Origin: Candidatus Bathyarchaeota archaeon
GTDB lineage: Archaea > Thermoproteota > Bathyarchaeia > TCS64
Assembly (NCBI GenBank): GCA_017883585.1
Contig: JADGNG010000023.1
Span: forward strand, 1-38,669
Length of the DNA stretch: 38,669 nucleotides
Reading direction: 5' to 3'
Below, in pieces: positions 1-38,669 of this stretch. The position numbers were made by a program, and so were the translations under genes. A model generated the notes under the pieces. It was given only the letters and a program-made list of their open reading frames with translations. It was not told the origin of the DNA and did not search any database. Within the stretch, counting starts at the first letter, position 1. Each line of letters begins with the position of its first letter.

Positions 1-1448
1 GCCTGATCCTTCGCCTTAAGCTCCCCAGTGTCGAGGATGAGCCCGTGCCCTCCGAACTTCTTCTCCGCTCCCGCACGGCTGAGCTGCCGGTGGACCTCAA
101 GTCTCTCCTCAAACGCCTCACGTGTGAGGGAGGTCGCCTTGGTCCCCCCGAACTCCTTGATCACCTCGTAGGGTAGCCCGAAGCTCTCGTAGAGCGTGAA
201 CGCGGTCTCCGTGTCCACGGTCTCGTAGCGCTCCAGCTTGCGCATGCCGTTGATGAATGTGTTGCGGAACTTCTGGTTCTCACCCCGGAACACAACCAGT
301 ATCCTCTCCCTATCCAGCTTGTAGGTCCCGGCGTACTCGTCGCACACGATCCCGAAGAGCCGCTCAAGCGTTTCCCCGGAGCTGGCGCTAAGACTGTTCA
401 CGTCTCCCTCGCCGCGCTCAAGAATGCTCGCGTGGACAATAGACCGCCTCAGCAGCTTACGGAGCATGTACCCGCGATCCTTATTTGATGGTTCGACGCC
501 ATCCGTGATGAGGAAAGACGCAGCGCGCACGTGGTCCGCGATGATCCTCTTCGACCTCATACCCTCGGCACCCCCTGGAAGCATATCGATTAGCCGCTTG
601 AGCGTGTCAATCTGGAACATGTCCGAGTTCCCGGTGACCGCGGCGCTTATTCTCTCCAGCCCTCCGCCGAAGTCGACGTTTCTCTGGGGCAGCTTCTCGA
701 ACCTACCGTCCTCGGTCTTCGTGTATTCCATGAAGACCGAGTTACCTATCTCCATGAACCTCCCGCACTCGCAGTTCGGGTGGCAGTGTGGCCCATACTT
801 GAGGTCGTGAGGAGTGCCGAAGTCGTAGAATATCTCCGAGTCCGGCCCACCCGGCTCGCGGGCAGGCATTTTCTCCGGCGGACCCGCCCGGCTCCACCAG
901 TTCTTTTTCGAGCTATAGTAAAAAATCCTGCCCCCCTGCATCCCCACCTCGTTCCCCCTGTTGGGGTCGCCAATGAAGACGGCCTTCGTATCTATTTTCG
1001 CCTTCTTGAAGAGTTTACGCCATATCTCGACGGACTCATCGTCCCTCGGGATGCTATACTTCTCCTCCCCCGCGAAGACGGTGACGTAGAGCTGGGAGGG
1101 GTTTATCCCCAGCTCTTTCACTAAGAAATCGAAGACCCACGGGAGCTGCTCCGGCTTGAAGTAGTCGCCCAGCGACCAGTTTCCCAGCATCTCGAAGAAT
1201 GTAGTGTGCCTGTTATCCCCCACCTCGTCAATGTCCTCCGACCTGAAGCACTTCTGAGAGTTTACGAGGCGCCTCCCGTTGGGATTAGGTTCGCCGAGGA
1301 GGTACTTGATCAACGGTTGCATGCCCGACCCGGTGAAGAGCGTCGTAACGTCCCCCTCGGGTAACAGGGAGGCCGACGGGATTAGCGTGTGTCCTATTTG
1401 CGTATAGTAGGCGAGGAACCGACTGCGGATTTCGTCGGAGGTGAGCAT
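1..1448 (-). CDS. alaS: Alanyl-tRNA synthetase, N-terminal part (gene runs off the left edge)
   Basis: Reverse-strand frame from ATG at 1448 is open to the window edge: MLTSDEIRSRFLAYYTQIGHTLIPSASLLPEGDVTTLFTGSGMQPLIKYLLGEPNPNGRRLVNSQKCFRSEDIDEVGDNRHTTFFEMLGNWSLGDYFK... Class II AlaRS core. Absent from the ORF track because its stop lies outside the window. Confidence 0.95.
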   Translation of the reverse strand, partial: MLTSDEIRSRFLAYYTQIGHTLIPSASLLPEGDVTTLFTGSGMQPLIKYLLGEPNPNGRRLVNSQKCFRSEDIDEVGDNRHTTFFEMLGNWSLGDYFKPEQLPWVFDFLVKELGINPSQLYVTVFAGEEKYSIPRDDESVEIWRKLFKKAKIDTKAVFIGDPNRGNEVGMQGGRIFYYSSKKNWWSRAGPPEKMPAREPGGPDSEIFYDFGTPHDLKYGPHCHPNCECGRFMEIGNSVFMEYTKTEDGRFEKLPQRNVDFGGGLERISAAVTGNSDMFQIDTLKRLIDMLPGGAEGMRSKRIIADHVRAASFLITDGVEPSNKDRGYMLRKLLRRSIVHASILERGEGDVNSLSASSGETLERLFGIVCDEYAGTYKLDRERILVVFRGENQKFRNTFINGMRKLERYETVDTETAFTLYESFGLPYEVIKEFGGTKATSLTREAFEERLEVHRQLSRAGAEKKFGGHGLILDTGELKAKDQ

Positions 1449-1603
1449 CCCAAGAGAATGATTGGGCTCCACTGAAAATCTTTTTGAATTGCAAGCCGGT
1501 CCCCGCCCGTTTTTCCACTAACTATGCAGCCCCCTGGAGGGTAACGTAAAATGAATAGAACTTCGGGAAACGAAAATTGCTAAGAAATAAAAGGTTTAAG
1601 AGA

Positions 1604-1906
1604 TTAACCGAAGAGGGCGCCCAGACCCTGGAGGTCCTCTTCCTTCTTCTCCTCAACCTTTGGCTTGGCGGCTGCCTTCTTCTCCTCCTTGACCTCAGTT
1701 GGCGCGGCGGCTGGGGCTGCGGCGGCTGCGAAGACCGGCGCCTTAAGTGCCTCGTCGATGTTGACCTCTGCGAGGGCTGCGACGAGTGCCTTGATGCGTA
1801 CACCGTCGGCGGCTACACCGGCGGCTGCGAGTATGGCGGTGACCGCCTCCTCAGTGATTGGCTTCTTAGCGCTGTGGAGAAGCATAGCGGCGTACATGTA
1901 CTCCAT
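1604..1906 (-). CDS. rpl12: Ribosomal stalk protein P1 (archaeal L12)
   Basis: [45 protein letters not shown]... ending in the stalk tail [16 protein letters not shown]; internal ATG at 1906 preferred over the longer ORF. Confidence 0.95.
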
Positions 1907-2034
1907 TTTAATACACCTATTCCTTGAACTGCTATGAAAGGAACAATATATCCTGCATTTAATCTTTCCTATAAGGAGCCCCCGCCCTTGTGGCAACCGT
2001 TAAAGGGGCTCAGACGCCTCTTGAATCGATTATA

Positions 2035-2967
2035 ATGGTCAAGAGGATACAGAAGATACCCTTCGAGAAACTCACACCCTCCGGGACATCGACCCTAAGC
2101 CCTTTCAACAAGCCCATCGCCACCGTCAAACCCGGTGAGGAGGTCGAGATAGAGACTTGGGATGCCTTCGGCGGCTGCATCAAGACCGAGCAGACGCGCG
2201 CCCAGGCTCTGGAGAAGGGGGTCAAGGTCCCCGTCAATCCCGTCACCGGCCCCATCTACGTCGAGGGCGCGGAACCCGGCGACAGCCTAACCGTTGAGAT
2301 ACTAGGCATCGAGCTACCCAGCAGCGGGGCGACGACTATAAGCCCCGGCTTCGGCAGCCTCGAGGGTTGGCTAAACCTCATGATCCCAAGGACGAGGATC
2401 AGCGAGATCAAGGCAGGTAAGGTACTCTACAGGACCGATAGCGGTAGGATCGTGGAGGTCACTGCTGAGCCCTTCATCGGCACCATCGGCAACTCCCCCG
2501 TCTACGAGGCGATAAACACCCTCACCCCCGGCCCACACGGCGGCAACATGGACTGCCCCGACATTCGCCCCGGCAACACCCTCATCCTCCCCGTAAACCA
2601 GCCCGGCGCCCTCTTCGGCTTAGGTGACGTCCACGCCGTCCAGGGAGACGGAGAGGTTGGCGGCTCAGCCATCGAGATACCTGCTGTCGTCAAGCTCAGG
2701 TTCGGCGTAAAGAGGCACTACCCAATAGCATGGCCCCGCGTAGAATCCCCCGAGGAGATCATGACCGTCTGCAGCGCCAAGCCTCTCGAGGACGCAGCCC
2801 GCCTCGCCCACCGCGAACTCGTAAACTGGATGGTTGCCGACTACGGCTGGGCCCGCGACGACGCCTATATGTTCCAGAGCATCGCCGCCAAGTCCCGGAT
2901 AGCTCAGATAGTCGACCCTCTCTACACCGTCGTCGCAAAGATGCCGAAGAAGTACCTCAAGCCGTGA
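2035..2967 (+). CDS. Acetamidase/formamidase family amidohydrolase
   Basis: MVKRIQKIPFEKLTPSG...NTLILPVNQPGALFGLGDVHAVQGDGEVGGSAIEIPA; FmdA/AmdA-family motifs. Confidence 0.88.
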   Translation: MVKRIQKIPFEKLTPSGTSTLSPFNKPIATVKPGEEVEIETWDAFGGCIKTEQTRAQALEKGVKVPVNPVTGPIYVEGAEPGDSLTVEILGIELPSSGATTISPGFGSLEGWLNLMIPRTRISEIKAGKVLYRTDSGRIVEVTAEPFIGTIGNSPVYEAINTLTPGPHGGNMDCPDIRPGNTLILPVNQPGALFGLGDVHAVQGDGEVGGSAIEIPAVVKLRFGVKRHYPIAWPRVESPEEIMTVCSAKPLEDAARLAHRELVNWMVADYGWARDDAYMFQSIAAKSRIAQIVDPLYTVVAKMPKKYLKP

Positions 2968-2971
2968 TCTC

Positions 2972-3262
2972 ATGGACAAATGCCCGAAATGCGGCGGAGT
3001 CCTGACGGAAGGCGAGATCAGGTTCGCCAGCGACTCCGAGATGCCCAGCCCGATGAACTACATGGCAGGCATACCCAGGGGAGGCGCACCCAGCGTCTAC
3101 CCCACCTCAACTAGCTGCCCCTACTGGGAGGAGAAGACCGGGCGCAGGACTGGTTTCATCATCAAGAGCGAGGAGAAGAAAACCCTGAAGATAAATGCAT
3201 ACAGGTGCACCCTATGCGGGTACATAGAGATGTACACCTCCGACAAGCATGAGAAGCGCTAG
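2972..3262 (+). CDS. Small zinc-ribbon protein (two CxxC pairs)
   Basis: MDKCPKCGGVLTEGEI...YRCTLCGYIEMYTSDKHEKR; CPKCG and CTLCG knuckles; starts 4 nt after the preceding stop. Confidence 0.75.
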   Translation: MDKCPKCGGVLTEGEIRFASDSEMPSPMNYMAGIPRGGAPSVYPTSTSCPYWEEKTGRRTGFIIKSEEKKTLKINAYRCTLCGYIEMYTSDKHEKR

Positions 3263-3302
3263 ACCTGCCCGAGAATGTCGCCTTCAGCAACTCCTCCCAG
3301 TT

Positions 3303-3524
3303 CTAGGAGCTCTCAAGCTCCGTGAGCTTCGCCTTCCACTTATCCGGTTGGCCCCCGCCCCCGCCGCTTGCCCTCCACGCGTCAATGCAGACCTTGTAAA
3401 AATCCATCAATATCTAGTCCGCCTCGAAGTCGCACGAGCGAACCTCGATGAAAGCATATTTCCTCTGCTCATTAAACGGATGGACCCACCATTCTGTATT
3501 TAAACCGGGTACATTGTTCCTCAT
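3303..3524 (-). other. Two consecutive short reverse-strand ORFs, possible small proteins or gene remnant
   Basis: 3414..3524: MRNNVPGLNTEWWVHPFNEQRKYAFIEVRSCDFEAD*; 3303..3407: MDFYKVCIDAWRASGGGGGQPDKWKAKLTELESS*. Protein-like composition but both under 40 aa; in different frames. Confidence 0.25.
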
Positions 3525-3634
3525 TTTTAAAAGGAACCCTAAGCCGCGCGCCTCCGGGGGACTTGGATACGTCGGCTAAACCTTTAAATTTGGAGGGCGT
3601 GGTTAACAGTTGCTAAAAAGCGGGGAAAGGCACA

Positions 3635-3643
3635 TCTATATAT
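3635..3643 (+). promoter_or_regulatory. Putative TATA box for the rps19e ribosomal operon
   Basis: tctatatat about 50 nt upstream of the rps19e ATG at 3690. Confidence 0.5.
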
Positions 3644-3689
3644 GCCACTCCCTGCACCGATAGAGTAGCATCTGGGAAAAGGGAACGAG

Positions 3690-4145
3690 ATGACGACAGC
3701 TTACGACGTGCCAGCCGACGTGCTCATAGGGAAACTAAGCAGCTACATCAAGGAGAACATCAAGGAAGTCACCCCCCCGGAGTGGGCGGCCCACGTCAAG
3801 ACGGGCAGCCACGTGGAGAGGGTGCCACAGGTGCCCGACTGGTGGTACGTCAGGACCGCCTCCATACTCAGAAAACTCTACATGAGCGGACCTGTAGGGG
3901 TCCAGAGGCTCAGAGGCGAGTACGGCGGACGAAAGAGGAAGGGTGACGCTCCCGCGCACCACAGGAAGGCGGGCGGAAGCATCATCCGCGCATCCCTCCA
4001 GCAACTCGAGAAGGCGGGCCTCGTTGACAAGGTCGATAAATCCGGCCGCATCCTCAGCAAGAAGGGCAGAAGCCTCCTCGACGCAATGTCGACCCAGATA
4101 AAGAAGGACCTGGACAGGGAAAGGCCTGAGATAAAGGCAGTATAG
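3690..4145 (+). CDS. rps19e: Ribosomal protein S19e
   Basis: MTTAYDVPADVLIGKLSSYIKE...PDWWYVRTASILRKLYMSGPVGVQRLRGEYGGRKRKG... Confidence 0.97.
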   Translation: MTTAYDVPADVLIGKLSSYIKENIKEVTPPEWAAHVKTGSHVERVPQVPDWWYVRTASILRKLYMSGPVGVQRLRGEYGGRKRKGDAPAHHRKAGGSIIRASLQQLEKAGLVDKVDKSGRILSKKGRSLLDAMSTQIKKDLDRERPEIKAV

Positions 4146-4157
4146 TCGTGGTCGCCG

Positions 4158-4496
4158 ATGTCGGGTGACGAGGAGCTACAGAGACTCAAGGCCCAGCGCA
4201 TGGCGGAGCTTCAGGCGAGGCAGCAGCAGGGCGCAGAACAGCAGCGCGCCGCGGCCGAGGCCGAGGCCCAGAAGCAGAACATCATGCGCCGACTCCTGAC
4301 TCCCGAGGCGCGGCTCCGGCTCGCCAACATCAAGATGGTGCGCCCCGAGTTCGGCCAGCAGCTCGAACTCGAGCTCGTCCAAATCGCCCAGGGTGGAAGA
4401 GTACCCCTCCCAATCACGGACGAACAGCTGAAGAGGCTCCTCGTCCAGCTGGAAGGGCAGCAGAAGAAGAGGGACATAAGCATAAGGAGACTATAA
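4158..4496 (+). CDS. DNA-binding protein, PDCD5/TFAR19 family
   Basis: [51 protein letters not shown]; located between rps19e and rpl39e as in many archaea. Confidence 0.92.
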
Positions 4497-4498
4497 CG

Positions 4499-4657
4499 AT
4501 GGCAAGAAACAAGCCGCTCGCATACAAGCTCCGCCTCATTAAGGCGGGCAAGTCCAGCAGATCGGTCCCCGCGTGGATCATAGCCAAGACCAACGGTAAG
4601 GTACGCTGGAGCCCTAAGAGCGTACGCGCATGGCGCACCAGGAAACTCAAGGACTGA
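4499..4657 (+). CDS. rpl39e: Ribosomal protein L39e
   Basis: 52 aa [52 protein letters not shown]; below the ORF-track size cutoff. Confidence 0.96.
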
Positions 4658-4663
4658 TGAACG

Positions 4664-5059
4664 ATGTCTGAAACCGAGCGAATATATACGGTTCCTCTCA
4701 AAGAGGCCTGGAACGCCCAGCGCTACAGGCGAAGCGAGAGGGCCATGATGGTCCTCAAAGCGTTCGCCAAGCGCCACATGAAGGCGGAGACCATCACAGT
4801 CGACACCACCGTCAACGAAGCCATCTGGGCACGCGGCATAAAGAGCCCACCCCACAAGATCAGGGTCAAGATGACCAAGGACGACGAGGGCGCAGTCACA
4901 ATCACGATGGCCGAGGTCGAGGCTAAGCCCGAGACGAAGGAGTCCAAGAAGGAGCCCAAGTCAAAGGCGAAGGCCAAGGCGGCCAAGGAAGAGTCGAAAG
5001 TCGAGGCGAAGGCTGAAGCAGAAGGAGAACCCAAGGTAGAGGCTGAGAAGAAGGAATGA
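4664..5059 (+). CDS. rpl31e: Ribosomal protein L31e with long Lys/Glu/Ala-rich C-terminal tail
   Basis: MSETERIYTVPLKEAWNAQRYRRSERAMMVLKAFAKRHMKAE...; tail KPETKESKKEPKSKAKAKAAKEESKVEAKAEAEGEPKVEAEKKE. Confidence 0.95.
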   Translation: MSETERIYTVPLKEAWNAQRYRRSERAMMVLKAFAKRHMKAETITVDTTVNEAIWARGIKSPPHKIRVKMTKDDEGAVTITMAEVEAKPETKESKKEPKSKAKAKAAKEESKVEAKAEAEGEPKVEAEKKE

Positions 5060-5268
5060 GCGAAGTAAAGATTTTCCGGGTCAAGGGCGAGATAAACAAG
5101 CAGAAATTCTTCATCCCCATGGCCTTCAGCCAGGAGATCCGTGCGGTCAAGATGGAGCACGCCGTCGAGCGCATCTACGCCGAGATGGGTAGCCGTCACC
5201 GCGCCAAGCGTAACCAGATAACCATCTTCAGCGTAGAGGAAGTCCAGCCCACGGAGAAGGCGGGTTAA
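5056..5268 (+). CDS. rplX: Ribosomal protein LX (L18Ae/L20a)
   Basis: MSEVKIFRVKGEINKQKFFIPMAFSQEIRAVKMEHAVERIYAEMGSRHRAKRNQITIFSVEEV; overlaps the rpl31e stop by 4 nt. Confidence 0.93.
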   Translation: MSEVKIFRVKGEINKQKFFIPMAFSQEIRAVKMEHAVERIYAEMGSRHRAKRNQITIFSVEEVQPTEKAG

Positions 5269-5273
5269 CCCCC

Positions 5274-5720
5274 ATGGCCTCCCCCAGCAAAGAGGACCAG
5301 CTACGCAGGATTCTATACGAGCTACAGATGATGGAGGGCACAGCTCAGGTCCTCCAGCAAAGGCTCCAGATACTTACAAGCGCCCAGCAGGAGCTGCGCG
5401 TGAGCCAGCAGAGCCTAAACGATATGAAGGAGCTAAAGCCCGAGACGCCGATGCTCGTCCCCATCGGCGGTGCCGCATTCATACACGCAAAGACGGGCCC
5501 CATCGAGAAGGTCATAGTCGGCATAGGAGCCGACGTCTCCGTCGAAATGGAGTTCCCCAAGGCGCTAGAAGACGTGAACAAGCGCCTCGAGGAGGTCGAG
5601 AAGACGCTCACCTCGGTCGAGGAGCAGCTGGGACAGGTCCTAGCCCAGATGCAGAGCCACCAGGAAGTAGGTAACCGGCTCTCAGCCGAGCTTCAGGGTG
5701 GGGCACCCAATGTTCGATAG
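5274..5720 (+). CDS. pfdA: Prefoldin alpha subunit
   Basis: Coiled-coil ends with central hairpin ...MLVPIGGAAFIHAKTGPIEKVIVGIGADVSVEM...; position before ftsY. Confidence 0.92.
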   Translation: MASPSKEDQLRRILYELQMMEGTAQVLQQRLQILTSAQQELRVSQQSLNDMKELKPETPMLVPIGGAAFIHAKTGPIEKVIVGIGADVSVEMEFPKALEDVNKRLEEVEKTLTSVEEQLGQVLAQMQSHQEVGNRLSAELQGGAPNVR

Positions 5721-6621
5721 GCTCAAGCAGGGCCTAAAAGGCATAGTCGAGAAGATTTCTAAGACCGGCCTAACCGAGAAGGACCTGGAGCCACTCGTCT
5801 GGGACCTCCAGATGCAGCTCATAGGCGCCGACGTCTCAGTGCAGGTCGCGGAGAAGGTCTGCGAGGAGCTGAAGACGCGCCTCATGGGGGAGGAGGCCAA
5901 CCGCTTCGGCAGCAAATCCGACGTCGTCAAGAAGGCTCTGAAGGAGTCGATCGAGTCGGTGATGCAGACGGGGAAGGGTATTGACCTCGTCAAGGCTGTC
6001 GCCGAGGCGAAGAAGCAGGACCACCCATACGTCATCATGTTCGTCGGAATCAACGGCACCGGCAAGACCACAAGCATCGCCAAGGTCACCCATCTCCTCC
6101 AGAAGAACGACTTCACAGTCGTCCTCGCCTCAGGGGACACCTACAGAGCCGGGGCCATTGAGCAGCTGGAGGAGCACGCGAGGCGACTCGACGTCAAGAT
6201 CATCAGGCACCAGTACGGGAGCGATGCCGCGGCGGTGGGCTACGACACCGTCCAGTACGCTAAGGCGAAGGGCATCGACGCCGTCCTTATAGACACCGCG
6301 GGGCGCATGCAGACGAACCGCAACCTCATGGACGAGCTGACGAAGATCAAACGCGTCGTACAGCCCGACCTCACCCTCATGATCCTCGACTCACTTATCG
6401 GCAACGACGCGACAGAGCAGGCCCTCAGCTTCAACAAGGTCGTTGGCTTCGACGCGGCTATCCTCACGAAGGTGGATGCCGACGCGAAGGGTGGGTCGAG
6501 CCTTAGCGTCAGTTTCCTCACGGGGAAGCCCGTCATCTACGTCGGTGTGGGCCAGGGGTACGACGACCTTCAGCCTTTCGACGCGGGGTGGTTCGCGGAG
6601 AAGCTCCTCGGGGATTCGTAA
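5710..6621 (+). CDS. ftsY: Signal recognition particle receptor FtsY
   Basis: MFDRLKQGLKGIVEKISKTGLTEKDLEPLVWDL...MFVGINGTGKTTSIAK...GDTYRAGAIEQLEEHA...DTAGRMQTNRNLMDEL...TKVDADAKGGSSLS. Confidence 0.96.
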   Translation: MFDRLKQGLKGIVEKISKTGLTEKDLEPLVWDLQMQLIGADVSVQVAEKVCEELKTRLMGEEANRFGSKSDVVKKALKESIESVMQTGKGIDLVKAVAEAKKQDHPYVIMFVGINGTGKTTSIAKVTHLLQKNDFTVVLASGDTYRAGAIEQLEEHARRLDVKIIRHQYGSDAAAVGYDTVQYAKAKGIDAVLIDTAGRMQTNRNLMDELTKIKRVVQPDLTLMILDSLIGNDATEQALSFNKVVGFDAAILTKVDADAKGGSSLSVSFLTGKPVIYVGVGQGYDDLQPFDAGWFAEKLLGDS

Positions 6622-6661
6622 AGGATTTAAGGGTACCGTGCGCCTGAGAGGGCGGTAAGCG

Positions 6662-6835
6662 ATGGGCATCAACGAATTCATCGAGAGCGCGAAGAGGCTT
6701 CTGGTCACCATCAACAGGCCCGACTGGAAGACGTTCAGCCTAAGCCTTAAGATCGTGCTCCTAGGCGTCGGCGTTCTCGGGATCATCGGCTACATCATAC
6801 GCCTCGTCGCCGTCGTGCTTCAGCCAGTCGGCTGA
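6662..6835 (+). CDS. secE: Preprotein translocase SecE/Sec61-gamma
   Basis: 57 aa MGINEFIESAKRLLVTINRPDWKTFSLSLKIVLLGVGVLGIIGYIIRLVAVVLQPVG; single TM helix; directly upstream of spt5. Confidence 0.93.
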   Translation: MGINEFIESAKRLLVTINRPDWKTFSLSLKIVLLGVGVLGIIGYIIRLVAVVLQPVG

Positions 6836-6908
6836 GCCTAGCCGTCCCAAACGGCGCAATTTTCCCCAACTTAGCAATATTAATATTAGCCATCTGCTTA
6901 CGCTTACG

Positions 6909-7391
6909 TTGCAACCGGACGTGGCAGATGTGCCAGACAAGCCCCAGACCCAGCTCTTCGCGGTGAAGGTTACAAACGGCCAGGAGAGGACTGTAGCCGA
7001 TATGCTCGCCGATAAGGCGAAGATCGAGCACATTTCGGTCCTGGCGATAATGGCGCCGTCGGAGCTGAAGGGCTACATAATCATTGAGAGCGTCAACCCT
7101 CACATGGTCGACGAGCTCATAAGGGGCGTACGTTATGCCAGGGAGCGAGTTCAGGGGACTGTCTCACCCGCAGAGGTTGAGCACTACCTTGAGACGAAGC
7201 CGGCCATCGAAGGCCTGGCTGAGGGCACCCTGGTGGACGTCGTAGCTGGGCCCTTCAAGGGGATGCAGGCGAGGGTGGTGCGCGTGGATACCTCCAAGGA
7301 GGAAGTCACGATCGAGATCCTGGAGGCGGCTTTTAGCCTGCCGATAACCGTCCACGCCGACTATGTCCGGGAGGTTAAAGGAGCTAATTAG
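6909..7391 (+). CDS. spt5: Transcription elongation factor Spt5 (NusG)
   Basis: TTG start; LFAVKVTNGQERTVADML...KGYIIIESVNPHMVDELIRGV...EGTLVDVVAGPFKGMQARVVRVD (NGN + KOW). Confidence 0.95.
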   Translation: MQPDVADVPDKPQTQLFAVKVTNGQERTVADMLADKAKIEHISVLAIMAPSELKGYIIIESVNPHMVDELIRGVRYARERVQGTVSPAEVEHYLETKPAIEGLAEGTLVDVVAGPFKGMQARVVRVDTSKEEVTIEILEAAFSLPITVHADYVREVKGAN

Positions 7392-7394
7392 AAA

Positions 7395-7880
7395 TTGGTA
7401 GAAAAGAAGTTCAACTTTATCGTCCCGGGTGGCGGGGCGACAGGTGGTCCGCCGATCGGCCCAGCGCTGGGTCCGATGGGTGTCAATATAATGAATATCG
7501 TCGCCGAGATCAACAAGCAGACCGGCGAGTATAAGGGGACTCCAGTCCCGGTGGACGTGTTCATCGACACGGACACGAGGGAGTTCACGGTCAAGGTCGG
7601 GATGCTGAGTACCTTCGCCCTGCTTACGCAGGCGGTCGGCATCTCTAAAGGCTCGGGCACTCCACACTCAGCGAAGGTGGGTGACATGCCCTTCGACCAA
7701 CTCGTGAGCGTCGCCAAAAAGAAGAGGGCGGGCCTATACGCTGCTACCCTCAAGACGGCTGTCCGCGAGGTCCTCGGCACGTGCCACAGCATGGGCGTCA
7801 CAGTCGACGGCAAACCCGCAAAAGAGGTCCAGGACCTCATAAAGAGTGGGGCCTACGACGCCCAGCTAAAGGAGGATTAA
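7395..7880 (+). CDS. rpl11: Ribosomal protein L11 (uL11)
   Basis: TTG start; FNFIVPGGGATGGPPIGPALGPMGVNIMNIVAEINKQTGEYKGTPVPVDVFID. Confidence 0.97.
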   Translation: MVEKKFNFIVPGGGATGGPPIGPALGPMGVNIMNIVAEINKQTGEYKGTPVPVDVFIDTDTREFTVKVGMLSTFALLTQAVGISKGSGTPHSAKVGDMPFDQLVSVAKKKRAGLYAATLKTAVREVLGTCHSMGVTVDGKPAKEVQDLIKSGAYDAQLKED

Positions 7881-7882
7881 AC

Positions 7883-8527
7883 ATGTCTCTCCAACGCAAG
7901 GACATAAACGAGGCAATCACCAAGGCGAGACAGGCCTCCAAGAAGCGCCGCTTCGAGCAGACCTTCGAACTCGCAATCAACCTCCGAGAACTCGACATGA
8001 AGCGCCCCGAGAATAGGGTCAACCTGCGCGTCCAGCTACCAAACGGGATCGGTGGACAGAAGGTCCTAGTCTTCGCGGGCGGAGACCTCGCCCTCAGAGC
8101 CCGCAGGAGCGGCGCCGACGAGGTCATCGAGCCGGCGGAGCTGGCTGAGCTTGCTAAGGACAAGAAGGCTGCAAAGAAGAGGCTCAAGGACTTCGACATA
8201 TTCATTAGCGAGGCACCGTTGATGCCGACGGTTGGTCGCGTCGCCGGTCCTATCCTGGGCCCGCGCGGCAAGATGCCTACCCCGGTACCACCACAGGCAC
8301 CAGTAGACAACGTCATCGAGCGCGAGCGCAGGGCCATAGTGCTGAGGACGAGGGATAAGATGTTCTGCCACTGCATGGTTGGTCGCGAAAACATGACCGA
8401 CGAGCAGGTCGCCCAGAACATCGAGGTCGTCCTCAACAACCTCGTCGCAGCGACGAAGAGAGGCTACGCAAACATCAAGAGCATCTACCTGAAGACGACC
8501 ATGGGAGAGGCCGTCAAGCTGTTCTGA
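7883..8527 (+). CDS. rpl1: Ribosomal protein L1 (uL1)
   Basis: ATG at 7883 (track ORF starts too early); MSLQRKDINEAITKARQASKKRRFEQTFELAINLRELDMKRPENRVNLRVQLPNGIG... ...GPRGKMPTPVPP. Confidence 0.97.
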   Translation: MSLQRKDINEAITKARQASKKRRFEQTFELAINLRELDMKRPENRVNLRVQLPNGIGGQKVLVFAGGDLALRARRSGADEVIEPAELAELAKDKKAAKKRLKDFDIFISEAPLMPTVGRVAGPILGPRGKMPTPVPPQAPVDNVIERERRAIVLRTRDKMFCHCMVGRENMTDEQVAQNIEVVLNNLVAATKRGYANIKSIYLKTTMGEAVKLF

Positions 8528-8537
8528 GGTGGCATGA

Positions 8538-9395
8538 ATGTCGACAGTATCTGAGCAGAAAGCAGCGGTAGTCGAGCATACAGTCACCCTACTGAAGAAG
8601 TACGACATCATCGCCGTGGCGAACCTAAACAAGGTGCAGAGCGGCATGCTGATGGACCTCAGGAAGAGACTGAGGGGGCAGCTCGAGATCAAGACCGTTA
8701 AGAACACGCTGATGAGGATCAGCATGGAAAAGGCGGAGAAGCCGGCGACGACGGAGTTCATAAAGGCGGTGGCGGGGCAGAATATGTTCCTCTTCACCAA
8801 CGGGAACCCCTTCAAGCTGGCAATGAACCTCGAGAAAAGCAAGGTCGAGAGCTTCGCCAAGGCTGGGGACAAGGCGCTCAAGGAGCTGACCATCCCAGCC
8901 GGAAACACGGGCATCAGCCCGGGCCCCATGATCAGTAAGTTCGGTGGACTCGGAATCAAGACCCGCATCGAGGCGGGCAACATCTGGGTTATAGCCGACA
9001 CGGTCGTCGCCGAGAGTGGCGACGTGATCACGGCTGACATGGCCGACCTCTTACAGAGGCTCGGCATAAAGGCTGCACAGAGCGGTCTCAGCCTCAAGTG
9101 CGTCTACGAGAGAGGCATGATCATCCCAGGTGCAGACCTAATAATCGACGTCCCGAGCTACAGGAAGCAGTTCATGGAGGCCGTCGGTGGCGCGTTCCAG
9201 GTCGCACTCGCCAGCGAGTACGTCACGGCCCAGACGGCCCCGACGCTCGTCACGATGGCGCTCCAGAACGCGAAGAGGGTCGCCGTCGAGGCCGGGTACA
9301 TCACACCGGACACAGCCGCGGAGATAATCGCGAAGGCCAACGCTCAGGCGAAGAGCCTGCAGGAGAAGGTCGACGCGAAGAAACCCGCCCAGTAG
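8538..9395 (+). CDS. rpl10: Ribosomal protein L10 / acidic P0 (uL10)
   Basis: YDIIAVANLNKVQSGMLMDLRKRLRGQLEIKTVKNTLMRISMEKAEKPATTE...IPAGNTGISPGPMISKFGGLGIKTRIEAGNIWV. Confidence 0.96.
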   Translation: MSTVSEQKAAVVEHTVTLLKKYDIIAVANLNKVQSGMLMDLRKRLRGQLEIKTVKNTLMRISMEKAEKPATTEFIKAVAGQNMFLFTNGNPFKLAMNLEKSKVESFAKAGDKALKELTIPAGNTGISPGPMISKFGGLGIKTRIEAGNIWVIADTVVAESGDVITADMADLLQRLGIKAAQSGLSLKCVYERGMIIPGADLIIDVPSYRKQFMEAVGGAFQVALASEYVTAQTAPTLVTMALQNAKRVAVEAGYITPDTAAEIIAKANAQAKSLQEKVDAKKPAQ

Positions 9396-9526
9396 ACCGA
9401 TTACACGCCCCGGTTCTCAGGGTCTTTTCTCTCATATCCCCTTATCATGTGCTACTATGCATAGCGATTTTATTATTTCGTGAGTTTAAACCCCAGCCTT
9501 GTGGCGCCTAAATCAAATCGAGAATA

Positions 9527-9538
9527 GTTAATATAAGG
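9527..9538 (+). promoter_or_regulatory. Putative TATA box for the nitroreductase gene (leaderless spacing)
   Basis: gttaatataagg centred about 28 nt upstream of ATG 9560. Confidence 0.45.
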
Positions 9539-9559
9539 CGAACCGCCTCTCCCGTCAGT

Positions 9560-10084
9560 ATGGACGTTCTCAAAGCCATAGAGACGCGTAGGAGCGTCAG
9601 GAAGTACAAACCCGTCCCCGTGCCGGATGGCGACCTGAAGAAGATCCTCGAGTCGGGCAGGCTCGCCCCATCAGCGGGCAATAAGCAGCCCTGGGGCTTC
9701 GTCGTGGTGCGCGACGCTGATCGGAGGAAGAAACTCGCCACGGCAGCGAGTAACCAGATGTGGACTGCGGAGGCTGGTGCCTTCCTAGCCGTCTTCAGCG
9801 ACGCCGCCAACTCCCCCGGCGGCTACGGGAAGTGGGTCGAGAGGGACCCGATGATAGCGGTGGAGAGCATGATACTCGCAGCGTGGAGCCTCGGATACGG
9901 CACCTGCTGGATAGGTGCTTTCGACGAGGCGAAGGTTAAGGCGCTCCTCGGCATACCTGAGGACAAGAAGGTCATCTGCCTCTTCCCCGTCGGCGTCCCC
10001 GCGGAAACCCCGGACCCGAAGCCCCGCAGGGCCCTCAAGGAGGTCTTCCACGCGGAGACTTACGAGACGCCCATGGAACTCTAG
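9560..10084 (+). CDS. Nitroreductase family protein
   Basis: MDVLKAIETRRSVRKYKPVPVPDGDLKKILESGRLAPSAGNKQPWGFVVVRDADRRKKL... Confidence 0.94.
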   Translation: MDVLKAIETRRSVRKYKPVPVPDGDLKKILESGRLAPSAGNKQPWGFVVVRDADRRKKLATAASNQMWTAEAGAFLAVFSDAANSPGGYGKWVERDPMIAVESMILAAWSLGYGTCWIGAFDEAKVKALLGIPEDKKVICLFPVGVPAETPDPKPRRALKEVFHAETYETPMEL

Positions 10085-10434
10085 AGCTTCTTCTCCTCTT
10101 TTTTCACTGGCTCTATGGACAGGAACTTTAGCGTCTTACCTCCGGTGTTCCTGATCTGGTGTAGCTCGTTTGGGGCGATGTACAGCACCTCCCAAGGCGT
10201 CAGAGGGCTCGTGCCAGTTGACTCGACCACCTCCCCGGTGCCCTCTAGGACGAACATCGCGTGCTCGTAGGGGTGGGAGTGGTGTAGAGTGCTGCCTCCG
10301 GGGTTGATCTCGACCTCGGCGACCGTGAAGTTTGGCGCACCCATAGCCGCATCGACGAGCCACCTCCTTCTCGCCCCGACGGCGGGGGAGGCGATGTCCT
10401 CGAGCGGGACCTCGGCGTGGTAGAAGTGTTTCAT
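10081..10434 (-). CDS. Cupin-domain protein
   Basis: EINPGGSTLHHSHPYEHAMFVLEGTGEVVE...VLYIAPNELHQIRNTGGKTLKFLSIEP; cupin motifs 1 and 2. Confidence 0.88.
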   Translation of the reverse strand: MKHFYHAEVPLEDIASPAVGARRRWLVDAAMGAPNFTVAEVEINPGGSTLHHSHPYEHAMFVLEGTGEVVESTGTSPLTPWEVLYIAPNELHQIRNTGGKTLKFLSIEPVKKEEKKL

Positions 10435-10509
10435 GGGTATCCGTTGGAAGGGCCGTGGAAAAAGGTCTCGCTAGGAATCGTTTAATCGCGGGGCGCCAAT
10501 ATCCCAGCC

Positions 10510-11166
10510 GTGCTCAAAGGGATACGTCTAGTAATCTACGACCTCGACGGCACCCTAATCGACTCCACCGAGGCGATAGTCGAGACCTTCAACCGAATCG
10601 TCGAGGAGCAGGGAGAGGCCCCCTGCCCACGGGGGCAGATAGAGGAGATGATAGGCTTACCCCTCACCGATATGTTCAGGCGCGTCCTCCCCCCTGCGAG
10701 GCACGGCGGCGTACAGGCCTGTTGGGACAGGTTCGTAGAGATATACTCCGACGTGGGGCCCACTAAGACCCGTATACTCCCCGGCGTCCAGGAAACCCTC
10801 GCACACTTCAAGCAGGCCGGATACCTCCAGAGCGTCGCCACCACGAAGCGGGGCGACGTCGCCACCCGCCTGCTCCGCAAGCTCGGCCTCGGCGACTACT
10901 TCGACCTAATCCTGGGGATAAACGATGTGACCCACCCGAAGCCCGCCCCCGATGTCATCATCCTCACCCTAGAACGCCTTGCCGTGAAACCGCATGAGGC
11001 AGTGTTCGTAGAGGACACCACGATAGGGCTGGAAGCGGGGGTCCGTGCGGGTGTCCACACCGTCGGCGTCACCACCGGTACCCATGGCATCGATAAACTC
11101 GCGACGCTACACCCTGACTACCTAATCGACGGGCTCTCCGAGCTGACGGGGCTGATACGCCGCTAG
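10510..11166 (+). CDS. HAD-superfamily hydrolase (phosphoglycolate phosphatase-like)
   Basis: GTG start; LVIYDLDGTLIDSTEAIVETFNRI...LQSVATTKRGD...HPKPAPDVIILTLERLAVKPHEAVFVEDTTIGLEAGVRAGVHTVGVTTG. Confidence 0.92.
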   Translation: MLKGIRLVIYDLDGTLIDSTEAIVETFNRIVEEQGEAPCPRGQIEEMIGLPLTDMFRRVLPPARHGGVQACWDRFVEIYSDVGPTKTRILPGVQETLAHFKQAGYLQSVATTKRGDVATRLLRKLGLGDYFDLILGINDVTHPKPAPDVIILTLERLAVKPHEAVFVEDTTIGLEAGVRAGVHTVGVTTGTHGIDKLATLHPDYLIDGLSELTGLIRR

Positions 11167-11858
11167 CTATTGAGGGCGAACTGGAGAGCCGCCTCGGCGT
11201 GGATCGTCGTCGTATCGAAGACGGGTATCTTCGTGTCGATCTGCTTGATTAGTAGGGGTATCTCGGTGCACCCGAGGATGACGCCCTGGGCCCCATTCGC
11301 CTTGAGCCGATCCATGATGGCGAGGTAGTTCTTCCTGCTCTCGTCCTTGATGATCCCGTAGGCGAGCTCCTCGAAGATGACCCTGCCGACCTCCTGCTGG
11401 TCCTCCTCGTCAGGGACCACCACCTTGATCCCGTACTTCGCCAGCCCCTCTCGGTAGTAGGGCTTGTTCATCGCGAACTTGGTGCCGATGAGGCCAACCC
11501 TCTTTATCCCCGCCTTCTTCACCTCCACTCCCGTCGCGTCGACGAGGCTGAGTAGGGGTATGATGTTCCTTCTGTCCAGCTTCTCGTAGAGGTTGTGCAT
11601 CGTGTTGGTGGCTATGACGGCGAAGTCCGCCCCAGCGTCGTGTAGGGCGTGGAGCCCCTTCGTGAGCTCGAGCTCCATGCTCTCCCAGTCCTCGACAGCC
11701 ATCCAGTCCTCGAAGCGCTGGAAGCTGACGCTGAAGACGACCACCTCCGGGTAGGCTTGGTTGTGGAACATCTCCTCGTACCTGTGGATTATGTGAATGT
11801 AGTATGGGACAGTCGACTCGGGGGTGAGCCCGCCGAGGATGCCTATTCGCTTGTACAT
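11163..11858 (-). CDS. Aspartate/glutamate racemase family protein
   Basis: MYKRIGILGGLTPESTVPYYIHI...FAVIATNTMHNLYEKL...GVILGCTEIPLLI; paired TNT/GCTE active-site motifs. Confidence 0.92.
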   Translation of the reverse strand: MYKRIGILGGLTPESTVPYYIHIIHRYEEMFHNQAYPEVVVFSVSFQRFEDWMAVEDWESMELELTKGLHALHDAGADFAVIATNTMHNLYEKLDRRNIIPLLSLVDATGVEVKKAGIKRVGLIGTKFAMNKPYYREGLAKYGIKVVVPDEEDQQEVGRVIFEELAYGIIKDESRKNYLAIMDRLKANGAQGVILGCTEIPLLIKQIDTKIPVFDTTTIHAEAALQFALNS

Positions 11859-11897
11859 GGATCGAGAGTGATCAAACGTGTATAAGATAGGTGCGGC

Positions 11898-12368
11898 TCA
11901 CTGGGCGACGTCGACGAAGTCGCCGACGATGCCTCTTAGCTGCTCGACGGCGAGGTTCATGACAGAGTTCGGGGTCCCCGCCGCTGCCCACACCCTCTCG
12001 AAGCGGTTGAGGCTCCCGTCGAGTAGGACCTTGACCCCCGAGTCGTGTGGGAAGGGCGGAACGCCGCCTATCGGGTAACCTGTGAGGTCCTTCACCGAGT
12101 CTGCGTCGGCGTTCCCCACCTTCAAGCCGAGATGGGCGGAGACCTTCTTTGCGTCCACGCGCCTGTCACCGCTGATGACGACGACCACGACGCCCTTCCC
12201 GGCCTTAAAGACTATGCTTTTCGCTATCTCGGCGACGGTGCACCTGAGGGCGTCTGCGGCGAGCTGGCTCGTCCGCGTCGACTCGTCAAGGGTGACGACC
12301 CTCGCCTCTATGCCCTTCTCCACGAGGTAGGTGGAGACACGCTTAGAGCCGCGGAGGCTGTTGGCCAC
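11898..12368 (-). CDS. YbaK/EbsC family aminoacyl-tRNA deacylase-like protein
   Basis: GTG start at 12368: VANSLRGSKRVSTYLVEKGIEARVVTLDESTRTSQLAADALRCTVAEIAKSIVFKAGKGVVVVVISGDRRVDAKKVSAHLG...GYPIGGVPPFPHD. Confidence 0.9.
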   Translation of the reverse strand: MANSLRGSKRVSTYLVEKGIEARVVTLDESTRTSQLAADALRCTVAEIAKSIVFKAGKGVVVVVISGDRRVDAKKVSAHLGLKVGNADADSVKDLTGYPIGGVPPFPHDSGVKVLLDGSLNRFERVWAAAGTPNSVMNLAVEQLRGIVGDFVDVAQ

Positions 12369-12369
12369 C

Positions 12370-13332
12370 CTAAAGGCGCCTCCACTTCTCGATGAGGTCG
12401 AGGAGCTGTGCCTTCGTGGGACCTCCGCGAGTCTCCTTCTTCGTCGCCTTGAAGCTACCCGCCGCGTTCCCCCAGCGGAGGGCTTCGGTATCATCTAGAC
12501 CCTCTACCTTCGCGGAGGCGAAGCCGCCGATGAAGGCGTCCCCGCACCCAACGCGGTTCACGACGGTCATCCCAAACTTCTCGATTGGAACCGCGTCGAC
12601 GTGTATCATCGCGCCGACGCTGTCCTGCGTCAGGGTGCACCCCTCCTCGCCGTGCTTGATTATACACTTGAGTCCCCTGAACCTCTTATGTATCATCCTC
12701 GCTATCTCGTGGGCGGAGCTTGTGCCGAGAAGGTTCTCGTACTCTAGGTGGTTGAGGATGAAGTAGTCGATGTTGGCGAGTGTGGGCGCGAGGGCGTCGA
12801 GGCCGAGCTCCGCGTAGACGCCGGGGTCCCAGATGACTGTTACGCCGTGCTCCCTGCAGAGCTCCGCGAGGCAGCGCGCCGTCTCGAGCGGCGGGTCCAT
12901 GATTACACAGACCTTCGCCCCTTTGATCAGCTTGAGCCTTTCTGGGTCACGGAGGCAGACGCCAACTAGCTTCAGGTTGGCGCCGAAGTAGGTGTGTATC
13001 TCGTTCTCACCGTCGCCACCTATGCTAATGTAAGCCTGCCCCGACTCCTCCCCCTGGATAAATAGGAGGCCCGAGTCGTCGACACCTTCCTCCCAGAGGA
13101 TGCCGCGCTGCTTGTCGGCGATCTCGTCCTTCCCGAGGGCGCCGATGAAGGCGACGCGCTTCTTCCCGAGAAGGCGAGCGGATGCTACGGCGACGTTCGC
13201 TGCTGTCCCCCCGCTGACCCGCTGTATCTCCCGGACGGGGACCTCCTCACCAGCCCGTGGGAGCCTGTCCATGAAGAGGTTTATGTCCCAGTTTATAGCG
13301 CCGCAGGTGATGAGGTCCGCCACCCTAGCCAC
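12370..13332 (-). CDS. PfkB-family carbohydrate kinase (ribokinase-like)
   Basis: GAINWDINLFMDRLPRAGEEVPVREIQRVSGGTAANVAVASARLLG...VNRVGCGDAFIGGFASA. Confidence 0.93.
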   Translation of the reverse strand: MARVADLITCGAINWDINLFMDRLPRAGEEVPVREIQRVSGGTAANVAVASARLLGKKRVAFIGALGKDEIADKQRGILWEEGVDDSGLLFIQGEESGQAYISIGGDGENEIHTYFGANLKLVGVCLRDPERLKLIKGAKVCVIMDPPLETARCLAELCREHGVTVIWDPGVYAELGLDALAPTLANIDYFILNHLEYENLLGTSSAHEIARMIHKRFRGLKCIIKHGEEGCTLTQDSVGAMIHVDAVPIEKFGMTVVNRVGCGDAFIGGFASAKVEGLDDTEALRWGNAAGSFKATKKETRGGPTKAQLLDLIEKWRRL

Positions 13333-14266
13333 CCTTGCCGACCCTATCGGAGATCATCTTATGAAACCTCGGGGCGTCGACCTCGACGATGACTTCGTGG
13401 TTCGCCTTCAGGTTCTCCTCTCGGTGGTACCTGCGCCTGTCGACGACCGTCATCCCAATCGTGTGTGTGCCCGTCGTCTCGACCTCGACCTTGTACTTCT
13501 CTGTCTTGAACATCGTCGGGTCGGCTACGTAAGCCATGGCCATGGGGTCGTGGAGGCTGAAGCCGTTATACCTCTCCACGAGGACACCGCAGAGACCCTT
13601 GATTAGTTCGGATCGCTTTCCTTTCTTCACCACCATCTCGGCATACATAGCCTTGTTCATCCTGTAGTCGGGGTGCATCGTGGTGTCGAGGCCAGCGCAA
13701 ACCATGGGTATGCCGCTGTCGAAGACGAGCTTGGCGGCGTCTGGGTCGTGCCAGATGTTGAACTCGGCGACGGCGTTCGCGTTCCCGGAGCCGTAGGGGG
13801 TGAGGGAGAAGGCGCCGCCCATGATGACGAGGCCCCCCACTTTCTCCGGGATTGTGGGGTCGGTCAGGATAGCCGCTGCGAGGTTCGTCAGTGGCCCGAT
13901 TGCGACGAGAGTCAGCTCCTTCCCGAGCCTGTTCACCTCGTCTATGATAAGCTGGGCCGCTGCCCTCTTATCCACCTTCATCCTCGGCTCGAGGAGCACC
14001 ACGTCCATGAGCCCCATCTTCCCGTGGAAGCTCTCCGCGTTCCCCATTGGTCTAAGCATCGGATGCGAAGCGCCGCGTGCTACGGGGACATCGTCCCGCC
14101 CGAGGAACTCAAGTAGCTGCCGTGCATTGCGGGTTCCCTTCTCAACGTCGACGTTGCCATCTACTGTGGTGACAGCTTCGACCTTTATCTCAGGGCTCGC
14201 GAAGGCGAGAAGGAACGCAAGGGCGTCGTCGACGCCCGGATCCGTGTCGAGGAGTATGCGCTTCAA
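13325..14266 (-). CDS. Inosine/uridine-preferring nucleoside hydrolase family
   Basis: MKRILLDTDPGVDDALAFLLAFASPEIKVEAVTTVDGNV...LVAIGPLTNLAAAILTDP...GGLVIMGGAF; DTDPGVDDA motif. Confidence 0.95.
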   Translation of the reverse strand: MKRILLDTDPGVDDALAFLLAFASPEIKVEAVTTVDGNVDVEKGTRNARQLLEFLGRDDVPVARGASHPMLRPMGNAESFHGKMGLMDVVLLEPRMKVDKRAAAQLIIDEVNRLGKELTLVAIGPLTNLAAAILTDPTIPEKVGGLVIMGGAFSLTPYGSGNANAVAEFNIWHDPDAAKLVFDSGIPMVCAGLDTTMHPDYRMNKAMYAEMVVKKGKRSELIKGLCGVLVERYNGFSLHDPMAMAYVADPTMFKTEKYKVEVETTGTHTIGMTVVDRRRYHREENLKANHEVIVEVDAPRFHKMISDRVGKGG

Positions 14267-14321
14267 GCAAAATCACCAGTGATAGACCGATGAGCCGCTT
14301 GGGTTAATGAGCTTTACCGGT

Positions 14322-14333
14322 GGGGGGGGGGGG
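14322..14333. repeat. 12-nt guanine homopolymer
   Basis: t-gggggggggggg-taaaagg in the intergenic gap upstream of the nucleoside hydrolase gene. Confidence 0.95.
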
Positions 14334-14427
14334 TAAAAGGCGGCATGCTAAGCGTAGATCGATAGCAGTGCCATGGCCGAAGCCATTAGCGGAAAAGACC
14401 ACGCTACTTAAGCACGCCTTAAGCAAG

Positions 14428-14447
14428 GGCGAGCGCTAGCGCTCGCC
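14428..14447. repeat. Perfect 20-bp palindrome
   Basis: GGCGAGCGCTAGCGCTCGCC equals its own reverse complement; flanked by direct CTTAAG copies upstream. Confidence 0.9.
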
Positions 14448-14548
14448 TTCTCCCATCCGACATACTACACGACAAGCTCCTAGAGCAGTGGATGGAGAAA
14501 TCCTACGCGCTCGTGGCCTTGCTGTCCTTGAAGGCTAAGAAGAAATGA
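14447..14548 (+). pseudogene. C-terminal remnant resembling MmcQ/YjbR (DUF419) proteins
   Basis: Open frame LLPSDILHDKLLEQWMEKSYALVALLSLKAKKK*, similar to the typical SYxLV...LPKK tail of that family; no start codon or upstream domain present. Confidence 0.4.
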
Positions 14549-14550
14549 GC

Positions 14551-15252
14551 CTACTGCCCCTGGCCTCGAGCAATGCTCCGTTGATAGCCCTCGACTAGGC
14601 GTTTCATCCTCTCGCTCTGTGGCAGATCACTCAGCTTAGCTAGGTTGCCCCTCTTCTGCTCAGCGAGGGCATTCAGCTCCTCTGGGTGTTCCCTCCACAT
14701 TTGCTCCTCGAGGACGCGCTTTACGACGACCTCAGCGAGGAGCTCGTCAGCTATCGGGCAGTCGTCAAACTGCTTACTCCGCCCTATACTTGCCAGTAGG
14801 TCCCCCGCGGGGTAGCCACGGCAGGTTCCGGGGCGAGAGGGATAGGCAGCGCAGAGGTTGCCGTGGAGTAGCGGGCAGGGCTGGGAGACGATGAATGTGC
14901 CGTCCCCCATCGGCGCCGCCCTCATCCTATTTTTCAGCCGCTTGTACTCAACGTGCAAGTAGTCGGCGACGCCTTGGAGCTCTTCCTTCTTGAGCCGTAT
15001 CGAGCCCCTTCCCCTGCAGCAGTTTCCGCAGCGCGTACATAGGACCTGCTGAAGCGCCACAATCATTGCCACCTCCGTCTCTAGGACAACGCCGAGGCTG
15101 CTCACCGCCTTGAGGACGTCCTCTTCCCTGATCGGCGGCATCTTGATCTTCGCTTTGGATAGCCCGAGGACGCGGAAGGCGTGTGGTCCTGAAAAGGGTT
15201 TGAAGTCCTGGCGCGCCAGGAGGCGGTCGAGTGGGGACTTCTCCTCGCCCAT
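14551..15252 (-). CDS. YkgJ-family Fe/Zn cysteine-cluster protein
   Basis: LCTRCGNCCRGRGSIRLKKEELQGVADYL...FIVSQPCPLLHGNLCAAYPSRPGTCRGYP; CxxCxxCC and C..C spacing. Confidence 0.88.
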   Translation of the reverse strand: MGEEKSPLDRLLARQDFKPFSGPHAFRVLGLSKAKIKMPPIREEDVLKAVSSLGVVLETEVAMIVALQQVLCTRCGNCCRGRGSIRLKKEELQGVADYLHVEYKRLKNRMRAAPMGDGTFIVSQPCPLLHGNLCAAYPSRPGTCRGYPAGDLLASIGRSKQFDDCPIADELLAEVVVKRVLEEQMWREHPEELNALAEQKRGNLAKLSDLPQSERMKRLVEGYQRSIARGQGQ

Positions 15253-15367
15253 GGTTGGGAGTACCCTTCAACCGGCTATAAAGAATCCCCCGCCGCCTCC
15301 CCGCCAGCCGCACCTGCCCGAATTGGTTAAATACCGTGATCCGATTCAATTCGCTGGTAAGTTTAGA

Positions 15368-15546
15368 GGTGCGATCAATGCGCCAATTTATCCTCGCCTA
15401 AGCAGGAGCCAAGCTCCAAACCTAGTTCTCTCCAACGGCCGGGTCGACGCCCGGATGAATGAAACCCTGAGCTACGCAAAAGCTTTCGGCTTCTTCGGGT
15501 TTTACGCCTCCAGCCTGTGCTGAAGGGGAGGCTCGGAGGCACAGGC
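15368..15546 (+). promoter_or_regulatory. Structured leader region of the aro operon with several potential hairpins
   Basis: GGTGCG(15368-15373)/TGCGCC(15379-15384); GGAGC(15405-15409)/GCTCC(15413-15417); CCGGG(15439-15443)/CCCGG(15450-15454); GCCTGTGC(15513-15520)/GCACAGGC(15539-15546); alternative GCCTCC(15506-15511) with GGAGGC at 15527-15532 or 15535-15540. Confidence 0.5.
15455..15523 (+). CDS. Candidate Phe/Tyr-rich leader peptide of the aromatic amino acid operon
   Basis: ATG AAT GAA ACC CTG AGC TAC GCA AAA GCT TTC GGC TTC TTC GGG TTT TAC GCC TCC AGC CTG TGC TGA = [22 protein letters not shown]; 6 of 22 residues are F/Y; stop is 23 nt before the DAHP synthase ATG. No clear Shine-Dalgarno of its own. 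Confidence 0.45.
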
Positions 15547-16380
15547 ATGTCGAAACTAGTGATATCTCAGAAGATCAAGCTCGCCGTGAAGAATGGGCAC
15601 GGCTGCGTCAGGATAAGGGTCGGGAACGTGACCATCGGTTGCGACCAGATCGTCGTTATGGCGGGGCCGTGTAGCGTAGAGAGCAGGGAGCAGGTGCTTG
15701 AGACGGCACGCATCGTCAAAGCCGCGGGCGGGCACATCCTCAGGGGCGGCGCTTTCAAGCCGCGAACCCTCCCCTACAGCTTCCAGGGACTCGGGGAGGA
15801 GGGGCTCAAGATACTCGCCGAGGCCAGGGACGAGACAGGTCTCCCGATTGTTACCGAGGTGATGGCGCCCGAGGACGTCGAGCTGGTCGAGTCCTACGCG
15901 GACATACTCCAGATCGGCGCCCGGAACATGCAGAACTTCACCCTCCTCAAGCGGGTGGGGCGTGCCGTCAAGCCGGTGATGCTTAAGAGGGGAATGTCCG
16001 CCACAATCGAGGAGTGGCTCGGCTGCGCCGAGTACATCCTCAACGAGGGCAACCCCAACGTCATACTCTGCGAGCGCGGGATACGCACATACGAGACCAT
16101 CACGAGGAACACCCTCGACGTCTCGGCAGTGCCGGTGATCAAGCAGCTCAGCGACCTGCCTGTGGTCATTGACCCGAGCCATGGCACGGGGATCAGGAGC
16201 CTCGTAGCACCGATGGCGAAGGCGGGTGTCGCCGCGGGGGCAGACGGCCTCATAATCGAGGTCCACCCCCACCCCGAGAAGGCGCTCAGCGACGGCGACC
16301 AGAGCCTCCACCCGCCTGAGTTTGCGGACCTGATGCGTGAGCTGGCCCCTATCGTGGGGGCCGTGGGGAAAAGGCTCTGA
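15547..16380 (+). CDS. 3-deoxy-7-phosphoheptulonate (DAHP) synthase
   Basis: [17 protein letters not shown]...[55 protein letters not shown]...VIDPSHGTG; ggag 8 nt upstream of ATG 15547 (GTG 15517 is an alternative in-frame start). Confidence 0.96.
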
Positions 16381-16381
16381 T

Positions 16382-17482
16382 ATGTGCCTCGAAGCTTACA
16401 AGGCCGCCCAAGTCCACCTTGGGGTGAGGAGTTACCCGGTCCTCGTCGGGGGCGGGCTCCTCATACGGCTCGATGAGGCGATCTCCGAGTACATCCCAGG
16501 CGTAACTGGGTGCATTATTGTCACATCGCAGTCCGTGGACGCCCTCTACGGAGGGCAGGCTATGGCTGCACTTGAGGGGCTGAACCCGGGGAAGTTCATC
16601 GTGCCCGAGGGGGAGGACGCCAAAACCTGGGGTGCGACCGAAAAGTTGCTCGGCGGCATCATAGGACACGGATTAGACCGCAGGGGCGTCGTCGTCGCCC
16701 TCGGTGGGGGCTCAGTCGGCGACTCAGCCGGATTTGCAGCTAGCATCTACATGCGCGGGATACGCGTCGTCCAGGTACCCACCACCCTCCTCGGACAGGT
16801 GGACAGCGGCATCGGAGGCAAGACGGCTGTGAACCACCCCTCAGGGAAGAACCTTATCGGTAGCTTCCACCAACCGAGCCTCGTCGCCTGCGACACCGCG
16901 CTGCTCGCGACGCTCCCCAGGAGGGAGCTGTGCAGCGGCCTCGCCGAGGTGGCGAAGTACGGAGTTGTCTCAGACGCTATCCTCTACAAAGGGCTTGAGG
17001 TAGAGGTAGAAGGCATCCTCTCCGGGGACGCTGAGCGGCTCCGCTGGATAGTGGGGCGCTGCGCCGTCTCGAAGGCCCGCTACATCAAGGCGGACGAAAG
17101 GGACGACGGCGGGGTACGCGCCGCTCTCAACTACGGCCACACCGTTGGCCACGCTGTCGAGACGCTCTCGGGTCACACGATCCGCCACGGTGAGGCGGTC
17201 GCGATCGGGATGGTCGCGGCTTCACGTGTCGCCCACAGTCTCGGGCTGCTCAAACAGGCCGACCTGGTTAGGCAGATCAACCTGCTTCATCGACTTGGGC
17301 TGTCGGTCGATGTCCCCTACAGGCTCGACGAGGTCATTCCACTAATGAAGCGAGACAAGAAGGCCGAGGCCAGCTCGATCCGCCTCGTCCTCCCCACCGG
17401 GATAGGCTCCGAGACGGTCGTCCGGGTGGCCTCGGAGACCGAGCTCCGGGGGGCACTGGGGGGATACGATGACGCGCCCTAG
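16382..17482 (+). CDS. aroB: 3-dehydroquinate synthase
   Basis: VVALGGGSVGDSAGFAASIYMRGIRVVQVPTTLLGQVDSGIGGKTAVNHPSGKNLIGSFHQP; ALNYGHTVGHAVE. Confidence 0.96.
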   Translation: MCLEAYKAAQVHLGVRSYPVLVGGGLLIRLDEAISEYIPGVTGCIIVTSQSVDALYGGQAMAALEGLNPGKFIVPEGEDAKTWGATEKLLGGIIGHGLDRRGVVVALGGGSVGDSAGFAASIYMRGIRVVQVPTTLLGQVDSGIGGKTAVNHPSGKNLIGSFHQPSLVACDTALLATLPRRELCSGLAEVAKYGVVSDAILYKGLEVEVEGILSGDAERLRWIVGRCAVSKARYIKADERDDGGVRAALNYGHTVGHAVETLSGHTIRHGEAVAIGMVAASRVAHSLGLLKQADLVRQINLLHRLGLSVDVPYRLDEVIPLMKRDKKAEASSIRLVLPTGIGSETVVRVASETELRGALGGYDDAP

Positions 17483-18143
17483 GATATGCGTCGCTGTCCC
17501 CGCCACGACCACGGCGGACGCCCTGGAGACAATTCGCCACCTGGAGGAGCCCGACCTAATTGAGCTGAGGCTCGACTATACCCTCGAAGCGTTGAACCTA
17601 CGGGCACTCCGGAAATCAACCGACGTTCCACTGATCGCGACGGCGCGCCTACCCAGCCACGGTGGGAGATGGGTCAGGGGCGAGGACAAGAGGCGGGCCC
17701 TCCTCCGATCAGCCGCCAGCGAGGGATTCGACTACGTCGATGCGGAGATCGATTCATACTCAATCGGCGAACTCGCTACCGAGGTCCATGCGGCTGGGGT
17801 CAAGCTGATCGTCTCACGCCACTACCTCGATCGCGCACCTAGTCTCAATGAGATCATGGAAAAGCACATGGAGGCCAAGGGTGTGGGCGCCGACGTCGTC
17901 AAGGTCGTAGGCTCGGTGTCGTCACCCGCCGATAACCTATCATGCCTCGAGTACCTCGGAAGGGAGCCTGGGAACGTCTGCTTCAACATGGGCCCCCTCG
18001 GCGTGCCATCGCGCGTCCTCTCGCCCCTGATGGGTGGGCGCTGGACCTATGCCTCGGCGAGCGACGAGGGATGGGTTGCGCCGGGGCAGCTCACGATCGA
18101 AGCGTTGAGGGAAGCATATCGCCTCATGGGGTTCTACGATTGA
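17469..18143 (+). CDS. aroD: 3-dehydroquinate dehydratase, type I
   Basis: RICVAVPATTTADALETIRHLEEPDLIELRLDYTL...KLIVSRHYLD...VVKVVGSVSSPADNL...NMGPLGVPSRVLSPLMGGRWTYAS. Confidence 0.92.
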   Translation: MTRPRICVAVPATTTADALETIRHLEEPDLIELRLDYTLEALNLRALRKSTDVPLIATARLPSHGGRWVRGEDKRRALLRSAASEGFDYVDAEIDSYSIGELATEVHAAGVKLIVSRHYLDRAPSLNEIMEKHMEAKGVGADVVKVVGSVSSPADNLSCLEYLGREPGNVCFNMGPLGVPSRVLSPLMGGRWTYASASDEGWVAPGQLTIEALREAYRLMGFYD

Positions 18144-18979
18144 GGAGACTTTACTTAATCGGTTACCCCGTCGCCCATTCGATTAGTCCCCAGATGCAGG
18201 GTGCGGCAATCGAATCGTTGGGACTCGACTACCGATACGAGGCTATACCAGTTACCCCCGAGGGCCTCGGTAGAGCCGTCGCTGGCCTCAGGGATCCCTC
18301 AGTCGCCGGTTTCAACGTCACCATCCCATACAAGGGTGCCATCCTCCCCCTCCTCGACGAGGTCGACGCCACAGCGAGAGCTGTAGGCGCTGTGAATACT
18401 GTAGTGAATGAGGGCGGGCGCATAAAGGGCTACAACACGGACTCCCCCGCAGCCGTCAGGGCGCTGGGCGAAGCCTACGGTGACCTCGGCGGCTGTAGGG
18501 TTGTAATCTTTGGAGCAGGCGGTGCGGCCCGCGCTGTCGCATTCGGGCTGGTCCCGAAGGCGAGGTGGATAAGGATATTCGCTCGCGACGCCGCGAAGGC
18601 GGAGAACCTCGCGAGTGATATCCGTAGACAGCACGATGTCGACGTGCTCGGTGCAGGGCTCGTGGGGGCACAGTGTAGCGTCGGAGCTGCTGACATCCTC
18701 GTCAACGCGACTCCCGTGGGCATGTCCCCTAACGTGGGCAACAGCCCAGTCGATGCATGTATACTCCACTCCAGCTTACTCGTTTTCGACCTCATTTATA
18801 GCCCCGAGCGGACCCGACTCCTACAAGACGCCGAGGCAGTCGGCGCGAAGACACTCGGCGGGTTAACGATGCTCGTCTACCAGGGGGCGGAGGCTCTGAG
18901 GCTCTGGACGGGCAGGCGGGCGCCGGAGGACGTGATGATGGGCGCCGCGAGGCGCGCTCTCGGGGGTGGTACGCGTTGA
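18140..18979 (+). CDS. aroE: Shikimate dehydrogenase
   Basis: TTG start at 18140: LRRLYLIGYPVAHSISPQMQGAAIESLGLDYRYEAIPV...GFNVTIPYKG...AVNTVVNEGGRIKGYNTDSPA...GAGGAARAV. Confidence 0.95.
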   Translation: MRRLYLIGYPVAHSISPQMQGAAIESLGLDYRYEAIPVTPEGLGRAVAGLRDPSVAGFNVTIPYKGAILPLLDEVDATARAVGAVNTVVNEGGRIKGYNTDSPAAVRALGEAYGDLGGCRVVIFGAGGAARAVAFGLVPKARWIRIFARDAAKAENLASDIRRQHDVDVLGAGLVGAQCSVGAADILVNATPVGMSPNVGNSPVDACILHSSLLVFDLIYSPERTRLLQDAEAVGAKTLGGLTMLVYQGAEALRLWTGRRAPEDVMMGAARRALGGGTR

Positions 18980-19482
18980 ACGTGGCTCTATTTGGCTTCA
19001 TGGGGGTGGGCAAGACCACCGTCGGCAGGCTCCTCGCCACCCAACTAGAGTACACCTTTGTCGACTCTGACGCCGAGGCGGAGAGGGAGGCGGGGATGAG
19101 GATCTGTGAGGTCTTCGCGAGCCTCGGCGAGCCCGCGTTCCGCACGCTGGAGCACGGGGTTGTGCAGCGCCTCAGCGCGGGGGACGGTCAGGTGATCGCC
19201 CTAGGCGGCGGCGTCGTCCTCGACCCCCTCAACACTGAGCTCCTCCGCCGCTCAAGCCGGATGGTCCTCCTCACGGCGAGCCCAGAGGAGATAAGCCTCC
19301 GCACCTGGTTGGACAAGACCCGCCCACTGCTCGCTGGGGAGGACCGGCTCGGCAGGATCAGGATGCTCCTCGACGAGAGGCGTGAGCGGTACCTGGCGGC
19401 GGCTGACATGGTGGTGGACACTAACGGCGTGCCGCCGATCCGGGTCGCCAAGGCGATCAAAGAGCGACTGGAGGCTATGTAA
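18976..19482 (+). CDS. aroK: Shikimate kinase, P-loop (bacterial AroK/AroL) type
   Basis: TTG start; VALFGFMGVGKTTVGRLLATQLEYTFVDSDAEAEREAGMRICEVFASLGEPAFRTLE...VIALGGGVVLDPLN...RPLL. Confidence 0.93.
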   Translation: MNVALFGFMGVGKTTVGRLLATQLEYTFVDSDAEAEREAGMRICEVFASLGEPAFRTLEHGVVQRLSAGDGQVIALGGGVVLDPLNTELLRRSSRMVLLTASPEEISLRTWLDKTRPLLAGEDRLGRIRMLLDERRERYLAAADMVVDTNGVPPIRVAKAIKERLEAM

Positions 19483-20744
19483 TGAATGTCATTGTGAGTC
19501 GCTCCGAGGTCGATGGCACCCTCACCGCGCCATCCTCAAAGAGCATGACCCACCGCGTCCTTGTCCTCTCCGCCCTCGCTAACGGTAAGAGCACTATAGT
19601 GAACCCACTGACCGCAGACGACACGGAGGCGACCGCTTCGATGCTCAACAAGCTGGGTATCGTCCTCATCCGCAGCGAAAAGTGGACCGTTGAGGGTGGC
19701 GAGTTCAAAGCCCCGGCAGTCGATCTCCACTGCGGCGAGTCGGGCACGACACTTCGGTTTATGGCGGCGGTCTGCGCCCTCATCGACGGCGAGTGCCACC
19801 TCACGGGCGGGAAGTCACTCTATGCGCGCCCCATGGGGCCGCTCCTCGACGCCCTCACCCAGATAGGGGTCAAGAGTACGAGCCGATGCGGCCTTCCCCC
19901 TGTAACTATAACGGGTAACGGGAGGATCAGGGGTGGAGAGGCTAGGCTACCCGGCGACATTAGCAGCCAGTTCGTCTCCACACTCCTCGCTGTCGCCCCG
20001 CTCGCCGATGCGCCTGTCGAGATTAGTCTCACGACCCAGCTCGAATCTAGGCCGTATGTCGCCATGACGATGGACGCGATGAGGGCCTTCGGCGTCGAGG
20101 CGCGTGCCACGCCAGACATGAGGCGGCTCACCGCTCCTCTGGGGCCCTACAAGGCTTCCACGGTGGAGGTGGAGGGGGACTGGTCCTCGGCCGCCTACGT
20201 CCTCGCGGCGGGTGCCCTAACCGGCAGTGTGACGCTCAGGGGATTGAACCAAGCAAGCTCACAGGCGGACAGGGCGATCATTGAGATACTTTCCCGGATG
20301 GGCGCCGATGTATCCACAAACGGTGGCACAATCAAGATCTCAAAGTCCCTGCTGAGGGGGATCAGCACCGACCTCAGCGACTGCCCCGACCTCTTCCCCG
20401 TCGTCTCGGCACTCTGCGCCGCGGCGAAGGGGGAGAGCACCCTCACCGGGCTCGGGAGGCTGAGATTTAAGGAGTCGAACAGGGTCGCGGCGATGGCGGA
20501 GGGGCTGACCCGGATGGGGATCAAGATGAAATGCAATTCGGATTTCGCCCGAATCACCGGAGGCACCCCGAAGGGGGCCGAGGTGGACCCCTGGAGGGAC
20601 CACAGGATAGCGATGTCACTGGCCGTCCTTGCTCTCGTAGCGGAGGGGGAGACGAAGATCAGCGACGCTTGGTGCGTCTCGAAGTCCTACCCGGGCTTCT
20701 GGGGCGACTTCGCGGCGATCGGAGGGAGGTTTGAGAAGGCATGA
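19482..20744 (+). CDS. aroA: 3-phosphoshikimate 1-carboxyvinyltransferase (EPSP synthase)
   Basis: GTLTAPSSKSMTHRVLVLSALANGKSTI...CGESGTTLRFMAAVCAL...RFKESNRVAAMAEGL...DHRIAMSLAVLALVAEG. Confidence 0.97.
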   Translation: MNVIVSRSEVDGTLTAPSSKSMTHRVLVLSALANGKSTIVNPLTADDTEATASMLNKLGIVLIRSEKWTVEGGEFKAPAVDLHCGESGTTLRFMAAVCALIDGECHLTGGKSLYARPMGPLLDALTQIGVKSTSRCGLPPVTITGNGRIRGGEARLPGDISSQFVSTLLAVAPLADAPVEISLTTQLESRPYVAMTMDAMRAFGVEARATPDMRRLTAPLGPYKASTVEVEGDWSSAAYVLAAGALTGSVTLRGLNQASSQADRAIIEILSRMGADVSTNGGTIKISKSLLRGISTDLSDCPDLFPVVSALCAAAKGESTLTGLGRLRFKESNRVAAMAEGLTRMGIKMKCNSDFARITGGTPKGAEVDPWRDHRIAMSLAVLALVAEGETKISDAWCVSKSYPGFWGDFAAIGGRFEKA

Positions 20745-21838
20745 GCAACAGCATAGGAACAGCTTTTAGGGTAACGAGCCTCGGCGAGAGCCACGGCAGG
20801 TGCATCGGCGTCGTCATCGACGGCTGCCCTGCGGGGCTCACGATAGATGAGGAGGCGCTCTACCGCATGATGGAGCGGAGGCGCCCAGGCACAAGCGCCG
20901 TCACGACGGGCAGGAGTGAGACCGATAAGGTCGAGATACTGTCCGGGGTCCACGAAAGGCATACTACGGGAGCGCCGATCCTGATGCTCACGTGGAACCG
21001 TGACCACGACTCGTCGAGTTACGACCAGATTAAAAGCAAACCCCGGCCTGGGCACGCCGATTACACCGCCTGGGCACGCTACGGTGGCTTCAATGACCAC
21101 CGAGGCGGTGGTAGGGCGTCAGGCCGCGTCACCGCGGGTTTCGTCATGGCGGGTGCAGTCGCCAAACAATTACTATTAACCATCGGGGTCGAGGTACATG
21201 CCTACACGCGCGCTATCGGGGGCAGAGAGGCACCGGAACCTACACTCGACCAGATCAAAAAGGCGGCGGCAAGCATCGTCGGCTGCCTCGACCCGTCAGC
21301 ATCCGATAAGATGGTTTGGGTCATTGAGAAGGCGAAGACCGAGGGTGACAGCGTCGGAGGCGTCGTGGAGTGCGTTTGCCTCGGCCTCCCAGCCGGGGTC
21401 GGGCAGCCAGTCTTCGAAACAATCGAGGGGGACATATCCAAAGCGCTCTTCGCGGTCCCCGCCGTGAAGGCCGTGGAGTTCGGCGCCGGGATCAGGCTCG
21501 CTTCAATGCGTGGCTCGGAGGCGAACGACCTCTACATCGCCGAGAGCGGTATAATAGGGACAGTGACGAACAACTCGGGCGGTGTCCTCGGCGGTATCAC
21601 GACGGGCACCCCCATAGTCGTCCGCGCAGCCTTCAAGCCAACTCCCAGCATCGCCAAAGCGCAGAGAACTATCGACCTCGCGACACGAAGCGAGGCCGAG
21701 ATCAACGTGGGCGGCAGACACGACCCCTGCATAGTCCCCAGGGCCGTCCCTGTTGTCGAGGCGATGGTCGCCATAACCCTCGCAGACCACGCCCTCAGGA
21801 GGGGACTCATCACGCAGGTACTAGGTGAAAGGCGATGA
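20741..21838 (+). CDS. aroC: Chorismate synthase
   Basis: MSNSIGTAFRVTSLGESHGRCIGVVIDGCPAGL...RPGHADYTAWARYGGFNDHRGGGRASGR...GGRHDPCIVPRAVPVVEAM. Confidence 0.97.
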   Translation: MSNSIGTAFRVTSLGESHGRCIGVVIDGCPAGLTIDEEALYRMMERRRPGTSAVTTGRSETDKVEILSGVHERHTTGAPILMLTWNRDHDSSSYDQIKSKPRPGHADYTAWARYGGFNDHRGGGRASGRVTAGFVMAGAVAKQLLLTIGVEVHAYTRAIGGREAPEPTLDQIKKAAASIVGCLDPSASDKMVWVIEKAKTEGDSVGGVVECVCLGLPAGVGQPVFETIEGDISKALFAVPAVKAVEFGAGIRLASMRGSEANDLYIAESGIIGTVTNNSGGVLGGITTGTPIVVRAAFKPTPSIAKAQRTIDLATRSEAEINVGGRHDPCIVPRAVPVVEAMVAITLADHALRRGLITQVLGERR

Positions 21839-22110
21839 CATACAAGGAAGAGATAAACGGGCTCAGAAAGGAGATCAACAGGCTAAACGGCGAGATTCTA
21901 GACAGGCTCGCGGAACGCGTCGACGTTGCGAGGGAGATCGCGGGAGTGAAGAAGCGCCACGACAAGCCCATCGTGGATGCAACCCGTGAACGTGCCGTCC
22001 TCGACCAGGCGCGAGTGCAGGCAGCCAAGCGGGGTCTCGACCCCGACGGCGTAGAGAGGATATACCGGGCAATAATCGACCTGTGCGTCGAGGTAGAGGA
22101 GAGCCTATGA
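21835..22110 (+). CDS. Chorismate mutase (AroQ type)
   Basis: LRKEINRLNGEILDRLAERVDVAREIAGVKKRHDKPIVDATRERAVLDQARVQAAKRGLDPDGVERIYRAIIDLCVEVEE. Confidence 0.92.
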   Translation: MTYKEEINGLRKEINRLNGEILDRLAERVDVAREIAGVKKRHDKPIVDATRERAVLDQARVQAAKRGLDPDGVERIYRAIIDLCVEVEESL

Positions 22111-22916
22111 AAGTAGCCTACCAAGGGATGCCCGGAGCCTACAGCGAGGCAGCCGTCATCCAGCGCTGGGGTGACGCCGCCGAGCCGGTCCCTAGGCCCT
22201 ACCTCGAGGACGTCTTCGACGCCATAGAGGCAGGGGAGGCCGATGCGGGCCTCGTCCCAGTCGAGAACACGATTGAGGGGAGCATAACCCGCACCTTCGA
22301 CCTCCTCAACGAGAAGAGTCTCACGGTGCTGGGGGAGACCGTCTTCAGGGTCGTCCACTGTCTAATAACCAACCCCGGCGTAGGACCCGGGGACATCAAG
22401 AAGGTCTACTCCCACCCCCAAGCCCTAGGCCAGACGCGCGCCTACATCGCTGCCCACGGATACGAGCCCGTCAACTACTACGACACCGCGGGGGCAGTGA
22501 AGATGATCAGAGACGGGGGGCTCCTCGACGCCGCGGCCATCGCCAGCGAGCGGGCGGCCGAGATATACGGGATGAAGGTGCTCGACCGCGGGATAGAAAC
22601 CGACGGGGCGAACTATACGCGCTTCCTCACCATCGGATATGGCGCCACACCAGCGACGGGGAGGGACAAAACGAGCATCGCCTTCATCGTCAACCATAAG
22701 CCCGGGACCCTGATAGCCGCCCTGCGCGCCCTCGCTGACCGCCGCCTCAACCTTACCAAGATTGAGTCACGCCCCTACCTTGGCCGCCCGTGGGAGTACG
22801 TCTTCTTCGTCGACTTCGAGGGGCACAGAGACGAGCCCGTCTCCGCCGAGACCCTACGCGAGATGGGGGCCAACGCGAAGAGCCTGAAGATCCTCGGCTC
22901 CTACCCCAGGGCTTAG
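22107..22916 (+). CDS. pheA: Prephenate dehydratase with C-terminal ACT domain
   Basis: MKVAYQGMPGAYSEAAVIQRWG...GLVPVENTIEGSITRTFDLL...YTRFLTIG...KTSIAFIVNHKPGTLIAALRALADRRLNLTKIESRPYLGRPWEYVFFVDFEGH. Confidence 0.96.
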   Translation: MKVAYQGMPGAYSEAAVIQRWGDAAEPVPRPYLEDVFDAIEAGEADAGLVPVENTIEGSITRTFDLLNEKSLTVLGETVFRVVHCLITNPGVGPGDIKKVYSHPQALGQTRAYIAAHGYEPVNYYDTAGAVKMIRDGGLLDAAAIASERAAEIYGMKVLDRGIETDGANYTRFLTIGYGATPATGRDKTSIAFIVNHKPGTLIAALRALADRRLNLTKIESRPYLGRPWEYVFFVDFEGHRDEPVSAETLREMGANAKSLKILGSYPRA

Positions 22917-23067
22917 ATAGGCAGCGGTGCCTGTCCTCAAGGCAGAAATATGCTCTGTCGAGGGGTTTGGTGAGGCTCGGGCGCGCGCTTGGTGCACTTG
23001 ACCTCATCGTCGTGCGCACGCGCATGCCCGCAGGCAGAGAGCGTACCGAGCCTCGGCGTGTGCCTAG

Positions 23068-23077
23068 ATTATTATAC
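23068..23077 (+). promoter_or_regulatory. Putative TATA box of the dehydratase gene (leaderless spacing)
   Basis: attattatac centred about 27 nt before ATG 23100. Confidence 0.5.
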
Positions 23078-23099
23078 GATCTCGACGCATCATCCAGCC

Positions 23100-24050
23100 A
23101 TGGTTACACCCGGCGATGTCTACGCGGCCCGCAGGCGCATGGGCTCCTGGGTCAGGAGGACCCCGTTCGAGCAATCCCCACTCCTAAGCGAGCTGACCGG
23201 CGGGGAGGTCTACCTTAAGCTCGAGAACAGGCAGCTCACCGGCTCATTCAAGATACGCGGCGCATCGAACAAGATAGCCCTCCTCACCCCCGACGAGCGT
23301 CGCAGGGGGATCCTCGCCGCCTCCTCGGGGAACCACGCGCAGGGAGTCGCCTACGCAGCGAGGCAGTTTGGGGTCAAGGCCGCCATCGTAGTGCCCGGTA
23401 ACACCCCGAAGGTTAAGCGTGACGCCATCAGGGCCCTCGGTGCAGACCTCACGGTCCACGGCGACGAGTACATGGAGGCGGAGCACCTCGCACAGAAGAT
23501 GAGCCGGGAAGGCGGGATGCCCTTCCTAAGCCCTTACAACGACGCCGACCTAATCGCTGGACAGGGTACAGTGGGGCTCGAGATGGTGGAGGACGGTCCT
23601 GAGCTGGACACCGTACTCGTCCCCGTCAGCGGAGGTGGCCTAATCTCCGGCATCTCAACCGTCATCAAGGCAGCATCCGAGGCAGAGATGATCGGAGTTC
23701 AGACCATAGCTAGCCCCGTCATGCACGAGAGCATCAAGGCGGGCAAGATAATCGACATACCCATGTACAATACCGTCGCCCAGGGGCTACACGGCGGTAT
23801 CGAGCAGGGCAGCGTAACTTTCCCAATCTGCCAGAGGCTCGTCAACGACTGGATAGATGTTAAGGAAGCAACAATCGTGGACGCCTTACGCCTCATGCTA
23901 CTCCGCCAGCACGAGGTCATCGAAGGCAGTGGCGCGGTGGGCATTGCCGCACTGATGGAGGACCCTCATAGATTCAAGGGCAGACGCGTAGGCGTCGTCA
24001 TCAGCGGCGGAAACATCGACGAGGCGCTCCTCAGCCGCATAGCTCAATAG
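23100..24050 (+). CDS. Threonine/serine dehydratase (PLP-dependent, no C-terminal regulatory domain)
   Basis: MVTPGDVYAARRRMGSWVRRTPFEQSPLLSE...VYLKLENRQLTGSFKIRGASNKI...AASSGNHAQGVAYAAR...VPVSGGGLISGISTVIK. Confidence 0.93.
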   Translation: MVTPGDVYAARRRMGSWVRRTPFEQSPLLSELTGGEVYLKLENRQLTGSFKIRGASNKIALLTPDERRRGILAASSGNHAQGVAYAARQFGVKAAIVVPGNTPKVKRDAIRALGADLTVHGDEYMEAEHLAQKMSREGGMPFLSPYNDADLIAGQGTVGLEMVEDGPELDTVLVPVSGGGLISGISTVIKAASEAEMIGVQTIASPVMHESIKAGKIIDIPMYNTVAQGLHGGIEQGSVTFPICQRLVNDWIDVKEATIVDALRLMLLRQHEVIEGSGAVGIAALMEDPHRFKGRRVGVVISGGNIDEALLSRIAQ

Positions 24051-24079
24051 GTTTATAGGCTCCGCGTCTCCGGCTCCAA

Positions 24080-24280
24080 ATGGGATCGCTGATGCCACTC
24101 TGCGAGGTCTGCGGCATGGATGTGCAGGAGCTACAGGACTGTAAGGATTGTGGCGCCAAGTACTGCTCTGAGTGCGGGGACACCAAGAAGGGCCTCTGCT
24201 ACGACTGCCTCGGCTGGAACGATGAGGAGATCGAGGAAGAGTACGGCGAGGAAGAGTGGGAGCAGGACGACCTCAACTAG
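24080..24280 (+). CDS. Small cysteine-rich (zinc-binding) protein with acidic tail
   Basis: MPLCEVCGMDVQELQDCKDCGAKYCSECGDTKKGLCYDCLGWNDEEIEEEYGEEEWEQDDLN; TATA-like gtttatag about 27 nt before ATG 24080. Confidence 0.75.
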   Translation: MGSLMPLCEVCGMDVQELQDCKDCGAKYCSECGDTKKGLCYDCLGWNDEEIEEEYGEEEWEQDDLN

Positions 24281-24461
24281 CCCCACGCAAAAGACGCCCC
24301 TAGTTGTAATTTAATTAATATGAACTGGCCCCCCCGGATACGCCGAGGTGTTCAGGCTCGTACAGTGAACCACGCCAACGCCGACGACGCAGCGGGTAAA
24401 AAGCTTAAGCGGGGCTCGAATGGACGTAGAGTGGAAGGGGGAAGAGGGTTCGTCTAGAAGA

Positions 24462-24830
24462 ATGAAGATCACAACGGCGTCTGCCGGCATATTCTACGCC
24501 GATTTGACAGGCGAGAACCCAATTATAGCCGAAGCGGTCTGGGACAGGCTCCCGATAGATGGGAAGGCAAACACCTGGGGCGACGAGATATACTACGCCA
24601 TACCAATAACTGCTGAAGCCGAGTCCCCCAAACAGATAGTTGACCTGGGAGACGTGGCCTACTGGATGCCCGGGAAGGCGATCTGCTTCTTCTTCGGCCC
24701 CACCCCCGCCAGCTGGGATAGGGAGATACGAGCCACGAGCCCCGTAAACGTCTTCGCGAGGATCGCCGACAACCCGAGGCTCCTCAAGCTCGTGAAGCCC
24801 GGCGAGAAGATCAGGATAGAGCGCGCCTAG
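24462..24830 (+). CDS. Cyclophilin-like fold protein (DUF369-type)
   Basis: MKITTASAGIFYADLTGENPIIAEAVWDRLPIDGKANTWGDEIYYAIPITAEAE...VDLGDVAYWMPGKAICFFFGPTP; longer start at 24420 possible. Confidence 0.82.
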   Translation: MKITTASAGIFYADLTGENPIIAEAVWDRLPIDGKANTWGDEIYYAIPITAEAESPKQIVDLGDVAYWMPGKAICFFFGPTPASWDREIRATSPVNVFARIADNPRLLKLVKPGEKIRIERA

Positions 24831-25205
24831 CCAGCGGCCAACTCCATCTTCTCGGCCAGGTTTAGGCTGAGTTCTACCCCGCTTAGGTCGATTCCGGCCT
24901 TCCCCTTCTCCCTCGACCATACTTCGATTGGGAGGGCTGGCGGACTGCCTAGCTGCTGTGCTTCAGTTTCTTCTTGAGGAATCCCCCGAGGGCCCTGGCG
25001 TGCGTCTCGCCGGTCACGGGGCCACCCCCCTTCGATATGGCGTAGACCTCCGTGAAGATGAGGGTGAAGGCACTGATTCCGGATGGAGTGAACACCATAC
25101 AGAATTGGGGCACCTTGAACGCCTCCGGTACAGCCTTTCGACCTCTGTCCAGCAGTATGCGAGGTCCGCCGAAGTCCTTACTGGTATCCCGCGCACGCCT
25201 CTGAT
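24827..25205 (-). pseudogene. Probable degraded reverse-strand gene in two frames
   Basis: Frame 1 (stop at 24949): KDFGGPRILLDRGRKAVPEAFKVPQFCMVFTPSGISAFTLIFTEVYAISKGGGPVTGETHARALGGFLKKKLKHSS*; another frame (stop at 24827): EETEAQQLGSPPALPIEVWSREKGKAGIDLSGVELSLNLAEKMELAAG*. Both look protein-like; neither has a convincing complete ORF. Confidence 0.35.
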
Positions 25206-25245
25206 CACGTTAACCGATAATATCCCTTTTAACTTTAAGTAAATA

Positions 25246-26136
25246 ATGGTCCCGGGCATTTTAATAGGAAAGTGGGCATCTGCCTATGCGATGGGCAGAG
25301 CAGGCGCATTCCTCAGGATACTCCGGCCGGTCAACTCGATTATGCTGGGGGTCGGGGTACTTGTGGGAGTCCTGATCACGGGGGGGCTCCTATCGAGCAT
25401 CCCCCTCGGGAAACTGGCCCTCGCTTTTTTCACCGGCTTCACACTCACCGGCAGCGCCATGGTAATCAACGACTACTTCGACAGGGAGATAGACGCTGTG
25501 AACGAGCCGAGCCGTCCGATCCCGAGCGGCGACATCAAGCCCAACGAGGCGATCATCTACTCCCTGCTGCTCAGCGTCGCCGGGTTAGCCGCCGCCTACC
25601 TCACAAGTCTCCCTAACCTCAACATCGCGGTCTTCTCCTGGATCGTGATGATGGTCTATTCCGCCTGGGGGAAGAGGACGGGGTTCCTCGGTAACCTCAT
25701 GGTGAGCACCTGCATCGGTCTCCCGTTCGTCTACGGTGGGGCCATAGCCGGCAACATTCCGACCTCCCTGCTGTTCAGCGCCTTAGCCTTCCTCTCCAAC
25801 ACCGGCAGGGAGGTCACAAAGGGGATAGTCGACACAGAGGGCGATGCTTCCCGTGGTGTAAATACTATAGCAGTCGCGTATGGGGTGGACAAGGCGGCGT
25901 ACCTCGCCTCCGCCTTCTACCTCGTCGCCGTAGCCGCCTCTATCCTTCCCCCGATCCTTGGCCTCGTCTCTAACTGGTACCTGCCATTCGTGGTGGTCAC
26001 AGACGCGGGCCTAATCTACGGCACAGTCACCCTGCTGTTGGATCACAGTCGTGAAACAAGCAGGAAGGTGAAGAACCAGGTACTCTACTGGATGTTGTTC
26101 GGGCTCCTCGCCTTCGCGGCGGGGAGCCTTCTATAA
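25246..26136 (+). CDS. UbiA-family prenyltransferase, likely digeranylgeranylglyceryl phosphate synthase
   Basis: ILRPVNSIMLGVGVLVGVLITGG...MVINDYFDREIDAVNEPSRPIPSGDIKPNEA...SNTGREVTKGIVDTEGDASRGVNTIAVAYG. Confidence 0.9.
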   Translation: MVPGILIGKWASAYAMGRAGAFLRILRPVNSIMLGVGVLVGVLITGGLLSSIPLGKLALAFFTGFTLTGSAMVINDYFDREIDAVNEPSRPIPSGDIKPNEAIIYSLLLSVAGLAAAYLTSLPNLNIAVFSWIVMMVYSAWGKRTGFLGNLMVSTCIGLPFVYGGAIAGNIPTSLLFSALAFLSNTGREVTKGIVDTEGDASRGVNTIAVAYGVDKAAYLASAFYLVAVAASILPPILGLVSNWYLPFVVVTDAGLIYGTVTLLLDHSRETSRKVKNQVLYWMLFGLLAFAAGSLL

Positions 26137-26152
26137 AACGAAAAGACTAAGC

Positions 26153-26764
26153 TTACCTTGAGGCCTGAGCCACGCGCTCCATCTCGCGCTTCCGGCGAAC
26201 GCCGAAGCTGTTGCCGTCGTTCTGGGCGGCTCCCACGAGCTGGTCAGCGATGATCTCCTCGAAGGTTTTCCTGTTACCGAAGGTCTGCTCCTTGATCCCC
26301 TTCGCGATGAACCTCAGGGCGAGGTCGATCCTGCGCTGGGGCGAGATGTCGACGGCGAGTCTATAGACTACGCCACCGTAGCCGATGCGCGTCGTGTCCT
26401 CGTTCGGCGAGCAGTTCTCGACCGCGCGTACGAGCACCTCGATGGGGTTCCTGCCCGTCTTCACGTAGACGATCTTGAAGGCAGTCCTCACCGCGTTCAT
26501 TACGCGTGGCTTGTCACCACCGCTGCTCCCTGGCTTCAGGAGGTCGTTGGTGAAGCGCTCAACAATGCTCATCTCACTCTTCTGGAACTTCCTGGCCTCG
26601 TGGCGACCACCGGAGTGGGGCATGAAGACGGGAGAGATCTTTAGGTACCTCTTGAGGCCGGGGTCCCGGACCTCTATGTTCTCGAAGCTCCACTCGCCGA
26701 ATAGCTTTATGCCGCCGGTTCCCGCTGTAGTGGCCTCGATTGTTACTTCTGGTTCTTCGCTCAC
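26153..26764 (-). CDS. rps7: Ribosomal protein S7 (uS7)
   Basis: KLFGEWSFENIEVRDPGLKRYLKISPVFMPHSGGRHEARKFQKSEMSIVERFTNDLLKPG...GIKEQTFGNRKTFEEIIADQLVGAAQNDGNSFGVRRKREMERVAQASR. Confidence 0.96.
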   Translation of the reverse strand: MSEEPEVTIEATTAGTGGIKLFGEWSFENIEVRDPGLKRYLKISPVFMPHSGGRHEARKFQKSEMSIVERFTNDLLKPGSSGGDKPRVMNAVRTAFKIVYVKTGRNPIEVLVRAVENCSPNEDTTRIGYGGVVYRLAVDISPQRRIDLALRFIAKGIKEQTFGNRKTFEEIIADQLVGAAQNDGNSFGVRRKREMERVAQASR

Positions 26765-26871
26765 TTGGCCGATCGCCTCGGATTGCAGAGGGGAAGAGTA
26801 GGAACGTGAATAAAAGGCTTACCGAAGATCACCAGACTTATAATAATGAAGCATAGAGCGCTAAGGGTACA

Positions 26872-28065
26872 ATGTCGCGAAAAGGATACAGTGTTTCCTA
26901 CATTATCCTATGCGTCGTTGCCCTCATCGCAATGTTTTCAACGAGCCTCGTCAACCCCCTCCTCGCTATATTCGCAAAGAACATAGGCGCGACGGGGGTG
27001 ATGATAGGCCTCAGCGTCGCCGCCTACTGGGTGGCGAGGGTGCTGCTCGAGATACCGAGCGGCTTCATCTCCTCCCGCTGGGGCTACTACTGGCCAATGT
27101 TCCTCGGGCTCGTGCTCACCGCGGTGGGCACCTTCTATAACGCCTTCGTGACCGACCCGGTTCAGCTCATAATCGCTAGGGGGTTGCAGGGCTTTGGCGC
27201 GCCTCTCTTCTTCGCCGTCTCGATGACAATGATCCTGAACATGTTCCCTCTGGAGACGCGTGGGAGCGCGATGGGGATATTCCAGGGGATCGAGTTCGGT
27301 GGGACTATACTCGGCTCGACCGTCAGCGGCTTCGTAATTACGGGGCTCGGCTTCTTCGGCGGCTTCATTCTATCCGGGATACTCTGCGTAATCGCCGTGG
27401 CGCTCATACTAGTACCCAGGATCAAGAAGGAGTCCTTGGCAATCCCCAAGTCCCGGCCCATGAACGTAGCTGATATCCCGAAGATGTTCCGTAACAAGAC
27501 GCTCCTCGCCATCTGCCTAGCGACCTTCGTATCATTCGTGGTGAGTCAGGGTGTGCTCTACACGACCTACCCACTCTACGCCAACGGGACGCTTCAGATG
27601 AGCCTCACGGACATCGGCCTCATCATGGGGGCGAGGTCGGTTGGCTACGTCCTCGCGATTTTCACGATGGGGATAATCTCCGACAGGATCGGGAGGAAGC
27701 CGGTGTTGATGTTTGGGGTAGCGGCTACCTGTATAATGGTCCTCCCTCTGGCACTCGTATCTGGGCTCCTCATGACAATGGGCATCTTCTTCCTCCTCGG
27801 CATAACTACCGGCGCGGTCTGGATAATAGGCCCCGTGTTCGCCGCCGAGGCCGTCGACTCCGAGAGCAGGGGCGCTGCGGTAGGGACATACCGTACATTC
27901 TTCGACCTGGGCTCGATATTCGGCCCGATAATCATGACCTGGGTTCTCGCCGTCCAAGGCGCCTCCTGGACATTCTATCTCTCCTCGATAATGCTGGCGG
28001 TCGCCTTCGTGCCGAGCCTGATGACGACGGAGACGAAGCTAAAAGCGAAGAAAACAGACAACTGA
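26872..28065 (+). CDS. Major facilitator superfamily transporter
   Basis: About 12 hydrophobic segments; LEIPSGFISSRWGYYWPM, RGLQGFGAPLFF, MGIISDRIGRKPVLMFG motif. TATA-like ttataata about 27 nt before the ATG. Confidence 0.93.
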   Translation: MSRKGYSVSYIILCVVALIAMFSTSLVNPLLAIFAKNIGATGVMIGLSVAAYWVARVLLEIPSGFISSRWGYYWPMFLGLVLTAVGTFYNAFVTDPVQLIIARGLQGFGAPLFFAVSMTMILNMFPLETRGSAMGIFQGIEFGGTILGSTVSGFVITGLGFFGGFILSGILCVIAVALILVPRIKKESLAIPKSRPMNVADIPKMFRNKTLLAICLATFVSFVVSQGVLYTTYPLYANGTLQMSLTDIGLIMGARSVGYVLAIFTMGIISDRIGRKPVLMFGVAATCIMVLPLALVSGLLMTMGIFFLLGITTGAVWIIGPVFAAEAVDSESRGAAVGTYRTFFDLGSIFGPIIMTWVLAVQGASWTFYLSSIMLAVAFVPSLMTTETKLKAKKTDN

Positions 28066-28094
28066 GCCTGTGGAAACTAATCTATCTTAGAATT

Positions 28095-28511
28095 TTACCT
28101 GGTCGGCTTCTGGATCTTTCCGATCACTAGGAGGTTGAGCGGAACCCCGTTCACGGCGTTCACCTTGTAACGGACGCCGGGGATATCACCCATGCTGCGG
28201 CTGCGGGGGCCGTGGATGCCCTCGATGGTGACCTCGTCGTGTTCGTCGACGAAGTTGAGAGCGCCGTCGCCTGGGAGGAAAGCCGTGGCGAGTCGACCGT
28301 TCTTGATGATCTGGATGCGAACGCACTTGCGGATGGCGGAGTTAGGCTGCTTGGACTCAACGCCCACCTTCTGGAGTACGATACCCCTACCCATAGGAGC
28401 GCCCATGAGGAGATCCTTCTTCTCCGTTCTGCGCTTCATGCGGAGGACGAAGTCCTTGCTCTTGTACCGCATAGCCCTCCTGTTATTTTTAAGCCTGCGG
28501 CCAGCGAACAT
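28095..28511 (-). CDS. rps12: Ribosomal protein S12 (uS12)
   Basis: [99 protein letters not shown]; upstream ATG at 28535 also possible. Confidence 0.96.
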
Positions 28512-28660
28512 ACCGTTAGTCAAACGATTCTCCACCTTCCCGTGTCGGCTGACATGTTTAAACTTTACGCATCCCCAAAACTTTACCCCTGTCTTGATTG
28601 AAAACGGCTACAATTAGTCGACTCTCAAGGATCAGTATGGTTTATAGATGTGAACCGAAC

Positions 28661-28670
28661 CTTTTTATCC
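28661..28670 (+). promoter_or_regulatory. Putative TATA box of the EF-1A gene
   Basis: ctttttatcc upstream of gtaggagattagagaaATG. Confidence 0.45.
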
Positions 28671-28705
28671 ACCATCCAGTTCGGATTGAGTAGGAGATTA
28701 GAGAA

Positions 28706-30001
28706 ATGAGCGGAAAAGAGAAGCCACACATTAACCTGATCATCATCGGACACGTTGATCACGGTAAGAGCACGAGCATTGGCCACCTGTTCTATGACGC
28801 TGGCGCTATCGACGAGAAGTACGCGAAGGACATGGAGGCCGAGTCCAAGGCTATGGGCAAGGAGTCCTTCAAGTATGCATGGCTCCTCGACAGGCTCAAG
28901 GAGGAGCGTGAACGTGGTATCACGATCGACCTCGCCTTCTACAAGCTAGAGACGGCGAAGAACTTCTTCACGGTCATCGACAGCCCCGGCCATCGCGACT
29001 TCGTCAAGAACATGGTCACGGGCGCGAGCCAGGCAGACGGCGCGATCCTCCTCATCTCAGCCAAGAAGGGCGAGTACGAGTCAGGAACAAACCCCGGAGG
29101 CCAGACGCGTGAGCACGCCTTCCTCGCTTATACCTTGGGAGTTAGACAAGTCGTTGTCGCCATCAACAAGATGGACGACCCCACGGTCGCGTGGAGCGAG
29201 CAGCGCTACCAGGAAGTCAAGGACGGGATAACAACCCTCCTCAAGCTTGTCGGCTACGACACGAGCAAGATCAACTATGTGCCAGTCAGCGGCTGGGGAG
29301 GCGACAACCTCGTCAAGAGGAGCGCCAACATGCCCTGGTACAAGGGCCCGACACTCATTGAGGCACTCGACACATTCGTGATGCCATCAAAGCCGACTGA
29401 CAAGCCACTGAGGATCCCAGTACAGGAGATCTACACCATCCGCGGTGTTGGTACTACCCCTGTCGGCAAGGTCGAGACTGGAGTACTCAAGGTGAACGAG
29501 GACATTGTCTTCATGCCAAGTGGCGAGAAGGGCAAGGTCAACAGCATCGAGACCCATTACACACGTCTAGAGCAGGCAGGTCCTGGTGACAACATAGGCT
29601 TCAACGTCAAGGGCGTCGACCGTGAAAAGATAAAGCGCGGCGAGGTCGCCAGCCACCTGAATACACCCTGCAAGGTTGCAAAGTCATTCAAGGGCAGGAT
29701 TTTCATCATCCACCACCCCACCGCAGTCGGCCCAGGCTACACACCTGTACTACACATCCACACAGCCCAGATCGCATGCAAGTTCGAGGCTATCGAGGCC
29801 AAGCTTGACCCCAGGACGGGACAGGTCGTGGAGCAGAATCCCACATACCTCAGGACGGGAGAGGCCGCGATCGTAAAGTTCGTGCCCCTCCAGCCAATCG
29901 CCATCGAGGCCTTCAAGGACTTCGCACCACTCGGTAGGTTCGCCCTGCGCGACATGGGCACGACCATCGGAGCCGGCATCGTCCTCGAAGTCGAGGAATA
30001 A
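28706..30001 (+). CDS. tuf: Translation elongation factor EF-1 alpha
   Basis: INLIIIGHVDHGKSTSIGHLFYDAGAIDEKYAKDMEAES...DSPGHRDFVKNMVTGASQADGAILLISAKKGEYESG...AINKMDD. Confidence 0.98.
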   Translation: MSGKEKPHINLIIIGHVDHGKSTSIGHLFYDAGAIDEKYAKDMEAESKAMGKESFKYAWLLDRLKEERERGITIDLAFYKLETAKNFFTVIDSPGHRDFVKNMVTGASQADGAILLISAKKGEYESGTNPGGQTREHAFLAYTLGVRQVVVAINKMDDPTVAWSEQRYQEVKDGITTLLKLVGYDTSKINYVPVSGWGGDNLVKRSANMPWYKGPTLIEALDTFVMPSKPTDKPLRIPVQEIYTIRGVGTTPVGKVETGVLKVNEDIVFMPSGEKGKVNSIETHYTRLEQAGPGDNIGFNVKGVDREKIKRGEVASHLNTPCKVAKSFKGRIFIIHHPTAVGPGYTPVLHIHTAQIACKFEAIEAKLDPRTGQVVEQNPTYLRTGEAAIVKFVPLQPIAIEAFKDFAPLGRFALRDMGTTIGAGIVLEVEE

Positions 30002-30066
30002 ACGCTCTCTCCACCCTTTTTCGATACATTTAAGTTCTCAGCAATCTGACAAGACGGGGAACAGGT

Positions 30067-30375
30067 ATGGCGCGGCGCGCACGAATCAAGCTCACAAGTA
30101 CCGACACCCAGAAGCTCGAGGGTGTATGCGACGAGATCAGGGACATCGCCCAGAAGATAGGCGTCAAACTTGTAGGACCCATACCATTACCGACGAAGAA
30201 GCTCGTAGTCCCCACTAGGAGGACCCCTTGCGGTGACGGCAGTAAGACATGGGACAAGTACGAGATGCGGGTACACAAGAGGCTCATCGAGATCGATGCA
30301 CGCGACCGTGTGATGCGTAGTATAATGCGTATACGTGTACCCAACGAAGTCTACATAGAGATGGAGATAAAGTAG
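30067..30375 (+). CDS. rps10: Ribosomal protein S10 (uS10)
   Basis: MARRARIKLTSTDTQKLEGVCDEIRDIAQKIGVKLVGPIPLPTKKLVVPTRRTPCGDGSKTWDKYEMRVHKRLIEI. Confidence 0.97.
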   Translation: MARRARIKLTSTDTQKLEGVCDEIRDIAQKIGVKLVGPIPLPTKKLVVPTRRTPCGDGSKTWDKYEMRVHKRLIEIDARDRVMRSIMRIRVPNEVYIEMEIK

Positions 30376-30474
30376 CTCCATTCACGTCTTAGCAAGCCAT
30401 TTTCTGCCCCATTTAGGGCAACTGTTTTTAACGACTTGCGTTTAACGCTTATTCCTTCCAAGGAAGAGTGAATT

Positions 30475-31422
30475 ATGGCAAAACGTATCCTGGTCGCTCT
30501 CGGGGGTAACGCCATTAAGCAGCCCGACGAGAAGGGGACCTTCGAAGAGCAGATGAAGAACGTTGAGACCGCCTGCAAGCAGATAGCGCAGCTTGTGAGG
30601 CACGGGTATCAGCTAGTCATCACCCACGGCAACGGACCACAGGTGGGGAACCTCGCCATCCAGCAGGAAGCCGCGGCTGACCAGGTCCCCTCCCAGCCCC
30701 TCGTCGTGCTCGGTGCTATGACCCAGGGCCAGATCGGGTACATGATGCAGCAGCAGCTACACAACATCCTCGATGGCGACGGCAAAGATGTCGCCACCAT
30801 CGTCACGCAAGTACTCGTAAGCCCGGAAGACCCGGACTTCAAGGACCCCACGAAGCCCGTCGGCCCATTCTACACAGAGGAGATCGCCAAGAAGCTTTCA
30901 GCCGAGCGCGGCTGGGTGGTAAAGAAGGTCCGCCCCACAGGAGACAAGACGTGGAGGCGCGTCGTACCATCCCCAGCACCCCTTGGGATCGCTGAGGCGA
31001 GGGCCATCAGGATGATGGTTGAGGCGGGCATGATAGTCATAGCCTCCGGCGGAGGCGGCATACCAGTCTACAGGAACAAGTCAGGCAAGCTCGAGGGGGT
31101 GGACGCCGTAATCGACAAGGACAGAGCCGGCGCGAAGCTCGCCGAGGAGGTCGGCTCAAACGTCCTCCTCATCCTCACCGACGTAGAGTACGCCATGACG
31201 GATTACGGGAAGCCGACGCAAGCCCCGATCCACAGGATGACCGTGCAGGAGGCTAAGAAGCTCCTCTCCGAGGGACACTTCGGAGCCGGTAGCATGGGGC
31301 CAAAGGTGGAGGCTGCCCTCGGCTTCGTCGAGAGGGGCGGCGAGCGCGCCATAATCACGAGCCTTGAAAAAGCCGTCGACGCCCTCGGGGACAAGACGGG
31401 GACCCATATCGTCCCCGCATGA
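30475..31422 (+). CDS. arcC: Carbamate kinase
   Basis: MAKRILVALGGNAIKQPDEKGTFEEQMKNVETACKQIAQLVRHGYQLVITHGNGPQVGNLAIQQEAA...ASGGGGIPVYRN...LEGVDAVIDKDRAGAKLAEEVGSNVLLILTDV. Confidence 0.95.
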   Translation: MAKRILVALGGNAIKQPDEKGTFEEQMKNVETACKQIAQLVRHGYQLVITHGNGPQVGNLAIQQEAAADQVPSQPLVVLGAMTQGQIGYMMQQQLHNILDGDGKDVATIVTQVLVSPEDPDFKDPTKPVGPFYTEEIAKKLSAERGWVVKKVRPTGDKTWRRVVPSPAPLGIAEARAIRMMVEAGMIVIASGGGGIPVYRNKSGKLEGVDAVIDKDRAGAKLAEEVGSNVLLILTDVEYAMTDYGKPTQAPIHRMTVQEAKKLLSEGHFGAGSMGPKVEAALGFVERGGERAIITSLEKAVDALGDKTGTHIVPA

Positions 31423-31529
31423 TGCTCCAGCTTAAATCCGGATATACTACGTTCTTTACAATCATCCTTTGTGTAGATAATCACGCCCCTTCTAATACAA
31501 CTCGGAGTCGGTGAAAAGCCGGACTCTGC

Positions 31530-31775
31530 ATAGAGTTCGCGCTGAAGAAGATCGGTAAACTGATAACGATTATCCTCGACCTTGTCTTCATCGGCTTCGA
31601 ACTGCTCACCCGCAAGGGGATAATCACCTTCAATTACGATGCATTCTTTGATTGGGCCAACGGCGTTATCTGGCAGGTAAGGGCGCTGGAAGGTGTGCTC
31701 AACATCATAATCGAGAACCTCCCCGTCGCCGCCAGCCTGCTTGTGGTCTTCGCCATCGACCTTAAGATGAGCTGA
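31530..31775 (+). other. Small membrane-protein-like reading frame lacking a canonical start codon
   Basis: Open after an in-frame TGA: AKAGLC-IEFALKKIGKLITIILDLVFIGFELLTRKGIITFNYDAFFDWANGVIWQVRALEGVLNIIIENLPVAASLLVVFAIDLKMS* (TGA 31773-31775); no ATG/GTG/TTG near its N-terminus. Confidence 0.4.
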
Positions 31776-32307
31776 GCTTCAGGCAGTAGAGGGTCTCGAA
31801 GAAAAGGGGAGCCTCCTCTTCCACTTCCCACTTGTAGCCGTATTTCTCTAGTTCTATACCTGTCTCAGAGGAAACAATCAGCAAGATCGAGCCGCCGGGT
31901 CTCAGGTGGGTCATCGCATCATCGAGGAATCGCACGATCACATCCGCGCCTCCTTGACCTCCATCCCATGTCCTGTCTTGCAAGCCGCCCTCAGATGGGA
32001 GGTATGGCGGATTGAAGACGATCCAGTCGAAAACTCCCTCCACATCGTCGAAGAGATCCGATACGACGAACTCCATCTTATCGATAACGCCCGCGTCCCG
32101 TGCCCTCCACTTCGCTGCCTCGATTGCTAGCGGGTTGATATCAACGGCTAACACGTGGCTAACCTCCGGCTGCATGGCCGCGGTGACTGCCTGTATTCCG
32201 CTGCCCGTCCCCATGTCGAGGACGATCCCCTTTACGAGTCGTTCGACACATTTGCTTAGGAGGTACGAGTCCTCCGAGGGCAGGTAGACGGGCTCCATGC
32301 CGTACAT
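31762..32307 (-). CDS. HemK/Mtq2-like N5-glutamine class I methyltransferase
   Basis: VYLPSEDSYLLSKCVERLVKGIVLDMGTGSGIQAVTAAM...VLAVDINPLAIEAAKWRA...FDWIVFNPPYLPSEG; NPPY motif. Confidence 0.92.
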   Translation of the reverse strand: MYGMEPVYLPSEDSYLLSKCVERLVKGIVLDMGTGSGIQAVTAAMQPEVSHVLAVDINPLAIEAAKWRARDAGVIDKMEFVVSDLFDDVEGVFDWIVFNPPYLPSEGGLQDRTWDGGQGGADVIVRFLDDAMTHLRPGGSILLIVSSETGIELEKYGYKWEVEEEAPLFFETLYCLKLSSS

Positions 32308-32348
32308 TACTCGTTTGCCACAGATTGGTCTTACTATTAATGGAGTGA

Positions 32349-33803
32349 TCAGTAGGTTCTAGAGACGTAGGCGACGCACTTCGCCTCGTCTCCGCAGACT
32401 ATGCAGGGGCCCGTCGGCTCCTCGCGGTGATCCCACAGGGTTCCCCTGATCTCGCCGCTCACCTGTTCCTTCAACTTCTCGGCGCAGCTAACGTCACCGC
32501 ACCAATTTATACGGACGAGCTTCTTCTGCTCCATGTAGTCGCGTAGCTGGTCCGTCGTGGAGGCAGTGGTGAGGCGCTCCTCTAGCACCTTCTTGCTCCT
32601 GGTGGCCAGGTTCTCCTGGACGGCGGCGAACAGGTTCCTCGTGACGGCTGGGAGGTCCTTGAGCTCTGCCTTGCTCTTCTCGAATGTATCCCTCCTGACG
32701 AAGGTGACGGTCTTTGAGTCGGCTTCGCGTGGACCAACCTCGAGGCGGAGCGGGACGCCGAACATCTCCCACTTGTAGTACTTCTCGCCAGGGCGGAGAC
32801 GGTCATCGTCGTCGAGGACCATCCTTATGCCTGCGTCAGTGAGGGTCTTCGCGACCTCCTTTGCGTAGCTCTTGCTGATCTCCTCCTTTCCCTTGACCGG
32901 GATGGGGATGACAACGACCTGCTTTGGCGCGATTATAGGCGGAAGGATGAGTCCATGGTCATCGCCGTGCTGGCTAATGACCGCGGCTAGGGTCCTGCCG
33001 AAGCCCATGCCGTAGCATGTGTTCGTCGCGTTGACCTGCTCCCCTTTCTCGTTTTCGTAGGTGATCTCGAACGCCTTCCCGAAGTTGTAGCCTAGCTGGT
33101 GGACGGTCCCTATCTGGTTCGATCTACCGTCAGGGTTCCATGCGTCGAAGGCGACGCTGTAGTCTGCCCCGGCGAACTTGTCGAACTCCGGGCGCTTGAG
33201 GCGTATGTAGCTGATTCCGAGGGCGTCGTAGACCTGACTGTAGATGTCTATCGCCATGAGCACGTTCGCTTCAGCCTCTTCGTAGGTGGCGTGAGCCGTG
33301 TGTCCCTCGTTCCAGAGGAACTCGCGTCCCCTATAGAGCGGGCGGGTAGCCTTCGTCTCGTAGCGGTAGACGTTGCAGGTCTGGTTCATCCGAATCGGCA
33401 GATCAGCATGGCTCCTTGTCCAGAGCTTGAACATCGGGTAGATGGCGGTCTCGCTCGTCGGGCGCAGCACCAGCCTCCTCTCCAGCTCGTTATCGCCGGC
33501 GTGCGTGATCCAGAAGACCTCGCCGCTGAAGCCTTTGATGTGCTTCTCCTCCTTCTGGAAGCTGTCCTCGGGTATGACTACCGGGAACTGCATGGGGTCG
33601 TGCCCCGAGGCGTCGAGCTTCTCCTCGAGCATCGCTATGATGCGCTTAGCTGTGGCGAAGCCCCAGCCGGTGTAGACCGTGAAGCCCTTGACGGGGTAGC
33701 GGTCGTCGGCTATCTTCGCCTCCAGCAGTATGTTGTCGTACCACTCACTGAAGTTCTCTTTCTTGATGAGTTCCTTCTTTTCTGAGGATTGGTTCCCGGT
33801 CAT
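32349..33803 (-). CDS. proS: Prolyl-tRNA synthetase (archaeal/eukaryotic type)
   Basis: NFSEWYDNILLEAKIADDRYPVKGFTVYTGWGFATAKRIIAML...LRPTSETAIYPMFKLWTRSHADLPIRMNQTCNVYRYETKATRPLYRGREFLWNEGHTAHAT. Confidence 0.97.
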   Translation of the reverse strand: MTGNQSSEKKELIKKENFSEWYDNILLEAKIADDRYPVKGFTVYTGWGFATAKRIIAMLEEKLDASGHDPMQFPVVIPEDSFQKEEKHIKGFSGEVFWITHAGDNELERRLVLRPTSETAIYPMFKLWTRSHADLPIRMNQTCNVYRYETKATRPLYRGREFLWNEGHTAHATYEEAEANVLMAIDIYSQVYDALGISYIRLKRPEFDKFAGADYSVAFDAWNPDGRSNQIGTVHQLGYNFGKAFEITYENEKGEQVNATNTCYGMGFGRTLAAVISQHGDDHGLILPPIIAPKQVVVIPIPVKGKEEISKSYAKEVAKTLTDAGIRMVLDDDDRLRPGEKYYKWEMFGVPLRLEVGPREADSKTVTFVRRDTFEKSKAELKDLPAVTRNLFAAVQENLATRSKKVLEERLTTASTTDQLRDYMEQKKLVRINWCGDVSCAEKLKEQVSGEIRGTLWDHREEPTGPCIVCGDEAKCVAYVSRTY

Positions 33804-33933
33804 TGTTCCTCAACCCTTCGTCTGGTTGGGTGGTGATTAAAAAGGTGTTGTGGTTTCCCCTTTTTTTGTTCATAAAAACTTTAAAAAACTGATCCTCGCG
33901 CGGGCATGTCCCGCATGCGGCTCACTTTCGGGC

Positions 33934-34101
33934 TTAGTACCTTCTCGGTGGCCTGTGCTTAGCGAAGCATTCGTTGCAGTAGACAGGCCTACCATCGGTC
34001 GGCTTGAAGGGAACTTCACATTCCTTTCCGCAGTCCGAGCAGGTCGCCTTATGCATCTCCCGTGGTCCACGGTCGAAGCTGCGCCTTTCGCGGTAATCCA
34101 T
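33934..34101 (-). CDS. Small CxxC...CxxC zinc-finger protein
   Basis: 55 aa MDYRERRSFDRGPREMHKATCSDCGKECEVPFKPTDGRPVYCNECFAKHRPPRRY; below the ORF-track cutoff; matches the CxxCxxC small zinc-binding family common in archaea/bacteria. Confidence 0.85.
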   Translation of the reverse strand: MDYRERRSFDRGPREMHKATCSDCGKECEVPFKPTDGRPVYCNECFAKHRPPRRY

Positions 34102-34414
34102 TTCATTTCTCTCCTTGTATAGTCGGCCACCTATTCGGAGCCCGATTATACAGAGTGATGGGAAGTCTTTCTTGCCTTTAAATCTATGTATGTTTCATGG
34201 CGTCGTTTGACCACTTTATCTTTTATCACGCTGAGTTTGTCCCTCTTCTCTTTCTTTCTTTTTTACCATTATTTTCGAGATCTTCTTTGTAACACTGCTT
34301 TTATTGAGAAGTGAGGCGAAAAAGGGGACAAGACCTCATTATCCTTGGTTTTAGACATGTCCGGTTACACTTTAGATATGGTTTTTATCTGACCCGACTG
34401 AAGGTCTCTACGCT

Positions 34415-37282
34415 TTGGCCGAGGGGAATGTCTTCCAGCTGCTCTGCAGACCGGTTCGGCGTCTCCTAGAGGAGCGTGGGTTCACGGAGCCGACTGAGCC
34501 ACAGAGGAGGATGATACCACTCATCCTTGAGGGGAAGAACGTCCTCCTCATCTCGGCGACGGCGACTGGGAAGACGGAGGCGGCGATGCTCCCCGTCATG
34601 GACCGCTTCCTTATGTCGGGGCAGAGGAGGCCCGGCATAAGCATACTCTATATAACCCCCCTACGCGCCCTTAACCGGGACATACTCGACAGGATGACCT
34701 ACTGGTGCAACCGGCTGGACATCAAGCTCGGGATACGCCACGGGGACACGGGTGATCAAGAGAGGAACCGGCAGCGCACCAGCCCCCCGGACATGCTCAT
34801 CACGACGCCTGAGACGCTTCAAGCAATTCTCCTCGGCAGGACGCTTAAGCAGTACCTGAAGAGCGTCCGCTGGATAATTATCGACGAGATACACGAGCTG
34901 GCGGACAACAAGAGGGGGAGCCAGCTCTCCCTTGCGCTTGAGAGGCTGAGGGAGCTTACACCTGAGCCGCCTCAGATGATCGGGCTCAGCGCCACGATCG
35001 GCAGCCCCGATAAGGTGGCGGCTTTCTTAGCCGGCACGAACAGGCCGGTTGAGACAGTTAAGGTCTCGGCCCTCAGGGAGACTCGTTTTGAGATAATATT
35101 CCCTGAGCCGGAGGCTGAGGACTTCGAGACAGCGACGACTCTCTTCACCCACCCCGAGGTCTCCGCGAGGCTACGCGCCATACGCCGCCTCATCGAAGAG
35201 CACCAGACGACACTCGTGTTCACGAACACTCGCAGCACAAGCGAGATGCTGGCGAGTAGATTCAACCTCTGGGACACCGAGTTCCCGGTGAGCATTCACC
35301 ACGGCTCCCTCGCAAAGACTAGCAGGATCGCGGCGGAGCAGGGGCTGAAGGAGGGTAACCTCCGCACGGTCATCTGTACGAGTAGTCTGGAGCTTGGCAT
35401 CGACATAGGCAGCATCGACCTCGTGATTCAGTATAACAGCCCGAGGCAGGTCACCCGACTACTCCAGCGTGTGGGACGTAGCGGGCACCGCCTCGGCAGG
35501 GTCAGCAAGGGCGTCATCATCAGCTTGAACAGCGACGACGCCTTCGAATCGATGGTGATTTGCCGCCGTGCCCTCGGCGAGGTCATGGAGCCCCTACATG
35601 TCCCCGAGAAGCCGTATGACGTGATGGTCAACCAGATAACGGCAGAGCTGATGGCCCGTGGTCGCCTATACTTCTTGCAGGTCGCCAACCTCTTCAAGAG
35701 CGCTTACCCCTTCCGCGACCTCACCGTAGAGGACGTGAAGTTCGTCGCCAGCTATATGCACAACAGGTTCCCACGGCTCGCATGGGTCTCTGTGGAGGAC
35801 GAGGTCATCATCCGCCCACGGGGCAGCAGAAAAACCATCTACACCTACTTCTTCAACAACCTGAGCATGATACCCGACGAGAAGGACTACCTTGTACTCG
35901 AGGCGAAGGACGAGTCCCCCATCGGCGTGCTTCAGGAGGCGTTCGTTGCTGAGTACGCGAAACCGGGGGTCAAGTTCACCCTCCGCGGCCGGGCGTGGAA
36001 GATTCTCAACGTCCACAACGACAAGATCTACGTGAAAGCGGAGGACGACCCGACGGGTGCCATCCCGAGCTGGATCGGTGAGGAGATCCCTGTACCGCTT
36101 GAGGTTGCTCTCGAGGTCGGGAGGCTCAAGGCACAGATCGAGGACGGCCTCAATGGCGGCGAGTCGACGAGGGTGATAGCCACGAAGCTGGTGGAGGTCT
36201 ATCCCGCAAGCCAGTCGACTATGGAGCGCGCCATAAGGGAGCAGGTCGACCACCACAAGGCGGGCTATCCAGCGCCCACGGACAAGCGCGTCCTGCTCGA
36301 GGAGTGGGAGGACAACGTCCTCATACACGCCAACTTCGGCACGCTCGTAAACAGGACCCTCGCCAGGGTCATAGGCCACATAATCAGCGAGGAGACAGGA
36401 TACCCCGTCGGCGTCCAGCAGGAGACCTACATGATGGCGACCCAGACCGTGGGCGAGATAGACACCCGCTACGTCGCCAGGATGCTCAAGACCCTCGCGA
36501 AGAAGGACGTGGAGAAGATCATAAAGGACGCCGTAACTAAGACTGGGCTATTCAAGCGCCGCCTCATCAACGTCGCCCGCAAGGCAGGCGCACTGAGCAA
36601 GTTCGCCGACTTCAGCAACATCACACTCGGCCGCCTCTTGAAGAGCTTCGAGAACTCCGCCATCTACGAGGAGGCGCTGAAGGATACCTATAGGTTGGAT
36701 CTCGACGTCGATGGCACGATCGATCTCCTGAAGAAGATGGCGGAAGGGGAGATAGAGATCGTGGTTCTCGACACAGAGGGGCAACTCACACCTCTCGGGA
36801 AGATGGCGGTAGAGGGCATCAGCATGAAGACCGACATCGTCCCACCCGAGAAGATGGACAGGATCATACTCGAGTCTTCGAAGGCCCGCCTCTATGGCGA
36901 GACAAGGATACTCGCCTGCAACGGGAAGCACGACTGGGCCGAGACAGAGCGGGTGCGCGACCTTCCCGAGAAGCTCGTATGCCCCAACTGCGGCTCGACG
37001 GAGATCGCCGTCTACGATCGCTCAATGGAGGAGGTACAGGAGCTATTAGGGCAGGAGCGGAGCCGCACCTCGAAGGAGAAACCGAAGTGGTGGGATAGGG
37101 GGAAGGACATCAGCAAGCTCGTCTCCATGTACGGGCGCAGGGCCGCAATCATCGGGTCTGCAAAGCGCGTTGACCTCACAGCCGCGTGGGACATCCTCGC
37201 ACAGACCGAAGGCGAGTCCGACGAGTTCTTCAACAAGATCGTGGAAGCCGAGCGCGTCGCTCTGAAGAAGCGCTTCGTCTAG
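34415..37282 (+). CDS. Lhr-like superfamily 2 ATP-dependent helicase
   Basis: TTG start; ERGFTEPTEPQRRMIPLILEGKNVLLISATATGKTEAAMLPV...DMLITTPETLQAIL...IIIDEIHELADNKRGSQLSLALERL...GLSATIG...TRLLQRVGRSGHR; C-terminal LVCPNCGSTE. Confidence 0.93.
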   Translation: MAEGNVFQLLCRPVRRLLEERGFTEPTEPQRRMIPLILEGKNVLLISATATGKTEAAMLPVMDRFLMSGQRRPGISILYITPLRALNRDILDRMTYWCNRLDIKLGIRHGDTGDQERNRQRTSPPDMLITTPETLQAILLGRTLKQYLKSVRWIIIDEIHELADNKRGSQLSLALERLRELTPEPPQMIGLSATIGSPDKVAAFLAGTNRPVETVKVSALRETRFEIIFPEPEAEDFETATTLFTHPEVSARLRAIRRLIEEHQTTLVFTNTRSTSEMLASRFNLWDTEFPVSIHHGSLAKTSRIAAEQGLKEGNLRTVICTSSLELGIDIGSIDLVIQYNSPRQVTRLLQRVGRSGHRLGRVSKGVIISLNSDDAFESMVICRRALGEVMEPLHVPEKPYDVMVNQITAELMARGRLYFLQVANLFKSAYPFRDLTVEDVKFVASYMHNRFPRLAWVSVEDEVIIRPRGSRKTIYTYFFNNLSMIPDEKDYLVLEAKDESPIGVLQEAFVAEYAKPGVKFTLRGRAWKILNVHNDKIYVKAEDDPTGAIPSWIGEEIPVPLEVALEVGRLKAQIEDGLNGGESTRVIATKLVEVYPASQSTMERAIREQVDHHKAGYPAPTDKRVLLEEWEDNVLIHANFGTLVNRTLARVIGHIISEETGYPVGVQQETYMMATQTVGEIDTRYVARMLKTLAKKDVEKIIKDAVTKTGLFKRRLINVARKAGALSKFADFSNITLGRLLKSFENSAIYEEALKDTYRLDLDVDGTIDLLKKMAEGEIEIVVLDTEGQLTPLGKMAVEGISMKTDIVPPEKMDRIILESSKARLYGETRILACNGKHDWAETERVRDLPEKLVCPNCGSTEIAVYDRSMEEVQELLGQERSRTSKEKPKWWDRGKDISKLVSMYGRRAAIIGSAKRVDLTAAWDILAQTEGESDEFFNKIVEAERVALKKRFV

Positions 37283-37322
37283 CCGAAAATTTTAACGGGG
37301 GAGATGCGTCTCTCATCTCGAC

Positions 37323-37988
37323 ATGAAGAAGATCGGGATGCTCACGATCGGGCAGTCGCCCCGCAACGACATCCTCCCCGGGCTCAAGGAGATCCTCGGG
37401 AAGAACGTAGAGATAGTCGAGGCCGGCGCACTCGACGGGTTGACGTTGGTGGACGTGAAGAAGATCCACCTCATAGTCGAGGATTACATCCTTGTCAGTA
37501 GGATGAGGGACGGCACAGAGATCAAGATAACGAAGAAATATGTCCTCCCGCTCATGCAGCAGAAGCTCGACCAGCTTGAGTCCCAGGGGATCAGGCTCAC
37601 CGTCGTCATGTGCACAGGCAAGTTCCCCCAGTTTAGGTCAAAGGGCCTAGTTGTCACTTCGATGGAGATCCTGAAAGGCGTCCTCGAGGGCTGCCTCAAG
37701 GAGGGTAAGCTCGGGGTCGTCTACCCGACGGCTGAGCAGATCCCCATGGGGGAGAAGGATTGGAGTCGCCCCGGGGTTAAAGTCTATAGCGACACCGTGA
37801 GTCCCTATGAACCCAAGGACGTCGACGGGCTCTGCAACCGCCTCGCAGCTCAGAACCTCGACCTCATCTTACTGAACTGCTTCGGGTTCCCGACCGATAT
37901 TCGGAAGAAGGTCGCGGCGAAGACGGGGAAACCGGTTGTCCAGGCGAACACTATGGTTGCCCACGTACTAGCCGAACTGCTCAGCTAG
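37323..37988 (+). CDS. AroM family protein
   Basis: MKKIGMLTIGQSPRNDILPGLKEILGKNVEIVEAGALDGL...LVSRMRDGTEIKITKKYVLPLMQQKLDQLE; TATA-like attttaac about 30 nt upstream. Confidence 0.87.
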   Translation: MKKIGMLTIGQSPRNDILPGLKEILGKNVEIVEAGALDGLTLVDVKKIHLIVEDYILVSRMRDGTEIKITKKYVLPLMQQKLDQLESQGIRLTVVMCTGKFPQFRSKGLVVTSMEILKGVLEGCLKEGKLGVVYPTAEQIPMGEKDWSRPGVKVYSDTVSPYEPKDVDGLCNRLAAQNLDLILLNCFGFPTDIRKKVAAKTGKPVVQANTMVAHVLAELLS

Positions 37989-38669
37989 GCTTCTTCTTAC
38001 CGTATTCCTCGGGCTCCCCGTAGTCGGGGAGGTTCTCGCCGGGGAGGGGCTCCTTTTCCTGTTCCTCAGCGAATGACTGGAGTTTCCCCTCCGAGTTTAG
38101 GTCCTCGGGGAGGACCCTGTTCTTCCGCAGATTCTTGGCAACAACATAGACCTCCGCGCTCCCCTTGCGGGAGGCCAACGGCTTCACAATGAATACCTGC
38201 TCGAACATCGCCCTCATCTCCCTGATGAATGCCTCGTGCTCCTTCCCTTGGAATACCTTGACTATCATCCAGCCGTCTTCTTTGAGGAGTCGGTCGGCGA
38301 TGCTAAGCGCCATGCGCGCTAAGTGGATCTGGCGCAGGTCGTCGACCTCCCAGACACCCATTACGTTCTGCGCCATATCACTCATGACGACGTCTGCCTT
38401 CTCTCCCTGGAACCTAGTTAGGATGCCCTCCTGCACCGCTAGGTCCCTCACGTCGCCGACGATGGTCTCAACGTTCTCCATGTAGAGATCGTCAATCTCC
38501 TTCAAGTCGACGCCGAGGACTTGGCCACCATCGATGGATTCACCCGCGACTTGCAGCCAGCCCCCAGGGGCAGCGCCTAGGTCGAGGACCCGCTTCGCCC
38601 CCTCGAAGAACTTGAACTCGTCGTTGAGCTGCTTGAGCTTGTAGCTCGCCCTGCTCCTGTAGCCCTCTA
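37981..38669 (-). CDS. rlmE: 23S rRNA (uridine-2'-O-) methyltransferase RlmE/FtsJ family (gene runs off the right edge)
   Basis: Open to window edge: EGYRSRASYKLKQLNDEFKFFEGAKRVLDLGAAPGGWLQVAGESIDGGQVLGVDLKEI...VVMSDMAQNVMGVWEVDDLRQIHLARMAL...VKVFQGKEHEAF; charged C-terminal tail. Confidence 0.94.
   Translation of the reverse strand, partial: EGYRSRASYKLKQLNDEFKFFEGAKRVLDLGAAPGGWLQVAGESIDGGQVLGVDLKEIDDLYMENVETIVGDVRDLAVQEGILTRFQGEKADVVMSDMAQNVMGVWEVDDLRQIHLARMALSIADRLLKEDGWMIVKVFQGKEHEAFIREMRAMFEQVFIVKPLASRKGSAEVYVVAKNLRKNRVLPEDLNSEGKLQSFAEEQEKEPLPGENLPDYGEPEEYGKKKPS

Follow-up and report, generated by a model that had tools for sequence, protein, structure and literature searches.

What controls the aromatic amino acid operon of a Candidatus Bathyarchaeota archaeon, and does an upstream reading frame let it sense phenylalanine? 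This question is raised by the stretch of DNA analysed here (38,669 nt, hereafter the window). Amino-acid operons sense their product via repressors, riboswitches, T-boxes or leader-peptide stalling. An earlier note on the window had proposed that a separate leader peptide starting at 15455, with a run of Phe and Tyr codons, controls the operon through ribosome stalling that opens a hairpin at the DAHP synthase start. The features concerned are as follows.

15547-22916, + strand: operon of DAHP synthase, aroB-D-E-K-A-C, chorismate mutase and prephenate dehydratase (Pfam matches PF00793, PF01761, PF01487, PF08501, PF01202, PF00275, PF01264, PF01817 and PF00800)
15547-16380, + strand: DAHP synthase, first enzyme of the operon (Pfam)
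15455-15523, + strand: the earlier note's 22-codon ORF, with an unconserved ATG; 3' end of the shifted frame described below
15512-15546, + strand: hairpin GCCTGTGC / GCACAGGC around the Shine-Dalgarno (SD) sequence of DAHP synthase; the shifted frame ends inside it

A conserved entry cassette upstream of DAHP synthase

The 22-codon ORF can be read from the sequence at 15455-15523 (+). Its start is not conserved among relatives, since ATG 15455 is replaced by GAA in G002 and by TAT in G005, the two closest congeners, and a separate leader ORF starting there was rejected for this reason. The frame containing this ORF is open from 15110 (137 codons), and its relevant part begins at a conserved motif at 15377. 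In relatives, the sequences preceding the DAHP synthase gene share a promoter-near block consisting of a TATA box and GGTG-N6-ATG-CGC-CAA-TTY. In the window, this block (TATA box, SD and ATG CGC CAA TTT at 15378-15389) lies 77 bases upstream of 15455, and it is ATG 15378, preceded by the SD GAGGTG, that is the conserved start rather than ATG 15455.

15327-15333, + strand: TATA-like box TTAAATA; a TATA-like box is present in most of 46 related loci
15366-15371, + strand: SD GAGGTG, 6 nt before ATG 15378
15378-15401, + strand: entry ORF ATG CGC CAA TTT ATC CTC GCC TAA (MRQFILA, stop), conserved
15383-15389, + strand: proposed shift site C_CAA_TTT; CAA followed by TTY or TAY, with a preceding C, in 46/46 loci
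15387-15389, + strand: proposed hungry codon TTT (Phe); -1 re-pairing reads CCA_ATT
15377-15523, + strand: frame entered by the proposed shift; its 48 codons (NAPIYPRL...) end at TGA 15521-15523

The TATA-like box is located 37-53 nt upstream of the NTG start in most of the 46 related loci, and transcription is predicted to start about 20-25 nt upstream of ATG 15378. The distance between SD and NTG is 3-7 nt in most loci and 6 nt in the window's genus. All 20 operon-head loci of the window's family encode M-R/H/L-Q-F, with ATG, GTG or TTG as the start in 19 of them. A pattern search for the block in 257 genomes of the class gave matches in 10, all from the window's family, and an Rfam search of the window returned nothing at gathering score.

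The same cassette opens HTH and HTH-transketolase genes in relatives

Some relatives' aromatic operons begin with a gene in which an N-terminal domain, here named HTH, is fused to the N-terminal part of transketolase (PF00456), and the block stands at the 5' end of this gene. The HTH label rests on f30-type homologues that match winged-helix families, Pfam itself not recognising the domain in this family. Read from one base 5' of the ATG, the block encodes the conserved N-terminus (N/D)APIPLSxxQLxDLRR. Besides the HTH-transketolase genes of aromatic operons, the block (SD, NTG, C_CAA_TTY or C_CAA_TAY) opens stand-alone HTH genes of 103-127 aa with the same layout. In total, 46 loci were compared, from the window's family and five further families (21 lineage groups, mostly draft MAGs). 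Across them, SD, NTG, one to three codons, CAA and TTY/TAY stand in one frame, with HTH or HTH-transketolase in the -1 frame, and what never varies in the cassette is C_CAA with a Phe or Tyr codon after it. Examples outside the operon heads of the window's genus include:

Stand-alone HTH gene: GTG CAT CAA CTC CAA TAT (MHQLQY)
Stand-alone HTH gene: ATG TCC CAC CAA TTC (MSHQF)
Stand-alone HTH gene: GTG ACC CAC TAC CAA TAT (MTHYQY)
G040, other family: MKRQYDVMKRQF, directly before an aromatic operon
G410, other family: MHQYLWKTSQRQF
G436, other family: MKHQY
G454, other family: MESQYQF
G387 and G412, other families: MPRQY-stop and MTRQY-stop

G410, G454 and G436 also have an HTH-transketolase gene heading a DAHP synthase-aroB-aroD-aroE operon, and stand-alone copies are found near genes resembling AMP ligases, IOR and transporters. 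The motif of the HTH gene in G040 (L166) is doubled, and the adjoining aromatic operon looks to be of the alternative (ADTHS) type. The cassette was not seen at the distant HTHs L198, L200 and L214 (f62, f66). The window's genome has a transketolase N-terminal gene elsewhere (L189, G000:C87), divergent from another HTH gene, with the cassette absent.

Missing starts, codon choice and selection on the shifted frame

The comparative case for recoding is strong. Two hallmarks of programmed frameshifting were found: a protein frame without its own start (in 33/46 loci no canonical start within 28 nt upstream), overlapped by a frame that has SD and start, and a conserved shift site in the overlap, namely C_CAA_TWY in 46/46 loci and, in the +1 form described below, GGTG-N5-CTT_TTC in 14/14. 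The other 13 of the 46 loci have a candidate in-frame start nearby, and therefore not every copy must shift. In G010, G015, G410 and G040, a stop codon stands 4 nt before the NTG in the protein frame; in some loci the first NTG inside the protein frame comes only after codon 54, and ATG, GTG and TTG are absent from the first 60-70 protein-frame codons of G016_aro, G022_aro, G024_hth, G025_hth and G014_hth. A well-placed start (SD spacing of 3-7 nt in most loci) is offered by the NTG of the other frame alone. Immediately past the motif, the shifted frame shows 35/16/108 differences at codon positions 1/2/3, so this frame is under strong protein selection there. Downstream internal starts for HTH-transketolase were rejected, as protein selection on the frame precedes any NTG. 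Taken together, the comparison across loci establishes start, SD, motif, missing in-frame start and shifted-frame coding.

The natural exceptions agree with the frameshift reading. In G012 (L125) the NTG has become ATT and a new in-frame ATG has been gained, while G014_hth and G023_aro have in-frame ATGs and an NTG without SD.

Codon choice at the motif is unusual for these genes. Proline is encoded by CCA in 46/46 cases at the motif versus 16/121 elsewhere in the same genes, and isoleucine by ATC in 0/46 versus 102/239; CCA-only Pro and never-ATC Ile are exactly what preserves CAA-Phe/Tyr in the entry frame. When the protein frame was resampled synonymously, NTG plus CAA-Phe/Tyr was expected in 0.73 loci against 45/46 observed, a comparison that is indicative and carries no formal p-value, the loci being related and the 21 groups partly dependent. 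Third-position variation in the stand-alone genes is 0.25 per codon in the overlap versus 0.58 downstream, a reduction that dual coding predicts. The site departs from the canonical -1 slippery heptamer X_XXY_YYZ, because the move from C_CAA_UUY to CCA_AUU gives two of three pairs per tRNA, and no conserved stimulator was found downstream.

A second form with a proposed +1 shift

Profile searches in another class revealed HTH homologues whose frame is +1 to that of a short ORF having its own SD and start codon. These short ORFs read M(S)KGVxLF...stop, and GGTG-N5-CTT_TTC occurs exactly once in each of the 14 loci of f30 and f54:

L197, L199, L201-L211 and L213 (f30/f54): +1-form HTH genes, RF2-like site with a Phe codon

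CUU_U is the shift site of RF2 (PMC5009743), and Phe UUC stands where RF2 has UGA. The prfB-like combination of CUU_U with a closely spaced internal SD is found in the f30/f54 HTH genes only, and not in the window. The GGTG, which is SD-like, precedes CTT at a distance one base shorter than the 6 nt typical of -1-family starts, and a +1 slip would therefore restore the 6-nt distance. In G268, the HTH-frame GTG is followed by a stop and is therefore not the start there; in most other +1 loci the HTH-frame GTG is an alternative start. Neighbouring genes resemble, by eye, sodium:solute symporters and AMP ligases, the fragments being too short for Pfam confirmation. Three further HTH homologues, L226 (G498), L227 (G527) and L212 (G355), have differing short-ORF overlaps (KGGRFI, KGVGFI and GVGVF), which are perhaps further shift-site variants.

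The short-leader class and the DAHP synthase start

In the window's genus and in four g5 genomes, the operon head has lost its HTH-transketolase part, and the shifted frame is 45-57 codons long. In the window, this frame lacks a canonical start codon 3' of the TATA box. No amino-acid selection was detected on it in the eight short-leader genomes, where differences are flat over codon positions. Stops, in contrast, number 0 in the shifted frame versus 27 and 18 in the other two, and by composition a frame would stay open in all four lineages with a probability of about 10^-4.5. In g5 the shifted-frame stop overlaps the DAHP synthase start (ATGGTGATG, ATGGTAG), while in the window's genus the frame ends 24-26 nt before the ATG, and in three genomes it does so inside the SD-covering hairpin. 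Judged from its sequence, the short-leader shifted frame looks as a translated coupling track should. The Phe/Tyr-rich ORF of the earlier note is the end of this track in the window. As the window belongs to the short-leader class, whose shifted frame has no conserved protein, coupling there is an extrapolation. The late Phe and Tyr codons in the window's leader count against the sensor reading, as starvation would make shifted ribosomes slow down at them.

The DAHP synthase frame is also open from GTG 15517, which overlaps the shifted-frame stop (GTGCTGA), and the window's 15517-15546 stretch is almost invariant in three congeners, so that a longer N-terminus is possible. GTG 15517 is in-frame and conserved in the three congeners, yet it was retained only as an alternative because the ATG/TTG at 15547 has a well-placed GGAGG.

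Proposed mechanism and competing explanations

We consider it likely, from comparison of these sequences, that the window carries a programmed -1 frameshift cassette acting as a phenylalanine sensor and coupled to DAHP synthase. Ribosomes would bind the SD at 15366-15371 and initiate at ATG 15378. With ample Phe-tRNA, they would make Met-Arg-Gln-Phe-Ile-Leu-Ala and terminate at TAA 15399, some 145 nt upstream of DAHP synthase. With scarce Phe-tRNA, the ribosome would wait with Gln-tRNA on CAA and its A site empty at the Phe codon TTT; the Gln-tRNA could then slip back from CAA to CCA, keeping its first and third pairs, and translation would resume at ATT. The preserved C before CAA would keep the first base pair, and the third would be kept because the codon is CAA and not CAG. 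The shifted frame would run to TGA 15521, within the hairpin covering the DAHP synthase start, so that shifted ribosomes could open this start and couple their translation to that of DAHP synthase. In relatives, the cassette would gate HTH-transketolase at the operon head and stand-alone genes for the same HTH protein. Phe shortage could in this way turn on the synthesis of Phe. We infer that the slip takes place, that it depends on Phe/Tyr-tRNA, and that it leads to coupling. The wider proposal, which we hold somewhat more probable than its opposite, is a phylum-wide archaeal gating of aromatic genes by aminoacyl-tRNA-dependent frameshifting, in a -1 form (C_CAA_UUY/UAY) and a +1 form (CUU_UUC), with some of the gated genes decayed to leaders coupled to DAHP synthase.

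What speaks for hungry-codon sensing is the aromatic nature of the codon, together with the gene context. PF00425 (TrpE/PabB/MenF) is without a match in 35 of the 38 archaeal genomes checked, several of them drafts, which suggests that most of these are unable to make tryptophan; pathway output would therefore be mostly Phe and Tyr, the two codons used. The restriction to Phe and Tyr codons fits genomes mostly without TrpE-type enzymes and an operon ending in prephenate dehydratase. A Trp-codon analogue at a trp operon was considered and set aside, most of these genomes being without a PF00425 gene. A PF00425 gene is present in G012, which has naturally lost the cassette, and absent from those of its congeners that were tested; the link is weak, since cassette and gene occur together in G018 and G410.

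A constitutive programmed -1 frameshift, which would fix HTH or transketolase expression at a low level with the aromatic codon as part of the slip site and no sensor, is unlikely but deserves the most weight among the alternatives. All the recoding evidence would hold without sensing, and since non-aromatic codons after CAA are never sampled in these loci, sensing and slipping are not separated. However, TTY and TAY are both used, which differ in sequence and have their aromatic product in common, the genes belong to the aromatic pathway or lie near aryl-metabolism genes, and the +1 version also has a Phe codon in a different slip site.

Initiation of the HTH/transketolase frame at a non-NTG codon, for instance the invariant ATT/ATA, with the NTG mini-ORF as a competing overlapping uORF, seems improbable. 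AUU is a known rare start codon, and every locus has ATT or ATA for this Ile. But the SD spacing suits the NTG (3-7 nt) and not ATW, which is 8-14 nt further, and such initiation would leave CAA, the invariant preceding C and the pyrimidine after ATW unexplained.

The earlier note's model, in which stalling at the Phe/Tyr run of a 15455 leader peptide opens the 15512-15546 hairpin, is very improbable. As that note had claimed, the octamer GCCTGTGC (15512-15519) is complementary to GCACAGGC (15539-15546), which abuts ATG 15547, and GGAGG sits in the loop/3' arm. The local hairpin (15505-15549) is moderately better than dinucleotide shuffles (-22.7 kcal/mol versus -16.4 +/- 2.7, with 12/500 as good), whereas the folding of the surrounding 141 nt is unremarkable (z -0.93). 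Both the hairpin and the Phe/Tyr codons are kept in two close congeners, where the latter read FGLFGFY and GFHGFY; these codons, however, overlap a nearly invariant RNA stretch. The stem also shows no covariation, because its arms are identical in the three congeners (G000, G002 and G005), and it is missing from the other genomes with the same operon head. In addition to its unconserved ATG, the 15455 ORF has no SD. The earlier note had named a lack of conservation of the short ORF in relatives as refuting its model, and that is what the start of the 15455 ORF shows. What stands of that model is its kind: the comparative data are best read as a Phe-responsive leader ORF governing translation of an archaeal aromatic operon. 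Its anatomy and mechanism were wrong, as the conserved putative sensor is the single Phe codon after CAA (15387-15389) instead of a Phe/Tyr run, and a switch of reading frame, rather than simple stalling, is the logic that is conserved. Stalling at the run, perhaps of shifted ribosomes, may open the hairpin as an add-on in the three congeners.

An operator or structured RNA with incidental reading frames is the least credible explanation: GGUGC and GCGCC can pair in the window's genus (GGUGC-N7-GCGCC), but G023, G016, G010 and others have lost this pairing and still have NTG and CAA-TWY, stand-alone copies retain the frame logic despite different sequence, and Rfam gives no match, for which reasons it was rejected.

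Significance and comparison with known systems

No earlier report of this cassette was found in the open-access literature. The idea that starvation-induced frameshifting could itself serve as a sensor is not new, but according to a 2016 review by Atkins and co-workers hungry-codon frameshifting has no known examples of trans-frame proteins that function in starvation (PMC5009743). If the sensor reading is true, the cassette would be the first known functional hungry-codon frameshifting and a new sensing principle, and archaea would gain a leader-ORF mechanism. It would also explain HTH and HTH-transketolase genes without start codons, which are probably mis-annotated, and it would offer a compact Phe/Tyr-responsive genetic switch with two natural slip sites for comparison. 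Dozens of candidates would be added to the one archaeal -1 frameshift reported according to a 2021 review, fucA1 of Saccharolobus solfataricus (PMC8211752). The latter shares with the cassette its -1 direction and its archaeal host, but its shift divides an enzyme's N-terminal from its C-terminal part and involves no amino-acid sensor.

Similar to pheL/pheA attenuation (Rfam Phe_leader), a leader ORF with one or more Phe codons precedes a Phe operon here, and aminoacyl-tRNA supply is the proposed signal. The cassette is no attenuator of the pheL type, as it has a single conserved Phe codon, a frame change, no terminator/antiterminator structure and no Rfam match, and no hairpin is conserved where DAHP synthase starts. 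For E. coli pheL, frameshifting near its 3' end has been judged incidental (PMC5009743). In the ermC leader, antibiotic-induced shifted ribosomes translate the spacer, unfold the mRNA and permit the start of the next gene (PMC5009743). Spacer translation that opens the next start is likewise the role proposed in the window, whereas the signal is an antibiotic for ermC and, as proposed, amino-acid shortage for the cassette.

In the hungry-codon frameshifting of E. coli described by Gallant and co-workers, lack of the A-site aminoacyl-tRNA lets the P-site tRNA slip (PMC8211752); there it is an error of starvation, whereas for the cassette we propose a functional use. In architecture the cassette parallels prfB, the bacterial RF2 gene with its autoregulatory +1 frameshift, in which a short entry frame also lies near the gene start, a slow-filling A site senses, and the functional protein needs the shift; the +1 cassettes additionally share CUU_U and an SD-like sequence just upstream. 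The sensor is a stop codon in prfB, but would be Phe UUC here (Phe/Tyr in the -1 form), and the setting is archaeal. The product is an HTH regulator, an HTH-transketolase or a leader instead of a release factor, and the window's own form would be a -1 shift at C_CAA_UUY.
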